Source: Lyngbya sp. CCAP 1446/10 (GTDB taxonomy: Bacteria > Cyanobacteriota > Cyanobacteriia > Cyanobacteriales > Microcoleaceae). From it: DNA of 64,000 bases. Shown piece after piece: positions 1-64,000 of this stretch (position 1 is its first letter; each line of letters starts with the position of its first letter). The stretch is from assembly GCF_026130175.1 (NCBI RefSeq), contig NZ_JAIGNI010000010.1:1-64000 (forward strand), given 5' to 3'. Below the pieces are notes generated by a model. The model was not told the origin of the DNA. It did no database searches and saw only the letters and a list, made by a program, of their open reading frames with translations. Both the position numbers and the translations under genes were made by a program.

Positions 1-120
1 GAGAGGGGGAGATGGGGAGATTGGGAGAGGGGGAGATTGGGAGATTGGGAGATTGGGAGAGGGGGAGATTGGGAGATTGGGAGATGGGAAGAGGATTTTT
101 GCTCAAGTCATCGAAATATA
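1..120. repeat. G-rich short tandem repeat at left edge
   Basis: The first ~95 bases are an imperfect array of GGGAGATT/GGGAGAGG units. A second small run of GATTTGAGATTT follows near 155-175. No open frame is supported from 1 to 384. The array may continue beyond the window edge. Confidence 0.8.
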
Positions 121-384
121 CAATTTCAATGTAGTAGCAACTTACTCATACCATTTGAGATTTGAGATTTGAGATTGGGATTACTTGCTGGATATGGGTT
201 TTAAGTTTTTATACAGTTGCATTTTTTGGGTGAATCGGTCTCAAAATTCTTGAGAAAAGCTGACAATTCACCGCTAGCTAGGCTCTGATACGGTAATTAT
301 AGAGATGAAATCCGTTAGCGCAGCCCTCGAAGAGGATCGCTCTTGTCCATTGTCCTGAACCTTGTCTCCCCAGCAAAAACGACT

Positions 385-1290
385 ATGCCATCCCAAACTC
401 TCAAATATGCTTATTTTCCCGGTTGCGTAGCCCAAGGGGCGGCCCGCGAACTTTACCTGTCTACAATGGCGCTAACTCAAGCTTTGGGCATTGAACTGGT
501 GGAACTCAAAAAAGCTTCCTGCTGCGGTTCTGGCACTTTCAAGGAAGATTCGCAGTTGCTGGAAGATACTGTTAACGCCCGCAATATTGCTTTGGCCGAG
601 CAACTGAATCTGCCTTTGCTGACGCATTGCAGCACTTGTCAAGGGGTAATCGGTCATGTGGACGATCGCCTCAAGGAATCCCAAAAGACCGATCGACCTT
701 ACCTCGAAAAAGTCAACGGTTTGCTGGAAAAACAAGGCTGTTCGCCTTACCAAGGCACTACCGAGGTGAAACATCTATTGTGGGCGATCGTTGCAGATTA
801 CGGCCTGGAGGAAGTGCAGAAGCGAGTCACCCGCAAGCTTTCCGGTTTGAAGTGCGCCTCTTTTTACGGATGCTATCTGCTGCGAGCTCAGGATAAGCTG
901 CTTTACGATGACCCGCACCAACCCGAATCGATGGAAAATGTGTTTCGGGCGATCGGCGCAACTCCCGTTTACTATCGAGGGCGGACGCAGTGCTGCGGCT
1001 GGCCGCTGGCGAGTTATGCCACTAACCAATCTTTTCAGATGGCTGGAAAACATATTCAAGATGCTCTTGACAATGGCGCTGATTGTATGGTAACTCCTTG
1101 TCCGCTTTGTCATTTAAATTTGGATTCGCGGCAGCCGGAGGTGGAAAAAGCGATCGATCGCAAATTGGGTTTGCCAGTGCTGCATTTGCCGCAATTGGTG
1201 GCTTTGGCTTTGGGTGTGGAGCCCAAAAAATTAGGACTCGATCGGCATATTGTTTCCACTAAGCCGGTGTTAGAAAAATTAGGCTTTTAG
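385..1290 (+). CDS. HdrB-like CCG-domain iron-sulfur protein
   Basis: 301 residues, two CCG domains of the heterodisulfide reductase subunit B / SdhE type. The first has YFPGC near the N-terminus followed by KASCCGSG. The second has FYGCYLL, then TQCCGWPLA and a final CPLCHLNL. In this family the Cys clusters bind a non-cubane [4Fe-4S] centre. In archaeal HdrB it reduces a disulfide. In some type-E succinate dehydrogenases a similar protein replaces the membrane anchor. Which role applies in cyanobacteria is not shown by the sequence. The frame is open from a TTG at 343, but ATG 385 directly precedes the conserved start of the fold and is preferred. The stop codon lies inside a ~40-bp repeat found again near 3317. 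Confidence 0.85.
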   Translation: MPSQTLKYAYFPGCVAQGAARELYLSTMALTQALGIELVELKKASCCGSGTFKEDSQLLEDTVNARNIALAEQLNLPLLTHCSTCQGVIGHVDDRLKESQKTDRPYLEKVNGLLEKQGCSPYQGTTEVKHLLWAIVADYGLEEVQKRVTRKLSGLKCASFYGCYLLRAQDKLLYDDPHQPESMENVFRAIGATPVYYRGRTQCCGWPLASYATNQSFQMAGKHIQDALDNGADCMVTPCPLCHLNLDSRQPEVEKAIDRKLGLPVLHLPQLVALALGVEPKKLGLDRHIVSTKPVLEKLGF

Positions 1291-1883
1291 TCGATCGATT
1301 GGCGCGGTTTTGTAGTAAGGACTTTTAACCGCAGATTTCAGGCAGATAAACACAGATTAACGCAGATAATTTCAGGAATTTAGAGCTTGGGAATGCAGCA
1401 GATATATAGCCTTTCGAGCGAAAAATTGGGTAGGCTGGGATTTTCAGTTATTGGTAATTTAGGACTTGTATAGCAATCCTTGCAGGATTTGTGGGACTAC
1501 TGGCTACTCGTTACCATGCTCTTCTTGGTAACGAGTAAATCCTGCAATGATTATTATATTGACACCGCTAAGAGTTGAAGTGGGTTTAATATCGTGTTCG
1601 GTCAATTGACCGATCTAAAATTGGTTCGCGCGTGCATCCTGGTGTCCGCAATCCCGGAGCGGAGTGCAGTCCGCACTACGAACCAATTGAGCGATCGACT
1701 ATGCCTCAGTTCCCTTACAAGCCCTTGTGCGACTGCGATTGCTAGAGCGCATTCGATCGCCAGATTGACACTCAAAAGCAAGTGTGGTTAGTAGGTTCAT
1801 ATGCAGACCACAAAAGCTGTATACTATTATACAAAATAGTGTCAAGACTTCCTAACTTCCTAGTTAGAGACAAGGAACAAGCA
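1291..1883. other. Gene-free spacer with nested palindromes
   Basis: 593 bases with no supported gene. It holds a dispersed motif with CAGATTTCAGGCAGAT (also near 19087). A nested palindrome lies at 1481-1546: the outer arms are TGCAGGATTT/AAATCCTGCA and the inner arms ACTCGTTACCA/TGGTAACGAGT. The perfect palindrome CGGTCAATTGACCG is near 1600. A larger inverted pair AATTGGTTCG/CGAACCAATT spans about 1620-1690. These look like small mobile or structural repeats, not coding sequence. Confidence 0.65.
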
Positions 1884-3098
1884 ATGAAACGAAACCCAAT
1901 AAATCTCACACGTTCGGTATTAATATGGGCAATGTTAGGAATAATTTGTGGTTTATTTGCTGCAAGTTATTGGATATGTTTGTCTTACATGATGCGGGGA
2001 TTTGAAAGTTTTAGTGGAGTTTCTCTACTAATCATCATGCCCCTTGCTGGTTTGCTCATCGGTTTGATCATTCATTGGCTGGGAAATCCTGGGGAAATTG
2101 GGTTGATTATTGACAATATTCATCTCAAAGGTGGGCGATTACCAATGAATGAAAATCCTTCAATGATTCTGTCGTCACTACTCAGTATTGCCAGTGGAGG
2201 CAGTGCTGGCCCAGAATCGCCAATGGTGCAAGTCACAGGTTCAATTGGTACCTGGTTGGCCGATCGCTTTAATTTAAGCGGAGAAGCACTACGAACTTTG
2301 AGTCTTGCTGGTATGGCATCTGGGTTTACAGTTTTGTTCGGTGCTCCTTTAGGCGGTACTTTTTTTGCTTTAGAAATCCTGCATCATCAGAATGTTGTAG
2401 AGTATTTTGAAGCAATATTGCCTGCGGTAGTGGCAAGTTGTGCAAGTTACACCATCTTTGTCGCAATTACTCAGCTTGGACTTGGGCCTACCTGGAATTT
2501 TCCTCAGTACAATGTGGACAGCCTTTATGACTTTGGCGCAGCGATTGCTTATGGAATCGTAGGGGCGATGATGGGGTGGTTTTTTATCGCTGTATTTCGC
2601 AGTGTTGGTCGCTTGTTTGATTCGATACGCAGTCCCATCTATGTGCGAACTACTTTAGCCGGACTAGCACTTGGTGGTTTATCAGCTTACTTTCCGCTCA
2701 CTCGTTTTTTTGGGGAACATCAAATAGAAAAAATTGTTGATGGAAAATTTTCTTTTGCATTTCTCTTGACTTTAGTTGTTGTTAAAGTATTGGCCATTAG
2801 TGTGACTATCAATGGGGGCTGGCGAGGGGGAATAATCATTCCGCTATTTTTTATAGGAGCCTGTTTGGGAAAGGCAATCACTATCATTAATCCCGTCGGA
2901 TCGAATGAGACTTTGGCAATGATTTGTGTAATGGCTGCTCTTAATTCAACGGTTACTCGCACTCCAATTAGTACAACTCTGCTCCTCGCGAAGTTGACAG
3001 GGTTAAGCACTTTTACACCGATTCTATTTGCTAGTCTCGTGGGTTTCTTCTTGGCTCCCCGATCTCCCTTCATTGCCTCACAGCGTAAAGTAGATTGA
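1884..3098 (+). CDS. ClC-family chloride channel/transporter
   Basis: 404 residues, integral membrane protein with about ten hydrophobic segments, of usual length for a bacterial ClC without CBS domains. The motif GGSAGPESPMVQ corresponds to the GxEGP selectivity-filter region of ClC proteins, and GAPLGGTFFALE is the conserved helix after it. The first filter motif (GSGIP in E. coli ClcA) is not recognisable; NPGEIG stands near that place. Substrate (chloride, fluoride or another anion) and channel versus antiporter mode cannot be decided. ATG 1884, preceded by AAGGAA, is chosen over an in-frame ATG at 1782 because the sequence before 1884 is hydrophilic and unlike the family. No operon partner. 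Confidence 0.85.
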   Translation: MKRNPINLTRSVLIWAMLGIICGLFAASYWICLSYMMRGFESFSGVSLLIIMPLAGLLIGLIIHWLGNPGEIGLIIDNIHLKGGRLPMNENPSMILSSLLSIASGGSAGPESPMVQVTGSIGTWLADRFNLSGEALRTLSLAGMASGFTVLFGAPLGGTFFALEILHHQNVVEYFEAILPAVVASCASYTIFVAITQLGLGPTWNFPQYNVDSLYDFGAAIAYGIVGAMMGWFFIAVFRSVGRLFDSIRSPIYVRTTLAGLALGGLSAYFPLTRFFGEHQIEKIVDGKFSFAFLLTLVVVKVLAISVTINGGWRGGIIIPLFFIGACLGKAITIINPVGSNETLAMICVMAALNSTVTRTPISTTLLLAKLTGLSTFTPILFASLVGFFLAPRSPFIASQRKVD

Positions 3099-3943
<845 letters not shown>

Positions 3944-3978
3944 ATATCGATCGAATTGTCGATCGAATTACCGGCACA

Positions 3979-4013
3979 AGAGAGGGGGCAATTTAATCGC
4001 CCCCTCTCTTTTT
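3979..4013 (+). terminator. Rho-independent terminator of psaC
   Basis: An 11-bp perfect stem (AGAGAGGGGGC / GCCCCCTCTCT) with a 9-base loop is followed by a T run, 36 bases after the psaC stop codon. Confidence 0.9.
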
Positions 4014-4252
4014 GCTGCGACATCCAGCCAGCGGGACTAGGCCTTTGTGTAAGATGGAGCTTGCCCTAAAAATAGATTTTCTGGGTTAATCTCGATTTAC
4101 GACTTACCCAGAAACCTGGTTTTTCTACCAAAAATCGTCTGTGGAGTCACCAAGAGTCAGCAAAAAAAACAGGTTTTTGGCAGATCGCCCATAAGTCCTC
4201 AATAATAAAACTGGGTTTTAATTACGATCGCTAAGCAGGAGTTTTATCTTAA
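4014..4252. other. Spacer with AAACCTGGTTTTT-type inverted repeat
   Basis: Between the psaC terminator and glmS is a degenerate member of the inverted-repeat family that recurs in the window: CAGAAACCTGGTTTTTCT near 4110 and AAAACAGGTTTTTGG near 4165, in the usual ~60-70 bp spacing. The glmS ATG has CAGGAG a few bases upstream as ribosome binding site. Confidence 0.6.
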
Positions 4253-6196
4253 ATGTGCGGAATCGTTGGCTATATCGGCACGCAAGCAGCAAGCGAGATT
4301 TTGCTAGCAGGATTGGAGAAACTAGAATACCGGGGCTACGATTCAGCGGGCCTCGCTACCATCTCCGAAGGAGAAATTACCTGCATCCGAGCCAAGGGCA
4401 AATTGCACAACCTCCGGGAAAAGCTAGCAGAGATAGACTCTCCGGCTCCCATCGGCATCGGGCACACCCGCTGGGCAACTCACGGCAAACCAGAGGAATA
4501 TAACGCTCATCCTCACATGGATAATAGCGGGCGAATTGCCGTAGTTCAAAATGGAATTGTCGAAAATTATCGCGAGTTGCGGCAAGAATTGACAGCGAAG
4601 GGACATAAATTTGTCTCGGATACGGATACAGAAGTTATTCCTCATTTAATCGCTGAATTTTTTGCAGAAGGAAGAAGGAAGAAGGAAGAAGGAAGAAGGA
4701 AGAAGGAAGAAGGAAAAGATCAAACAGCCGATGAACTTGCAGATTTGTCGTTTTTGGAAGTGGTTTCTAAGGCTGTAAATCGGTTAGAAGGAGCTTTTGC
4801 GATCGCCGTTATTTGCGCCGACTTTCCAGACGAAATAATTCTTGCCAGACAGCAAGCTCCTTTGGTGATTGGGTTTGGTGCCGGCGAATTTTTCTGCGCT
4901 TCCGACACGCCAGCCTTAATATCTCACACCCGCGCCGTTTTATCTTTAGAAAATGGCGAATTGGCTAGGCTAACTCCGATGGGAGTCGAAGTTTACAATT
5001 TTACAGGGGAAAGGCTCAAAAAAAGCCCGCGCATCCTTGGTTGGAGTCCGGTTTTAGTCGAAAAACAAGGCTTCAAACACTTCATGCACAAGGAGATTTA
5101 CGAACAGCCTGCCGTAGTCCGAGCTTGTTTGGATGCTTATTTAGACAGCGATTGGCAGCCGGGAAATCTGCGCTCTCCCATCAATCTCAACTTGCCAGAT
5201 GAACTTTGCGCCGATGTCGAACAAATTTCAATTCTCGCCTGCGGAACGAGCTGGCACGCCTCGCTAATTGGCAAATATTTGTTGGAACAGTTAGCGAATA
5301 TTCCTACTGCGGTGCAGTACGCTTCTGAGTACCGTTACGCACCGGCGCCACTAACAGCAAATACTTTAATTATTGGGGTAACTCAGTCGGGAGAAACGGC
5401 GGACACGTTGGCTGCTTTGGGGATGGAACAGCAGCGCCGCGCGGGTTTTACCGATAAATTTCGATCGCGAATGTTGGGCATTACTAACAGGACAGAAAGC
5501 TCGATCGCCCACATGATGCCGCACGTCATAAATACCCACGCTGGTATAGAAATCGGCGTGGCTGCAACTAAGACTTTTGTCAGTCAGTTGATGGCTTTCT
5601 ATTTCTTAGCTTTGGATTTGGCACACCAGCGGCAAACAATCAGCACCGAGAGATTGGCAGAAATTATTGCTGGTTTACGCCATTTGCCCGGCCAAATTGA
5701 GAAGTTTTTGGAGATTCAAGAACAGTATGTGGAGGAATTGTCCCACCAGTTTACCGAAACCCAAGATTTTATATTTTTGGGGCGGGGAATTAACTTTCCG
5801 ATTGCTTTGGAAGGGGCGCTGAAATTGAAGGAAATTAGCTACATTCACGCTGAAGGATATCCGGCGGGAGAAATGAAACACGGCCCGATCGCCCTTTTGG
5901 ATGCTAAAGTGCCTGTAGTGGCGATCGCGATGCCCGGAAGCGTCTACGAAAAAGTCCTTTCCAACGCTCAGGAAGCCAAGGCGCGCGACGCCCGTTTAAT
6001 TGGCGTTACCCCGAAGCAGGGCGAAGCGGAAGCCGATATTTTTGACCACGTTTTGCCGGTGCCTTTGGTGGATGAATTGTTGTCGCCGATTGTGACAGTG
6101 ATTCCGCTGCAATTGTTGGCCTATCACATTGCGGCGCGTCGGGGTTTGGATGTGGATCAGCCGCGCAATTTGGCGAAGTCGGTGACGGTGGAATAA
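4253..6196 (+). CDS. glmS: Glutamine--fructose-6-phosphate aminotransferase
   Basis: 647 residues. GlmS makes glucosamine-6-phosphate from fructose-6-phosphate and glutamine, the first step to UDP-GlcNAc for peptidoglycan and lipopolysaccharide. The N-terminal class II glutaminase begins MCGIVGYIGT with the catalytic Cys2 and carries the HTRWATHG motif. Two SIS sugar-isomerase domains follow (ACGTSWHAS; later TQSGETADT and EGALKLKE), and the end is the usual DQPRNLAKSVTVE. Oddity: residues ~139-157 are a low-complexity Arg/Lys/Glu stretch of the unit GRRKKEE, encoded by an array of the heptamer GAAGGAA (4669-4713). It lies between conserved parts of the glutaminase domain and looks like an in-frame repeat insertion. 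The frame stays open and all motifs are intact, so function is probably kept. Confidence 0.97.
   Translation: MCGIVGYIGTQAASEILLAGLEKLEYRGYDSAGLATISEGEITCIRAKGKLHNLREKLAEIDSPAPIGIGHTRWATHGKPEEYNAHPHMDNSGRIAVVQNGIVENYRELRQELTAKGHKFVSDTDTEVIPHLIAEFFAEGRRKKEEGRRKKEEGKDQTADELADLSFLEVVSKAVNRLEGAFAIAVICADFPDEIILARQQAPLVIGFGAGEFFCASDTPALISHTRAVLSLENGELARLTPMGVEVYNFTGERLKKSPRILGWSPVLVEKQGFKHFMHKEIYEQPAVVRACLDAYLDSDWQPGNLRSPINLNLPDELCADVEQISILACGTSWHASLIGKYLLEQLANIPTAVQYASEYRYAPAPLTANTLIIGVTQSGETADTLAALGMEQQRRAGFTDKFRSRMLGITNRTESSIAHMMPHVINTHAGIEIGVAATKTFVSQLMAFYFLALDLAHQRQTISTERLAEIIAGLRHLPGQIEKFLEIQEQYVEELSHQFTETQDFIFLGRGINFPIALEGALKLKEISYIHAEGYPAGEMKHGPIALLDAKVPVVAIAMPGSVYEKVLSNAQEAKARDARLIGVTPKQGEAEADIFDHVLPVPLVDELLSPIVTVIPLQLLAYHIAARRGLDVDQPRNLAKSVTVE
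4669..4713 (+). repeat. GAAGGAA heptamer array inside glmS
   Basis: About six tandem copies of the heptanucleotide GAAGGAA lie inside the glmS frame. Because 7 is not a multiple of 3, three copies encode a 7-residue period (GRRKKEE), and all three phases are free of stop codons. The same array, in the same sense relative to transcription, lies in the ligase-like gene at 7217-7260. Confidence 0.9.
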
Positions 6197-6201
6197 AGGA
6201 A

Positions 6202-6300
6202 GTCATTAGTCATTAGTCATTAGTCATTAATCATTAGTCATTAGTCATTAGTCATTAGTCATTAGTTATTCGTTGGTTGTTGGTTGTTGGTTGTTCGCTC
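6202..6300. repeat. CATTAGT and GGTTGTT heptamer arrays
   Basis: Directly after the glmS stop are about nine copies of the heptamer CATTAGT, followed by TTGGTTG-type repeats. These are short tandemly repeated sequences of the kind common between genes in filamentous cyanobacteria. The next gene on the other strand ends only ~20 bases further on, so the array forms the whole convergent spacer. Confidence 0.85.
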
Positions 6301-6321
6301 TAATAACCAATAACCAATACC

Positions 6322-7878
6322 CTATGCCCGATGCCCAATTCCCGATGCCCGATCGCCAACACCGCAAATCGCCGCTAACAGCAACCAGCTTATTGTATTG
6401 ACTCGGAAATCAAACAGCGTCACGTCTATAGTGTTAAACAGCGTACAGGCGGCGAAGGCTAATAAATAACTGAAGAAAATTAGGCGATCGTCCGCTTGTT
6501 TTTCTTGACAAAATACCTGAGTTGTGCTAATTACTAGAGAGTTTTGATTGAGCAATAAAGCATTTTCCCCTACTTTCTCTGTTGCTATTTGCTCTTGTTG
6601 GATGTCCGCCGCAGAAACAGGCCAATTCATCAACAACAAAACACCTCTAGCCAAAACCCAGCCAACTAAACCCAAAAATAAAAGCGTTGCGGGTATTCCA
6701 GTTTCCGCAGTCAGCATCAATATCAAACTGTGAGGATGACCCAGCCATTCGTGCATCTGAGCTTGATAGAGAGGCGTAAAATTTCGCAGTCCCCAACCAG
6801 TCCAAGGACGCTGCTGAGTCATCGACCAAGCAAACTCCCATTGAGTAGTTCTCAAAGTAGCAGTCGGCCGATTTGGAAACATCTCATCGGTAAGTCTGGC
6901 CCAGAAAAAAGCCGGGATAATTCTTCGTAAATATTGCCGCAGCGGTTCCGGCCCAAACGCCGACAAAAACACTGCACCAACCCCACTAAATACCGCAGCT
7001 AATATTTTTTTATAACCCGCATAAAATGCAAAAGCCAAAACTGCTAAAACGGCCAATCCCCACGCATTTCTAGAATTAGTAAAAATCAAAGCAACAGCAT
7101 TTCCCAGCACAGCCAAACTTAAAAATAGGAATTGGGCATTGGGCATTGGGCATTGGGCATTGGGCATTGGTAATTGGGAATCGGTAATTGGGAATTGATT
7201 AATTATTTCCTTATTCCCTCTTTCTTCCTTCTTCCTTCTTCCTTCTTCCTTCTTCCTTCTGAACCCTTCTTCCATCAACAATCCCAGTGTTAAAATAAAA
7301 GCAATTGTCAGATAGCAAGCTAAAATATTAGCATACATAAATACAGAAGCCATGCGGCCAGGGGGATTGCCTTTAGGTTCTAGTACCCAGCCAAAAACAG
7401 GCTGCAATTGATCGATGCCACTCCAACCTAAAAATTGCTGTCCCAAACCCAAAATTATCACGGGAATTGAACTAATTACAATCATCCAAGACAATTGTCG
7501 CAACTGAGCCGGAGTTTGAATTAAACTGCTGAAAGCAGCAAACAATATGAAATATGGTAAGAAATTAAACAAGCCTAAAACAGCCTCGATGCGGTTGTTG
7601 GCAAAAACCACAGTGATGACTAGCAGTGCGCTCAGAATTGCGAATCCTTGATGCAGCGGGCGGCGGCTAATTTGGCGGAACTTTTGCTTCCAAGTGCCCG
7701 CCAATCCCAGGAATAAACCTAATGCTCCCAAAATCGGAACTATCGGAAAAATCAGCGTCCCCAATTGAGTGCAATTCCAAGGGATTTGCAGTTGGCGATC
7801 GGGATGTTTTTGCAGGCGAGACTTAAGATTTTTGGCTGTCTGTTTGGCAGCTAATTTAAACCGATTTTCGATATTCAC
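6322..7878 (-). CDS. O-antigen ligase-family polytopic membrane protein
   Basis: 518 residues with about ten to twelve membrane segments. The Wzy_C (O-antigen ligase/polymerase) signature region is RPWTGWGLRNF followed by a large periplasmic loop and HPHSLILMLTAETG. Members join or polymerise lipid-linked glycans at the outer face of the inner membrane; the related cyanobacterial IctB group was once proposed as a bicarbonate transporter, so the exact role is open. Start is GTG at 7876-7878. Oddity: residues ~203-240 are repeat-derived. They contain RRKKEEGRRKKEE (GAAGGAA array) and PMPNAQCPMPNAQ (GCATTGG array), placed in a loop just before a membrane segment. The last ~12 residues (SGIGHRA) also come from GATGCCC-type repeats, so the native C-terminus may have been replaced. 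Confidence 0.85.
   Translation of the reverse strand: MNIENRFKLAAKQTAKNLKSRLQKHPDRQLQIPWNCTQLGTLIFPIVPILGALGLFLGLAGTWKQKFRQISRRPLHQGFAILSALLVITVVFANNRIEAVLGLFNFLPYFILFAAFSSLIQTPAQLRQLSWMIVISSIPVIILGLGQQFLGWSGIDQLQPVFGWVLEPKGNPPGRMASVFMYANILACYLTIAFILTLGLLMEEGFRRKKEEGRRKKEERGNKEIINQFPITDSQLPMPNAQCPMPNAQFLFLSLAVLGNAVALIFTNSRNAWGLAVLAVLAFAFYAGYKKILAAVFSGVGAVFLSAFGPEPLRQYLRRIIPAFFWARLTDEMFPNRPTATLRTTQWEFAWSMTQQRPWTGWGLRNFTPLYQAQMHEWLGHPHSLILMLTAETGIPATLLFLGLVGWVLARGVLLLMNWPVSAADIQQEQIATEKVGENALLLNQNSLVISTTQVFCQEKQADDRLIFFSYLLAFAACTLFNTIDVTLFDFRVNTISWLLLAAICGVGDRASGIGHRA
7130..7262 (-). repeat. GCATTGG and CTTCCTT heptamer arrays inside the ligase-like gene
   Basis: On the plus strand, four GCATTGG copies (about 7137-7170) are followed by related GGTAATTGG units and by about five CTTCCTT copies (about 7217-7260). 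Read in the gene's sense the second array is GAAGGAA, identical to the one in glmS. All copies stay in frame. Confidence 0.9.
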
Positions 7879-7914
7879 TCACACTCCAAACCTAAAATCT
7901 AAAATCTAAAATTG

Positions 7915-8760
7915 TTAAGCTAATTCCCAAGCGCATTCCGATCGCGTTAATCGAATTTGAGCCAAGGCAAAAATGGTCGGGATAATGCGCCCGTAGTTCG
8001 TGGAAATCGATCGCCAACCCAAATCCGCTAAAAACCAAGTCCACATCACCGGGCCGAGCAACGAAAACACGCTCCGCGTCGCACCGTAACGAGCCGCACT
8101 CACGGCCATACCGCGCCGCGCCGTCTGAATTGCGACATAATTTTGAAACTGGGTTGCTGCGGTTACAGTCCCTGCAAGCACTCCTTGTCTGGCCATTTGA
8201 TAGGTGGCAAAATGCAGCGCAAATTGATTCGCCATCACTTTCAGCAACATGGGTTTTAAGATGGAACTCACAGCTAAAGCGCTACCACCTTTGAACAGCA
8301 AACCCAGCGGGTCTTTTTCAGCAGAAATTGGCAAGGGTTCAGAGAGTTTAGAATCAACAATTGCTCGCTGTACGCGCACTGTCAGCGCTTGCTGTTCATC
8401 TGCCGGCAAACGCTTCCACGCGCGGCCCATTAAGTGCAGAAATACTTCGGCTTCTAAGTCGGTGGTTGACAATTGTTTGGGATAAGGGATTTTGAGATAG
8501 CGGCAAACTTGAATTAGTGCTTGTCTGTAAGTTACTTGTTCGGTTCGCCCTCTGAGTACCGTCAACCCGTCGGCCGCAAGATACCGAAACCGCTGTTCTA
8601 CGGCGTCTAGCCATGCTTCGCGATCGCGACTTTGTACGTCTATCGGTGCGGGGGTTTGCACGTAATCTAAAGGGTTAAACTTGCGGCTAAACAACAGTTC
8701 GGTTAGTTGCTGCAATTCTTCTTCTGTTGTCAATTCTAGTGCTGCTCTTAGTTCGTCCAA
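7915..8760 (-). CDS. YaaW/UPF0174-like protein
   Basis: 281 residues. The N-terminal ~150 residues are helical and charged (begins MDELRAALELTTEEELQQLTELLF; a later part reads FLHLMGRAWKRLPADEQQAL). The C-terminal half is weakly hydrophobic with small residues. This resembles the YaaW / UPF0174 group, whose function is unknown; I assign it by general resemblance and not by a catalytic motif. ATG at 8758-8760. It is co-directional with the ligase-like gene downstream, with a 36-base spacer, so the two may be cotranscribed. Confidence 0.6.
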   Translation of the reverse strand: MDELRAALELTTEEELQQLTELLFSRKFNPLDYVQTPAPIDVQSRDREAWLDAVEQRFRYLAADGLTVLRGRTEQVTYRQALIQVCRYLKIPYPKQLSTTDLEAEVFLHLMGRAWKRLPADEQQALTVRVQRAIVDSKLSEPLPISAEKDPLGLLFKGGSALAVSSILKPMLLKVMANQFALHFATYQMARQGVLAGTVTAATQFQNYVAIQTARRGMAVSAARYGATRSVFSLLGPVMWTWFLADLGWRSISTNYGRIIPTIFALAQIRLTRSECAWELA

Positions 8761-9300
8761 GATTTTGCCCTCCCATATACCATTTTAGATTTTAGATTTA
8801 GATTGTCGCTGAGTAGCGCACTTTGGAACTTGCCGAGCGCTACATTTTTTTTTTCAACTAATCTTACCTGTAGATTCGTGCTGTTCCCTATTCTACTACC
8901 TGGCGCGACGGGCGATCGCCGATCGCAGGCAAAGCATTCGGCATCAAGGCAGAATTAGGACTTGCACAGAAACCTGCTTTTTGTACAAAAAAACATCGTT
9001 ACAGCCATCGCCCCGCTTGCCGAACCCGGAAAGCTTTAGTTTTTGTGCGTAGATTTTGCGATCGCGATCGAGATAATTCGTTTTCAACTCAACATTTATC
9101 GATCGGCTTTGTCACCCAAACCCCCATAGCAGCACAGCCTCTGGCTAGCTACAACCCAGCCTCTTCAGGACTCCCAAATTCACCGTGAACCCACACTATT
9201 TTATTAGTTATCAACGAAGGATTTTTTGGGGAGTGTGTTTCTGTAAAAGAATGTCAGTTAATCATATAATAGATGGGGATTTTTTGTGAGCTAGTAAATT
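8761..9300. other. Gene-free divergent spacer
   Basis: 540 bases between two divergently transcribed genes, with promoters for both expected here. It contains several HIP1-like GCGATCGC/CGATCG sites and a degenerate piece of the AAACCTGCTTTTT repeat family at about 8968. I see no gene and no riboswitch-like structure. Confidence 0.6.
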
Positions 9301-10062
9301 ATGTCTTCTGCTGTCGCACCGTCTTTTTTACAGGGATATTGGCAAGATGCTTTCAGTTTAAAGCAGCATCTACAGGATTTTTTAAACTTAGATGCAGAAG
9401 CAATTGAACAAAGGATGGAATTTAGTCAACAATCCTTGGCAGAACTAGGTCATCGGGATTTTGACTGGGAAGAAGCTAGCGAGTTTTATCGCGATCGAGT
9501 AGGAGAAGCTTACCTGTTCGATCTTGGGGCTTGGCATTTGTCAAGTCAGGAGTACATAGGAGGTACTTTAACATTGATCTCCGATATCGCTCGCGGTCGG
9601 GTATTAGATTTTGGCGGCGGTATTGGAACTCATGCTATTGCAGCCGCCCTTTGCCCTGAAGTAGAACAAGTAGTTTATTGCGATATTAACCCCATAAATT
9701 GCAATTTAGTTCAAAGCCGAGCTGCTAAGTTAGGATTGAGTGACAAAATTTCCTGTTGTCTGGAAATATCCCCCACGGAAGTTTTTGATACGATTATTTG
9801 TTTAGATGTGATTGAACATTTACCAAATCCCAGTCAGCAGTTGTTGGATTTTCACAAGATGCTGTCCCCGTCAGGACAACTGATCCTTAATTGGTATTTT
9901 TTCAAAGGTTTTAATCAAGAATTTCCTTTTCACCTAGAAGATCGGGAAGCAATAGACACATTTTTTTATAAACTTCAGTCTAATTTTATCGAAGTTTTTC
10001 ATCCTCACTTAATCACGGCTCGTTGCTATCGCAAACTAACTCCAAGTTTAGGGGTTTGCTAA
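9301..10062 (+). CDS. Class I SAM-dependent methyltransferase
   Basis: 253 residues, Rossmann-fold methyltransferase. Motif I is VLDFGGGIGTHA at residues 101-112. An acidic residue follows in YCDINP, and the post-motif IICLDVIEHLPNP is like that of UbiE/ubiquinone-type enzymes. The ~100 N-terminal residues before motif I are longer than in the minimal fold and may help bind the substrate, which cannot be deduced. Neighbours do not help: the flavoprotein 200 bases downstream is a separate unit after a repeat-rich spacer. Confidence 0.85.
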   Translation: MSSAVAPSFLQGYWQDAFSLKQHLQDFLNLDAEAIEQRMEFSQQSLAELGHRDFDWEEASEFYRDRVGEAYLFDLGAWHLSSQEYIGGTLTLISDIARGRVLDFGGGIGTHAIAAALCPEVEQVVYCDINPINCNLVQSRAAKLGLSDKISCCLEISPTEVFDTIICLDVIEHLPNPSQQLLDFHKMLSPSGQLILNWYFFKGFNQEFPFHLEDREAIDTFFYKLQSNFIEVFHPHLITARCYRKLTPSLGVC

Positions 10063-10078
10063 AGGTTTTTTGTTCGCC

Positions 10079-10211
10079 AAAACCTGGTCTAAAAATTCCG
10101 CGTCTTGATATCTAGTTTCAAGCTGATAACTATAGTCATGGACGCAGAAACTGGTTTTCCTAAACAAAAAAAGTGCATTAAGGCCTTTAAGTGTGGTAGA
10201 AAACCAGGTTT
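10079..10211. repeat. Inverted-repeat element, AAACCTGGT type
   Basis: The spacer before the flavoprotein gene has AAAACCTGGT at one end, CAGAAACTGGTTTTCC in the middle and AAACCAGGTTT at the other end. It is a degenerate, possibly double member of the AAACCGGGTTTTT family. Confidence 0.5.
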
Positions 10212-10267
10212 ATTGGGCATTGATGTATCCAAGACTCAACTAAATCTAAACAACTGAAATTTAAACT

Positions 10268-11335
10268 ATGTTCGATGTTGCGGTCATCGGTGCGGGGATG
10301 GCGGGGCTGATTTGTGCTCGGCAGTTGCGCCTCGCGGGCTATTCTGTGGTAGTTGTGGAGAAATCTCGCGGCCCCGGCGGACGAGTCGCTACTCGCCGTG
10401 TGCACGGCACTAGGGCAGATCACGGGGCTCGCTATTTGGAGCCGCAGGGAGATGCGGTGCAGGGGTTAATTGAGGTTTTGCTCGATCGCCACATTCTGAA
10501 ACTCTGGACGGATAGTGTGGGAGAATTCCGACAAGGAGAAATTTTATCGATTCCCACTTCCTGTTATGTCGCACCTGCTGGGATGAATGCTGTCGGTAAG
10601 TATCTGGCTGAGGATTTAGACATTTGGTATGGCCGTCGAGTCCAAGCTATGTCTGCTACAGATCACCAATTGTGGCAACTTTCCCTAGAAGTTACCGACG
10701 ACAATTTAGAGATACCTCAAGAATTGATTGCTAAGGCTGTGGTTGTAGCAATTCCTGCTCCTCAAGCTTTAATGTTTTTGGATTCGGAAATCGGTTTGTC
10801 GCCAGATTTTATTGACAAATTGCGTTCTGTAGAATATGACCCTTGCATTACAGTTATGGCTGGCTATCCTGCGGAACGAAATTCAGAGTTGAGCAATCTC
10901 AATCCGCAGTGGAAATCGGTTTCTTTTCCCGATGATTCTGATTTAGCTTGGGTTGGCCTCGACAGCAGCAAGCGATTCGATCCGCAGCAGCCTGTGTTTG
11001 TGGTTCACAGCACTGCTAATTTTGCCGATCGCTATTTAGAAGCTACTGATTTAAATATTATCGGTCAAGAATTGCTCGATCGCACTTCTGAACATTTAAT
11101 GCCTTGGCTGAATCAGCCGGAATGGTTGCAGGTTCACCGCTGGCGCTATGCTTTTTGTCGAAATCCTTTGCCTGTTTCTTGTTTGCCCGCTGAGGGGACT
11201 TTGCCGCTGGTTTGTGCGGGGGATTTGTGCGGGGATGGTCAAATTGATGCTGCTTTGCGATCGGGAGTGGCGGCGGCTGCTTGGGTGAATTTTCAATTGC
11301 AGAATTTGCCTTTTAATTTAATTCAAACTGACTGA
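10268..11335 (+). CDS. Renalase-like FAD-dependent amine oxidoreductase
   Basis: 355 residues. The N-terminus carries the Rossmann dinucleotide-binding motif GAGMAGL (residues ~8-14), then the acidic VVVEKSRGPGGRVATRR signature of the flavin amine-oxidase/renalase group. The C-terminal LVCAGDLCGDGQIDAALRSG is the second FAD contact. Renalase-type enzymes reoxidise isomeric dihydronicotinamides; many bacterial members are annotated only as NAD(P)/FAD-dependent oxidoreductases, and the substrate is unknown here. ATG at 10268. The gene is followed at once by a long hairpin. Confidence 0.85.
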   Translation: MFDVAVIGAGMAGLICARQLRLAGYSVVVVEKSRGPGGRVATRRVHGTRADHGARYLEPQGDAVQGLIEVLLDRHILKLWTDSVGEFRQGEILSIPTSCYVAPAGMNAVGKYLAEDLDIWYGRRVQAMSATDHQLWQLSLEVTDDNLEIPQELIAKAVVVAIPAPQALMFLDSEIGLSPDFIDKLRSVEYDPCITVMAGYPAERNSELSNLNPQWKSVSFPDDSDLAWVGLDSSKRFDPQQPVFVVHSTANFADRYLEATDLNIIGQELLDRTSEHLMPWLNQPEWLQVHRWRYAFCRNPLPVSCLPAEGTLPLVCAGDLCGDGQIDAALRSGVAAAAWVNFQLQNLPFNLIQTD

Positions 11336-11387
11336 ATTAAAAGGGTTATTAGTGGGATTAAATTCCTCAATAATAACCCTTTTAATT
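11335..11387. terminator. Long hairpin after flavoprotein gene
   Basis: A 17-bp stem (AATTAAAAGGGTTATTA / TAATAACCCTTTTAATT) begins at the last base of the flavoprotein stop codon. The A/T-rich arms would act as a terminator on either strand. Confidence 0.75.
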
Positions 11388-11451
11388 GTGGTCTATCTGG
11401 CTGATTTATTGAGTGCGAGGGAGTTATTTTTTCGATCACGAGTTGTTGTAA

Positions 11452-11495
11452 AAAGTGGGAAGATGGCGCTTAATTCCACTCTCCCATTTTTTTAT
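11452..11495 (-). terminator. Terminator-like hairpin after the deacetylase gene
   Basis: Read on the minus strand, TGGGAGAGTGG pairs imperfectly with CCATCTTCCCA, and CTTTTT follows. It lies at and just beyond the 3' end of the deacetylase gene. Confidence 0.5.
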
Positions 11496-12424
11496 TTTCG
11501 TGCTGTCTGCTGCTTCTTTAAAGCTTGTTCTTGCATCTGCAATAACTCTGGAACTGTTACAAATTTGTACCCTTCTTTTCTCAGTCTAGCAATAATATCG
11601 GGCAATGCTTGTACTGTTCTCGCTCGATTGCCACCACCATCGTGCATCAACACAATGCCGCCCGAATTGGCCTGTCGCATCACGTTGTCCATCAACGATT
11701 GCGTCGCAGTCCGCCAATCTAAAGAATCCGCAGACCACATGATCACTGCATAATTTTTCTTCTGTGCGTAAGCTGCCAATCCATTGTTTAAAATGCCTCC
11801 TGGCGGCCGAAACATTAATGTTTTTACCCCGGTCACTTTCTCAATTAATGATGATGTGCGATCGATCTCGCGAGCCGCACCGTCTTCGTTATATTTAATG
11901 TATTGGTGGTTCCAAGTGTGGTTGCCGATCGCGTGACCGGCCGCCGCGACTTGTTTGCCAAGTTCGGGATATGTTTGCAGGTATCTTCCTACCCAGAAGA
12001 ATGTCGCCTTAATATTGTTTTTCTTGAGGATATCTAGGATTTGTGTAGTAGTTGTCGGCCAGGGCCCGTCGTCAAATGTCAGGGCGATCGCCTTGTGCTG
12101 CTCATCCAGTTTTGCCTGACGCAGCATGATACCTTTAAACTGGGATGGTAGGGGTGATTGAAAACGGGTTTCCTGCTGTTGAGTTAGGGCTTTTTGGGCA
12201 ACTTCAACTCGATGGGCGATCGCTCCTTTAATCCCACTAACATTAGATATCAGTTTTGGTTCTTGGGACGATACGGCCAAGACTTGTGGCTGCATCGGTG
12301 GCGCTGGTTGAGTTGCCCGCAAGTTCATCGGTAACGTCACACCCAGCAAAAAACTGCCCGCTGCGGCCAGAAAAGCAACGATTAATTTTTGTCGCCGCCT
12401 CAAAAGCCGTTTCATTTTTGTCAC
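11492..12424 (-). CDS. Polysaccharide deacetylase (NodB domain)
   Basis: 310 residues. An N-terminal basic stretch and hydrophobic segment (~12-30) form a signal peptide or membrane anchor. The NodB domain has TFDDGP (Asp118/Asp119), HTWNH (His169, His173), RPPGG and LMHDGGG, i.e. the metal-binding and catalytic motifs of CE4 deacetylases, all intact. These enzymes remove acetyl groups from peptidoglycan or exopolysaccharide GlcNAc/MurNAc in the periplasm. GTG at 12422-12424 follows GGAGAG at good spacing and is preferred; ATG 12415 is an alternative. The C-terminus ends in a Gln/Lys-rich tail. Confidence 0.92.
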   Translation of the reverse strand: MTKMKRLLRRRQKLIVAFLAAAGSFLLGVTLPMNLRATQPAPPMQPQVLAVSSQEPKLISNVSGIKGAIAHRVEVAQKALTQQQETRFQSPLPSQFKGIMLRQAKLDEQHKAIALTFDDGPWPTTTTQILDILKKNNIKATFFWVGRYLQTYPELGKQVAAAGHAIGNHTWNHQYIKYNEDGAAREIDRTSSLIEKVTGVKTLMFRPPGGILNNGLAAYAQKKNYAVIMWSADSLDWRTATQSLMDNVMRQANSGGIVLMHDGGGNRARTVQALPDIIARLRKEGYKFVTVPELLQMQEQALKKQQTARK

Positions 12425-12744
12425 GTCATTCTCTCCTTCACACCTTGCACAATTAATTCTAGATTTTATTTTGATATCAGTTAATTCACTTTAGGGCATA
12501 ATCTTAAATCAGATTGTCCCTAGAAATGTTACTCCAAGTAACCGATCGCAGGGAAGTCCGCCCGGATCAAAAAAATTAAGACTTGTACGCGAGAAATCCT
12601 ATAACCCATCTCAACGGGAAATAGTTAGTAGAAAATTTCCCTATGGCGATCAAATCCCGTTAGTCGCAGGTTTATATTGTTAGGGGCTCAGGCTAGGGGC
12701 CCGCATCCCTAGCTGATGCTGCGGGGAATCGCAGCGTCCTAAAA
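12425..12744. other. Gene-free spacer between deacetylase and panC-cmk
   Basis: 320 bases without a supported gene. GGGGCCCGCATCCC and a TGATGCTGCGGGGAATCGCAGCGTC stretch near 12693-12740 can form small hairpins just beyond the panC-cmk stop and may terminate it. The sequence near 12440 should hold the deacetylase promoter. Confidence 0.5.
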
Positions 12745-14355
12745 TTAACTTTTAGGGCGGATTCTCTGTTTGTACAAGCCGACAATCCGATCGATAACTT
12801 CGTCAACACTCAAATTATCTGTTTGAATTTCCACAGCATCGGCAGCTTTCCGCAAAGGCGCAACCAGGCGGGTGCTGTCCTTTTCGTCCCGCAGAGCAAT
12901 GTCTTTTTCTAACTGTTCCAAGCTAATATTAGCCCGATCGGTGTCTTTAAGCTCTAACATCCGCCGACGCGATCGCTCTTGTACCGAAGCCGTCAAAAAA
13001 ATCTTCAATTCCGCATCGGGAAACACGTTAGTCCCGATATCGCGGCCTTCTGCCACAATCCCACCTTTTGTACCACAGCGCCGCTGTTCATCTACTAGAA
13101 ACTGGCGCACAGCAGGAATTGCCGCCATTTCCGAGACGCGAGATGTGACTTCCAAACTGCGAATTGCCTCGGTTACGTCTTCGCCGTTAATCTTCACTAT
13201 GAAAGATGCGGGATCGAGATTGTATTCCAAATAGCTGTAACTGACTAATTCGGCGATCGCACATTCGTCAGAAATCGGCGTGTCTGTTTTCAAAGCCAGC
13301 CAAGTCAGCGCCCGATACATCGCGCCGGTATCCAAATAAAACAAGCCCAAAGCTTTTGCTGCTTGCCGAGTTACCGTAGATTTGCCAGCGCCCGCCGGGC
13401 CGTCGATCGCCACAATTGGCCTCCGGTTCCTGAGAATTATATTATCAATCAAGCGAGTAGAGCCTACTCTGGCTGCTACGGCTAAAAGTCCCGCTGTTTC
13501 CACAACCTGCAACGGCATCAAAGTGTCGGGATCGACGAGTTCGGCGTATTCGAGCTTAACTTCGGGTTCTCCAGCGACTTCTGCGCGCGCAATAGCAAGT
13601 GCAGCAGCAGAGGTGCGGTCGCCTGATGCAAAACTTTTTGAGGCCTGTTGCAGCGCGCGGTAGAGGGCGCAGGCTTGCTGTTTTTGCTCTGTTGTTAAAT
13701 ACTGATTTCGAGAACTCATTGCTAGTCCTGACTCTTCGCGGACGATCGGGCAAGCAACAATCTCTACAGGCAAGTTCAAATCCAAGGCCAGCTTGCGGAT
13801 AATTGCTAGTTGCTGCGCGTCTTTCTGCCCGAAATAAGCTTTTGTCGGCTCAATCAAACTCAAAAGTTTGGTAACAATTGTCGCGACGCCCTGAAAATGA
13901 CCTGGCCGAGACTTGCCGCACAACACCGATGTCATCGCCGGCGGTGGCACTACTTGAGTTAAGGATGAAAGTTGAATCTGTGTTTGGGCGGTTTTCTGTG
14001 TTTGGGCACGCGCGGCGAAGCTATCCCGTAGGGAATCGCTCGCTGGGTTGCCAAACATTTCTGTTGCTGAGGGAGCAAAAATGAAATCAACGCCAGCTTG
14101 TTCGCACAGCAGCCGGTCTTGCTCGAAATTCCGGGGATAATCTTGAAAATCTTCTGTCGGCCCAAATTGCAGCGGGTTGACAAAAATGCTGACTAGGACG
14201 ATCGCATTGTCTTGTCTTGCTCGCTGGATCAAACTGAGATGTCCGCTGTGCAAAGCTCCCATTGTCGGCACTAAACCGACTGTCAAATCAGGTACAGCAG
14301 ACTTTTGTAAATTTAAGTAGCAGCGAAGTGCTGCAATTGTCGTAAACAGGCGCAC
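12745..14355 (-). CDS. panC/cmk: Bifunctional pantoate--beta-alanine ligase / cytidylate kinase
   Basis: 536 residues, the PanC-CMK fusion typical of cyanobacteria. The N-terminal half ligates pantoate to beta-alanine for CoA synthesis (TMGALHSGHLSLI, FVNPLQF, YFGQKDAQQ, SRNQYL). The C-terminal half phosphorylates CMP/dCMP and has the P-loop GPAGAGKST at residues 319-327 and GRDIGTNVFPDA. GTG start at 14355, preceded by AGGAGAG. Oddity: residues ~104-130 (PASDSLRDSFAARAQTQ and the following Thr/Gln-rich stretch) interrupt the conserved passage between EMFG and LTQVVPP. They are encoded by a palindromic repeat (GCGATTCCCTACGGGATAGC, about 14018-14050 on the other strand) and look like an in-frame insertion. 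Confidence 0.96.
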   Translation of the reverse strand: MRLFTTIAALRCYLNLQKSAVPDLTVGLVPTMGALHSGHLSLIQRARQDNAIVLVSIFVNPLQFGPTEDFQDYPRNFEQDRLLCEQAGVDFIFAPSATEMFGNPASDSLRDSFAARAQTQKTAQTQIQLSSLTQVVPPPAMTSVLCGKSRPGHFQGVATIVTKLLSLIEPTKAYFGQKDAQQLAIIRKLALDLNLPVEIVACPIVREESGLAMSSRNQYLTTEQKQQACALYRALQQASKSFASGDRTSAAALAIARAEVAGEPEVKLEYAELVDPDTLMPLQVVETAGLLAVAARVGSTRLIDNIILRNRRPIVAIDGPAGAGKSTVTRQAAKALGLFYLDTGAMYRALTWLALKTDTPISDECAIAELVSYSYLEYNLDPASFIVKINGEDVTEAIRSLEVTSRVSEMAAIPAVRQFLVDEQRRCGTKGGIVAEGRDIGTNVFPDAELKIFLTASVQERSRRRMLELKDTDRANISLEQLEKDIALRDEKDSTRLVAPLRKAADAVEIQTDNLSVDEVIDRIVGLYKQRIRPKS

Positions 14356-14597
14356 CGGTAGACTCTCCTGAAGGCATTCGGCAGAATGCAGAATTTATTA
14401 TTTGTCTGAATTTGTTCGATCGGACATCTTGCAGCGATGTTAGCAATAAACTCGCGCGCCCGCATCGGGACTCGACGAGTGGAAGATGTCATTTTTATCA
14501 GAAAGTTGGGTTTAAAACCCCATCATAAGCTTGACGGCTTTATATTTACTAGCATTGCATCTGCCACTAAATATGTTAAGGTAGTGGAATGCTAACC

Positions 14598-15857
14598 ATG
14601 AATTACCGCTATCGAATCTATCCCAGCATCACTCAAGAGCAGTCACTCAAAGAGTGGATGGATGTTTGTCGCGTTGCCTACAAACAACTATGGGCTGCGC
14701 GAAATTAAGGATTGGTGTAATAGCCGGAAGTGCATGGTTGACAGATGCTCTATCAGTCATGAATATATCATGGCTGCTGATAGTCCTTTTCCTAGCGAAG
14801 TGAATCAGCTTAATGCTTTGCCAAGCGCCAAGAAGGTATTTCCTCTCCTTGGGCGAAGTACCAAAGCCAAGTCTTGCAACAGGCTATTAAACAACTGCAC
14901 CGAGCCTGGGATGGGTTTCAAAAAGTTGGGCATGGATTCCCCAGATTTAAAAAGTTTGGACAATTCAAGTCTTTGTTGTTTCCCCAATTTAAACAGAATC
15001 CAGTGCAGGGAGTACATATCGCCTTGCCCAAGTTGGGGCCCATTCCAATTAACACGGGCAATCGCCCGATACCGAGTGGCTTTGTAGTTAAGCAGGTTCG
15101 GATAATCAACAAGGCTGATATTTGGTACGCTAACGTTAATATCCAATGCGATGTTAGTGTTCCCAATCCTATGCCTCATGGTCATCCAATTGGGGTAGAT
15201 GTTGGACTTTCTAAGTTTTTGGCAACTAGCGACGGAGTTCTTGTGAAGTCGCCTAAGTTCTTTAAAGTGATGCAAAGCAAGCTGAAATTGCTGCAACGCA
15301 GACTTTCTAGGAAAAAGAAGCGCTCTAAGAATTACGAAAAACAACGGATCAAAGTTGCTAGAATTCACCACACAATTGATAATGCCCGCAAGGATTTTCA
15401 CTTCAAGCAATCTCACGCCCTTTGCGACGCTGGTGATATGGTCTTCATGGAAGACTTGGATTACCGAATTCTTGCCAAAGGGATGCTTGGCAAACAGATG
15501 CTTGCGGAGGGCTTTGGACAATTCCGAGCTATCACCAAGTACGTGTGTTGGAAGCGTGGTAAGTTTTTTGGGAAAGTTAACGCTAGGGGAACTTCTCAAG
15601 AGTGTCCTGAGTGTGGTGCAACAGTTAAAAAAGACTTGAGTGTTAGAGTACATCATTGCCAAGAATGTGGATTCCTTGCCGACAGAGATGTGGCTAGTGG
15701 TCAAGTCATCAGAAATAGAGGAATAGAATCAATTAATACGGCGGGACACGTCGGAATCCAAAACGCCTATGCAGACGGTTTGCCGGGGACTGAAATATCT
15801 CAGTCTAGGTCAAAGTCGAAAAACCGCAAGGGAGCAACTAGGAAATTTTTGAAGTAA
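14598..15857 (+). pseudogene. tnpB: TnpB (IS605 OrfB) with two frameshifts
   Basis: RNA-guided nuclease of IS200/IS605-type elements. The reading starts at ATG 14598 (MNYRYRIYPSITQEQ), shifts frame near 14680 within an AAACAAC tract (frame continues as NNYGLREIKDW), and shifts back near 14845 (PWAKYQSQVLQQ). It is then open to 15857. Without the shifts the product would be about 420 residues, normal for TnpB. The RuvC residues are all in the intact part: Asp of GVDVGLSKF, Glu of EDLDYR and Asp of DRDVASGQ. The zinc ribbon CPECG...CQECG is intact too. No tnpA lies nearby, so this is a solitary TnpB. A TTG at 14874 opens the intact part, but whether it is used is unknown. Sequencing error is the alternative to decay. 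Confidence 0.85.
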
Positions 15858-15900
15858 TTCAAAGAAGCTCCGTGCCTTGACAGTCGGAGTCATGTCACTC
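15858..15900 (+). other. Likely right end / omega-RNA scaffold end of TnpB element
   Basis: Just after the tnpB stop comes GAAGCTCCGTG, a short spacer, then CAGTCGGAGTCATGTCAC. In related cyanobacterial elements a GAAGCTCC...GGAG hairpin ends the omega-RNA scaffold and marks the element's right end. If so, the guide would be the bases right after ~15897. This is inference from family resemblance. Confidence 0.4.
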
Positions 15901-15953
15901 TACTTTCTGCCTTCTACACTTCGGATAACTTTTGTATTCTGCCTTACCAGAAA

Positions 15954-16048
15954 GAATTGGTTTAAAGCCGGAACCCTTGTAGGGAGAAATTAAAATCAGA
16001 CTATTCATTACTCCAATCTTCTTCCTTCAAGGTAGAGGTCGCTGTCAA
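15954..16048. repeat. Dispersed ~100-bp repeat, copy A
   Basis: From ACCAGAAAGAATTGGTTTAAAGCC to GGTAGAGGTCGCTGTC this segment matches, in reverse orientation, the segment at 58796-58897 along its whole length (roughly 85% by eye). A heptamer array of the GTCAACT type flanks each copy. Confidence 0.8.
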
Positions 16049-16057
16049 CCCTTCTCT

Positions 16058-16116
16058 AAGCAAGCTGTCAACTGTCAACTGCCAACTGCCAACTGTCAAC
16101 TGTCAACTGTCACCGT
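16058..16116. repeat. CAACTGT/CAACTGC heptamer array
   Basis: About seven copies of the heptamer GTCAACT (with GCCAACT variants) precede the 3' end of the RlpA gene. The same unit recurs at 56951-57003, 58115-58150 and 58775-58800. Confidence 0.85.
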
Positions 16117-16127
16117 CCGACTGTTGT

Positions 16128-17213
16128 TTACTGTTTCGGTTCGATTACTTCGATTTCCACTCTCGCAACGCCGCTGCTCATCATTCCCAGCACGTTAGCC
16201 GCGCCAGCAGACAAGTCAATCAGCCGATCGCCCACGTAGGGCCCGCGATCGTTAATGCGGACGACTACAGATCGGCCGTTGTCGAGATTTCGCACCATGA
16301 CTAGAGTGCCGAAGGGCAATTGGCGGTGGGCAGCAGTCAAATCATTTTGGTTGAAACGTTCGCCGCTGGCGCTGAGGTTGCCGTCAAATCCTGGGCCGTA
16401 CCAGGAAGCCCAGCCGCTGAGCCGCACTTGAATTGGGCCCAAAGATAGCACGGGGGCTTCTGGTTGGGGTTTGCCAGCGACTGCTTCCAGGGGTGGGGCG
16501 TTGCCCAGCAGTCGGCGGAGGCGATTGGTTACTTGCAGGGCGTCTCGGCTAAAGTCGCTGGTGGTGTCGGGAAGGATGGTTTCGGCGTTGATATTTACCA
16601 AGTCCTCGCCGTTTACCTGGATCAGGTAGCGATCGCCTTTTTCCCACTTAACGGTAATGCTGTTGGGATCGATGTTGTTGCGGGCTAGCTGGTTGAGTCT
16701 TGCTGCTAGGCTGGATGCCCGCCACACTGGATCTGGTTCTTGGTTGCTAGAATTGCTGGCAATGTTTCCGGCTTTGGGATTTTCTTTTGCGCCGGCTACT
16801 TTTGAATCACTGCGAGAATCGGCTTTGCTGTCGCCAGTCGCTCCAATTTTGGTATTTGTTTCCCGACTGGCGTTGAGAAATGTGATGACTGGAATGTTTC
16901 GCACGTAGACTGTCGCTGCTTGTCGCCCGTCTAAGTCGTGGGGCTGAATTTTGACGATCGAGTCTTGGACAATTTCAGCTCTTGCTTGGTACTGATACTG
17001 TCCGACTTTTTGTACTTCGGCCCGAGTCGCGTTTAACTGCGGGGACGGTTGGGTGGCAATTACTTGCTGCTTGGAACCCTGAGAGTTTTGGTTGACGGCG
17101 CTTGTGGCTTGTGCGTGACAAGACGATGCCGTTCCTACAACAGGAACTAACAGGACAGCGAGTAAACCACCAACAAATTTTTCCTTCATACGTCCAATTT
17201 TGTGAATAGCCAT
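16128..17213 (-). CDS. RlpA-family septal ring lytic transglycosylase-like protein
   Basis: About 361 residues from ATG 17213 (an in-frame ATG at 17189, MKEKFVGG, is equally possible; the open frame extends to a TTG at 17258). A hydrophobic signal sequence after MKEKF ends near TASSCHAQA. A long low-complexity middle (Ser/Asn/Lys-rich) leads to the C-terminal double-psi beta-barrel: ASWYGPGFDG, GERFNQNDLTAAHRQLPFGT, RINDRGPYV and RLIDLSAGAA. In Pseudomonas RlpA cleaves denuded glycan strands during daughter-cell separation. The conserved acidic and His residues of the fold (GERF; AAH) are present. SPOR is absent, as is common in cyanobacteria. Confidence 0.88.
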   Translation of the reverse strand: MAIHKIGRMKEKFVGGLLAVLLVPVVGTASSCHAQATSAVNQNSQGSKQQVIATQPSPQLNATRAEVQKVGQYQYQARAEIVQDSIVKIQPHDLDGRQAATVYVRNIPVITFLNASRETNTKIGATGDSKADSRSDSKVAGAKENPKAGNIASNSSNQEPDPVWRASSLAARLNQLARNNIDPNSITVKWEKGDRYLIQVNGEDLVNINAETILPDTTSDFSRDALQVTNRLRRLLGNAPPLEAVAGKPQPEAPVLSLGPIQVRLSGWASWYGPGFDGNLSASGERFNQNDLTAAHRQLPFGTLVMVRNLDNGRSVVVRINDRGPYVGDRLIDLSAGAANVLGMMSSGVARVEIEVIEPKQ

Positions 17214-17795
17214 TGCTAACCGAGATTGGAGGATTGGCCTTTTGGCGGCAGGCGTCAAGGATTTCTCTCTTGCCCTTCGCCATTCCTCCGTGAGTCAAAG
17301 CAAAGTATCGGGGTGCGTTTTTGCTTTAATGCTTCAGCCCAAAAAATTTTGGCGGAAACTTCCCTGATACTTGACAACTCATACTCGATCCGCAATTTGT
17401 GTTTTGTTCACGAACTGCAACAGACTACCACAAACTTTTGCGCTTGGGGATCGCTGTGCCGAAACATTTCACGCAATCTTCATCAAATCTTCTCAGAGCT
17501 CTGTATGATAAAATCCTTTAATTGCAGTGCTTGCAGCCGTTTTCGGAATTCCTGAAAAATTTACAAAAATTTACAATAAATTAGCCTATTTTATGAGCTG
17601 CCAAATGGCTAGTCTAAAAAAATCTATTTGTCAAGTGTTTAACGATTGACTCCGCTAAAAAACGGAGACAAGTTTCCGATACTCGTCGCCATCGGCCTCA
17701 AATTTTAGACTAAGGTTCCAGCTCCTAGATTCAACTGTTGCCCGTTATCGGCATAAACTAAAACTTACAAATAGATTTGGCGGACTTGCGGACTT
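17214..17795. other. Gene-free divergent spacer RlpA/purM
   Basis: About 580 bases with no supported gene. It holds the divergent promoters of the RlpA-like gene and purM. Near 17648-17680 is a CTCCGCTAAAAAACGGAG hairpin followed by ACAAGTTTC, a relative of the one near 3282. Confidence 0.6.
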
Positions 17796-18824
17796 ATGGA
17801 TTATCGAGCAGCAGGTGTGGATGTTGAGGCGGGCAGAGCTTTTGTCGATCGCATCAAGAATACAGTCAAAAGCACCCACAGATCGGGAGTTTTGGGCGGA
17901 TTCGGCGGATTTAGCGGGTTTTTCAGCGTCCCGGAGGGTTTAAAAGAGCCGGTGATGGTTTCGGGCACTGATGGTGTGGGGACTAAGTTGAAATTGGCCC
18001 ACGATCTCGATCGCCACGACACGGTAGGTATCGACTTGGTGGCGATGTGCGTCAACGACGTGCTGACATCCGGCGCGGAACCGCTGTTTTTTCTCGATTA
18101 TTTAGCTACGGGAAAGTTAAATTCCGAACAATTAGCTGCGGTGGTGACAGGAATTGCTGACGGTTGCAAACAAGCGGGCTGTGCTTTGCTTGGAGGGGAA
18201 ACCGCAGAAATGCCCGGTTTTTACCAAGCCGGCGAGTACGATTTGGCTGGTTTTTGCGTGGGAATTGTCGAAAAGAGCAAGTTGTTGGACGCTTCCCAGG
18301 TGCGGGTGGGAGATGTGGCTGTGGGGCTGGCTAGTTCCGGCGTGCACAGCAATGGTTTTAGTTTGGTAAGGAAAATTGCGGGCGATTTAGGTTTTGATTG
18401 GCATTCCCAACCGGAAAAGTTAGGTGGCCAAAGTTTAGGAGAAGTGCTGCTGAGTCCGACTACAATTTATGTGAAACCAGTCCTCGAAGCCCTGAAGAGC
18501 GGCTTGGAAATTCACGGTATGGCTCACATTACGGGCGGCGGTTTGCCGGAAAATTTGCCCCGCTGTTTGGGAGCGAATCAATCTGTGAAAATTAACACCA
18601 GTAGCTGGCCGAGTTTGCCGATTTTTGACTGGATTGCTGAAGCTGGTTCTGTGGCGACGGCCGATATGTTCAATACTTTTAATATGGGGATTGGCTTTGT
18701 GCTGTTGCTCGATCGCCGGGAAGTTGAACAGGCTGTTAAGTGGTTTGAGTCTCAGGGAATTGGTGCTTGGGCGATCGGCGAAGTGATTGACGGGAACGGT
18801 GAATTGATCATAGGCATTGATTAA
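17796..18824 (+). CDS. purM: Phosphoribosylformylglycinamidine cyclo-ligase
   Basis: 342 residues, normal length. PurM closes the imidazole ring of FGAM to AIR with ATP, the fifth step of de novo purine synthesis, in the cytoplasm. Family motifs are all present: [75 protein letters not shown] and [13 protein letters not shown]. It starts at ATG 17796 with no close operon partner; the next plus-strand gene is 1.8 kb away. Confidence 0.98.
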
Positions 18825-19103
18825 TTTTAGTTGAATGAATTAAAAAAAATCGCCTTTTTTTTTCGGGTCAAACGCTTGACTTTGACCATTCAATAATGTA
18901 TTATTTAATAATGGGAGTGCTGGCAATTTTAAAATTAATGTTACCACTCCCATTATCTAAAATATACCACAAGAATCCTAGGAAAGTCAATAGGTAATAC
19001 TTCTTTTTTAGAGAGGATTTTTTAACAAGATTGGAAGAAACTTTGTTGATTTCACCAGATAAATTGTTGATTGATAGAGCGATCGCAGATTTCAGGCAGA
19101 TGA

Positions 19104-19253
19104 ACACATCTCATCTTTGAACCTGTAAATTTGCAGCTTGACGGCGCGAATCCCGTCGCTTCTACGGCTATCAAAGTGGGTGACAATTATTTGGCTATAG
19201 TCTCTGGGGTAGCTCAAAGTGTCCTGAATGCTAGCGTTTTCTTCAAATCTTAG
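19104..19253 (+). pseudogene. C-terminal remnant of an RTX-type secreted protein
   Basis: An open stretch right after an in-frame TGA encodes EPVNLQLDGANPVASTAIKV, then GDNYLAIVSGVAQSVLNAS, and stops with TAG at 19251. This is the usual end of cyanobacterial calcium-binding secreted proteins (pattern: aNT.I.v...eyLAvv.GVq.s.L....F), also seen in residues ~170-215 of the subtilase downstream. There is no start codon and the dispersed CAGATTTCAGGCAGAT repeat lies immediately upstream, so the rest of the gene has been lost. The family match is from memory of such C-termini, not from a search. Confidence 0.5.
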
Positions 19254-19373
19254 AAATAGCCATCTATGCAATTGGGTTCAGCAGCTATACCTGCGGCCCA
19301 ATTGCTCGATATCAAAATAAAACGCTCAATTCTCTAATCTGATTTTGCCTGATAAAATTATCAGTTCGGATTC

Positions 19374-19433
19374 GTAGTGAGGACTTCAGTCCTTCTTCAT
19401 AGTTTTATGAAGAAGGACTAAAGTCCTCACTAC
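19374..19433. repeat. 60-bp near-perfect inverted repeat
   Basis: Arms of about 28 bp (GTAGTGAGGACTTCAGTCCTT... / ...AAGGACTAAAGTCCTCACTAC) have a 4-base loop and one or two mismatches. No transposase is nearby. It is MITE-like, and may also act as the terminator of the leftward gene. Confidence 0.9.
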
Positions 19434-19488
19434 AAACCTTTTTTCTAGTTCGATCGCACTTACGCCGAAACAGTTAAACTCACCATTT

Positions 19489-20532
19489 TTAACTGTGCCC
19501 GCGCGATCGATCGATCTTTGCCACAGCAGCACCCGCAACATCCGCCAAAATACTAACTATCCGATACAACGCCACCGCACTCAAAATTATAGCTACAGAA
19601 AAGCGATCGGACAATAGCGCGATCGCCGTTGCTTCAAATACTCCCATGCCTCCGGGCGCACCCGGTACGACTAAACCCACAACAAACGCAAAACAGAAAG
19701 CACCGAACAAGTTCGGAATATCGAGAAAATTCACCGGATTTAAAGCCATTACAGTTAGCAAAAATCCGCTACCCCGCAATCCGATAAAACATATTTGTCC
19801 GATTAACGGCACTAAAGGATAGCGTCTAATTGGCAAATTATTTTGGCGTTGGGACTTGACGCTAGATGTTTTTTTAGCTAGACTGGAGCTAGACCCTAAA
19901 CGCAAAATTAGTCGATCGCCCGCAGCCTCTCCAACATCGGAATTTTCCCCGTTCTTCTTAGATAACTTCAACCGCTCTACAAACAGGACGATCGGATTTA
20001 AAATTCGGGGATGAATCGCCGTCAAAATAGCAGCACAGCCGACTATTCGCAAAAAACCATCGATCCGCTCAAAACAAATTAACCCAATCAGCCCGCCCGC
20101 AGAAGCCATTAACAGCGGTTCCAACAACACGCTGAGAGTAGCAGCTTTCGGCGCAATGCCTGCATTTTTTGCTTCCAAAATTCGACCCCAAAAATGCCAA
20201 ATATTCCCCGGCAAATACTTGGCAATATTAGTTTTGAGAAAAACCTGAATCGCCCAGGCGGCATTTACAGGTTGACGGAATTCCCGCAAAATTAACATCC
20301 ACACCCAGCCGACAAAAATTAGAGACAGTAAAGTGATGCCAAGCGCAATCGCCAATAACGGAAAACTTTCGGATCGAATTTGAATATTCGCGACTTCTCG
20401 CCAGTGAGTTAAAAAAGCTTTGGCAATAAATAAAAACGTTCCGCCCAGAATCACATAGCGCAAATAAGGCTTTAAACGCGCTTTGGCGAGGTTGAAAAAA
20501 TTCTGAATTCGATGCAAGTGTTCTTTTCCCAT
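19489..20532 (-). CDS. Lysylphosphatidylglycerol synthase TM-domain / flippase-like protein
   Basis: 347 residues with about eight membrane segments. The pattern AIQVFLKTNIAKYLPGNIWHFWGR and, near the C-terminus, GLVVPGAPGGMGVFEATAIALL is characteristic of the UPF0104/AglD-like family related to the flippase half of MprF. No LPG-synthase (GNAT-like) domain is attached, so lipid aminoacylation is not expected. A role in moving lipid or lipid-linked sugar across the membrane is family-based inference. ATG 20532 follows AGGAGCGG. Confidence 0.85.
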   Translation of the reverse strand: MGKEHLHRIQNFFNLAKARLKPYLRYVILGGTFLFIAKAFLTHWREVANIQIRSESFPLLAIALGITLLSLIFVGWVWMLILREFRQPVNAAWAIQVFLKTNIAKYLPGNIWHFWGRILEAKNAGIAPKAATLSVLLEPLLMASAGGLIGLICFERIDGFLRIVGCAAILTAIHPRILNPIVLFVERLKLSKKNGENSDVGEAAGDRLILRLGSSSSLAKKTSSVKSQRQNNLPIRRYPLVPLIGQICFIGLRGSGFLLTVMALNPVNFLDIPNLFGAFCFAFVVGLVVPGAPGGMGVFEATAIALLSDRFSVAIILSAVALYRIVSILADVAGAAVAKIDRSRGHS

Positions 20533-20635
20533 TTTCCGCTCCTGATTAGTGAATTTGGGATGGTAGATTACTTAAAGACAATTTCATGTTTTAAATCTAA
20601 AATTTAGATTGATTTTATCTAAGGAGTAAATTTCT

Positions 20636-22672
20636 ATGCCCGGCCCGAGCCCTGACGGTCTTTCCTATCTTTTAGATGATAGCCCCAATAGTTTCGCATT
20701 AACTCCGGGCTTTTTGACTCCTTATCCTAACGGACTTTTTGCCCTCGGAGGTAACGATTTTATTGTCGGTTCCTCGGATGCCGATCGCCTCAACGGTGAT
20801 AATGGTAATGACAGACTCCTCGGCGGTGGCAATTTCGATACACTCTTCGGTGGTGTCGGGAATGACTTGCTTAACGGCGGTACCGGCAACGACTTGCTGT
20901 TTGGCGGCAAGGGCAGCGATACCTTGCAGGGAGGTAGGGGAGATGATGCCCTCTACGCCGGCAACGGTAGCGACGTTTTAGTGGGCGATGGGGGCAAAGA
21001 TACGCTGACAGGGGGTTTGGGCGCAGATACCTTTGTCCTCCGCAGCAACTCCCCAGTCTCCGATCCGGCTGTTGCAGACCTGATTACTGACTTTAACAGT
21101 TTTGAGGATGCGATCGGACTAACCGACAATCTTACCGAAGCAGACCTCACTTTGGAAGCAGTTGCGGACACTCCCAATACAGTAATTAAAATTCGTCAAT
21201 CCGGTGCTATTTTAGGCGAAGTCGCCAACACATCTCCACAAAACCTCAGCGGTAAATTCATCTCTGCAAATACCGTATTAAGCAACCAACTCAGCCAAGC
21301 CCGCGATTTAGGCGTTTTGAGCAGCACTCAAACCATCGCCGACTCGGTTAGCAATGCTCGCCCAGACAACCTTTACCGCTTTACTTTGCCTGCAAATAAC
21401 GACTTTCAATTAACTGTCAGCGGTTTTAGTGCCGATGTTGACGTGGCCGTGATTAAAGATATTAATGGCGACAATTCTATTGACTTTACCGATATTATTG
21501 CTTCTGCTAAAGAATCGGGTTTATCGCCAGAATCTATCGATCTCAAAAATTTGGCACCCGGAACATACTTTGTCCGAGTTTATCAAAACCAAGGTAATAC
21601 AAATTTTACCCTAAATTTATCTGCAACTCCTGCCAATATTGTTCCTGAAAATCCCAGCAACTCACCGGATTTTGACTCTCGTTCTGGGTTCGGTTTGGTG
21701 AATGCGGCGGCGGCAGTTGCTAAAGCTCAAGGTGTTGCAACTTTTCCTGATGTTCCCGACTTGGGCGGCGACGAGTGGGGCAGAGACTTAATTAAGGCTC
21801 CAGAAGTTTGGGCGAAGGGCTTGACTGGAGACGGCATTGTTGTAGCAATTATCGACAGCGGAGTTGACTACAATCACCCGGATTTAACGGGGAATATTTG
21901 GAGTAATGGTGGGGAAAATGGCGTAGATCCGACTGGTAGAAATAAAGCTAGCAACGGCGTAGATGATGATGGCAATGGCTTTGTTGACGATTTCCGGGGA
22001 TGGGATTTTGCCAACAACGATAATGACCCGATGGATGATAACAGCCACGGTACTCATATCTCTGGTTTACTTGCTGCAAAAAGAGATGGAGTGGGAATAA
22101 CTGGAACGGCTCCGACTGCGAAGATTATGCCTTTGAAAATACTCAATAGCACAGGAGTAGGCAAAATTTCAGATGAAATTAACGCGATTAATTACGCGGT
22201 GGCAAATGGTGCGAAAATCATTAATATTAGTTTTGGCGGTCAACAGATCAACGATCGCGAATTGAGTGTAATTCGAGCGGCGGAAGCTAAAGGTGTGGTA
22301 GTGATTTCGGCGGCAGGAAATGATGCGCGCCCGGAGGTAGATTATCCGGCTAAGTTTGCGAATGAGGTAGGAATTGCTGTCGGTGCTGTTAACCGCAACG
22401 GCTTGTTTACAGATTATTCTAACCGGGCGGGATCAGACACAATTAGTTATTTTGTGGCTCCGGGCGGCGATGGTGGCAGGGCCGATGCTGGGGACGTTTA
22501 TTCAACTGTGCCACTCTCTCAACCTGGGGTTCCCTATCGATATTTTGCTGGTACTTCGATGGGAGTGCCACACGTATCTGGGGTGATAGCTTTGATGTTG
22601 CAAGCCAATCCGAGTCTGACTCCTGCTCAAATTAAGCAGATTCTGGCGGAAACTGCCAATCGATCGGTTTAA
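20636..22672 (+). CDS. Subtilisin-like (S8) protease with N-terminal RTX repeats
   Basis: 678 residues, probably secreted by a non-Sec route (no signal peptide). Residues ~38-133 are glycine-rich RTX nonapeptides (GGxGxDxLxG), which bind calcium. Residues ~134-215 are the linked DTFVL...ITDF module. Residues ~225-330 are a PPC-like beta-sandwich containing a calcium-loop-like DINGDNSIDF. The S8 domain spans ~375-678 with Asp407 (IIDSGVDYNHPDL), His471 (NSHGTHISG), Asn562 (SAAGND) and Ser641 (GTSMGVPHVSG), all intact. Oddity: the SGFGLVNAAAAVA segment (350-362), normally the last helix of a subtilase, stands before the catalytic domain, which itself ends right after ETANRSV. SD AAGGAG precedes ATG 20636. 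Confidence 0.93.
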   Translation: MPGPSPDGLSYLLDDSPNSFALTPGFLTPYPNGLFALGGNDFIVGSSDADRLNGDNGNDRLLGGGNFDTLFGGVGNDLLNGGTGNDLLFGGKGSDTLQGGRGDDALYAGNGSDVLVGDGGKDTLTGGLGADTFVLRSNSPVSDPAVADLITDFNSFEDAIGLTDNLTEADLTLEAVADTPNTVIKIRQSGAILGEVANTSPQNLSGKFISANTVLSNQLSQARDLGVLSSTQTIADSVSNARPDNLYRFTLPANNDFQLTVSGFSADVDVAVIKDINGDNSIDFTDIIASAKESGLSPESIDLKNLAPGTYFVRVYQNQGNTNFTLNLSATPANIVPENPSNSPDFDSRSGFGLVNAAAAVAKAQGVATFPDVPDLGGDEWGRDLIKAPEVWAKGLTGDGIVVAIIDSGVDYNHPDLTGNIWSNGGENGVDPTGRNKASNGVDDDGNGFVDDFRGWDFANNDNDPMDDNSHGTHISGLLAAKRDGVGITGTAPTAKIMPLKILNSTGVGKISDEINAINYAVANGAKIINISFGGQQINDRELSVIRAAEAKGVVVISAAGNDARPEVDYPAKFANEVGIAVGAVNRNGLFTDYSNRAGSDTISYFVAPGGDGGRADAGDVYSTVPLSQPGVPYRYFAGTSMGVPHVSGVIALMLQANPSLTPAQIKQILAETANRSV

Positions 22673-22699
22673 ATTCCATTTGTGCTACCCGCGACGTGC

Positions 22700-22803
22700 A
22701 ACACCATCACAAGGTGCGCAATGCGCACCTTGAGTCAGCGAAGGCGGACTTCGTTTGTGTAGGGGTGGTTTCAACCGCCGACTTCGTTTGTGTAGCCGAG
22801 TCC
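22700..22803. repeat. GCGG(T)TTCAACCGC / TTTGTGTAG repeat cluster
   Basis: A hairpin AAGGTGCGCAATGCGCACCTT is followed by two copies of GACTTCGTTTGTGTAG with GGTTTCAACCGCC between them. It belongs to the repeat family abundant around the pnt operon (36.7-40.3 kb) and occupies the spacer between the subtilase and the convergent hypothetical gene. Confidence 0.8.
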
Positions 22804-22807
22804 GATC

Positions 22808-23287
22808 TTAATAATTGGCGGCGTAAGTCAAGTCAAATTGGCGGCACAGAGTGATGCAGCAATAATTTGGTCGATCGAATACTAACTCGTAATTCATCTC
22901 GCCATCTATTTTGGTAATCGGCTGCTTTAAAGGGATGCCGTGAATGTCGTATTGGCGGCGTTCTAAGGCACTCCAGTCGATAATTTTGAAGTCGATTTGG
23001 TTCTGCAACTCACTTGCGATCAGATAGAGGTGCATCTTGTCTTGAACTTTCCCAGTCAGGGGAATTTTCATTAACACTGACTGAGTGACAAGGGGTTTTT
23101 GGTCGTTGGGATGCTTCTGAGTGTGGCAGCTTTTGAGTTCGATATCGTAAGGTTCTACCTTAAATTTCTCTCCATTGGCGATCGCAGACGAGTGTAAGTC
23201 TTTCAGGGATTTTTCTAGGTGAGGAATCAGCCCTAAGTCTGGATCGCACAGCAGTCTGCGAATATTCGATGTTTCAGTGACTGTCAT
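22808..23287 (-). CDS. Hypothetical protein, 159 aa
   Basis: Not recognised. It is soluble, without signal peptide or membrane segment. It contains scattered Cys residues (LLCDPDLG, SCHTQKHP, NYCCITLCRQ) that do not form a familiar zinc pattern. The body (ELKSCHTQKHPNDQKPLVTQ, later YDIHGIPLKQPITKIDGEMN) looks like a mixed alpha/beta fold. Start ATG at 23287. Codon use and HIP1 content are like those of neighbours, which supports a real gene. It is followed by repeats and convergent to the subtilase. Confidence 0.6.
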   Translation of the reverse strand: MTVTETSNIRRLLCDPDLGLIPHLEKSLKDLHSSAIANGEKFKVEPYDIELKSCHTQKHPNDQKPLVTQSVLMKIPLTGKVQDKMHLYLIASELQNQIDFKIIDWSALERRQYDIHGIPLKQPITKIDGEMNYELVFDRPNYCCITLCRQFDLTYAANY

Positions 23288-23459
23288 TTGAGATTTTTGA
23301 TGTTATTTTTGTTATTCTTAATTTCTAGTCTACCGCGAAACGCAGCCATATTGAACTCTACTCTAGACATACTTCCCAAAATTCAGTTTCTTGGCAGTCT
23401 GTCGCGGTGAACCAGACATTTTTGGAAATCAACCAGTTTTTCGCCTTAATCCTTGCAGA

Positions 23460-25130
23460 TTATTTTTTAGTAATTTTCCATAGATTGAGCTCGACATTAC
23501 CAACCGCCGGATCTATTTGATAGTTTTGCTGTTCAATTGCCGATCGCAAAGTTGAGGACGGTCTGTATAAAAACAAGTCGCCGAAACCGCCGGGAATTTT
23601 CGGTGGTTCAGGTTTTTTCCGTGCCAATTCTCGATTTTTGTAGCAAGAAGTATAACAGCGCGGTTCTATTAGCAATTTGACTTGTGGTTGCAAGCGATAA
23701 CTCAAAGGCATGATGTATGCGATATTCGCATCGCTGATCATCAGGGGATTTCTAGCTTGATTCACAGTGCTAGCTACTTCCAATTCCGCGCGCAACCAAC
23801 CGCTGCCTTTATTCCACCAACTATCGGCTTGAGAACTAATTCCCGCCGATATAATTCCGACCGAAAACAGTGCAATTGTCACTACTCTCCACAGTTTTTG
23901 CTGCTGGAAACTAGCCAAATTGTTGCTAATTTTGGCAGACAGCAGGTAAGCAACTGCTAGCTGAATTCCCACATAACATGGAACTAAATATCGCGGATTT
24001 GTCGATCGCCTTCCACCTTTTAGTATATCAGGCACTGCTAAAAACAAAGCGGTTGTGGCAATTATTAACAAGATCAGTAACCAAACCCGTTTTGGTGTAT
24101 GTCGGTACAGAAAATAAATCGCATAGCCGACTAAAGCTACAATCATTATGCCAACTGGAATTACCAAGGCTAGTTGTGTGACGTTGGCAGTGCCATCAAT
24201 GCCAATATCAAAAAATCCTATGCTGATTGAACCAACCCACCTGCTAACTAATCTTAAGAGATTTTTCTGTTCTGCCCATACTGTTGTACTTCTAACTTGA
24301 TTGAAGTTTTCTACAGTATTTACGAGAGAAGGCATGAAGCCGATTAAGGCCACCATTGCTGCTGCATAATAGGCAATAAATGTTTTAACGTCGCGCCAGT
24401 TGGCAATGACTGCGACGTAGATTGCATGGGCGGCGGCGACGCAGACAAATAACAAGTGGGTGTACAGTCCCATTGCTGCTGTGACTGCGTAAAGTGCCCA
24501 GCGAGAAACCAGCAAAATTGAATTTTGAGTTAAGTCAGGGCGCATTGCTCGCAGCAACGCTGCACTGGATAAAATGGTAGTTAATGTCCACAAACTGTAC
24601 TGTCTGGCTTCTTGGGCAAATAGGATGTGGTAGGGAGAAATTGCGAAAATTGCGATCGCCATCCACCCTACTGCTGATGATTCAAACAACTCCCAAGCCA
24701 GCCAATAAATAGCGGGAAATACTAGCAAGCTAATCACGGCGGCTAAACTTCTCATTGCTGCAATCGAAGTGCCGAACCATTGCGCCCAAAATCGCGCTAG
24801 TATGTAATACAGTGGCGGGTGTTGGGGGTCTTCGGTTACTAAAGAATGTAGTGTGTCAGTTAAAGTTTTTTCGGCATTGATCTGCTGGTATTTTTGTAAA
24901 TCGGAGGGCAAGGTTATTTTCTGGTACGAAATTTGTTTGAGCATTGCGGCTTCGGTGTAGCCAGAAACCCTCAAAGAAGTATAGGTTTCGTCAATCCAGT
25001 AAAATTTGCGATCGAGATTTCCGAAGCGAAATAAAATGCCGATCGCCAATACTGCTATAATTAAAAATTTCAGCCACTTGTTAAGTAAAAAATTGTGAGA
25101 ATTTAGTCGATCGCGATTTTCAACTTCCAT
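23460..25130 (-). CDS. GT39-like membrane glycosyltransferase
   Basis: 556 residues, about eleven membrane segments. After the first segment comes FYWIDETYTSLR (Asp47, Glu48), the acidic pair typical of PMT/ArnT-like (GT-C, family 39) enzymes, followed by the HPPLYYILARFWAQWFG motif on the second external loop. GT39 enzymes transfer a sugar from a polyprenyl-phosphate donor on the periplasmic face. The C-terminal ~130 residues are a periplasmic domain with the Cys pair RCYTSCYKN. The acceptor is unknown. Single gene with ATG at 25130. Confidence 0.85.
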   Translation of the reverse strand: MEVENRDRLNSHNFLLNKWLKFLIIAVLAIGILFRFGNLDRKFYWIDETYTSLRVSGYTEAAMLKQISYQKITLPSDLQKYQQINAEKTLTDTLHSLVTEDPQHPPLYYILARFWAQWFGTSIAAMRSLAAVISLLVFPAIYWLAWELFESSAVGWMAIAIFAISPYHILFAQEARQYSLWTLTTILSSAALLRAMRPDLTQNSILLVSRWALYAVTAAMGLYTHLLFVCVAAAHAIYVAVIANWRDVKTFIAYYAAAMVALIGFMPSLVNTVENFNQVRSTTVWAEQKNLLRLVSRWVGSISIGFFDIGIDGTANVTQLALVIPVGIMIVALVGYAIYFLYRHTPKRVWLLILLIIATTALFLAVPDILKGGRRSTNPRYLVPCYVGIQLAVAYLLSAKISNNLASFQQQKLWRVVTIALFSVGIISAGISSQADSWWNKGSGWLRAELEVASTVNQARNPLMISDANIAYIMPLSYRLQPQVKLLIEPRCYTSCYKNRELARKKPEPPKIPGGFGDLFLYRPSSTLRSAIEQQNYQIDPAVGNVELNLWKITKK

Positions 25131-25239
25131 TTTATAACTAGCTAATCTCGCAGAAATTTTTTGTTATTACCCTAGCCGTAAGGTGCGCCGAAGAGCACCA
25201 TACAAAAACTGAAACAATTGAAAAATCTCGCTTTTATCC

Positions 25240-25335
25240 GAGGCTAGATCCCCCTAAATCCCTCGAAAGCAAGGGGGACTTTGATCAGAATCTTGTTCCC
25301 CCCTTAAGAAGGCGGGCTAGGGGGGATCTGGCCTC
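25240..25335. repeat. MITE-like element with GAGGCTAGATCCCCCTA termini
   Basis: 96 bp, inverted termini GAGGCTAGATCCCCCTA at the left and TAGGGGGGATCTGGCCTC at the right, with internal AAGCAAGGGGGAC and CCCCCCTTAAGAAGGCGGG forming further pairing. It lies in the spacer between the glycosyltransferase gene and putA. This AGATCCCCC...GGGGGATCT type is a common cyanobacterial repeat. Confidence 0.85.
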
Positions 25336-25387
25336 GGCGGTAAACAGCAGTCTATGAGTACGTTTGACGTTAAGTTAACACCAATGA

Positions 25388-28363
25388 TTAATCGTCTACT
25401 CCTTCAATCGGCGCAAAACCTTGCCGCTGAATATTCTCGGTGATAGTGCGCGGTTCGAGGAATTGCAGCAAATAATCCGGGCCGCCAGCTTTGGAACCAA
25501 CACCCGAAAGTTTGAATCCTCCGAAAGGTTGGCGCGATACCACTGCGCCAGTAATTCCGCGATTGATGTACAGGTTTCCGACTTCAAAATCAGCTTGGGC
25601 GCGATCGATATGCGAAGGTGTGCGAGAATACAATCCGCCGGTTAAAGCAAAATTTGTGCCGTTAGCAATGGTAATCGCTTCGCTGAAATTCTTTGCCCGA
25701 ATCACCGACAAAACCGGGCCAAAAATTTCTTCTTGGGCGATAGTTGCAGTCGGGGATACTTCCGTAACAATGACTGGGCCGACAAAATAGCCAGTTTCTG
25801 GTGCGGCCATTTCTAAGGCTATTTTAGCTTCAGCGCGGCCTTTTTCGATGTATTCGCGGATGCGCGACTGGGCGGTAGCATCGATTACAGGCCCGACTTG
25901 AGTGCCGGGATTTTCGGCTGCACCGACATTGAGCGATCGCGTGGCTTCTATCAATCTTTCCACAAAAGCATCGTACACCGACTCGACCACAATTACTCGC
26001 GAACAAGCAGAACATTTTTGGCCGCTGTATCCAAATGCCGAATAAACTACGCCTGCAACTGCTTGGTCTAAATCCGCACTTTCATCAACAATAATGGCAT
26101 TCTTGCCGCCCATTTCCGCAATTACTCGCTTCAGGTGTTTTTGGCCAGGTTGCAAAATCGCAGCATCCGCATAAATCTGACAGCCAACTTCCTGAGAACC
26201 GGTGAAGGTAATCATGTGAACGTCTGGGTGTTTTACCATGTAAGCGCCGACGGTTGAACCTTTGCAAGGCACGTATTGAAATACGCCTTTAGGAATCCCC
26301 GCTTCTAGCAAAATCTCCGCTATTTTAGCCGCAATTACTGAGGAAAATTCCGCAGGTTTGAGCAAAGTACAGTTACCTGCAACTAGCGATGCAACTGTCA
26401 TGCCGACGGGAATTGCGAGGGGGAAATTCCAAGGGGAAATAATCAAAGAAATGCCGCGAGGCTGATAAGTATAGCGGTTGTTTTCTCCGGCTACATCGTA
26501 ATTTTGCCCTTGTTCCAACCGTTCCATTTCGTCGGCGTAGTAGCGACAGAAATCAATGGCTTCCGAGACTTCGGCATCGCATTCTCTGACTGGTTTGCCG
26601 ACTTCAAACACCATCCAAGCTGATAGTTCGTGCCGCCGTTGTTCCATCAATTCTGCGGCTTTGCGGAGGACTCCGGCGCGCTGGCGGACGGGGGTTTTCC
26701 GCCAACTTGTGGAGGCTGCTTTGGCTGCTTCTAGGGCTTGTTTGGCTTGTGCTTCGGATAGCAATCCGATTTTACCGACTACTTCTTCGGGATTGGAAGG
26801 GTTGAGCGAATTAACGGTTGTTTCGGTGTTTTGGTATTCGCCATCGATTAGCGGTAAGTAGGTTTTACCTAGGTTGGCGCGCACTGATTTGATGGCTGCT
26901 TCTGCTTGTTGCCGCAATTTGGTATTGGCGTAGTCGGTATCGGCGACGTTGGGGAATACTTTGCTGTAAACTAGCTGGTCGTTGCCATTGGCTACTGGGG
27001 CGGCTAATAATTGGTCGATCGGCATTTCTTCGGAACTTTGCCGAATAAACGAACTGTTGGCGGTATTTTCCAGCAACCGGCGGATCAAATAAGCCATGCC
27101 TGGGAGCAAATCGCCGTAGGGGCAGTAGACTCGGACGCGATAACCTCGATCGACCAAAAGCTTGGCCAATTTGTCCCCCATACCATAGAGCACCTGCATT
27201 TCAAAGCGGCGACGTGGTATGTTGAGAGTTTCGGCAATGGCGATCGCCCTGGCTTGCGATCGCACGTTGTGACTGGCAATTGCAGCATACAAATATTCGT
27301 GATTTTCCAGCAGCAACTGAGTCATCTGCTCGAAATTTGCATCCGTAGCAACTTTATCATTATAGACAGGCTGCGGCCAATCTTTCTGCATCGCCTTGAT
27401 AGTTTCCTGATCCCAGTAAGCACCTTTTACCACACGCACCGTTACCGGATTTCCGCGTTTTTTTGCCCAAGCAATAATGCCTTGCAAATCTTGTTTGCTA
27501 TCGCGCAAATATGCCTGCATTGTAATTCCAACATCTGTGCGACTGCGGAACTCTTCCTCTAACAATAAGTCTTTCAGAATACTGAGAGTTAAACTCTTGT
27601 ATGCGTACTGTTCCATGTCGAAATGAACAGCCGATCCCAATTCCTTCGCGCGCCGCAATAACAAGCGAATTCTCTCGCTGACTTTCTCCTCGCTGCCTTT
27701 AGCATCCAGCGGATCAAACTGAGAATAAAAAGCAGTTAATTTGACAGATACTTGCACTCGCGGCAGAGTTTCGCCATCAGCCTTGTCAATTGCATCTACC
27801 TGCGACCAATTCTTTGCTGCACTGGTCAATTCCGTCATCAATTCCAAATAGCGATTCAGATAAACTTGCGCCTCAGTTTCGGTAATTACAGCTTCCCCCA
27901 AAAGGTCAACTGTAAAACCCATTTTATCTTTGCGAAGTCGCTCTAAGGTTTTAATTACCTGCTTGATATTTTCCCCAGAAATATACTTGTGCGCCAGAGT
28001 TTCCACCGCAGGCGCAACCGTCGTCGCAGCCAATTGGCCGGGAACCGAATCAGCGTTAGCAAAGCTGAGCAATTTTTTCAATGCTTCCGGCAATTCTACC
28101 TCTTCCACAGTCAGGTATTCTTGCAAGTGGCGGGCAATTTCCGGCTTGCTGCGGAGGGCGGGCAAACAGTCAATAAATCGAAACAATTGCACCCGCAGTC
28201 CGGGGCTAGCCATTGCCCAATCCATCAGTTTGTCGTCCCAGCGCATTTGGTCTTGCAGTTGACCAAAAAACGATCGCTTTTTGTCTTGAGTCGCCTTCAG
28301 GATTTCTTTAGCTATTTCCTGAGTCTTTGCTTCGTAGATGCTTGGAGATACTTGTGCGACCAT
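25388..28363 (-). CDS. putA: Bifunctional proline dehydrogenase / P5C dehydrogenase
   Basis: 991 residues. Oxidises proline to P5C with FAD, then glutamate-semialdehyde to glutamate with NAD. The proline dehydrogenase barrel spans ~100-450: SVKLTAFYSQFDPL, FDMEQYAYKSLTL, TVRVVKGAYWDQE, ASHNVRS and the substrate-binding RRLLENTANSSF. The aldehyde dehydrogenase spans ~480-970, with EMGGKNAIIVDESADL and the catalytic-Cys motif SGQKCSACSRVIVVE. No N-terminal ribbon-helix-helix domain is present, so it should not double as a repressor as in E. coli. Start ATG 28363; the upstream bases are a TAATTACCAATTA repeat with no clear ribosome site. Confidence 0.95.
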   Translation of the reverse strand: MVAQVSPSIYEAKTQEIAKEILKATQDKKRSFFGQLQDQMRWDDKLMDWAMASPGLRVQLFRFIDCLPALRSKPEIARHLQEYLTVEEVELPEALKKLLSFANADSVPGQLAATTVAPAVETLAHKYISGENIKQVIKTLERLRKDKMGFTVDLLGEAVITETEAQVYLNRYLELMTELTSAAKNWSQVDAIDKADGETLPRVQVSVKLTAFYSQFDPLDAKGSEEKVSERIRLLLRRAKELGSAVHFDMEQYAYKSLTLSILKDLLLEEEFRSRTDVGITMQAYLRDSKQDLQGIIAWAKKRGNPVTVRVVKGAYWDQETIKAMQKDWPQPVYNDKVATDANFEQMTQLLLENHEYLYAAIASHNVRSQARAIAIAETLNIPRRRFEMQVLYGMGDKLAKLLVDRGYRVRVYCPYGDLLPGMAYLIRRLLENTANSSFIRQSSEEMPIDQLLAAPVANGNDQLVYSKVFPNVADTDYANTKLRQQAEAAIKSVRANLGKTYLPLIDGEYQNTETTVNSLNPSNPEEVVGKIGLLSEAQAKQALEAAKAASTSWRKTPVRQRAGVLRKAAELMEQRRHELSAWMVFEVGKPVRECDAEVSEAIDFCRYYADEMERLEQGQNYDVAGENNRYTYQPRGISLIISPWNFPLAIPVGMTVASLVAGNCTLLKPAEFSSVIAAKIAEILLEAGIPKGVFQYVPCKGSTVGAYMVKHPDVHMITFTGSQEVGCQIYADAAILQPGQKHLKRVIAEMGGKNAIIVDESADLDQAVAGVVYSAFGYSGQKCSACSRVIVVESVYDAFVERLIEATRSLNVGAAENPGTQVGPVIDATAQSRIREYIEKGRAEAKIALEMAAPETGYFVGPVIVTEVSPTATIAQEEIFGPVLSVIRAKNFSEAITIANGTNFALTGGLYSRTPSHIDRAQADFEVGNLYINRGITGAVVSRQPFGGFKLSGVGSKAGGPDYLLQFLEPRTITENIQRQGFAPIEGVDD

Positions 28364-28444
28364 TGGTAATTAGTAATTAGTAATTGGTAATTGGCGGGGC
28401 GGGTTGATATATTTGGCAACTACCGCCCGATACGATTATACTTA

Positions 28445-29380
28445 CTATTTTACTTCTATTTGAACAACGTAGTTTGCTTGGCGATCGCCCGAAATTTCAA
28501 TAGTATAATCGCCGCTGCTTGGTAGCTGACCTTGCCACTGACTCGTGCTATCTGCCGTGCCGATTGTTTCACCGTTAGGAGCAATGATTGCCGCGTTAAC
28601 TTGACTTTCTTGAACCTTGATTGTCATGCTTTGGCCGCTATTGCATTCTACCAAGTAGCGCTTGGATATATTGGCTCGCAAACTATTGTTGAGAGTAGTT
28701 CCCGTAGCACCTGCTGGAAAGTTAACTCGCTCAGTTACAGGGGTTTCCACCGCAGCGGGAGAAGGAGAGGGAGAAGGGTTCGGCAACGGCGAAGCAAGTG
28801 GCGGAACGCCTGAGAGCGAGGGAATTGGAGTCTGAGTGCCCAACGGAGGGATGGTGAGGGGCAGTGTCTGCTGGGGTGCTGGGGGAAGTCCGGGCCGGCG
28901 GTTGAGGCGCGCTGCCGGGACAGGTGGAGGGCTTTCCCGCAGTGGTACGTCAGCGGGCAGTCTGATTTGAATATTCGCTCTTTCCTGATACATTTTCCAC
29001 GCGAGGAAACTGCCGAGACTGAGCACGGAACCGACTAACATTCCGCTGAGAAAAACAGCCAAAATTTGCCAAATTCGAGTTGGTTTCGGTTCGGAATTTG
29101 CTGTCTGATTTAATTGAGTTGGGTGATTTTCATAATCAATAGTTGCTGGTGTGATTTCGGCAGCTATTGGAAAAGTTTCTGGTTCGCTTGTTGTGGCTAT
29201 AATATCTTCTCTGACGGCAATTTCAGTCGGAGTTTCTGCTGGTTCGGGATTAGCAGTTAAAGTATCTTCGGCTGGGGCAATTTCCATCGGAGTTTCTGCT
29301 GGTTCGGAATCTGCATCGAAACTGGCAATCGTTTCCGGTTGCTGAGTCAGAATTTGATTATTTTCCGGTTGGTCACTCAT
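28445..29380 (-). CDS. Membrane-anchored Pro-rich protein with beta-sandwich end
   Basis: 311 residues, not assigned to a named family. Residues 1-105 are acidic with the phrase AETPTEIA repeated two or three times. One membrane helix lies at ~107-130 (IWQILAVFLSGMLVGSVLSL). Next comes a Pro/Ser-rich linker (~150-220). The C-terminal ~90 residues (LVECNSGQSMTIKV ... GDYTIEISGDRQANYVVQIEV) resemble a pre-peptidase C-like or Ig-like domain. Topology suggests a periplasmic C-terminus. It runs co-directionally behind the DUF433/DUF5615 pair but with a separate ATG at 29380. Confidence 0.7.
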   Translation of the reverse strand: MSDQPENNQILTQQPETIASFDADSEPAETPMEIAPAEDTLTANPEPAETPTEIAVREDIIATTSEPETFPIAAEITPATIDYENHPTQLNQTANSEPKPTRIWQILAVFLSGMLVGSVLSLGSFLAWKMYQERANIQIRLPADVPLRESPPPVPAARLNRRPGLPPAPQQTLPLTIPPLGTQTPIPSLSGVPPLASPLPNPSPSPSPAAVETPVTERVNFPAGATGTTLNNSLRANISKRYLVECNSGQSMTIKVQESQVNAAIIAPNGETIGTADSTSQWQGQLPSSGDYTIEISGDRQANYVVQIEVK

Positions 29381-29475
29381 GGGGATAAAATTCTAGTATA
29401 AAGATTGCTTTTGAGCATTTTACGTTATTTGTGCGTTCGATCGCCATTTGCGAAGTTTAGGTAAATATATGATAT

Positions 29476-29820
29476 TTATCGAGATGGACGATTGACTCGA
29501 ACCAGCCTCCCTCTTAATGTTTCCAAATTAGAAATAGCGTCCGAAATTCGTGTAGCCATCCTCTGTCTATTCTGCTGATCGTCTTTACAGACAATGATAC
29601 CAGCATGATTAGGTAGTGAAGCGTGAAGTCGAATAAAATCGATACGATTGAGTGTCAAAACTGCCCGTTCGTTTGTGACGGCAAAAGCCAGGACATCTTC
29701 ATCAGGAATGCCCAGATTTGCATTCCTCGCTTCTTGTACAGTCAGCACATCGTGACCTAGGGCGCGAAGTAATTCAACTACTATCCTAGGGAATTGTTCA
29801 TCTGCGTACAAAAGTGCCAT
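29476..29820 (-). CDS. DUF5615 PIN-like toxin
   Basis: 114 residues. MALLYADEQFPRIVVELLRA with acidic Asp7/Glu8, GIPDEDVLAFA, and LTLNRIDF are the motifs of the DUF5615/Mut7-C-like PIN family. PIN folds are Mg-dependent RNases, and DUF5615 proteins are usually the toxin of a pair. It starts 4 bases after the stop of the DUF433 gene, so the two are translationally linked. ATG at 29820. Confidence 0.85.
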   Translation of the reverse strand: MALLYADEQFPRIVVELLRALGHDVLTVQEARNANLGIPDEDVLAFAVTNERAVLTLNRIDFIRLHASLPNHAGIIVCKDDQQNRQRMATRISDAISNLETLRGRLVRVNRPSR

Positions 29821-29824
29821 AATA

Positions 29825-30151
29825 TTAGTCTATATCATTCAACTTAATTGCTGATTCAATTTCGTCAGGAAATGCTTCAGCATAAGCCCAAGCGTTCTTC
29901 AAGTCGCTAGCACTAATGTGTGGATAATCTGCTAAAAGTTGAGCGTCAGTCGCGCCTAATCGACGAGACTCTACCAATCCCCAAACAGAAATTCGAGTCC
30001 CTGCAATCCTGGCATTACCGCCGACTACACCGGGAGTTTTTTCAATTCCCTGCCAAGCGTTAGCTAAACTTTGAGCTAATATCTGTATTGCGCGAGCTTT
30101 TTCAGGCGGAGTCAGGGAAAGCAGTTGTGGTTCTAATTCTTTTAGTGTCAT
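29825..30151 (-). CDS. DUF433 antitoxin-like protein
   Basis: 108 residues. The C-terminal half is a DUF433 domain: TPGVVGGNARIAGTRISVWGLVESRRLGATDAQLL..YPHISASDLKNAWAYAEA. It has a helix-turn-helix-like fold and is the VapB-like partner of PIN-type DUF5615 proteins. The gene precedes the toxin gene, as antitoxins usually do, and probably represses its own promoter. The N-terminal ~45 residues form a predicted helical region. ATG at 30151. Confidence 0.85.
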   Translation of the reverse strand: MTLKELEPQLLSLTPPEKARAIQILAQSLANAWQGIEKTPGVVGGNARIAGTRISVWGLVESRRLGATDAQLLADYPHISASDLKNAWAYAEAFPDEIESAIKLNDID

Positions 30152-30277
30152 AGTTAATTAGGGATTGGGCTGCTGGGAATTTCAGATCTCTATTATAGCT
30201 ATCGGGCGGTTTCAACCGCTTTTTTTGACCTCTAACTCGACAAACAAAGTCCATGTCAAACGGAGTAAAAAATCGCG

Positions 30278-30415
30278 GTAGGGTGCGTCGCTCATATATT
30301 GTCGTACATTACCGGGACGATCGCAGCGACGCACCCTACTTTTACTCGCGGTGGGTGCGTCGCTCATATATTGTCGTACATTACCGGGATTATCGCAGCG
30401 ACGCACCCTACTTTT
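30278..30415. repeat. Two tandem GTAGGGTGCGTCGCT hairpin elements
   Basis: Two copies of an inverted repeat, each with arms (G)TAGGGTGCGTCGCT / AGCGACGCACCCTAC around a conserved interior CATATATTGTCGTACATTAC. The copies are 73 bases apart, and the second reads GGTGGGTGCGTCGCT on the left. They separate the DUF433 gene from the deiminase-like gene, and the second copy stands directly beside the latter's stop. Confidence 0.9.
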
Positions 30416-30427
30416 ACCGCAAAACAC

Positions 30428-33055
30428 TCAATTATTAGGTAAAGACTGCCAAAAAGGCTGCAGTTCAGGCTTCCTCACAGTATTCGTCGCCGACTGCACG
30501 TTTCCTTTCAATTCTTGATAATAGCTATCATCCAGAAAACTCACACTAACACCAGCGGTCAGCAGCAATTGACGCAATCTTTCTTGAGTGTAATCTAGAC
30601 CGTCAATCATCGGGCCGCGGGGATTAGAAACTAACAATTTGCCGTTGACTGGTACCGAATTGACCATATTCGGCCACCAAGCATAACCGCTGTAGCCAAA
30701 CATCGCTGGAACTTGAACGATTTGGTCGTCTGTCAGTGAAAACTCTCTTTTCAACTTGTCTAAAATCGGGTTAATTTTCTGCCTTTGCAAATTGAGATTG
30801 TGTTGAATTAAAGCTTGATTTTTCAAGGCGGCGTTGACTGTAGTTTCATTGCTCAAACCGCGATTGATAATAACCTCGCCGTAACCTTTCCCCGCCAATT
30901 CTTCTAACAGCTTTACTCCGGCTTCTGGACTGGCGATCGCCATTAGATATTTTCCGGGAATTTGACTGGGAATAAAATTGATAATTTCATCGACTTGGCG
31001 AGTCAAAAGCCAAGAAGTATCAATATCCACCGCAGGCCCTTGAATTCTTTGAGCTTGAATAAAATCAAGTACCTCTGGATTAAAACTCGCATTCCCCGAA
31101 TTCCCGTAATAAACTCGACCCATTGGGTATCCGGGAATCGGCGGTGTCACCTGCAAATTTCCGTAGCCATTTGACCACTGACTTACAGGGTTATCGTCGC
31201 GAGAGTTACCAATTTTAATCACTCTCAAATTACGCTCTTGATTTGATTTATCTGGCGGGTTTTTGTCGGGTTCGTCATTGCTTTTGAGAGCGACATTCAA
31301 TTGGCGTACATCAGATTTTTCGGGAAGTTGAATGTAGCCGTTTTTCTGAATATTTTGCATCCAAGCATTATCGCCCTGGATAATTTTTAATTGAGCGCCA
31401 GTAGGTTCTACTGCTTGTTTTAGCTGCGAGATGAATTCACTGTTGGCCGCGCCTCTGTCGCTGACTTGAACTTCTGTTACTGGTGCGGTATTGGCTGGTA
31501 TTATCCAAGGACTGACACCCATTTGGATGGTGGTGGCGGCGATTTGTTGACCGTTATTTTCGGCAGTTGCTTTGAGATTGACTTTACCGTTCCAATTGCG
31601 ATCGGCAAATTGTTTTGCTTCGACACCTAAAACAATATTCGTGCTAAAAACGAGTGGTTTTGTACCGGATATATCTACAGCTTGCCATCCCTCACCTATT
31701 TTCTGAAAAACGTTGATATGAGGGCTAGCAATGCTATCAGCAGTGATAAATAATTGAGAGGTTTTGAAGCTTTCAGATAAACTTAAGTTAACTTGAGAAA
31801 GCATGGCTGCGCGGCGGGGGACGCTAACTTTGGTTTGTTTCCAAGTGGCTATTTTTGTGCGCTCGCTTTTGGGATCGTTAAACACAATGAGCGCGCCACT
31901 AGACAATGACCATTGTTCTTTTCCGGCTTCGTCTAGTTGATTAATTTCGCCGTCTCTGTTAGTATCTCCCGCAAAAAAGAAGTTTGTCGGCGAGGCTGCG
32001 GGCGCTACAGGGGCTGGAGTTGCTGTTGCGGTTGATTCAGGAGTTGGTTGAGGAGTTGCTTGCTGATTTATTTCTAATTGTTGTCTTTGTTGTTCTTTTA
32101 GGGCGAGTTCTTGCTTTTCTAATTCTTGTCTGGTGAGTTCTTTTAGTGCTAATTCTTGCCTTTCTTGTGCTTGGCGGGCGAGTTCTTGTTTTTCTAATTC
32201 TTGGCGGGCGAGTTCTTGTTTTTCTTGTTCTTGGCGGGCGAGTTCTTGGCGGACTAATTCTTGTTTTTCTCGTTCTTGGCGGGCGAGTTCTTGGCGGGCT
32301 AATTCTTGTTTTTCTCGTTCTTGGCGGATTACTTCTTGTCTAGCAAATTCTTGTCTTTCTAATTCTTGGCGGGCGAGCTCTTTTTTCTCTTGTTCTTTTC
32401 TCTCTATTTCTCGGCGGGCGAATTCTTTTTTCTCTTGCTCTTTGCGGGCGATTTCTCTTACCCGTTCTTCCTCGGCTCTAATTTTCTGTACAGAACGTGC
32501 TACTTGCCATTCGTAGGTAGCGACAGTGAGGTTTCCTTGATATTCGATGGTTTTGTCGATCGCCCGCTCAGCCAAAAAAGAACCGTGGGGAATGAGTCGC
32601 AGGTGGTCGAGTGCGATTTGCCACAGGCGTTGTGACTCTTCCCAAGTAGCAGGGTCGGCTTTAGAAGTGCGTCCAATTACAACAGCTCTGGCCGCTATTT
32701 TAGCAGCATCGTCCCAATTATTTTTAGCTCTTTCTTCTGTTTCAATCTGACTTTGAGCGTTTTGGAGTTTCTCAGCCAGATTTTTGGATTCCTGGCGGTA
32801 CCAATGTTCTGGGGAAAACAGGTTGCTGTCGGGATTTTTCGCGCTGTTATCTAATTCTACCTTGAGGCGATCGCGCAATTTGTAGAGTTCCGGGAGCGAT
32901 TGCGGAGTGTCGCCGTCTGTCTGTCGCCCTGAGAGTGTGAGTTGGTAATTTAGGGAAGGTTGAGCGACTGTTGCGGGCACAGCAACCCAAATAATACCGA
33001 TGACGACACCGAAAGTATTCACAATGGCGATCGTAATATAGTTAACCCAGCGCAT
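30428..33055 (-). CDS. Secreted coiled-coil protein with inactive-looking peptidylarginine deiminase domain
   Basis: 875 residues. An N-terminal hydrophobic segment (~7-30) is a signal peptide or anchor. Residues ~191-333 are a long charged coiled coil of ELARQE-type repeats. An EF-hand-like loop, GDTNRDGEINQLDE (363-376), starts the PAD middle domain, and the C-terminal ~350 residues follow vertebrate PAD4 closely. Matching stretches are GYGNLQVTPP, WWPNMVNSVPVNGKLLVSNP and TNTVRKP. Catalytic positions compared with PAD4: Asp350 is Asn568 (WMQN), His471 is Gln687 (RQVDE), Asp473 is kept as Asp689, and Cys645 is Ser855 (VQSATN). Spacing is kept (119 and 168 residues against 121 and 174). PADs convert Arg to citrulline through the Cys, so this copy should not be a deiminase. 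It may bind Arg-rich targets or calcium, or be structural. Alignment is by eye. Confidence 0.85.
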   Translation of the reverse strand: MRWVNYITIAIVNTFGVVIGIIWVAVPATVAQPSLNYQLTLSGRQTDGDTPQSLPELYKLRDRLKVELDNSAKNPDSNLFSPEHWYRQESKNLAEKLQNAQSQIETEERAKNNWDDAAKIAARAVVIGRTSKADPATWEESQRLWQIALDHLRLIPHGSFLAERAIDKTIEYQGNLTVATYEWQVARSVQKIRAEEERVREIARKEQEKKEFARREIERKEQEKKELARQELERQEFARQEVIRQEREKQELARQELARQEREKQELVRQELARQEQEKQELARQELEKQELARQAQERQELALKELTRQELEKQELALKEQQRQQLEINQQATPQPTPESTATATPAPVAPAASPTNFFFAGDTNRDGEINQLDEAGKEQWSLSSGALIVFNDPKSERTKIATWKQTKVSVPRRAAMLSQVNLSLSESFKTSQLFITADSIASPHINVFQKIGEGWQAVDISGTKPLVFSTNIVLGVEAKQFADRNWNGKVNLKATAENNGQQIAATTIQMGVSPWIIPANTAPVTEVQVSDRGAANSEFISQLKQAVEPTGAQLKIIQGDNAWMQNIQKNGYIQLPEKSDVRQLNVALKSNDEPDKNPPDKSNQERNLRVIKIGNSRDDNPVSQWSNGYGNLQVTPPIPGYPMGRVYYGNSGNASFNPEVLDFIQAQRIQGPAVDIDTSWLLTRQVDEIINFIPSQIPGKYLMAIASPEAGVKLLEELAGKGYGEVIINRGLSNETTVNAALKNQALIQHNLNLQRQKINPILDKLKREFSLTDDQIVQVPAMFGYSGYAWWPNMVNSVPVNGKLLVSNPRGPMIDGLDYTQERLRQLLLTAGVSVSFLDDSYYQELKGNVQSATNTVRKPELQPFWQSLPNN

Positions 33056-33152
33056 ATAGTTAATCCTCTGACTCCCAGATAATTCTACCTAATCTTGGTG
33101 CATTTAGTCAGATTTTACGGTGATTTGGGCGAATAGGACTTAGCATGGGGCC

Positions 33153-33220
33153 GAGAAACCGGGTTTTTCGCAAAAATACTTTGTTACTACCGACAGATTA
33201 GATAAAAAACCCGGTTTCTT
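33153..33220. repeat. AAACCGGGTTTTT inverted-repeat element
   Basis: Arms GAGAAACCGGGTTTTT and AAAAAACCCGGTTTCT enclose the interior AAATACTTTGTTACTACCG. It is the best-preserved member of a family with copies at 33851, 36333, 36896, 41141 (double) and 58908. Confidence 0.9.
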
Positions 33221-33264
33221 TGTCGGAGTCGGTAAGTTCTGTTATGGGAAATTTGCGCCATGTT

Positions 33265-33594
33265 TTATGCTGCTTCATTTCTAGCTATTGCTGTTTCAAT
33301 TTCTTCTGGGTAAGCATCAGCATAAGCCCAAGCATTGACTAAATCTGCTGCACTCAAATGGGGAAAGTCTTGCAAAATTCGCCCATCATTTGCACCCAGA
33401 TGGCGATAATTTACTAACGACCAAACGGGTATGCGAGTATTGCCAACACAAGCATCACCGCCGCCGCACACGCCAGGAGTTTTTTTAATGCCTAGCGAAC
33501 TATTGCTTACTGTTTGAAGTAAAAATTCTATAGCTGCTGCTTTGTCTGCTGAATTTAAAGATGCTAAATTGACTTTTAATTCGGTTATTGTCAC
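33265..33594 (-). CDS. Solitary DUF433 protein
   Basis: 109 residues from GTG 33594, which follows GAGGTG; the frame is open to 33645 but those residues are unlike the family. It is a paralogue of the 30 kb antitoxin-like protein (LSAADLVNAWAYADAYPEEIETAI), with the same two-part layout. Differences: the loop reads TPGVCGGGDACVGNTRIP, with two extra Cys. No DUF5615 or other PIN gene follows; the next 200 bases downstream are the inverted repeat at 33153. It may be an orphan antitoxin or a regulator in trans. Confidence 0.8.
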   Translation of the reverse strand: MTITELKVNLASLNSADKAAAIEFLLQTVSNSSLGIKKTPGVCGGGDACVGNTRIPVWSLVNYRHLGANDGRILQDFPHLSAADLVNAWAYADAYPEEIETAIARNEAA

Positions 33595-33965
33595 AGTTAA
33601 CACCTCGTTTTTATAGGAAGGTCTGTTTAATATTTTAGCTCGCAACTTTCTTCATGTCTAGCTATTTATTAGCTCGATTATAGCGCTTGAATCAGTACGA
33701 TCGCCGGTTTCGCTGCCACATCTCGGCAATACTGATTCCTTACCCGTAGCTGCGACTTGAAAAAAATGGTATTATTGTATTAATGTGCGATCGGGAAAAT
33801 CATACACCGCTATTGTAGAAATTATTCGCAGGAATTACGCACTCAAACCAAAGAAACCGGGTTTTTCAGGGAATCTGTGGCTGTGTACGAAGTATTTCGC
33901 AAAAAACCCGGTTTCTGGCTTCTCATTCAATTATTCCCTTTCTCCTTAACAGGGAGGTAAATATC
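33595..33965. other. Spacer with inverted-repeat element
   Basis: 371 bases. The only structured feature is an AAACCGGGTTTTT-family element at 33851-33915 (arms AGAAACCGGGTTTTT / AAAAAACCCGGTTTCT). A clear ribosome site GGGAGG stands at ~33952 before the next gene. No gene is seen. Confidence 0.7.
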
Positions 33966-34313
33966 GTGAAAACGCGCTATTATTTCCTAATTTTTACCAT
34001 TATTGGATTGTCCTTAACAAGCTGCGGACAACCGAAGTTATTTCAAGAAGTCGATCGCACATTTAAAAAGAGTAATGCGATCGAACAACACAATTTTAAC
34101 TTGCAAGCGGACGATCGAACGGTCGATCGAACTAACAACATCCAAGCAAGTCCGAAGAGTGGGAAGTTCGATCGAACTACCAACTCACCGGAAGAAAGTG
34201 CGATCGTGTTAGGAATTTTCGGGTTTTGTTTGATGTGTTATTTATTAGTTTGGAAGTTTCGCGGGAGGGAAGAAGCTAACAGGATGCTGAGAAGAATCAG
34301 AAGAGTAAAATGA
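33966..34313 (+). CDS. Small lipoprotein with C-terminal membrane segment
   Basis: 115 residues from GTG 33966 with GGGAGG nine bases upstream. The signal peptide MKTRYYFLIFTIIGLSLTSC ends in a lipobox (SLTSC), so Cys20 should be lipidated. A polar middle with repeated DRT (DDRTVDRT, later FDRTTN) is encoded by clustered GATCGA motifs. A second hydrophobic segment, ~78-93 (AIVLGIFGFCLMCYLLVW), and a basic tail (MLRRIRRVK) follow. Family unknown. Confidence 0.65.
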   Translation: MKTRYYFLIFTIIGLSLTSCGQPKLFQEVDRTFKKSNAIEQHNFNLQADDRTVDRTNNIQASPKSGKFDRTTNSPEESAIVLGIFGFCLMCYLLVWKFRGREEANRMLRRIRRVK

Positions 34314-34333
34314 GAATAGATACTTGCTAAACC

Positions 34334-35029
34334 TCATTTTTTCTTAGTGCGGTTGCGTTTTCTCGATTCAGCCGCCGTATTTTTTGCTTTTTTTTGCTTT
34401 TCTTTACTTGCCTTAGAGTCATTGACAGCACTAACACTTATCGGTTGGCTGGAAAATCCCGATGTATCGGAGTTTTTAGCTGCCATTATAGGAGCAATGC
34501 TAGCATTATATATCTCCTGAAATTGTGTGAGACCTTCCCCCGTACTCATATCAAACCCTGCTTGATGACCGAGCGTTACAAAGGATTTGGCAAATCCAAA
34601 TTTAGAGGAATCTTCCATAATCTCCTTAAATTCCGACTCGATATCCCGCAGGTATTTGATAATTGAAGTGGCATTTCGCAGTTTAAATTCTCGCTTCAAA
34701 AATTGCCATAACGCCAATAATTCTGGGATAGCATTTTCACCTTCTTCCGGCGAAAGCAAACTCACTTTCCTGGGAAACAACTCTTCGACTACAGTTGCCA
34801 CATCTTCCACTTTCATGCGAGGCAGCGTAAAACCTTCATAGCCGAAACCGTAATAAATGAACTGCGAGATCCAAAATCCAACGTCTGGATAAGCTTTACA
34901 GTATTCTTCTCCTTCGGGAGAATTGACAAATAGCTCGATTAGCGTTTCCTGATAATCTTCCAGGAGCGGTTCTGCATCGTCATAATCTAGGCCGTCTAGT
35001 TGGCGGATGTTAAAAGGTTTATCTGACAT
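34334..35029 (-). CDS. Hypothetical protein, 231 aa, basic tail
   Basis: Not recognised. Residues 1-180 are acidic and helical (QLDGLDYDDAEPLLEDYQET; VVEELFPRKVSLLSPEEGE; later AGFDMSTGEGLTQFQEIYN). The last ~35 residues are Lys/Arg-rich (SKEKQKKAKNTAAESRKRN), which suggests nucleic-acid binding or a flexible tail. No membrane segment. ATG at 35029. It sits among toxin-antitoxin genes, convergent with the lipoprotein gene, but no link is shown. Confidence 0.65.
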   Translation of the reverse strand: MSDKPFNIRQLDGLDYDDAEPLLEDYQETLIELFVNSPEGEEYCKAYPDVGFWISQFIYYGFGYEGFTLPRMKVEDVATVVEELFPRKVSLLSPEEGENAIPELLALWQFLKREFKLRNATSIIKYLRDIESEFKEIMEDSSKFGFAKSFVTLGHQAGFDMSTGEGLTQFQEIYNASIAPIMAAKNSDTSGFSSQPISVSAVNDSKASKEKQKKAKNTAAESRKRNRTKKK

Positions 35030-35219
35030 AGTTGAAAAGTTTTTAATTTAATTGACTTTAGCTCTAAGGTTAGTACAATTTTTGCCGATCTATTAATTCT
35101 TTAGGATTTTATTATATTTAAATATCTCTGTTCGCAGGTATATTTGACTAGCACCGGTCGCCCGTGACTATTTAAACCAAGCTAGCATGGCATAGGGCGA
35201 TCGCCCTTTCATCATCCCT

Positions 35220-35810
35220 CTACAAAATATTCTCATAATAACGTTGAATCCTATCAGCAAAAACCGGAACTTCCTCCCTCAACCTGACAAGTAATTCATC
35301 AACCGTCAGCGGTGGATTTTTCAAATCCTCAGCTTGCTGCGAGACCAAATTAGCCATCAAATCCGGCGCAACCTCATAAAGTCGATTCAGAAAAACATCA
35401 GGGTGCAGCGCCACAATACCCCAAGAATTGAGAGACTCTGGAGGAAAATCTCTGAGGTTAGACGTAACAATAACTTGAGCTTTCGCAATTACCGCAGCCG
35501 CCGCGACATGGCGATCGCCCGGATCGTTAGTCATCTGCAGAATCAAATCCTCCGGGACTTCAACCATTGCATTTGGAAAAGCTTCCTTAAGTGCAGCCTC
35601 GAAACGCGCAGCCTTCTGACTCGTCATCCTTCCAGTATTAACAAGATTGCGAGTTGCACCAGCTAAAATCTCTTCCGACCAATATAGATCGTATAACCCA
35701 TCTTCGGCAGCGCGAAATAGCGTGTCGCGCAAGTACATAGGAAAAATTACACAGGAATCCAAGACAACAGGATAGGGAGTCAGCCTGCTAGCTGTATACT
35801 CTACTCTCAT
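35220..35810 (-). CDS. PIN-domain toxin (VapC-like)
   Basis: 196 residues. PIN RNase motifs: VVLDSCVIFP (Asp18), a central acidic position, TNDPGDRHVAAAAVIAKAQVIVTSNLRDFP in the second half, and a helical tail of ~55 residues absent from minimal VapC. All expected acidic residues are present. It overlaps the upstream gene by 23 bases, so the pair is translationally coupled. It probably cleaves RNA when the partner is lost. Confidence 0.85.
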   Translation of the reverse strand: MRVEYTASRLTPYPVVLDSCVIFPMYLRDTLFRAAEDGLYDLYWSEEILAGATRNLVNTGRMTSQKAARFEAALKEAFPNAMVEVPEDLILQMTNDPGDRHVAAAAVIAKAQVIVTSNLRDFPPESLNSWGIVALHPDVFLNRLYEVAPDLMANLVSQQAEDLKNPPLTVDELLVRLREEVPVFADRIQRYYENIL

Positions 35811-36267
35811 TGAGTTCCTCTTCTTGGCTAAACTCGGCTAATTCTCTCAAAATTTCGCGGCGTTTAACAGTACGCTGCTTTTTATATGCCATTAAATCTC
35901 CTAAAAAAATTCGCCGTTCAGAGCCTACTTTCACATACTTAATCGCCCCTTCTGCTAACAGTTTCATCAAAAATGCTTGCGATACATTCAGCAAAATAGC
36001 AGCTTCTTCAACAGTCATATCTGGCTCGATCGGCACTAAAGACACGGCTCTACCAGCAGCCATTAAATGTGCAGCTTGACACAATAATTGATAGAGCGAT
36101 TCAGGAAGTGTGATTTCTTCCCCGCCAATTTGCACAACGTTCACTTTTAATGTCTCAGAATCATCATTTTCTATCTTGAGAGATAGCGTTTTATCCAACA
36201 ATTTGATAGCTATGGTTTCTTCTTCTGTCGGTAAAACCGGATCTAGGAGTATTTTTTGCCTGTTCAT
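35788..36267 (-). CDS. Excisionase-type HTH antitoxin
   Basis: 159 residues. A winged-helix excisionase/MerR-like DNA-binding unit lies at ~85-130: MTVEEAAILLNVSQAFLMKLLAEGAIKYVKVGSERRIFLGDLMAY. It reads DNA with the HTH and a wing (VGSERRI). The N-terminal ~80 residues are a separate domain (IGGEEITLPESLYQLLCQAA). Position before and overlapping the PIN gene marks it as the antitoxin, probably autoregulating the pair. ATG 36267. Confidence 0.85.
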   Translation of the reverse strand: MNRQKILLDPVLPTEEETIAIKLLDKTLSLKIENDDSETLKVNVVQIGGEEITLPESLYQLLCQAAHLMAAGRAVSLVPIEPDMTVEEAAILLNVSQAFLMKLLAEGAIKYVKVGSERRIFLGDLMAYKKQRTVKRREILRELAEFSQEEELNESRVYS

Positions 36268-36332
36268 GGAAATGTTTCCTGAATTGGTTTAATGCTATTA
36301 TAGTATATAGAATAGTCCTGGAGATGGGCGCC

Positions 36333-36398
36333 CAGAAACCGGGTTTTTCAGGAAAATACTTCGTTGCTACCGACAGATTAGGTAAAAACCCGGTTTCT
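36333..36398. repeat. AAACCGGGTTTTT inverted-repeat element
   Basis: Arms CAGAAACCGGGTTTTT and AAAAACCCGGTTTCT, interior AAATACTTCGTTGCTACCG, nearly identical to the copy at 33153. Confidence 0.9.
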
Positions 36399-36487
36399 TC
36401 GTCGGAGTGCGTAAGTCCTGTAGAGATGCGATATAATATCAAGTAAAACTATAATTGTTTGAGCTTAGCCGTCCGCCACTTCAAATT

Positions 36488-36685
36488 ATGAAGTCAACAC
36501 AACAGTTTACAGCAATCATTGAACGAGAAGGTGACGGATATGTATCCCTTTGCCCAGAACTTGATATTGCCAGCCAAGGTGACAATATAGAAGAAGCCCG
36601 ACGGAATCTGATTGAGGCGCTAGAACTATTTTTTGAGACAGCAGATCCTTCTGAAGTAAAGAATCGGCAGATACTCGGCGATTGA
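36488..36685 (+). CDS. HicB-like antitoxin, C-terminus supplied by a repeat
   Basis: 65 residues from ATG 36488. The HicB fold is clear: QFTAIIEREGDGYVSLCPEL, then DIASQGDNIEEARRNLIEAL and a short helix. HicB binds and neutralises the RNase HicA. The last codons (LGD, stop) are not family-like: they and the TGA come from a CTCGGCGATTGAAATCGC repeat that begins at ~36673. No hicA gene lies on either side. Upstream spacing is ~220 bases from the divergent excisionase/PIN pair. It is probably an orphan or degraded antitoxin. Confidence 0.75.
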   Translation: MKSTQQFTAIIEREGDGYVSLCPELDIASQGDNIEEARRNLIEALELFFETADPSEVKNRQILGD

Positions 36686-36888
36686 AATCGCGACTACACA
36701 AACAAAGTCGGCCTCCGCCGACTGAAGAATAACGAAGACTCGGCGATTGAAATCGCGACTACACTAACGAAGTCGGCCTCCGCCGACTGAAGAATATTGA
36801 TACCAAATTAGGCTTAAATACCCGCTTATTTCCTTAGTCCGCGAAGGCGGACTTTGTTTGTGTAGACGCGGTTTCAACCGCCGAGTAA
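36673..36888. repeat. GCGATTGAAATCGC / AAAGTCGGCCTCCGCCGAC tandem repeats
   Basis: Two tandem copies of a ~65-bp unit (GGCGATTGAAATCGCGACTACAC, then AAGTCGGCCTCCGCCGACTGAAGAAT) are followed by a reverse-oriented relative with TTTGTTTGTGTAGACGCGG and TTTCAACCGCC. The first copy overlaps the end of hicB. Confidence 0.9.
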
Positions 36889-36895
36889 TCTCTAA

Positions 36896-36962
36896 AGAAA
36901 CCGGGTTTTTCATCAAATCTATCGACTACAGCGAAATATTTTCGTAAAAAAACCCGGTTTCT
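36896..36962. repeat. AAACCGGGTTTTT inverted-repeat element
   Basis: Arms AGAAACCGGGTTTTT / AAAAAAACCCGGTTTCT, interior with GAAATATTTTCG. It ends 13 bases before the pntB stop and may act as terminator of the pnt operon. Confidence 0.85.
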
Positions 36963-36975
36963 CGGCCTCGCAATC

Positions 36976-38385
36976 CTACAACTGCTTCACCTCAGCAACC
37001 AACTTCGCCACCACATCCTTAGCGCTACCAAACAACATCATCGTCTTATCCTTATAAAACAACTCATTGTCAACACCAGAAAAACCAGCACTCATCCCGC
37101 GCTTAATCACGATCGTATGCTTAGCCCTATCAACCTCCAAAATCGGCATCCCGTAAATCGGGCTCGCCGTATCGTGGCGCGCCGCCGGATTCACCACATC
37201 ATTCGCCCCGATTACCAAAGCAACATCGGTTTCGTCAAATTGCGGGTTGATATCGTCCATATCGTACAACTGCGGATAAGGCACGTTTGCTTCCGCCAAC
37301 AACACATTCATGTGCCCCGGCATCCGCCCAGCCACCGGGTGAATCGCGTATTTCACGTCAACACCCATTTTTTCCAAACCGTCGGCTAACTCGCGTACTG
37401 CGTGCTGGGCTTGCGCTACAGCCATCCCGTAACCCGGAATAATTACCACCGATCGCGCATAGCCTAACATCATCGCACTTTCTTCGAGATTGATGCTGCG
37501 AACAGTTTTGTCGATCGCCCCACCAGCAACAGCCCCAGCAGTCGCACTACCGCCACCGCCACCAAATGCGCCAAACAGCACACTAGAGATCGATCGATTC
37601 ATCGCCTTACACATGATCTGCGTCAAAATGATTCCCGACGCGCCCACAAGTGCCCCAGCAATGATTAGCATATTGTTCATCAAAATGAACCCAGCCACAC
37701 TCGCCGCAATCCCCGAATAAGAGTTAAGCAGCGACACCACCACCGGCATATCACCACCACCAATCGGTAGCACAAACATGATCCCCAGGATATTAGAAAT
37801 AGCCACCAAACCTAGGAATACCGGCACATCCTCCGGGTGAAACACCATATAACCGCTGCCGGCTAAAAGCGCGATCGCCAGCATCGCATTAAACGGCTGT
37901 TGAAACGGAAACGAAATCGGAGCACCCGGTAGCAATTCTTGCAGTTTTGCAAACGCCACAAGGCTACCAGTAAACGTAATTCCGCCGATTAACACGCCCA
38001 AAAGGATCGTAATCGTCGTATCGGGCGCAGGCGATTGCGAGATGCTGAGATAGCGCCAGAATTCGCCCACAGCAACAAGTGCAGAAGCCGCGCCCCCGAA
38101 ACCGTTAAGCAAACCCACCATCTGCGGCATATCCGTCATTGCAACGGTTTTCGCCATAATTGTTCCCACAATGGAACCGATGATGATGCCGACAGCAATC
38201 AATTCGTAGCTGATAACTTGCCTTTCGAGTAAAGTACCGACGATCGCAATAAACATCCCGATCGCAGCTAACACGTTTCCTTGACGCGCAGTAGCCGGGG
38301 AACCCAATTGTTTCAAACCGACGATAAATAAAGATGCGGCCACTAGATAGCCTAGCTGAATGCCACTGGGCAGAAAATCGCTCAC
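36976..38385 (-). CDS. pntB: NAD(P) transhydrogenase subunit beta
   Basis: 469 residues. Together with the alpha parts this proton-pumping enzyme moves hydride between NADH and NADP+. About nine membrane helices (domain II) fill the first ~270 residues, with the AFGGGGGSATAGAV hinge after them. The NADP-binding domain III follows: SVVIIPGYGMAVAQAQH, HPVAGRMPGHMNVLLAEA, VALVIGANDVVNPAA, and KRGMSAGFSGVDNELF. GTG start at 38385 overlaps the stop of the preceding gene (GTGA). Last gene of a three-gene operon. Confidence 0.97.
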   Translation of the reverse strand: MSDFLPSGIQLGYLVAASLFIVGLKQLGSPATARQGNVLAAIGMFIAIVGTLLERQVISYELIAVGIIIGSIVGTIMAKTVAMTDMPQMVGLLNGFGGAASALVAVGEFWRYLSISQSPAPDTTITILLGVLIGGITFTGSLVAFAKLQELLPGAPISFPFQQPFNAMLAIALLAGSGYMVFHPEDVPVFLGLVAISNILGIMFVLPIGGGDMPVVVSLLNSYSGIAASVAGFILMNNMLIIAGALVGASGIILTQIMCKAMNRSISSVLFGAFGGGGGSATAGAVAGGAIDKTVRSINLEESAMMLGYARSVVIIPGYGMAVAQAQHAVRELADGLEKMGVDVKYAIHPVAGRMPGHMNVLLAEANVPYPQLYDMDDINPQFDETDVALVIGANDVVNPAARHDTASPIYGMPILEVDRAKHTIVIKRGMSAGFSGVDNELFYKDKTMMLFGSAKDVVAKLVAEVKQL

Positions 38386-38675
38386 GCTTTAACCTCTTTT
38401 TTCTTGAACATTTGCAGCATTCGATCGGTGACTAAGAAACCGGCAACAACGTTAATTGTGGCTAGGGCGATCGCGATCGTCCCCAAAATCGAAGTAACAG
38501 TCACATTTCCCTGGCCCGAAATCAGAATTGCGCCTAAAACCGCAATTCCCGAAATCGCATTCGATCCCGACATCAAAGGTGTGTGCAGCGTCGGAGGGAC
38601 TTTGTTAATTACTTCAAATCCCACAAAAGACGCTAGAGTAAACACCACTAAACCTGCAATCAATCCTTCTGCCAT
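38382..38675 (-). CDS. pntA2: NAD(P) transhydrogenase subunit alpha, membrane part
   Basis: 97 residues from ATG 38675 (the frame is open to 38732 through repeat sequence that is not family-like). Membrane piece of the split alpha subunit with three hydrophobic helices: LIAGLVVFTLASFVGFEVI; LMSGSNAISGIAVLGAIL; ILGTIAIALATINVVAGFLV. A split PntA is normal in cyanobacteria. It overlaps pntB by 4 bases. A repeat-filled gap of 264 bases separates it from pntA1. Confidence 0.94.
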   Translation of the reverse strand: MAEGLIAGLVVFTLASFVGFEVINKVPPTLHTPLMSGSNAISGIAVLGAILISGQGNVTVTSILGTIAIALATINVVAGFLVTDRMLQMFKKKEVKA

Positions 38676-38747
38676 AACAATTGGTAATTGGTAATTGGAA
38701 ATAACTCGTTTCCGGTTGTGTCCGCCAGTCATCCCTTTATGATTCGG

Positions 38748-38935
38748 CGGTTGAAACCGCTACTACACAAACGAAGTCTGCGGAGGCAGACTAAGAAATA
38801 ACAAGAGAATCTGATTATTCCGCGGAGGCGGACATTGTTTGTGTGCCCGTAAACTCCGCGATTTCAATCGCCGGGATATTTTTGTTTGTGTGCCCGTAAA
38901 CTCCGCGATTTCAATCGCCGGGATATTTTCATGAA
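38748..38935. repeat. Repeat cluster inside the pnt operon
   Basis: The spacer between pntA1 and pntA2 holds GGCGGTTGAAACCGC, AAACGAAGTCTGCGGAGGCAGAC, and then two tandem copies of TTTGTGTGCCCGTAAACTCC + GCGATTTCAATCGCCGGG. Near 38680 TTGGTAATTGG is repeated. Strong hairpins in this spacer could set the ratio of pntA1 to pntA2B transcripts. Confidence 0.9.
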
Positions 38936-38939
38936 CCAT

Positions 38940-40088
38940 CTAATTGACTACGGATGCTTGAGCAGCCAAAGCATCTCGCACGCGCTGGTTGCTAATTTCG
39001 CCATCGCGGGCGACACAAGAACCAGCAATGATATCATCTTCAAAATTCAAATTTAGTTCCTGATCTTTCAGCATCAACTGAACTAAAGCCGAGATATTTT
39101 TCGAGTAAGTTTCGCTAGCGTGTACTGGCATCGACGAGGGCACATTAATCGGGCCGATGACATTAACGCCGTTCCATTCAACATCTTTCCCCGCTTCAGA
39201 ACACTCGCAATTACCGCCTTGTTCGGCCGCGAGGTCAACAATTACCGATCCGGGCTTCATTTGAGAAACCATTTCTCTAGTAACTAAAATAGGTGCTTTT
39301 CTGCCAGGAACTTGAGCAGTTGTAATCACTACATCGGAAGCGCTGACGTGTTGAGTCAGGACTTGGCGGGTGTATTCTTTGGCGGCTTCTGATAACTCTT
39401 TTGCGTAACCACCGGCGGCGACTGTTTCTTCCTTGAGTTCGACATCAACGAATTTAGCACCCAAGCTTTGTACTTGTTCTTTGGTTTCCGGGCGGATGTC
39501 AAAGGCTTCGACGACTGCGCCCAAACGTCGCGCTGTCGCGATCGCCTGTAAGCCCGCAACGCCTACACCCATTACCAATATTTTCGCGGGGCGGATTGTA
39601 CCCGCCGCAGTTGTCAGCATTGGGAAATATTTCGGCAATGCACAAGCTGCAATCAGTACGGCTTTGTAACCGGCGACGTTGGCCTGGGATGACAGTGCAT
39701 CCATGCTTTGAGCGCGGCTGGTGCGGGGGATCATTTCCATGCTGAATGCCGTTACTTGGCGATCGGCCAACCGCTGCACTAAAGCCGGATTTCCCAAGGG
39801 ATTCAAAAATCCGATGAAAACGCCTCCTTCGCGAAGTTGATGAACTTCAGATTCTTGGAGCTCCCCGATTTTGACGACGACATCGGCTTCGCCCCACAGC
39901 GTAGCGGTATCACCGACAACACGAGCTCCGGCTTCTTCGTAAGCAAGATCCGAGAAAAAGGATTTTTCCCCGGCACCGGCCTCAACCCAAACTTCCACGC
40001 CCTGTTTGACTAATCGGGCTACAGCGTCGGGTACTAAGGCTACCCGGCGTTCCTCTGCTTGGACTTCTTTGGCGATCGCTAATTTCAT
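38940..40088 (-). CDS. pntA1: NAD(P) transhydrogenase subunit alpha, NAD-binding part
   Basis: 382 residues. NAD(H)-binding domain I: start MKLAIAKEVQAEERRVALVPD, then the SMDALSSQANVAGYKAVL motif, the Rossmann glycine loop ILVMGVGVAGLQAIATARRLG with FDIRPETKEQVQSLGAKF, and MKPGSVIVDLAAEQGGNCE. First gene of the pntA1-pntA2-pntB operon; ATG 40088 follows AAGGAGAG. The C-terminus lacks membrane helices, which the next gene provides. Confidence 0.97.
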   Translation of the reverse strand: MKLAIAKEVQAEERRVALVPDAVARLVKQGVEVWVEAGAGEKSFFSDLAYEEAGARVVGDTATLWGEADVVVKIGELQESEVHQLREGGVFIGFLNPLGNPALVQRLADRQVTAFSMEMIPRTSRAQSMDALSSQANVAGYKAVLIAACALPKYFPMLTTAAGTIRPAKILVMGVGVAGLQAIATARRLGAVVEAFDIRPETKEQVQSLGAKFVDVELKEETVAAGGYAKELSEAAKEYTRQVLTQHVSASDVVITTAQVPGRKAPILVTREMVSQMKPGSVIVDLAAEQGGNCECSEAGKDVEWNGVNVIGPINVPSSMPVHASETYSKNISALVQLMLKDQELNLNFEDDIIAGSCVARDGEISNQRVRDALAAQASVVN

Positions 40089-40615
40089 TAACTCTCCTTT
40101 ACTCTAGACATAGACAGGGCGGTTGAAACCGCACGCATACATGGCGGTTGAAACCGCGCCTGGACGAGACAGGGCGGTTGAAACCGCCAGAAAGTCAGAC
40201 AAAACCTGCCGACGCAGGTTGAAATTCAAATTTCCCAGTCCGCGGAGGCGGACATCGTTTGTGTAGGCGCGATTTCAATCGCTGGCTGTTTTTCCCAGTC
40301 CGCGGTTGAAATCGCTTCTGGCTTCTCACGTTGATAGTAAAGCCGATCGCCAAAAATACACTCGCTTCTTTAACTTGTCTTATAGATTCAAATTCGCTAA
40401 ATTGTTAAATTTGCAGCCGAGCATGATAAAATAAAACGCTGCCTAATTCTGTAGTTTGAATGTCAGTTGTCAGTATTACACAAAAAAAATTGATTGAACT
40501 CGGGCGATCGCACTCATGAAATTGCCAAAACAGTCGCTATATTAAAGGCATTCATTGCAAATTGCCCGCAGTAAATATTTAAGGTTCCATTGTAATTTTG
40601 GTCAGAGGAGCGATT
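40089..40615. other. Divergent spacer with GGCGGTTGAAACCGC repeats
   Basis: 527 bases. From ~40107 to 40320 three copies of GGCGGTTGAAACCGC are followed by CCTGCCGACGCAGG and a reverse unit TCCGCGGAGGCGGACATCG with TTTGTGTAGGCGCG. The remaining ~290 bases are A/T-rich and should hold the DUF2808 gene's promoter; AGAGGAG stands before its ATG. No gene is seen. Confidence 0.75.
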
Positions 40616-41128
40616 ATGAGACGATTATTTTCAGCACTAGCAGTTACAGGTTTTTTGCTGACAGGCTTACCCGCCATCAGTTTAGCCCAGTCGATGCCCG
40701 GATTCACGATTTTCGGCGGTCCCGAACGCGCCAACCAATTAAACTATCGCTTGGATTACGGCAAAGCCGGGATGAATGGCGACAGATACCGGCTGCGAAT
40801 TCCTTCCAAAAAAGTAAGTTTGGCGATCGCCCAACTCAACATCACTTATCCAGACTATTACAAAGGCGAATTCGACCAAAAAGACATTAAAGTGCGCGTC
40901 AAAGACAAAACAATAGAATTGCAAGAAGTAATCTGGGACAAAGAAAATCGATTCATAGAAATTTATCCCGCAGAACCAATTCCAGCAGGTAGCAACGTTG
41001 AAGTTGTGCTCTCCAACGTCCGAAACCCAAGTCCGGGCGGAATGTACAATTTCAACCTCCGCATCCGCACCCCAGGGGACGTTCCATTGATGCGTTACCT
41101 GGGGACTTGGCTGTTAAGCATTGAGTAA
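40616..41128 (+). CDS. DUF2808 secreted protein
   Basis: 170 residues from ATG 40616 with GAGGAG just upstream (the frame opens at 40598). Signal peptide MRRLFSALAVTGFLLTGLPA with a likely cut after SLAQS. The rest is the DUF2808 beta-rich domain (RYRLRIPSKKVSLAIAQLNI; NITYPDYYKGEF; the end LMRYLGTWLLSIE), a cyanobacteria-specific family of unknown function. Product is periplasmic or extracellular. An inverted-repeat pair follows the stop. Confidence 0.88.
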   Translation: MRRLFSALAVTGFLLTGLPAISLAQSMPGFTIFGGPERANQLNYRLDYGKAGMNGDRYRLRIPSKKVSLAIAQLNITYPDYYKGEFDQKDIKVRVKDKTIELQEVIWDKENRFIEIYPAEPIPAGSNVEVVLSNVRNPSPGGMYNFNLRIRTPGDVPLMRYLGTWLLSIE

Positions 41129-41140
41129 GGAAAAGGGCAC

Positions 41141-41294
41141 AAACCGAGTTTTTTGTCCAAAAATACGCGGTAACAGCCCGCAAATTCCCCAAAAAACCCG
41201 GTTTCTGAGCAACCCGCGATCGGCCAGAAACCGGGTTTTTTGTCGAAAAATAGGCGGTAACAGCCCGCAAATTCCCCAAAAAACCCGGTTTCTG
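41141..41294. repeat. Two tandem AAACCGGGTTTTTT elements
   Basis: Two copies in tandem: arms AAACCGAGTTTTTTG / AAAAAACCCGGTTTCTG and AGAAACCGGGTTTTTTG / AAAAAACCCGGTTTCTG, each with the interior GCGGTAACAGCCCGCAAATT. The stretch 41295-41579 after it holds nothing recognisable. Confidence 0.9.
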
Positions 41295-41579
41295 TGATGG
41301 GAGTGCATAAATCCTGAATACTCAAATCTCCACAAATACGTCAAAAGTATTATTTTTGGGCGATCGGACTCCAAAATCAACGAGCATCCTCTATACCTTA
41401 AGAAGGAGCCCACAACACAGTTAAATTCCCCATTCGATTGGGGGATGCGAGGGCGAGGGAGACTCCGCTATAAACAATAAATACAAAGGTTTTTAGGCGC
41501 TTGTGAAAATCAATAGCCCAGAGGCGCTACCTACAAAATGTTTACCAATCAAATAGGATTGATCGATCCGTACTGATAC

Positions 41580-42848
41580 ATGAATCTACAAGCAAAAATC
41601 AAATCCATAAAACTTCCTCCGGCCCTCAAATCTCGAAATTATCGCCTATTTTTTGCAGGACAAGGCATCTCACTCATTGGCAATTGGATGACGCAAGTCG
41701 CTACTATTTGGCTTGTCTACAATTTGAGTGATTCACCTTGGATGCTGGGCGTAGTGGGATTTACCAGTCAAATTCCCACATTAATTTTACTGCCTTTTGC
41801 AGGAGTTTTAATCGATCGCTGGAACCGGCACAGAGTCATAATTGCCACTCAAATATTAGCAATGGTTCAATCCTTAGCCCTAGCATTTTTAGCGCTAACA
41901 GGAGTCGTGAACATTTGGCAAATCCTAGTATTGAGTTTCTTTCAAGGGGCAATTAACGCCTTTGACGCACCCGCACGACAAGCTTTCGTGCCCGAGATCG
42001 TAGACAAAAAAGCAGACTTAGCAAATGCGATAGCCCTCAACGCTTCCATGTTCAACGGAGCCCGATTGATCGGGCCAGCAATTGCAGGTTTGCTAATAGC
42101 TACAATCGGCTCTAGTTATTGTTTCCTGATTGACGGACTCAGCTACATCGCCGTAATTGCAGGCTTATTAGCGATGAAAATCAAGCCGCGCCAAATTCCC
42201 GAAACTAATACAAAACCCTTACAAAGATTAAAAGAAGGATTCGTTTACGCCTTCGGCTTTCCGCCGATCAGAGCAATTCTCCTCTTATTATCATTAGTCA
42301 GCTTCGCCGGAATGTCACACACAGTATTAGTCCCAATTTTTGCCACAAAAATACTCCACGGCGACGCAGAAACCCTCGGCTTTTTGATGGCAGCTTCTGG
42401 AGTCGGAGCATTTTCAGGCGCGATTTATTTAATTGGACGAAAAAGTGTCGTCGGTATCGGCAAATTAATTGCTATTTCCCCCGCCGTCATGGGATTCGGA
42501 CTGATCGGTTTTGGTTTATCCCGAGTCTTGTGGCTGTCATTAATCATGATGTTATTCGTGGGGTGGGGTTTCATCATCCAATTTGCAGCCGGAAACACAT
42601 TCTTGCAAACAATTGTAGAAGACGACAAACGCGGCAGAGTGATGAGCATCTACACAATGGCATTTTTTGGAGTCACACCATTTGGCAATTTAGTAGCCGG
42701 CGGATTGGCTAATTATATCGGCTCTCCCAACACAGTCATACTTGGCGGTATAATTTGTATTTTAGCAGCGGTAGTTTTTAGCAAACAGTTGCCCGCTTTA
42801 AAACACTTAGTCATACCAATTTATCAAAAAATGGGTTTAATTTCCTAA
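41580..42848 (+). CDS. MFS transporter (EntS/MFS_3 type)
   Basis: 422 residues, 12 membrane segments. It starts with LKSRNYRLFFAGQGISLIGNWMTQVATIWLVYNL, typical of the MFS_3 group (EntS-like siderophore or drug exporters). The loop after helix 2 reads LIDRWNRHRV in place of the classical GxxxDRxGRR. The FFQGAINAFDAPARQAFVPEIV motif is intact, as is NATFLQ-like AAGNTFLQTIVEDDKRGRVMS. Substrate unknown. It is followed after 104 bases by a second exporter in the same direction. Confidence 0.88.
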   Translation: MNLQAKIKSIKLPPALKSRNYRLFFAGQGISLIGNWMTQVATIWLVYNLSDSPWMLGVVGFTSQIPTLILLPFAGVLIDRWNRHRVIIATQILAMVQSLALAFLALTGVVNIWQILVLSFFQGAINAFDAPARQAFVPEIVDKKADLANAIALNASMFNGARLIGPAIAGLLIATIGSSYCFLIDGLSYIAVIAGLLAMKIKPRQIPETNTKPLQRLKEGFVYAFGFPPIRAILLLLSLVSFAGMSHTVLVPIFATKILHGDAETLGFLMAASGVGAFSGAIYLIGRKSVVGIGKLIAISPAVMGFGLIGFGLSRVLWLSLIMMLFVGWGFIIQFAAGNTFLQTIVEDDKRGRVMSIYTMAFFGVTPFGNLVAGGLANYIGSPNTVILGGIICILAAVVFSKQLPALKHLVIPIYQKMGLIS

Positions 42849-42952
42849 ACAATTGATAAACCTCCCTCCTTCCTAATCCCCTCTCCTTCTCTGCGCCCTC
42901 TGCGCCCTCTGCGGTTAAAACATCCAAATTAATTACACAAGATGCAAAACCA

Positions 42953-44536
42953 ATGGCAAATACCAGTGCAATTCCCCAACAGCAAAGCGACGATCACGTT
43001 CCATTAAAAACTTGGATCGGCGTCATGGCAACAATGATCGGCGCTTTCATGGCGGTTTTGGACATCCAAATCACCAACGCTTCTCTGAAAGATATCCAAG
43101 CAGCTTTAGGCGCAACTTTAGAAGAAGGTTCTTGGATTTCCACCTCTTATCTAGTCGCAGAAATAGTCGTAATTCCGCTGACGGGTTGGCTATCGCAGGT
43201 GTTTTCAGTCCGCCGCTACATCTTGGTAAATGCCGCTTTCTTTGTATTCTTTTCTATGTGCTGTGCTTGGGCGTGGGATTTGAATTCAATGATTGTTTTT
43301 CGAGCTTTGCAGGGGTTTACCGGCGGTATTTTAATTCCGATGGCTTTTACGTTTTTGCTGACAAATTTACCGCCCAAAAAGCAACCAGTCGGCATGGCGA
43401 TGTTTGCACTCACAGCTACTTTTGCACCATCCATCGGGCCGACATTGGGAGGTTGGCTGACGGAGAATTACGGCTGGCAATATGTCTTTTATTTAAATTT
43501 GGTTCCGGGGCTGCTGCTGCTAGCAGGTGTGTGGTATGCCGTCGCCCCGACGCCGATGCGGCTCGAACTGCTAAAAGGGGGCGACTGGTGGGGAATTGCC
43601 TCAATGGCGATCGGCCTGGGTTCCCTGCAAGTTGTGTTAGAAGAAGGCAGCCGCAAAGACTGGTTTAGTTCTGATTTGGTTTTGCGTTTAAGCATAATTT
43701 CTGCCATATTTCTCGGCGCTTTTTTCTGGATTGAACTAACTAGAAAAAAACCGTTTATTAACCTACGATTATTGACTCGCCGCAATTTCGCTTTAGCAAC
43801 TGTTGTGAATGTTTCTTTGGGGGTGGGATTGTACGGTTCGGTGTTCATTTTGCCCCTGTATTTAGGTCAGATTCAGCAGTATAATGCCATGCAAATTGGC
43901 GAGGTGATTATGTGGGGCGGCGTGCCGCAGTTATTCCTCGTGCCGATGGTGCCGAAATTGATGCAGCGAATAGATACGCGGCTGATGATTGGCATCGGTG
44001 TGAGTTTGTTTGCGGTGAGTTGTTTTATGAATGCCAGCATGACTCACGAGACGGGCATCGATCAGTTGCGTTGGTCGCAATTAGTGCGAGCAATGGGACA
44101 GCCTTTGATTATGGTGCCGCTGTCAAGTATTGCCACGGCTGGTATGGCAAAACACGAGGCTGGTTCTGCTTCGGGTTTGTTTAATATGATGCGAAATCTG
44201 GGAGGTTCGATGGGGATTGCGGCCCTAGGAACTTTGGTGACGATGCGCGAGCAATTTCACTCGAATCGATTAGGGGAATCTGTTTCTTTGTACAATCAGG
44301 CAACGCAGGAGAGAATGAATCAAATGACTCAGTATTTTGTGAGTCGCGGTGCTGATGCAAGTGTGGCGCATAACCAAGCAATTCAGGCCATTGATAATCT
44401 TGTGCGCCGCGAAGCTTATGTCATGGCTTTTAATGATTGTTTTTATTTTGTGGGAATTGCTTTGTTGTTAAGTGGGATTGCTATTTTGGGTTTTAAAAAG
44501 GTGAAACCGGGTGCTGGTGGTGGGGGAGGTCATTGA
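42953..44536 (+). CDS. DHA2-family MFS efflux transporter (EmrB-like)
   Basis: 527 residues with 14 membrane segments. Motif D1 is FMAVLDIQITNASLKDIQ, motif A is LTGWLSQVFSVRRYI and motif C is FALTATFAPSIGPTLGGWL. These features define the DHA2 drug:H+ antiporters. EmrB works with an EmrA/HlyD adaptor, and none is encoded nearby. The C-terminus has a glycine run ending in His. ATG 42953 has no strong ribosome site; the gene may be cotranscribed with the upstream exporter. Confidence 0.9.
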   Translation: MANTSAIPQQQSDDHVPLKTWIGVMATMIGAFMAVLDIQITNASLKDIQAALGATLEEGSWISTSYLVAEIVVIPLTGWLSQVFSVRRYILVNAAFFVFFSMCCAWAWDLNSMIVFRALQGFTGGILIPMAFTFLLTNLPPKKQPVGMAMFALTATFAPSIGPTLGGWLTENYGWQYVFYLNLVPGLLLLAGVWYAVAPTPMRLELLKGGDWWGIASMAIGLGSLQVVLEEGSRKDWFSSDLVLRLSIISAIFLGAFFWIELTRKKPFINLRLLTRRNFALATVVNVSLGVGLYGSVFILPLYLGQIQQYNAMQIGEVIMWGGVPQLFLVPMVPKLMQRIDTRLMIGIGVSLFAVSCFMNASMTHETGIDQLRWSQLVRAMGQPLIMVPLSSIATAGMAKHEAGSASGLFNMMRNLGGSMGIAALGTLVTMREQFHSNRLGESVSLYNQATQERMNQMTQYFVSRGADASVAHNQAIQAIDNLVRREAYVMAFNDCFYFVGIALLLSGIAILGFKKVKPGAGGGGGH

Positions 44537-44640
44537 TTTTGTAGGCGCGGAGTGCACTGCATCTTTGGGGCGGGCAGGATGCCCACCCCACAAGAATTTT
44601 AAGAGTTTTCAAAATGCAAACTAAATGTTTTTTAGCTTAT

Positions 44641-45408
44641 TCACCATTCTTGTTGGGCTTCTGCTTCTGCTTGGATTAAATTTTCCCGCAGTTGCGCCCA
44701 ATTTATTTGATGGGAGGGCGAGTCTGCGATGAGCTTTCCGCGCTGTAAATGCAGGACTCGCGTGCTAAATTGCTCTGCCAATTCTAATTGGTGATTGACC
44801 ATTAAAATTGTGGTTTGATTGTTAGTTAGCTGTGTTAATACTTGCAAAATGTGGGCGGCTTTTCCTGCGTCTAGGGCGGATGTTGGTTCGTCTAAAAGCA
44901 ATATTTTCGGTTCCAGAATGATGCCGCGGGCGATCGCCACTAACTGTTTTTGGCCTGTGGAAAGCTGAAATTCGGTGCGTGTGAGCCATTCTTGAGGTAT
45001 GTGTAATTCTGCGATCGCCCCGCTAATTCTCTCAGCAATGTTTGATGCAGTCACACCCCGCAACTTCAAAGGATAAGCCAACGCCTCCCGCACCGACATC
45101 CCCAAAAGCTTGGATTCTTGTAAAATCAGGGTGATTTGTCTGCGAAGATCGATCGCCGGAATTTGCCGGTATTCTGTATTTTCCAGATAAATCGAGCCGC
45201 TGGTGGGGCTGCTGAGCCGATTTAGCAGTCGCAACAGCGTTGTTTTCCCAGCCCCCGAAGGGCCGACAATTGCGATGCGATCGCCCTTGTGCAAATCAAA
45301 CGAGATATTGTCTAATAAGTAGCTAGAGGCGATCGGTGTTTTCAAACTTACATTATCAACACGCAATTGAGGAATTGTTTCTGTATTATTTTGTGAATAA
45401 TTAGGCAT
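44641..45408 (-). CDS. ABC transporter ATP-binding protein (FetA-like)
   Basis: 255 residues. Walker A GPSGAGKT (49-56), signature LSTGQKQLVAIARG, Walker B ILLLDEPTSALD and switch His in MVNHQLELAEQ are all present. Overall form resembles FetA/YbbL, the ATPase of an iron or metal exporter, whose partner is the permease FetB. No permease gene lies next to it in the window. The next gene upstream is glyQ, 200 bases away beyond a repeat pair. Confidence 0.8.
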   Translation of the reverse strand: MPNYSQNNTETIPQLRVDNVSLKTPIASSYLLDNISFDLHKGDRIAIVGPSGAGKTTLLRLLNRLSSPTSGSIYLENTEYRQIPAIDLRRQITLILQESKLLGMSVREALAYPLKLRGVTASNIAERISGAIAELHIPQEWLTRTEFQLSTGQKQLVAIARGIILEPKILLLDEPTSALDAGKAAHILQVLTQLTNNQTTILMVNHQLELAEQFSTRVLHLQRGKLIADSPSHQINWAQLRENLIQAEAEAQQEW

Positions 45409-45448
45409 TGAATTAATTTAAAATATGGTATGACTATTGGTCTGTTGT

Positions 45449-45576
45449 AGGGGCGGGTTTAGCTCATAATTTATGAAACAATCGACTGTATCAAGGCAAA
45501 ACCCGCCCCCGCCCAACGCTTGTAGTGGCTCATAATTTATGAAACAATCGACTGTATCAAGGCAAAACCCGCCCTC
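45449..45576. repeat. Direct repeat of GGCTCATAATTTATGAAAC unit
   Basis: Two ~47-bp direct copies (45462-45509 and 45528-45575) share GCTCATAATTTATGAAACA and ATCGACTGTATCAAGGC, each ending AAAACCCGCCC. An upstream GGGCGGGTTT lets each pair with AAACCCGCCC. They lie between glyQ and the ABC gene. Confidence 0.9.
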
Positions 45577-45606
45577 TATTAAAGAATCCGTTACCGAACT
45601 TCTTTG

Positions 45607-46485
45607 TCAAACCTTCACAGCTTTATCCAAAGGAAAACCCAAATGTTCGCGCTGTTCCAAATAAAGCTGAGCAACCCGGCGCGCCAAATTCCGAATCTTG
45701 GTAATATAGCGAGTTCTTTCCGTCACCGAAATCACACCTCTAGCATCGAGCAAATTAAAAGTATGAGAACATTTTAACACATAATCTAGACTCGGCAAAA
45801 CCAAACCTTTTTGTGTTAATTGTTCAGCTTCTTGCTCGTACAAACCAAACAAAGTAAACAACAATTCAGGATTAGAAGCTTCAAAATTATAAGTACATTG
45901 TTCTATTTCCCCTTGCAGGAAAACATCACCGTAAGTTATACCATCTTTCCACTGAATTTTTGTCATCGCATCAACTTCTTGAAGATACATTGCGAGGCGT
46001 TCTAGCCCGTAGGTAATTTCAATGGAGACGGGGCGACAATCAATGCTACCGCACTGTTGAAAATAGGTAAATTGGGTAATTTCCATGCCATCGAGCCAGA
46101 CTTCCCAGCCCACACCCCAAGCTCCGAGAGTGGGGGATTCCCAGTTATCTTCTACAAACCTAATGTCATGGTCTTCCGGGCGAATTCCTAATGCTCTCAG
46201 GGAGTCTAAATAAACTTCTTGAATGTTGGGAGGAGAAGGTTTAATCAGGACTTGATATTGATAGTAATGTTGGAAGCGGTTAGGATTTTCGCCATAACGT
46301 CCGTCAGTGGGGCGGCGACAGGGTTCTACGTAGGCTACTGACCAAGGTTCAGGGCCAATTGCTCTGAGAAAGGTGTGGGGATTCATGGTTCCTGCACCTT
46401 TTTCTGTGTCGTAGGATTGGGCGATCAGGCAGCCTCGATCGCTCCAGAATTTGTTTAAGGTGGCAATGATTGATTGAAAGTTCAC
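45607..46485 (-). CDS. glyQ: Glycine--tRNA ligase alpha subunit
   Basis: 292 residues, normal length. Catalytic subunit of the bacterial alpha2beta2 glycyl-tRNA synthetase. Motifs: begin [59 protein letters not shown], and [15 protein letters not shown] start at 46485. The beta subunit gene glyS is not in the window, which fits cyanobacteria where glyQ and glyS are often apart. Confidence 0.98.
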
Positions 46486-46986
46486 TGGTTTAAATATGGC
46501 TAGTAGGTGTCTAAACTTATTTAAGCATACTCAAGGCAGGGTTTATTCAAATACACCCGGCCGAAATTAGATAAGAAGCCAACTTCATACTCGTTTAAAA
46601 ATTGTATAAACTATTTGAAATCTTGGTTCAGCATGATACTTCCCTTGATTAAACTCGCGACGAATAGTTTCTCAAGCTGCCAGTCGCGCTGCATAGGGAC
46701 GACTCCGCCAATAAGCTACGTCAGACATAGAAGATTTTAGGGTCGTTTTAGTGACAACGATCGCACGTTTTTTTAGCATTGATTCTCAAGTCGTCATTTT
46801 TGATTGCACTCCCTTCATCAACAAGCTTAGTATATCAAAAAGGCGATCGCCCAATGCGTGCAGTTTTTCGCCGAGGCGATCGGGAATTCCAGGATAATTT
46901 GCATTAACGTTTATACTCGCACTCGTTATAATTATTTGCCAGCAAATTACCTACTCCGCTTTTTCATGTTTGCGTTTTTATTCGAT
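46486..46986. other. Spacer between glyQ and NACHT gene with a dead small gene
   Basis: 501 bases. It contains the minus-strand remnant at 46585-46728 (listed separately). Several GCGATCGC-type sites near 46840-46885 lie just past the NACHT gene's 3' end. No other gene is supported. Confidence 0.6.
46585..46728 (-). pseudogene. Small antitoxin-like gene with in-frame stop
   Basis: From ATG 46728 the frame reads MSDVAYWRSRPYAARLAA, then TGA at 46672-46674, then ETIRREFNQGKYHAEPRFQ and ends at TGA 46585. Ignoring the internal stop, the 47-residue product follows the pattern of small cyanobacterial proteins of the type MS...YW.SRP...RLAA.ETIRREFN...., which usually sit before a nucleotidyltransferase-like partner gene. 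Here no partner exists. It is probably a degraded two-gene module. The family recall is from memory and unverified. Confidence 0.5.
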
Positions 46987-49503
46987 TTAAGCGATTGCCT
47001 TTGTCGCATCAGCTATAATAGCTTCAAGTTCCGAGTAGGGAATCAAAAGAGTTTCCATAATAAATTGTTCAACCGGCTTACTAATTTTTTCAGAGTTACC
47101 TTGAAGACAATCAATTAAAATTCGATTTGCATAAATGTAGGCAAAAAGTTCACCAAAGTCGTGCTCTGTCAGCTCCCATTGATAGTCAATATTGCGATAT
47201 TTTTGGGAAAATTTCCTTAGTTTTTCTGCCCAAGCTTCACTCTCATACCTACGCCATTGTTGATATTGTTCCCAACAATTGTAAACACCTTGAGGAAGTT
47301 GCTCGTAGAGCTGAGATAGCTCCAAGCTTAAGTTTTCCCAGCCATTGTTATTGCAAAACTCTATCGCTCTATATAGAGATTCTGCAAGTTCGTAGAAGTT
47401 TGTATCATCAAGACGATTAAAAAACTCAAACTCCTCCTCATTTTTGTTCAACATCCAGTCATTCTTTTCTGCTGCATACCTAACGTCATCTAAACGTAAA
47501 GCACGCCCTAAGAGCGAAGCATGAGCACGAGCATGGCAGAGGTCTCGATCGAAGGCTGGTTCCCCTTCTAGAGAACCAAAGAAATTACCCAGCGACAATC
47601 CCTGTCCAGAGTTGTGATAAACAGAGAGCTCAATCCTGTCATCCAATTTTGATAAGAGATGGCACAAATCATCTATTAACCAGAGTGGATCGCAAAATAA
47701 TTCTAATTCATCAATGGTGTTGATAAGTGTTAGTAGGCTGACATAAAAGCAACGAAGAGTTGTTCTTGAATAGCAACTAGAAGTATTTGAAGCCTTTCGA
47801 TATACCCACCTCAGAATAAGCTGTAATCTTTCATGACAGAAGATCGATTTATCAATCCTAAACTTGAGTAAGAGAGTAAAATAATCGATATTCAATATCT
47901 TTTCAGAAAACAGTAGGATAACTTGCTCCCATTTTTTTTCATAAAGATACCCGATCAATCCTACTCCTCGCTTGTCTTTGCAGCTAAAGTTGAGAGCGAC
48001 TAAATATTCTTGAAAAGTTAGATGCGAAAAAGACCATATTTTTTGCGATCGCTCAATCAACAATTCATGCTGCGCTTCCATCGCCCTCAACACCGCCCGA
48101 CTATCCCGCTGCCCAATCCCCAAAAACTCTGCAATATACTCCTCTATTTCTGCCTGCTCAAATAGCACATATTGCTCTTTTTCAAACTTCTTCACTGCCA
48201 GAAAGCTCAATAGTTCTAGCTTTCGCTCCACTGACAAATCGCGATAAATCTCATCCCGCTCAATCTCCCGCGACTTGTCCCACTGCTCCAGCAGCAACTC
48301 CAACCCCTCTTCATAAAGCTTGGAACGCTTCGAGTAAAACTTTCCCTTGTGGTGAAACACCGCACAAGTCAAACTCAGCAAAATCGGCGTAATTGCTAAC
48401 TCCCGAATCGACTTATTCTCCTCCAAAAAGAGCAGCCGCAGAAACTCCTCGGCTTTTGCCAGTCCCCCCGACTCATCCCCCATCACCGCCTTATACCAAT
48501 GTTGGGCAAAAGCCCGCGCCTGCGTTTCATTAAAATCCGCCACCTCCACATAATCAAACCGCTCAAACCGCGATTCCTGACTCTGCGTTCGACAAGTTAC
48601 AATTACCTGCACCTGCGGATAAGTGCGAGCAAACCGCTTGATTTCCTTCGCAATGTTCTTCCCATCTTCTCCCGTCACCTCATCCAACCCATCCAGCAGC
48701 ACCAGCGCCCGACCTCGATCTAGTACCAATTGAGTTTCGGCATCCGATAACCGCCAGCATCCCTCTAGATAATCGTCTAGCGAGTAGGCAACCTCACGCC
48801 CATCCTCGACAAAATCTCGCAGTTTAATCAAAACCGGAATCCGGTGCGCTTGTAAATTCTCAGCAATGCACTCCATCACCACTCGCTGCAAATACGTAGT
48901 CTTTCCCGAACCCGGTTTGCCCACCACCATCAGGTTCGCATTCTTTGCCAGCACCTCTAAACCTGATACCCGTTTTAGGTGTTTGCCCAAACCAATGCGA
49001 TCCAAACTGCGGTAGCTGGGATTTTGGCTGAAGTGCTGCCACAAGTCATCCAATTCGGATTTACGACTACTACTGAGTTCCTCCAGAAGATTGACATCCA
49101 CAAACAAGTCACCCAACGGCACGCAACGATCGACCCCCCAAAGCGGCATGGTGCCGTGCAAGCGCTGGATGTCATCGTGGAGGCGCGATCGTACCTGCTG
49201 AACTAACGCATCGATATCATCTTTCAGGATCTCCAGAGGGGGATCTAAAGGTGAATTCGTTGGTTTACCTTTGTCCTGAACCTGTTCATCGTCAGGTTCC
49301 CATTTCAGTTTGAGCTTTTTGCAGATGCAAAGAAACTGCTTGCGCTGAACAGGTTCACCTTTAAAAAAATTGCTGATGGTGGTACGCGACATCTTTAATT
49401 CAGCAGCCAAATCTGATTTGCTACCAAATTTTGCTAATGCGATGTCCGCGTTTTTCAGTTGAGGTGGCGATAGTCTGAGAGATCGTCCGCTAGGTTCCGT
49501 CAT
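46987..49503 (-). CDS. HTH-NACHT NTPase, NLR-like
   Basis: 838 residues. N-terminal Cro/C1-like helix-turn-helix at ~23-62 (SKSDLAAELKMSRTTISNFF, then GEPVQRKQF). A linker leads to the NACHT NTPase at ~170-440: Walker A GKPGSGKTT (195-203), Walker B RALVLLDGLDEV (265-276), sensor VIVTCRTQ, and a helical region with WSFSHLTFQEYLVAL near 490. The last ~330 residues are helical with no LRR, TPR or WD repeats that I recognise. NACHT proteins are STAND ATPases that oligomerise on sensing a trigger; bacterial ones include anti-phage genes. An HTH in place of a nuclease or protease effector suggests DNA binding or transcriptional control. ATG 49503. Confidence 0.88.
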   Translation of the reverse strand: MTEPSGRSLRLSPPQLKNADIALAKFGSKSDLAAELKMSRTTISNFFKGEPVQRKQFLCICKKLKLKWEPDDEQVQDKGKPTNSPLDPPLEILKDDIDALVQQVRSRLHDDIQRLHGTMPLWGVDRCVPLGDLFVDVNLLEELSSSRKSELDDLWQHFSQNPSYRSLDRIGLGKHLKRVSGLEVLAKNANLMVVGKPGSGKTTYLQRVVMECIAENLQAHRIPVLIKLRDFVEDGREVAYSLDDYLEGCWRLSDAETQLVLDRGRALVLLDGLDEVTGEDGKNIAKEIKRFARTYPQVQVIVTCRTQSQESRFERFDYVEVADFNETQARAFAQHWYKAVMGDESGGLAKAEEFLRLLFLEENKSIRELAITPILLSLTCAVFHHKGKFYSKRSKLYEEGLELLLEQWDKSREIERDEIYRDLSVERKLELLSFLAVKKFEKEQYVLFEQAEIEEYIAEFLGIGQRDSRAVLRAMEAQHELLIERSQKIWSFSHLTFQEYLVALNFSCKDKRGVGLIGYLYEKKWEQVILLFSEKILNIDYFTLLLKFRIDKSIFCHERLQLILRWVYRKASNTSSCYSRTTLRCFYVSLLTLINTIDELELFCDPLWLIDDLCHLLSKLDDRIELSVYHNSGQGLSLGNFFGSLEGEPAFDRDLCHARAHASLLGRALRLDDVRYAAEKNDWMLNKNEEEFEFFNRLDDTNFYELAESLYRAIEFCNNNGWENLSLELSQLYEQLPQGVYNCWEQYQQWRRYESEAWAEKLRKFSQKYRNIDYQWELTEHDFGELFAYIYANRILIDCLQGNSEKISKPVEQFIMETLLIPYSELEAIIADATKAIA

Positions 49504-49643
49504 GTAGTGGTTTCAGGTTTCTCCAATTATAGCGACGCGATCGTAACTTGGACAAACTTGTACATAACCTGAGCGGTAGGCGATCGTATCTAAAACCAGC
49601 CTCCTATCTTGCATTTGGCAGATTGTTGAGAGTTTCAACAAAG

Positions 49644-49937
49644 ATGACCAACATGAAGATTTCAAATAAGAAAAAATGGCTCAAAGTAACCGAGTTTGCT
49701 GTGGTGGGTATTGCCACTTGCCTCAATCCCCACGCAGGATTTCTGCTGTTTCTGCTCAAGCTGTGCTTTCAAATTCTGACTGCGTTGCAGAAAGACGAGG
49801 AAAGTGAAACAGAAAAGGAAAAACGAATAACCAGGTGTTTGCGCGATCGCCAACGATCCGATCGAGAGGCAGCAACCGCCTCACGATCGCTTCCTCATAC
49901 TCTAGTTAAATCCACCAAGCAGGAAAAGTTAAGTTAG
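49644..49937 (+). CDS. Small hydrophobic protein divergent from NACHT gene
   Basis: 97 residues from ATG 49644 (frame open from 49548). A basic start (MKISNKKKWLKVTEFAVVG) is followed by a hydrophobic stretch with Pro/His (IATCLNPHAGFLLFLLKLCF), probably one or two membrane segments. A charged tail carries EESETEKEKRITRCLRDRQ. No family recognised. It starts ~140 bases from the NACHT start on the other strand and could share its control region. Confidence 0.5.
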   Translation: MTNMKISNKKKWLKVTEFAVVGIATCLNPHAGFLLFLLKLCFQILTALQKDEESETEKEKRITRCLRDRQRSDREAATASRSLPHTLVKSTKQEKLS

Positions 49938-50096
49938 TCTCGCGATTTGTACGTGCGATCGCTCCTCAAACTATCGAGCGATCGCCCGTTTATAATCAAA
50001 GAAATTTTCATTTTGATGCTAAAGCTGCTTCAGAATTTCGATTTTGCACTACGATGGATAAAGCAGCCGAGAAACTTTAACTAGGAACTTACTTTT

Positions 50097-50369
50097 ATGA
50101 CTCATCCCGCCCTTAGCCGCGAACAAATCGCTCAGCGTGGCAAAGATATCTACCAACAGCGCATCCGTACCCATATTGAAACAACAGAGAATATCGGTAA
50201 AATCATCGCCATCGATCTCAATACTGGTGAATATGAAATTGACAAAGACTTGCTAGCAGCTTGTCATCGCCTGCAAGCTAAACAGCCTAATACCATCACT
50301 TGGGCAGAGCGCATCGGTTATGATGCTGTATACGCAATAGGTGGGACATTAGTTAGGACGGCATTGTGA
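50097..50369 (+). CDS. Hypothetical small protein, first gene of protease module
   Basis: 90 residues. It begins ALSREQIAQRGKDIYQQRIR and has a central strand pair (KIIAIDLNTGEYEIDKDLLA). Similar short proteins are widespread before retropepsin-like genes in cyanobacteria and are thought to be antitoxin-like, but the function is unproven. Its TGA overlaps the ATG of the next gene (TGATG), so translation is coupled. ATG 50097. Confidence 0.75.
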   Translation: MTHPALSREQIAQRGKDIYQQRIRTHIETTENIGKIIAIDLNTGEYEIDKDLLAACHRLQAKQPNTITWAERIGYDAVYAIGGTLVRTAL

Positions 50370-50734
50370 TGAATGGAATAGTTGTTGGGCTGCAAGCACG
50401 CATGGGAATTATTCTCTACCCTCCGGGATGTGCAGAAATAGAAATCGAATGTGTTATTGATACAGGTTTTGAAGGGTTCTTAACTTTGCCACCTACTGTA
50501 GTTGCAGAACTTCAGTTACCTTACGTTGCACCAATTAATGCAAATTTGGCTGACAACTCCAGCATTGTAACCAACGTTCATCAAGGCACGATTCTTTGGA
50601 ATGGAGTGCAGCGAGTGATTCCAGTTTTAGCAATGGGTCGTCGTCCTCTCATCGGGACAGCACTTCTAGAAGACTATCACCTTAGTATTGATTTTTGTGA
50701 AGGAGGAACGGTACTGGTAGATGATATCATGTAA
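50369..50734 (+). CDS. Clan AA (retropepsin-like) aspartic protease
   Basis: 121 residues from ATG 50369 (GTG 50366 is an alternative). The active-site motif is VIDTGFEGFLTLP (Asp31), with a hydrophobic-hydrophobic-Gly pattern near the end (LIGTALLEDY), as in single-domain retropepsin-like proteases that work as dimers. Substrate unknown. Coupled to the upstream small gene. Its 3' end overlaps by 8 bases the convergent HTH gene. Confidence 0.82.
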   Translation: MNGIVVGLQARMGIILYPPGCAEIEIECVIDTGFEGFLTLPPTVVAELQLPYVAPINANLADNSSIVTNVHQGTILWNGVQRVIPVLAMGRRPLIGTALLEDYHLSIDFCEGGTVLVDDIM

Positions 50735-50996
50735 TTTCCGTATCGAGTTGCTGGAGGAAAAGCAGTAGTTTTCCCTCGCCCAAGCGTTGAAACTCTCCGT
50801 TCATTAAATGAGATACTTCTGGCTGTGGAATGCCAAAAAGTTGACTAACTTCGCGTTGTTTCAAGTTGCGTTGTTTCAGGATACGGATTACTTGAATCCC
50901 TATTTTACCCCGCATAAAAAGTTCATCTGCATCCTTCAGACCGAGGTCAGCGAATACGTTGCCACTGCTTTCTTCAAAAATCGGTTCTTGTGTCAT
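50727..50996 (-). CDS. XRE-family HTH protein (HigA-like)
   Basis: 89 residues. HTH at ~44-70: NLKQREVSQLFGIPQPEVSH followed by LMNGEF. An N-terminal extension (GNVFADLGLKDADELFMRGK) matches XRE antitoxins of the HigA/COG5606 type, which pair with a RelE-like toxin encoded upstream. Here the DNA upstream is the start region of the DUF2887 gene on the other strand, so the toxin gene is missing. It may be an orphan antitoxin or regulate a distant locus. ATG 50996. Confidence 0.82.
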   Translation of the reverse strand: MTQEPIFEESSGNVFADLGLKDADELFMRGKIGIQVIRILKQRNLKQREVSQLFGIPQPEVSHLMNGEFQRLGEGKLLLFLQQLDTEIT

Positions 50997-51052
50997 GGTT
51001 GTTCCTCTCTTGGCATGGTATAGTACCCATCTTCGATTCCCATCGACAACTC

Positions 51053-52184
51053 ATGAAAACAGACACCATTTTCTACAGCCTGTTTCAAGAATTCCCCAGC
51101 TTCTTCTTTGAACTAATCGATCGCCCTCCAGACGAAGCCGCCGCCTATGAATTCACCTCCCGCGAAATCAAACAACTCGCATTCCGCATCGATGGGTTAT
51201 TTCTGCCCACAACCGAAGAACCGGAAAAACCATTTTACTTAGCTGAAGTTCAGTTTCAACCCGATGCCGACTTGTACTACCGCATCTTCGGCGAACTCTT
51301 TCTCTATCTGCGACAATACAAACCCCTCAATCCTTGGCGCGTCGTTGTCATCTATCCCAGCCGCCGCATCGAACACGAACAGATGCTGCAATTTCAGGAA
51401 CTATTAACCAGTCAGCGGGTGCAACGGATTTACCTTGATGAATTGCCAGAAGCCGCAGATCGATCGCGCTTGAGTGAAAGTTGTTAAACTGGTAATCGAG
51501 CCAGCAGAGACAGTGGCAGAACAAGCACGGCAGTCGATCGCAATGGCCCGACAACAGTTGTCCGATCCAACCGTTCTACGCGATTTAATCAGCCTCATCG
51601 AAACAATTATTGTCTACAAACTCCCCCAAAAAAGCCGCGAGGAAATTGCCGCCATGTTGAATTTAAGCGAACTCAGACAAACCAGATTTTATCAAGAAGT
51701 CAAGCAAGAAGGTTTAGAAGAAGGACTCGAACAAGGTGAGCAGCAGGCGAAGTTAGAAGCCATTCGTCGGATGATCGCGTTTGGAATGAATTTAGAGACG
51801 ATCGCGCAATTATTAGATTTGTCAGTAGAATTTGTGCGGCAAACAATTCACAAAATCCAACGCGAATCAATGTCAGTCTCCGAACAAAATATCGACTCAT
51901 TGATCGAACTATTAACTCAGCAGCGATCGCTCTTCGGGGCCGAACAATTAACCGAACTAGCGCAGCTAATTGAACCTTTATCTGATGACAGCGATGTTCT
52001 TGCAGAAGCGATTTTATCCTGGGGTGAAAATTACCCTTCAATTCAGGAAGCTCAAGCCAAACTGCTCGAACCACTACCGCCGGCTAAAACATCAGAAAAA
52101 GCAGCAGTCAGCGGAGAAAGTAGTGAATCTCAAATTGGCGATCGCCTCAACAAACAAGCTCTCAAAAATGCCATTTTATTGTAG
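51053..52184 (+). pseudogene. DUF2887/Rpn-type nuclease, frameshifted
   Basis: The N-terminal half opens at ATG 51053 (MKTDTIFYSLFQEFPSFFFE) and carries the PD-(D/E)xK-like core RIDGLFLP...FYLAEVQFQPD, with Gln where Lys is usual. It ends at TAA near 51485. The remainder continues in the +1 frame from ~51474 (KVVKLVIEPAETVAEQAR) through SREEIAAMLNLSELRQTRFY and GLEEGLEQGEQQ to 52184. Joined, it is ~375 residues, the usual DUF2887 (Rpn-related) layout. The shift lies at TTGAGTGAAAGTTG near 51470. One inserted base explains it; sequencing error is the alternative. A GTG at 51474 could restart the second half. Confidence 0.8.
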
Positions 52185-52249
52185 CGCGATATTCGATAAT
52201 ATTGTAGGGACACGGCACTGCCGTCTCCTAATTTCTAAAAAACAGAATA

Positions 52250-52288
52250 GTCTGAGCCCCGATTTTTTCAAGAAGTCGGGGCTCAGAC
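52250..52288. terminator. Bidirectional terminator
   Basis: A perfect 13-bp stem (GTCTGAGCCCCGA / TCGGGGCTCAGAC) has a T-rich loop. It stands between the end of the DUF2887 frame and the end of the convergent NfeD-like gene. Confidence 0.9.
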
Positions 52289-52316
52289 AGTGAAAAAGTT
52301 GAGATTACTTTCTAGT

Positions 52317-52604
52317 TTAGTCGGCGGGAGTGAGGGAAACTAACAGAGTGATGCTGTCAACGCCGATGACATAAACAGTGTCTCCCGGTGTGAGGGTGAT
52401 TTGGCGATCGCACCGTGCGGGCCACCAGCTACCTTGAAAGCGGACGCGACCTGTTTGATTTGGGTAAATCGATTCATCGACGACGGCTTCTTCGTTGAAG
52501 TAGTGAAAATTGGTGTTGATGTAGTTGTCGATTAACATATTATTTGCTGTGCTGTAGGTGTGAATAGAAAAAATAGAACCGAAAGCTTTTGCTAAATTGA
52601 ACAT
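52317..52604 (-). CDS. NfeD-like OB-fold protein, copy 1
   Basis: 95 residues. The C-terminal half ([20 protein letters not shown], then [18 protein letters not shown]) matches the OB-fold domain found at the end of NfeD proteins, here without the membrane or protease parts. In longer NfeD proteins this domain is thought to assist a partner SPFH protein; a free domain has no known role. Nearly identical to the next gene upstream (52699-52986). ATG 52604. Confidence 0.8.
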
Positions 52605-52698
52605 TTTATTGACTCCTTTTGTGTTAAAATATATGGAATTTTTAGATGCTATTTCTGCTATTTGAAAGGCTGCATTTCCTGGTTTTTGATGCTGTGAA

Positions 52699-52986
52699 TT
52701 AGTCGGCTGGAGCGAGGGAAACTAACAGAGTGATGCTGTCAACGCCGATGACATAAACGGTGTCTCCGGGTGTAAGAGTGATTTGGCGATCGCACCGTGC
52801 GGGCCACCAGCTACCTTGGAAGCGGACGCGACCTGTTTGATTCGGGTAAATCGATTCATCGACGACGGCTTCTTCGTTGAAATAGTGGAAATTGGTGTTG
52901 ACGTAATTTTTGATTAACATATTGTTGGCGGTGTTGTATCCTTGAGTAGAGAAGATCGAGCCGAAAGCTTTTAGTACGTTGAACAT
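52699..52986 (-). CDS. NfeD-like OB-fold protein, copy 2
   Basis: 95 residues, a tandem paralogue of the gene at 52317. It differs at about ten positions, nearly all in the first 30 residues ([20 protein letters not shown] against [20 protein letters not shown]); the OB-fold part is almost unchanged. The leader before each start also matches (TGTGTTAAAATATATGGA and GGCTGCATTTCCTGG on the plus strand). The duplicated unit is therefore ~380 bp and includes the control region. ATG 52986. Confidence 0.8.
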
Positions 52987-53877
52987 GATATTTACTCCTG
53001 TTGTGTTAAAATATATGGATGTGTAATTGTCTGTTTATGCTATTTGAGAGGCTGCATTTCCTGGTTGAGATTGATTAATTTCCCAGATATTTCATTGTTC
53101 TTGTCTGGGGTGCTTCCATCCGGATCAAAAACCAAAACTTTTTGATTTTTTTGGGGGATTTGAGCGGCGGTTGCGGGGAGTCTAAATTGAGTAATTCCGA
53201 GGTATTGAATTAAGGATTTAGCTGTCGCTTAGTTGCTGGAATTTGTCTCACTGGTAGATTTTGTTAGCTACATTAGCGCTTGGCTGATTCCGCATTGCTG
53301 CTGCTGTGAAAATGTTTTATTTTTGGGTTTGATGATTTTTTGAATCGGTTGTGACTCGCTTGCTTTACACTTACTAATTTATAAAAAGTCGAAGGTATGT
53401 GGTGCGATCGGTCTGACACTTTCCGTCTCTGGTACTGGCACAGGACAGTAAGCAACGGCAAAACAACGATTAATCAATAGTTTGAGGCTAATATTTTGGC
53501 TGGTGGTTGTGCCAATTTAGCAAAGTGGACTACCGCAGGCTGTGAACTCTGAACTTACGCAATCTCTGTAGCCCCATCAGGAAGATCCATATATATCTAG
53601 TCCATCACTGACACCATCTCCAGTAAAGTACCCGTTATGGGTTTGTAGTGACGAATGCAAGTGCGATCGAGTCTGATGAGGACTGAATATCCTGACTACA
53701 GAGGAATCTGAGGTAGTTAGCCCTAGAAAATGCCCGCTGAGACTGACGCAGATATCACGAAGCGGTAGGATTTTTTGATCCATGTAGCTCGATCGCACCC
53801 TATAATCGCAATTATTGAACAAGTCGAACTTAAAATCAATTCATAAATTCAGAATCTTAAATTCATAAAAGTCATAA
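52987..53877. other. 890-base spacer without a supported gene
   Basis: The first ~80 bases are the leader shared with the NfeD-like copy. The rest has two short minus-strand frames (53273-53461 and 53577-53822) with no recognisable features and poor codon character. I see no tRNA or riboswitch. Long upstream DNA like this could hold a small RNA, but nothing specific supports it. Confidence 0.55.
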
Positions 53878-54348
53878 TTAGAGAAAATTTTCTCGATACT
53901 GCATAATTGTTACAGGAATTCTGAATAAAATTTTAGCTAACTGAGACAAACCGAACTTAAATTTAAGCGACTGCGGCAAATCTTGCACGGAAACTTCTAC
54001 AAAACCAAAGCGAGTATAAAATGCTGCGAGTCGCGTCCCCAAACATTCTAAGTATAGTGGTTTTGTAGCCTGTTGAATTAAATGTTTTGTGAGATAAATG
54101 CCCAAACCGCGATCGCGCCAATCCTTCGCCACCACCAAACTACCCAACTCTTGCGCGCCCGTAAAGTTCCGCAACTGTCCGCAAGCAGCCAACTTTCCCT
54201 CACATTCGATGACCCAGAATTGCTCCCAGCGCAACTGAGTAGGATCGAGTTTGGCACTCCAGACTAACTTTCTAATTGATTTGATATCTTGCTCCGACGC
54301 TTGGCGTAGAACGCATTCTGACGGTAAAGAAACAGAACTTGCAATCAT
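53878..54348 (-). CDS. GNAT-family N-acetyltransferase
   Basis: 156 residues. Acetyl-CoA binding motif A is ELGSLVVAKDWRDRGLGIYL (the R-x-x-G-x-G loop is RDRGLG), followed by the YTRFGFVEV motif B region. Substrate unknown. Its ATG overlaps the stop of the upstream endonuclease-like gene (ATGA, 54345-54348), so the two form a translationally coupled pair. In GNAT toxins the partner is usually an RHH antitoxin, which is not the case here. Confidence 0.85.
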   Translation of the reverse strand: MIASSVSLPSECVLRQASEQDIKSIRKLVWSAKLDPTQLRWEQFWVIECEGKLAACGQLRNFTGAQELGSLVVAKDWRDRGLGIYLTKHLIQQATKPLYLECLGTRLAAFYTRFGFVEVSVQDLPQSLKFKFGLSQLAKILFRIPVTIMQYRENFL

Positions 54349-54980
54349 GAGTTATAGCTGGAAACTACAGCAGCGATTCGTTTGAAAATGCGAAAAACTT
54401 CGTAAAGTTCGTTTCCGGGGTTCCGAATATCAAACAACTTAGATAAAGCATACTGCGGTGTATCTTGTTTAGTCACTTTGATGAATCGGAAACTGCTGCC
54501 ATTGGTCAGAAGCCCAAACGTTGGTTGTTCTGAATTTGGGTCATTCAGCATATAAGATAGTAATTGAGGAAGTCCAGCTTCAACGGAATATTGCGATCGC
54601 TTGGCTTCGATCGCCACGATCCAAAAAGATTGCAGCAATAATAGGACATCTATGCTGCCCCTAACAATTATATCTTCATCTTCGACAATCAGTTCAACAG
54701 ATTTTTCACATTCTATGTGAAAGGGAGTCAGGAAAAAATCTGCTACAAATAGCAAAGGAGCTAGTACCACCATTTTTACAGTATCTTCTAGGAAAGGGAA
54801 TGAGGTACTGTTGATATAGCCTGCTTTTACTTTGTCGAGTGATCGCTTTTCTGCGTCTGCTATTTCAGGCAAATCATCAATCCATTCTCGAAAGAATTGC
54901 TCGTCTTCAGACAACTGTAGATTAAATTTAGTTTGAACATCACCCAGTGTCAGTGTTTTTGCTTGAACGGTTTGTGTCAT
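54345..54980 (-). CDS. PD-(D/E)xK restriction-endonuclease-like protein
   Basis: 211 residues. Fold similar to the N-terminal nuclease domain of type I restriction R subunits. The likely active site is Asp111 (RGSIDVLLLL) with Glu125-x-Lys127 (WIVAIEAKR) and an upstream Glu65, i.e. D...ExK spacing. A Gln (GLPQLLSYM) follows as in that family. No methyltransferase or specificity subunit lies nearby, so it is not a complete R-M system. Often annotated only as 'restriction endonuclease subunit R'. ATG 54980. Confidence 0.75.
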   Translation of the reverse strand: MTQTVQAKTLTLGDVQTKFNLQLSEDEQFFREWIDDLPEIADAEKRSLDKVKAGYINSTSFPFLEDTVKMVVLAPLLFVADFFLTPFHIECEKSVELIVEDEDIIVRGSIDVLLLLQSFWIVAIEAKRSQYSVEAGLPQLLSYMLNDPNSEQPTFGLLTNGSSFRFIKVTKQDTPQYALSKLFDIRNPGNELYEVFRIFKRIAAVVSSYNS

Positions 54981-55023
54981 AATTTTCAGTAGCTCTTAGC
55001 TATTTGTAACTTATTGTAGCATA

Positions 55024-56073
55024 TCAATTGTCGATCGCCCCCAGCAACACCTCCGCGCCAAACCGCACCGGATCGGTACAAGGCAATCGCGTTTGTGCTT
55101 GAATTTCAGCTATTGCTAACAGCGCATCTGCCTCATTTAAGTGATGAGTGTTAAGGGCGATCGCGCTCACTTTGGCCCCAACAAAAGCACCCGCAGCCGC
55201 AGCCACCATTTCGTACAATTCAACCACTTTCGACAAACTCGGAATCGATACGTGCGGGTGATGGCGAAGGTGAATTTGTCCGGCTCGGTGCGCTAAAATT
55301 AAGTGAGTTGGCTGCGTACCACGCAACAGCGGCAGAGTCGCCGTCGAACCCGGATGCAGTAGCGAACCTTGCCCTTCTACGTGCAGAATATCGCATTCAG
55401 AACCCAATTTTATCACCGCTTGTTCCACTGCACCGGCGGCAAAATCAACTCGCACTGCATCCAAAGCAATGCCTTCATTTCCAATCATTAAACCCGTTTG
55501 TCCAGTTGCTAAAAATTTGGAACGCAAACCCCGCTGCAAACAAGTGCGATTGAGTTCCAAACTGGTTGACATTTTGCCAACGCTCATATCTGTACCGACA
55601 GTTAACACGCGGCGACAGCTTAATTTAGCAGCGGCCGCAGAGGCGATCGCCCCGATATTTTCCGGTTCCTGACGCACGTCCCAAATCCATTGATTTTCGG
55701 TTAACGGAACCGTTATCAAAGGTGCAAGTTTCGCGTGCAAACCGTTGACAACCGACAAGCCTGCTGCTACCGCTTGATTAATTTCTGGCAACCATTGCGG
55801 CGGCAAAACACCGCCAGATGGAGCGATACCAATTAGCAGAATATCCGGCACAAATTGCAGTGCTTCTGCAACGGAAGCAACAATCGGTACTTGTTGAGGA
55901 ATGCCAGTTAATTCAGACAAAGATTTTCCTGTACATTGGCGGTCAATTACTGCTACAATTTGTGCTTCGCTGTAGCGTAAAAAGGCTAAGCCTGTTTTGC
56001 CGGAATGGCCGAGAATTCCCTCGTGCAGCAAGATAGCAACTTTGCCATTTTTGATAGGATAGTTTTGAGTCAT
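55024..56073 (-). CDS. DUF1611 protein (DgcN-like)
   Basis: 349 residues. An N-terminal Rossmann-like domain (KVAILLHEGILGHSGKTGLA; later VPDILLIGIAPSGGVLPPQW) is followed by a P-loop-like C-terminal domain with VLTVGTDMSVGKMSTSLELN. These define DUF1611. Members from marine bacteria (DgcN) were reported to N-acetylate D-glutamate, with the partner DgcA, an enolase-family racemase, inverting the product. A racemase-like gene of that family lies 0.9 kb upstream on the same strand (57014-58093), so a similar pair is likely, though the substrate in this organism is unproven. ATG 56073. Confidence 0.85.
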   Translation of the reverse strand: MTQNYPIKNGKVAILLHEGILGHSGKTGLAFLRYSEAQIVAVIDRQCTGKSLSELTGIPQQVPIVASVAEALQFVPDILLIGIAPSGGVLPPQWLPEINQAVAAGLSVVNGLHAKLAPLITVPLTENQWIWDVRQEPENIGAIASAAAAKLSCRRVLTVGTDMSVGKMSTSLELNRTCLQRGLRSKFLATGQTGLMIGNEGIALDAVRVDFAAGAVEQAVIKLGSECDILHVEGQGSLLHPGSTATLPLLRGTQPTHLILAHRAGQIHLRHHPHVSIPSLSKVVELYEMVAAAAGAFVGAKVSAIALNTHHLNEADALLAIAEIQAQTRLPCTDPVRFGAEVLLGAIDN

Positions 56074-56157
56074 TGGTTCACTTTTAAGATCGGGGATTGT
56101 AGATTGTAGATTAAATCTACAATCTACAATTGATTATTCGCTATGTATGATTTGCGA

Positions 56158-56925
56158 TTACTGGTTTAAAGCATTCGGATCTTCTCCCAATTCTCGCAAT
56201 CTGGCCTCTAATCGCGAGGCTCGCTGTTGAGCAGCTTCCGCTTGCTGTTGAGCAGCTTCCGCTTGCTGTTGAGCAGCTTCCTCCGGTAACAGAATTAGAT
56301 TGCCAGACTCGTCGTAGAAACGCGCCCAGACTGCTGTTTCTCGATCGACAATTCCTTCCCAAGTACCCAACCAAAAACCTAGGGTTTCGCACCACAGCCA
56401 ACCCCGCTCGTCGGGCACTAACGGCTGATAGCGCAGGTTGGCATCTAAACGCCATCCCTGCAAAGAATTCGGATCGAAAGGATCGAATACAAAGTAATCA
56501 GGCGTTCTAAAAACCTGCTCGTAAATATCCTTTTTTTTGCCTGTATCCTGATTAGCCGTTGACGGCGACAGCAGTTCCACAATGACATCCGGGTAACGTC
56601 CGTTTTCTTCCCAGACTACCCAACCTTGTCGGGAAGTATTGCCGTCAACACCCAATACAGCGAAAAAATCCGGCCCTCTAAAATCCTGATTCCGAACCTG
56701 TTTAACGCTGTAATAAATAAACATATTACCACCGACAAAAAAATCGTTCCGGTGAGCTAAACCTTGTTCTAAGGAACGGATTAAAACAGTCATTGCTATA
56801 CGGTGGCGGTTGCTTTCCATTTCTGCACCATCATCAAAAATTAAATCAGTCGGCGGCTTGTGTTCTTCAAAGAAAAGCTTGGCTTCTCGATCGATTCCCT
56901 GTCCAATTGATTCTACTGGTATCAT
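56158..56925 (-). CDS. Uma2-family (DUF820) endonuclease-like protein
   Basis: 255 residues from ATG 56925, which follows GGAG; the frame opens further at a TTG in the GTCAACT array. The Uma2/DUF820 fold is a PD-(D/E)xK nuclease relative: PDFFAVLGVDGNTSRQGWVV, then RYPDVIVELLSPSTA and KKDIYEQVFRTPDYFVFDP. These genes are very numerous in cyanobacteria and their role is unknown. The C-terminus has a 7-residue repeat AAQQQAE (three copies from a 21-bp tandem repeat, about 56218-56282) forming a short coiled coil. It interrupts the DUF1611/racemase pair. Confidence 0.88.
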   Translation of the reverse strand: MIPVESIGQGIDREAKLFFEEHKPPTDLIFDDGAEMESNRHRIAMTVLIRSLEQGLAHRNDFFVGGNMFIYYSVKQVRNQDFRGPDFFAVLGVDGNTSRQGWVVWEENGRYPDVIVELLSPSTANQDTGKKKDIYEQVFRTPDYFVFDPFDPNSLQGWRLDANLRYQPLVPDERGWLWCETLGFWLGTWEGIVDRETAVWARFYDESGNLILLPEEAAQQQAEAAQQQAEAAQQRASRLEARLRELGEDPNALNQ

Positions 56926-56950
56926 ACTATCTCCAGATTTATTTTTATCT

Positions 56951-57003
56951 GTCAACTGTCAACTGTCAACTGTCAACTGTCAACTGTCAACTGTCAACTG
57001 TTT
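56951..57003. repeat. GTCAACT heptamer array
   Basis: About seven perfect tandem copies of GTCAACT fill the spacer between the Uma2 gene and the racemase gene. Confidence 0.95.
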
Positions 57004-57013
57004 AACGATACTT

Positions 57014-58093
57014 CTATTCTACAATGTCAATTCGCCGCACTCCCAATCCCGATCGCCCGTTTGGCACCAAACACCCATTTTCTATGCTTGCACCCGTGAA
57101 AGGATCGTCGATTAAATTTAAGTGACTGTCCAAATCCAAGTAATCAGCGAGGGGCGAAAGTTGTGCGGCTGCGGTATTGGCGATCGCACTATCGGAATAG
57201 CAGCCGAACATCACTTGCAAATTGCAGGCTTTTGCTGCGTGAATCATCCGCATAGCTTCGCTCAATCCGCCGGATTTCATCATTTTGATATTGATGCCGT
57301 GGACGCATTGTGCTAACTTCGGTATATCCGAACTATTAAAACAACTTTCATCAGCAAAAATTGGCAGCGGTGATTGACGGTAAAGTTCTGCGAATTCAGC
57401 CAAATCTGCTACTGGTGACAGCGGCTGTTCGACATAATTTATGTTATATTTTTCCAGCCAGCGACACATTTCGATCGCGCCCTTTAAACTCCAGCCACCG
57501 TTAGCATCAACACTGATTTGAATGTTAGCTGGGGCTTCGTCTAACACTGCGATTAACATAGCTTTGTCGGCTTCAATTCCTTCGGGATTGCCCAATTTAA
57601 TTTTGACGGCGCGGTATTGGATGCTGGCGGGCTCTGTCGCATTTTTGCCAAACCAATCGCGCACTCTGTCTCTCGCTCCAGACGGCGAATTTATGCCGAT
57701 GGTGACGGATGTGGGGACGATGCGCGATCGATCTAATCCCCACATTTTCCACAGCGGCAAGCCTGTTTTTTTGCCCAGCCAGTCGTGGATTGCCATGTCG
57801 ATGCCGGCGCGGGCGGCGGAGGGTAACTCGACTTCGATGAAGATTTGTTCGACTTTTTGGCGATCGCACGGAGTAAACTTTTCTAGTAGTGGTGCAACTT
57901 TCTGCAAAGCTACTAGCAGACTCTCGGTAGTTTGTGGCTTAGCACCTGTAGAAAAGGGCGATGATTCTCCCCAACCTTCGATACCTTCATGGGCTAATTT
58001 GACCCACAAATTCGTACTTTGGGATGTTGTACCGCGACTGATGGTAAGCGCAAACCGCTTGCGGACAGTGAAGGTTTCTATTTTAAGCTGCAT
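57014..58093 (-). CDS. Dipeptide epimerase-like enolase-superfamily racemase (DgcA/YkfB-like)
   Basis: 359 residues, muconate-lactonising subgroup of the enolase superfamily. Catalytic KxK is Lys164/Lys166 (AVKIKLG), the metal ligands are Asp196 (VDANGG), Glu222 (VEQPL) and Asp248 (ADES), and the opposite base is Lys270 (NIKMMKSGG). This is the arrangement of L-Ala-D/L-Glu epimerases, which process murein peptides. With DUF1611 nearby, the N-acetyl-D-glutamate racemase role (DgcA) is the other candidate. All active-site residues are present. ATG 58093. Confidence 0.9.
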   Translation of the reverse strand: MQLKIETFTVRKRFALTISRGTTSQSTNLWVKLAHEGIEGWGESSPFSTGAKPQTTESLLVALQKVAPLLEKFTPCDRQKVEQIFIEVELPSAARAGIDMAIHDWLGKKTGLPLWKMWGLDRSRIVPTSVTIGINSPSGARDRVRDWFGKNATEPASIQYRAVKIKLGNPEGIEADKAMLIAVLDEAPANIQISVDANGGWSLKGAIEMCRWLEKYNINYVEQPLSPVADLAEFAELYRQSPLPIFADESCFNSSDIPKLAQCVHGINIKMMKSGGLSEAMRMIHAAKACNLQVMFGCYSDSAIANTAAAQLSPLADYLDLDSHLNLIDDPFTGASIENGCLVPNGRSGLGVRRIDIVE

Positions 58094-58110
58094 GATTAGT
58101 TATAAGTAGT

Positions 58111-58160
58111 GGATGGCAGTTCATTCAGTTGACAGTTGACAGTTGATAGTTGATAGGGGC
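58111..58160. repeat. CATTCAGTTGACAGTTGACAG repeat, left copy
   Basis: TCATTCAGTTGACAGTTGACAGTTGATAG lies upstream of the NADAR gene. The same phrase recurs at 58768-58800, over that gene's stop codon, in the same orientation. A fragment TTTAAACCAATTATTTCTG of the ~100-bp dispersed repeat follows at ~58191. Confidence 0.85.
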
Positions 58161-58332
58161 GGTGCCAAGAGTGCCCGCCCTCTCAGTTGACTTTAAACCA
58201 ATTATTTCTGATCAAAAAAACTTTTACTATTTTACTAAAAATTTGTAAAAAAACCAATTGCCAATTGTAGATTGTGGCATAATTATAGGTAGTGTAAAAT
58301 GCGTAGTAAATCATAAAATACCACAAAATATT

Positions 58333-58782
58333 ATGACAATTTACTTTTACAGCACTCGCAGCGAATATGGTAGTTTCTCTAACTTTTCCCGTTACGGATG
58401 CGAGTTAGACGGAGAATATTGGCCGACTACCGAACATTATTTTCAAGCACAAAAGTTTCCCCAAACAGAGCACTGCGACCAAATTCGCCAAGCAAAAACG
58501 CCGAAAGATGCTGCGAAAATGGGGCGCGAGCGCTCTCGTCCCCTGCGCCAAGATTGGGAACAAGTCAAAGACGATATCATGCGAAAAGCTGTACTCCGCA
58601 AATTTGAAACTCATGCCGATATTCGCGAAATTTTACTCGCTACTGGCGAAGAGGAAATTGTCGAAAATGCACCGGGAGATTATTATTGGGGTTGTGGGAA
58701 AGATGGCAGCGGCAAAAATATGTTGGGACAGATTTTAATGGAAGTGCGAGAGATTTTGCGAAAAGGCACTTCATTCAGTTGA
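58333..58782 (+). CDS. NADAR-family protein (YbiA-like)
   Basis: 149 residues from ATG 58333 (an upstream in-frame ATG at 58258 is less likely). Conserved start TIYFYSTRSEYGSFSNFSRY, then EYWPTTEHYFQAQKF, AAKMGRERSRPLRQDWEQVK and YYWGCGKDGSGKNMLGQIL. NADAR enzymes hydrolyse N-glycosidic bonds; YbiA-type ones act on riboflavin intermediates, and others remove ADP-ribose in conflict settings. The last residues (TSFS, stop) are written by the CATTCAGTTGACAG repeat, whose second copy lies before the gene. Confidence 0.9.
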   Translation: MTIYFYSTRSEYGSFSNFSRYGCELDGEYWPTTEHYFQAQKFPQTEHCDQIRQAKTPKDAAKMGRERSRPLRQDWEQVKDDIMRKAVLRKFETHADIREILLATGEEEIVENAPGDYYWGCGKDGSGKNMLGQILMEVREILRKGTSFS

Positions 58783-58795
58783 CAGTTGACAGTTG

Positions 58796-58897
58796 ACAGC
58801 GACCTCTACCTAAAAGGAAGAGGATTGGAGTAATGAATAGTTTTCTTTTAATTTCTCGCCTTTAAGGGAGAGGCTTTAAACCAATTCTTTCTGGTAA
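58796..58897. repeat. Dispersed ~100-bp repeat, copy B (inverted)
   Basis: Reverse complement of copy A at 15954-16048. Shared phrases include GACAGCGACCTCTACC, GGATTGGAGTAATGAATAGT and GGCTTTAAACCAATTCTTTC. Confidence 0.8.
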
Positions 58898-58907
58898 AAC
58901 ACAACCT

Positions 58908-58974
58908 AAGAAACCGGGGTTTTTACCTGAATTGTAGGCTGTAACAAAGTATTTTCGTAAAAAATCCGGTTTCT
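58908..58974. repeat. AAACCGGGGTTTTT inverted-repeat element
   Basis: Arms AGAAACCGGGGTTTTT / AAAAAATCCGGTTTCTGG, interior with GGCTGTAACAAAGTATTTTCG, the same interior seen in the 33-41 kb copies. Confidence 0.85.
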
Positions 58975-59590
58975 GGCTACCCGTGCTTCCAAGACTAGCA
59001 TAACTAAAATTTTCCACAAAACTAAAGCAGGACTTATTTAATAGTAAGTCCTGCGAGGCTGCTAAGGGAGCATTACCTCAATTTTCTTAAACACCGAACT
59101 CAAAATTTTACCTGATCAACTCTCGAATTGTGTGCCAATCTCCTCGGACTGTTCTAGTAGAGGGTTTAGCCTCTCCTAGGAGACTGTAAAGCAGGGGAAA
59201 CGGTAAAAACCCTGCACCACTTGTTTGTTTTAACAACTATTGTGAAACCGTAATTCACTTTGAGCGTGGCAAGTACAGCATTGTTCGCCAGTCGCCTCCC
59301 GGACACCGTTCTCCTTAGGTTTGCGATTCACAGGTTACACAGCAAAACACCTGTTCTGGTTAAGGTTTGTTGTTTATTTATGTTGTATGTTTCTATTCTG
59401 TGCGATTTCTCTAAAATGTTAGCTGTTGTACAGAATTCTTTACACTTTTTCGATCGAAAAGATGATCCGTCGGTTTTGAGTAAGGGATCGATCGCACTTT
59501 TGGAATCTTCCCTCAGACTTAAGTTTAGGACTCGCAGCTTAAGTGAGTTGCAACCAAATTTTAAGATTGCTGACTGTTAAGATTTTTGAG

Positions 59591-60295
59591 TTATTTAGCT
59601 GTATTCGCGCCGAACTGCCGCCGTTGCTGTTGAATTCGGTTGAATTCTTTTTCTTCTTCTGTCAGTAAAGAATTGTCGATCGGCGATCGCATATCCCACT
59701 GCAACTCAGACAGTAAAATTAGACAGCCTGCGATCACAATTCCGGTTGTCAAATACTGCCAAGGTGCGACAAAGGGCAATAATCCGATCGCAAATAGATG
59801 AGTTAGCCCGATCGCCATAAAAGTGCGCGATCGCAAACCAAGCCCAGTACAAAAATAGCCGATCGCGCTCAACCCCAACCACAAATCGCACAGATGCAGC
59901 AACCAAAATCCCCAACTCGCAAAAATACTGCAATCCGTCAGCACCAAACCAGAAATCATCAAAATCGCCCAAGAGTAAAGAATCCAGCTAACACGCTCAA
60001 CCTTTACCCAAAACAAAGTCAAAACCGCCATGATCGCAGTGCCAATTAGAGTCAAAGTTGACCACAGAATCGCCTGAAAGCTCCAACTAAGCGGGACAAA
60101 CTGAGCCGTGAAAAAAATCCCCGCCGTCACCAAAGCCCAAAGCAGAAAAGTTTGGTCAATGCGGGTATAAAATCCTGAGAAAAGAGTAATATTTCCGACT
60201 TTCCAGTGGAGGCGCAAGAGGCCTGCGAGGTCTTGTACATCGAGATGTTCTTGTTTGGAGCGGATCGGGGGTTCACAGGGGTTGAAGAAGGTCAT
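59591..60295 (-). CDS. Conserved-looking polytopic membrane protein
   Basis: 234 residues with about six or seven membrane segments between ~50 and 195 (WALVTAGIFFTAQFVPLSW, WILYSWAILMISGLVLTD and others), a cytoplasmic-like N-terminus and a charged C-terminal tail (LTEEEKEFNRIQQQRRQFG). No family name recognised. ATG 60295. Codon use and HIP1 sites match neighbours, so the gene is real. No operon partner. Confidence 0.75.
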   Translation of the reverse strand: MTFFNPCEPPIRSKQEHLDVQDLAGLLRLHWKVGNITLFSGFYTRIDQTFLLWALVTAGIFFTAQFVPLSWSFQAILWSTLTLIGTAIMAVLTLFWVKVERVSWILYSWAILMISGLVLTDCSIFASWGFWLLHLCDLWLGLSAIGYFCTGLGLRSRTFMAIGLTHLFAIGLLPFVAPWQYLTTGIVIAGCLILLSELQWDMRSPIDNSLLTEEEKEFNRIQQQRRQFGANTAK

Positions 60296-60443
60296 CCAGT
60301 GTGGTTTAAAATATCAAGTTTTGCGTATTGTAACAAAACTACACGAACATTTTACAGATTTTTATAGCGTTTTTTCTAGTTCCCTGGCTCTGCCTGGGGA
60401 CGTAGATCCGGAGGCTCTGCTCGATGCCAAACCAGCGAGGCAG

Positions 60444-60476
60444 AAGGCTGCGTTAAGCTTGGACTAACGCAGCCTT
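60444..60476. terminator. Hairpin between convergent/co-directional genes
   Basis: A 12-bp perfect stem (AAGGCTGCGTTA / TAACGCAGCCTT) with a 9-base loop lies 30 bases past the stop of the 60507-60758 gene on the minus strand. The T run is weak. Confidence 0.6.
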
Positions 60477-60506
60477 GAGGTTTGAGTTTAAGCAAGTCTG
60501 CAATAC

Positions 60507-60758
60507 TTATCTTTTCTTTGGATCGTAAATAAAGTAAACATCCACACGAATTGGTCTATCATTTTTGCCTGTCGAGTGTACTTGCCACGTACCTGTGGGA
60601 ACCTTCCGCAAATACGGTTTACCTTTCTCTATCTGGTAGATTGAGCTTGTTGAGCGTTCTACTAATTTGGCTGCACGTTCAACAGTGCAGCTCATTTCCA
60701 CCGGAACTGCGATCGGCTGGGTGAACAGATTTAGCTGTTCGCTGTTATAATTAGTCAT
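60507..60758 (-). CDS. Small hypothetical protein, 83 aa
   Basis: 83 residues from ATG 60758 (an upstream ATG at 60785 is possible; GAGGAGTTCTG before 60758 is the ribosome site). It contains VERAAKLVERSTSSIYQIEK, which looks like the first two helices of an HTH, then a strand-rich end (GTWQVHSTGKNDRPIRVDVY). Family not recognised. It may be a small DNA-binding protein. Confidence 0.6.
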   Translation of the reverse strand: MTNYNSEQLNLFTQPIAVPVEMSCTVERAAKLVERSTSSIYQIEKGKPYLRKVPTGTWQVHSTGKNDRPIRVDVYFIYDPKKR

Positions 60759-60785
60759 CAGAACTCCTCGGTCTAAATAGACCAA

Positions 60786-61077
60786 AAACTACATCAGAGT
60801 GCTACTGGTTCCAGCCAGAGCCTCGTCAAAACTGATAAGCCATCGAAAGCGTCTCTAGTACCACCTAGGGGCGCTTATTTGCTTGTTAAGAGCAGTTTAG
60901 CACTGCTTGGACAAATATACAACAAAAATAACGTACTTTCTTCAAATGTATAGTACAATTAGACTTATAAACGCCAAAAGCCTTGTACAACAAGCATTTC
61001 ATGGAAAACGCATCGACACAAATTTCTCGCTCCCAGGTAGAGATTGGGAACCAGTTACGATCCAGGGGGTTGACATT
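60786..61077. other. Upstream region of the ATPase-TPR gene
   Basis: 292 bases. The frame of the downstream gene is open back to an ATG at 60946, and the 44 extra codons (SLVQQAFHGKRIDTNFSLPG and following) read like protein. The gene could therefore start earlier, or carry a fused remnant of another gene. No other feature is seen. Confidence 0.45.
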
Positions 61078-64000
61078 ATGAAAGATACACTTCTGTCTCG
61101 CTTCACGCCCAGTCTGATGAAGCACGAAGATTTAGAGGAGATGTTGGTGCAGCGTCATGATTTAGCAAACGAGCTAGTCGAGTCAATCCGCCAGAGCATA
61201 CTCCAGCCTCAGCAGCAGAATCATCATCTATTGATTGGGATGCGAGGTATTGGGAAGACGCACTTAGTCTCGCTAATGTATCACCGCGTCGGGAAAATGC
61301 AGGATTTGCGGGAAAAAGTGCTGATTGCTTGGTTGCGCGAGGAGGAGTGGGGCGTCACGTCGTTTCTCGATTTACTGCTGCGAATTTTGCGAGCGCTCAA
61401 AAAAGAATATCCGGCCCAATACAAGGCTCAACTGTACGATCGGGTTGAATCGCTTTATGGTGAATCGCCCGATACCGCTCAACAGATAGCAGCAGAATTG
61501 CTGAAAGATTTTGTGGGCGATCGCACTCTGCTTTTACTTACAGAAAACCTGGATGACTTGTTTGAAGGGTTGGGCGACAGCGGGCAGCAGCAATTCCGAG
61601 ACTATTTAGAAAAATATCATTTCTGCACGATTTTCGCGACATCTCAGCATTTATTCAAAGGAATCGATCATAAAAAAGCGCCCTTCTACAACTTTTTTAA
61701 TCTCCAATATTTAGAAAAGCTAACTTTAGATGAAGTTGTCGGCTTATTGAAAAACATCGCAAAATTAGAGGGCAACAAAGAATTAGAATCATTAATACAA
61801 ACGCCAAGGGGACGTTCTCGAATTGAAGCGATCCATCACTTGGCTGGCGGTAATCACCGCGTTTATATGATTTTTGCGGAATTTTTGACTCGCGACTCGC
61901 TCGATCGACTGGTGAAGCCGTTTTTGCAAACGCTGGATGAATTGACACCGTACTATCAGGCGCGGATGGCATGGCTTTCGCCGCAGCAACGAAAGATAGT
62001 TGAATTTTTGTGCGATCGGCGCGGGGCTGTCATGGTGAAAGAGATTGCCCAACGCTGTTTTATGACACATCAAACAGCATCCAGCCAACTCAAACAACTG
62101 TCGGGAATGGGTTATGTGACGAGCGTATCGATCGGGCGCGAGTCGTATTATGAACTTCAAGAAGTGCTGATGCGTTTTTGCATGGATGTGAAGAAGCATC
62201 GCGGCGAGCCGATTAGTTTAATTGTGGATTTTTTGCGGTTGTGGTACACGCAAGAAGAGTTGAAACAGCGATTGGAGCGTTTGGGAGTAGGATTTAGTGC
62301 GATAGGGAAAGAGCTAGTTGATAATAGCTCAGAAAAAAATCATTTGAAGTCTCACATAAATCTGGAAACACTACCGCCTAATGCTGTAATTGAGCGAGAA
62401 TATCTGCTGCGTGCGCTTCAGGCAAGGGAAACAGATGATTATGAAAACCTTCGCGTAGCAGCTTGCGTGCAGGAAATTGAAAATTGCAAGGAGAAGAAAG
62501 ACTATGTTTCTACTTTGAATCTAGCAAATAAACTGGTAGTAATTCGTGGTCAGGCAAAGGACTGGTTGGAAAAAGCAAATTGCTTGCACAATCTCGAACG
62601 TTATGATGAAGCATTAGAATCGTGGGATAGGGCGATCGAACTAGAACCCAATGATTGGCAAGCTTGGATGATGAAAGGCGGAGTATTATACAAGCAAGAA
62701 CGCTACGAAGAAGCTTTAGAATCTTTAAACAAAACGATCGAGCTTGAACCCAATAATCCGAGCCTTTGGTACGCTCGAAGTCATGCACTCAAGTACCTAA
62801 GACGTTACGAAGAAGCCTTAGCATCTTTAAACAAAACGATCGAGCTTGAGTTTAATTATGCAAGCATTTGGCATTTTCGAGGCTATGTACTCAACAATCT
62901 CGGACGCTATGAAGAAGCCTTAGCATCCTGCGACAAAGCGATCGAGCTTGAATCCAATCATGCGAGTCTTTGGTATGTTCGAGGCTATGTACTCAACAAC
63001 CTCGAACGCTATGAAGAAGCCTTAACCTCCTATGACAAATCGATCGAGCTTGACCCCAAATATGCGTTGGTTTGGGAAAGTCGAGGCAATGTATTAGACA
63101 ACATCGGACGCGATGAAGAAGCATTAGGATCTTACGACAAAGCGATCGAGCTTGAGTCCGATCGTGCGAGCATTTGGTATCTTCGGGGTCAGGTACTCAG
63201 CGACCTTGAACGCTATGAAGAAGCCCTAGCATCTTGGGACAAAGCGATCGAGCTTGAACCCAATAATGCGTGGAGTTGGAACAGTCGAGGCATTGTACTC
63301 AGCAACCTCGGACGCCCTGAAGAAGCTTTAGCAGCTTACGACAAAGCAACCGAGATCGATCCCAATCATACGATTATTTGGCTTATTCGAGGCTATGTAC
63401 TCAGCTATCTCGGACGCGATGAAGAAGCCTTAGCATCTTGCGACAAAGCGATCGAGCTTGACCCCAATGATGCGTCAGTTTGGGAGCGTCGAGGCAATGT
63501 ACTAGACAACCTTGAACGTTACGAAGAAGCTTTAGCATCCTGCGAAAAAGCGCTCGAACTTGACCCTAATGATGCGTCGGTTTGGGAGAGCCTAGGCGAT
63601 GTACTTGAAAACCTCGAACGCTACGAAGAAGCCTTAGCATCTTACGAAAAAGCGATCGAACTTGACTCTAATAATGCGTCGGCTTGGAACGGTCGTGGTA
63701 GTGTACTTGAAAACCTCGAATGCTATGAAGAAGCTTTAGCATCCTATGACAAAGCCATTGAAATTGACCCCAATAATGTGTTGTTCTGGAGTAGTCGAGG
63801 CAGTTTACTTAACGACCTTGAACGTTACGATGAAGCTTTAGCAGCTTACGACAAAACGATCGAGCTTAAACCAAATGAATGGAGCATTTGGTTTATTCGG
63901 GGTCATGTACTTAACAGCCTCGAACATTACGATGAAGCTTTAGCATCCTATAAAAAAGCGCTCGAACTTGAACCCAATGAATTGAGTATTTGGTATACTT
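61078..64000 (+). CDS. P-loop ATPase with winged helix and long TPR array (partial)
   Basis: At least 974 residues; the gene runs off the right edge. ATPase domain ~1-290: Walker A GMRGIGKT (54-61) and Walker B TLLLLTENLDDLFE (150-163), where Asp-Asp follows a polar Thr-Glu-Asn. Residues ~300-370 form a MarR-like winged helix (SPQQRKIVEFLCDRRGAVMV, KEIAQRCFMTHQTASSQLKQ). From ~495 on there are fourteen full 34-residue TPRs and the start of a fifteenth, each like W..RG.VL..L.RYEEALASYDKAIELDPN. The layout is that of STAND-like signalling or conflict ATPases, in which TPRs sense a ligand. ATG 61078 after AGGGGG is preferred; ATG 60946 is possible. Confidence 0.88.
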   Translation, partial: MKDTLLSRFTPSLMKHEDLEEMLVQRHDLANELVESIRQSILQPQQQNHHLLIGMRGIGKTHLVSLMYHRVGKMQDLREKVLIAWLREEEWGVTSFLDLLLRILRALKKEYPAQYKAQLYDRVESLYGESPDTAQQIAAELLKDFVGDRTLLLLTENLDDLFEGLGDSGQQQFRDYLEKYHFCTIFATSQHLFKGIDHKKAPFYNFFNLQYLEKLTLDEVVGLLKNIAKLEGNKELESLIQTPRGRSRIEAIHHLAGGNHRVYMIFAEFLTRDSLDRLVKPFLQTLDELTPYYQARMAWLSPQQRKIVEFLCDRRGAVMVKEIAQRCFMTHQTASSQLKQLSGMGYVTSVSIGRESYYELQEVLMRFCMDVKKHRGEPISLIVDFLRLWYTQEELKQRLERLGVGFSAIGKELVDNSSEKNHLKSHINLETLPPNAVIEREYLLRALQARETDDYENLRVAACVQEIENCKEKKDYVSTLNLANKLVVIRGQAKDWLEKANCLHNLERYDEALESWDRAIELEPNDWQAWMMKGGVLYKQERYEEALESLNKTIELEPNNPSLWYARSHALKYLRRYEEALASLNKTIELEFNYASIWHFRGYVLNNLGRYEEALASCDKAIELESNHASLWYVRGYVLNNLERYEEALTSYDKSIELDPKYALVWESRGNVLDNIGRDEEALGSYDKAIELESDRASIWYLRGQVLSDLERYEEALASWDKAIELEPNNAWSWNSRGIVLSNLGRPEEALAAYDKATEIDPNHTIIWLIRGYVLSYLGRDEEALASCDKAIELDPNDASVWERRGNVLDNLERYEEALASCEKALELDPNDASVWESLGDVLENLERYEEALASYEKAIELDSNNASAWNGRGSVLENLECYEEALASYDKAIEIDPNNVLFWSSRGSLLNDLERYDEALAAYDKTIELKPNEWSIWFIRGHVLNSLEHYDEALASYKKALELEPNELSIWYT
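62575..64000 (+). repeat. 102-bp TPR-coding repeats
   Basis: Units of exactly 102 bp repeat at DNA level (for example TACGAAGAAGCCTTAGCATC and GACAAAGCGATCGAGCTTGA recur in most of them). The HIP1-like CGATCGA falls at the same place in nearly every unit. Similarity is too high for old repeats and suggests recent duplication or gene conversion. Confidence 0.85.

Follow-up and report, generated by a model that had tools for sequence, protein, structure and literature searches.

Our analysis of the window, i.e. the whole stretch of 64,000 nucleotides from Lyngbya sp. CCAP 1446/10, shows that the gene at 30428..33055 on the reverse strand encodes a protein of 875 residues which has the fold of the peptidylarginine deiminases (PADs) and lacks their cysteine nucleophile. 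As judged from sequence comparisons, we consider it probable that the protein is a pseudoenzyme, namely an exported type of PAD whose nucleophile was lost within the bacterial family of the window and which has been retained for a non-catalytic job in the envelope, be it structural or by binding. The protein would accordingly be a PAD by descent but not as an enzyme.

The PAD fold had already been proposed in the first-pass annotation, and the structural match bears this out. The match begins at residue 356, which corresponds to residue 112 of PAD4, and part of the middle domain together with the catalytic domain extends over residues 356–873 (30437..31990; all codons and protein segments given here lie on the reverse strand). 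Homology in the PAD_C domain places the protein in the PAD protein family by descent. Pfam PAD_M matched 36 of 56 aligned members, the window protein being without a match at E 0.001. Upstream of the fold are a hydrophobic segment ending in VAQ (residues 1–32; 32960..33055), which may be a signal peptide or an anchor, a four-helix module (residues 48–196; 32468..32914) and a charged helix rich in E, Q, R and K with a period of five, and also fifteen, residues (residues 197–335; 32051..32467). By eye, the family rows that start at a methionine have N-termini resembling this hydrophobic segment, and the signal-like N-terminus makes export of the window protein plausible.

Within the catalytic domain, the positions of PAD4 Asp350, His471 and Cys645 are occupied by Asn568 (31352..31354), Gln687 (30995..30997) and Ser855 (30491..30493), and only Asp473 is retained, as Asp689 (30989..30991), which agrees with the initial reading of the active site. 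One of the two guanidinium acids, Asp350 and Asp473, is thus kept. In addition, the alignment places Lys571 (31343..31345) at Glu353, which we take to be a calcium ligand, and Ile569 at Glu351. The window protein contains no cysteine anywhere in its 875 residues, so that a cysteine-dependent deiminase mechanism is impossible there. The same absence was seen in 26 of the 27 rows of the genus, some of them cut by contig ends, and the one remaining row has its single cysteine inside the N-terminal hydrophobic segment.

The gene was present in 27/29 genomes of the genus and in 57/61 of the family (50/52 among those of good quality), and in the wider samples in 104/388 genomes of the order and 24/386 of the phylum. 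As it is missing from two good-quality genomes of the family, it is not indispensable. The alignment comprised 104 rows, with one copy per genome, second copies in two f10 genomes and the corresponding segment of human PAD2. Five disrupted copies (G005, G417, G523, G033 and G655) were excluded from the residue counts, and the duplicates L001 and L046 were also dropped from the genus alignment. Identical proteins place Kamptonema sp. UHCC 0994, Oscillatoriales USR001, an Okeania MAG, a Trichodesmium MAG and Trichodesmium erythraeum in the sampled set.

The loss of the nucleophile is wider than the first-pass annotation had supposed, since it is absent from every scored copy of the whole bacterial family. 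In the 55 scored family rows position 645 is Ser in 38, Asp in 13, Thr in two, Ala in one and Met in one, and the copies concerned include records of Trichodesmium, Okeania, Kamptonema and Microcoleus. The other three columns read Q27 H25 N3 at His471, D38 G10 E4 N3 at Asp350 and D54 S1 at Asp473; each of the four catalytic positions is therefore lost in at least one genus. Outside the family, Cys645 is kept in 20/21 rows of the sister groups f2, f44 and f50, and in each of the other 27 rows (three-domain cyanobacterial PADs, four long f10 forms, f35 and human PAD2). The single exception, G457 (L136), has Ser at the nucleophile position and Lys at 353, and might represent a second, independent loss. 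We also noted divergent PAD homologues of about 1000–1060 residues with an intact catalytic set (L139–L141 and L143), two of these genomes having a normal three-domain PAD as well.

The extent of the loss differs between genera. Among the four catalytic residues, only the cysteine is lost in four genera (13 rows), one of which is the genus that includes Trichodesmium and the Okeania MAG; in all four it is replaced by Asp. The g3 genus has lost Cys and Asp350 (Gly at 350 in 10/10 rows), and in the Kamptonema genus 3/3 rows read Glu350, Asn471 and Ser645. In the genus of the window, Gln471 occurs in 27/27 rows and Ser645 in 26/26 scored rows, accompanied by Lys at 353. In the family copy G410, Asp473 is also gone, to Ser. 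The Asn/Gln/Ser triad is not a signature shared by the orthologues: Gln and Ser are common to the genus, but Asn350 is found in only 3/26 genus rows and other genera have lost other residues. Living relatives consequently represent graded stages, with Cys alone, Cys and Asp, or Cys, His and calcium-site residues missing, and the single steps from enzyme to non-enzyme are therefore testable one by one.

These columns bear on two alternative explanations in which the pocket would still be used. The main rival, to which we give limited credence, is that the dead pocket binds peptidyl-arginine or citrulline without turnover and thereby marks or holds arginine-rich envelope proteins. It owes this position to the persistence of the two guanidinium acids, at 350 and 473, in 41/55 family rows, so that copies outside the genus of the window may still bind arginine or have some other chemistry, and it is also favoured by Trp347, which is retained in 55/55 family rows. 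However, position 350 is Asn in the window protein and Gly throughout g3, and the Arg372 column differs in 25/27 genus rows, although the alignment of this loop is unsure. The second alternative, that the Ser or Asp at 645 acts as nucleophile or base of another hydrolase reaction, would agree with the constancy of Asp645 across its four genera and of Ser645 across the window's own. Yet the position varies between S, D, T, A and M within the family and the partner His is also lost in the window's genus, so that we regard new chemistry as very unlikely.

The calcium sites, numbered in part after PMC11402830, changed as well. An acidic cluster of the middle domain, which by comparison with PADs can be read as a calcium site, is gone in 27/27 genus rows, where a net basic stretch takes its place; it is kept as four consecutive D or N in 29/29 of those other family rows for which the anchor motif could be located. 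With Lys571, Ile569 and no acidic cluster, the window protein does not have the calcium-site residues of a PAD enzyme, suggesting that it may act independently of calcium. Position 351, described as a Ca2 ligand in PAD4 (PMC11402830), is already Thr in those rows of the sister groups whose catalytic set is intact. Altered calcium binding is therefore not peculiar to the inactive copies, and the control by calcium may have shifted at an earlier stage than the active site.

For the phylogenetic trees the catalytic columns were blanked beforehand. One tree contained 99 rows, omitting G005 and the four long f10 forms, the other 57 rows, omitting G005 and 19 rows of close relatives. The family forms a single clade among sister PADs with intact sites (SH-aLRT 98 with 99 rows and 100/99 with 57 rows), and f2, f44 and f50 are its closest relatives in both trees. 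In the tree of 99 rows, human PAD2, the sole vertebrate row, groups with the three-domain cyanobacterial PADs, on which side we rooted this tree.

Selection was estimated from medians of pairwise Nei-Gojobori dN/dS in the PAD domain, using pairs with dS of 0.1–1.5. The values for the inactive groups were 0.179 in the window's genus (319 pairs), 0.086 in g3 (44 pairs) and 0.130 in g4 and g149 (44 pairs), compared with 0.139 in the intact f2_g5 (20 pairs) and 0.101 in the intact f50 (6 pairs). As yardsticks within the window's genus, putA gave 0.068, pntB 0.073 and a neighbouring gene for a protein of 311 residues 0.347. Selection clearly constrains the inactive PAD domain, as had been supposed for the fold at the outset; the genus value exceeds those of the intact PADs, putA and pntB, and the constraint is therefore somewhat looser there. 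This looser constraint would also be expected from plain decay of an unneeded gene, as would the four of 61 family genomes without a match and the two seemingly disrupted copies among the 57 of the family (G417, which is divided between frames, and G005, whose frame is lost close to the C-terminus). We nevertheless hold decay to be the least probable explanation, considering that dN/dS is far below 1 in all three inactive groups, that 57/61 genomes retain the gene, that Asp473 departs in only one of 55 family rows and Trp347 in none, and that three disrupted copies (G033, G523 and G655) occur outside the family too.

The segment in front of the PAD domain had been taken for a coiled coil of about 140 residues, and this part of the first-pass annotation was not supported. 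Residues ~196–335 show a self-identity of 0.43, 0.50 and 0.63 at offsets of 5, 10 and 15 and of only 0.14 at offset 7; hydrophobic peaks were obtained at periods of 5.0 and 2.5, with no heptad (3.5-residue) peak among those listed. Lys or Arg follows Glu most commonly at i+3 (23 cases), and a charged helical spacer accounts for these features better than a coiled coil does. Measured between the same landmarks, this stalk is 122–206 residues long in 26 genus rows and 33–50 in 29 other family rows, so that, of the family rows measured, only those of the window's genus have the long form; in 17/26 genus rows the lengths differ by multiples of five.

The helical N-terminal module (32468–32914 of the window) has no match in Pfam. 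A profile of it gave eight matches in its own genome at E 0.01, comprising the window gene itself, six partial matches and one near full-length match, the latter in a frame of 444 residues that also encodes a domain of the beta-lactamase family (Pfam E 1.5e-27). Taken together with the hydrophobic N-terminal segment, this fusion points to the envelope as the probable location. At E 1e-6, matches were found in 16/59 sampled genomes of the phylum, many of them partial, and the module is recognisable in the sister PADs G144, G581 and G437. The module is thus found again, for the most part incompletely, in further proteins of the same genome (L148 and L149–L154) and in those of other cyanobacteria.

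The gene for the 311-residue protein used above as a yardstick lies downstream of the PAD gene (28445..29380, reverse strand) and by eye encodes one membrane span and a C-terminal outer domain. It was found downstream in 13/19 genus genomes at distances of 178–2698 bp, and was missing in two (L061 and L062) with 6 kb of downstream sequence examined. In four of eight f50 genomes (L127, L134, L136 and L144), whose PADs are intact in three cases and Cys-less in one, a frame sharing its C-terminal part follows the PAD gene after 20–108 bp; this frame was the best genome-wide match of the domain in all three genomes searched and carries a Ser/Thr kinase domain in both frames scanned (L136 and L144). 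Such an arrangement would be in line with a signalling role, in which the PAD domain serves as outer ligand or co-receptor of the single-span neighbour, the counterpart of a Ser/Thr kinase in sister genomes. We think this rather unlikely, as the partner was found neither in L061 and L062, nor in the other four f50 genomes, nor in the examined flanks of 18 family loci from other genera, and as the window's neighbour itself has no Pfam kinase match.

DUF433 and DUF5615 genes, presumably of toxin-antitoxin type, flank the PAD gene (29476–30151 and 33265–33645 of the window) and occupy the gap between it and the gene of the 311-residue protein. Their position shifts between species, as if this spot were collecting such modules. 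A PIN-domain gene beside a helix-turn-helix gene (35220–36267) is likely another toxin-antitoxin pair. Elsewhere the window contains a subtilase with RTX calcium-binding repeats and a PPC domain (20636–22672) and a STAND protein with a NACHT domain (46987–49503).

Returning to the reading as a non-catalytic envelope protein, the following course of events may be proposed. The cysteine nucleophile of an exported-type PAD would have been lost, once or several times, within the family of the window. The window's genus would in addition have lost His, Glu353 and the acidic residues of the calcium cluster in the middle domain, and gained a charged helical stalk which may keep the PAD domain away from the four-helix N-terminal module. 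The product would serve the envelope by structure or by binding, the PAD domain providing its binding face, and would be comparable to mammalian PADI6. More tentatively, it is conceivable that this one family of cyanobacteria possesses an actual counterpart of PADI6, i.e. that the PAD fold was turned, independently of mammals, into an envelope building or tethering protein, and that in Microcoleus and its kin a rigid helical rod, changing in length mostly in steps of five residues, determines how far the PAD domain extends across the envelope. Should this be true, the PAD fold would appear prone to turning structural.

According to section 7 of PMC8826395, the principal paper on the evolution of PADs among those found, the catalytic residues are conserved in all PADI homologues, the corresponding figure being based on six sequences per group; the 55 scored family copies without the nucleophile stand against this statement. 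As the nucleophile is missing family-wide, the annotation 'protein-arginine deiminase' is no evidence of citrullination there. Cyanobacterial or other microbiota PAD/ADI have been suggested as enzymes that might deiminate sea urchin proteins (PMC8464700), and PADs of Arthrospira, Limnospira and Microcoleaceae are the best matches of a PAD-like sequence in Table 5 of the same paper. Literature titles and abstracts gave no account of Cys-less bacterial PADs among the matches listed.

Among known systems, the fold class is shared with the pentein-fold guanidino enzymes such as arginine deiminase, DDAH and the PPAD of P. gingivalis (PMC8826395). The three-domain cyanoPADI of Cyanothece sp. 8801 has a catalytic domain homologous to that of the window protein and, unlike the latter, is described as active and calcium-dependent (PMC8826395); the three-domain cyanobacterial PADs lie across a long branch from the window protein in the tree of 99 rows. 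The sister PADs of f2, f44 and f50 share the hydrophobic N-terminus (by eye) and the middle and catalytic domains, but have the full Asp/His/Asp/Cys set in 20/21 rows. The closest parallel is PADI6, for which PMC11402830 reports no activity in vitro, no calcium binding and an Ala at the nucleophile position, and which belongs to the scaffold of the cytoplasmic lattice in the egg (PMC13060343). In PADI6 the Asp and His residues are retained and cysteines lie next to the nucleophile position (PMC11402830), and the protein acts in the egg cytoplasm, whereas the window protein has no Cys, has lost the His, carries a stalk and is probably exported. Both have lost the nucleophile and, as predicted from sequence in our case, calcium-site residues while keeping the fold, and the window protein thus provides a bacterial example, alongside PADI6, of a PAD that has probably turned non-catalytic.
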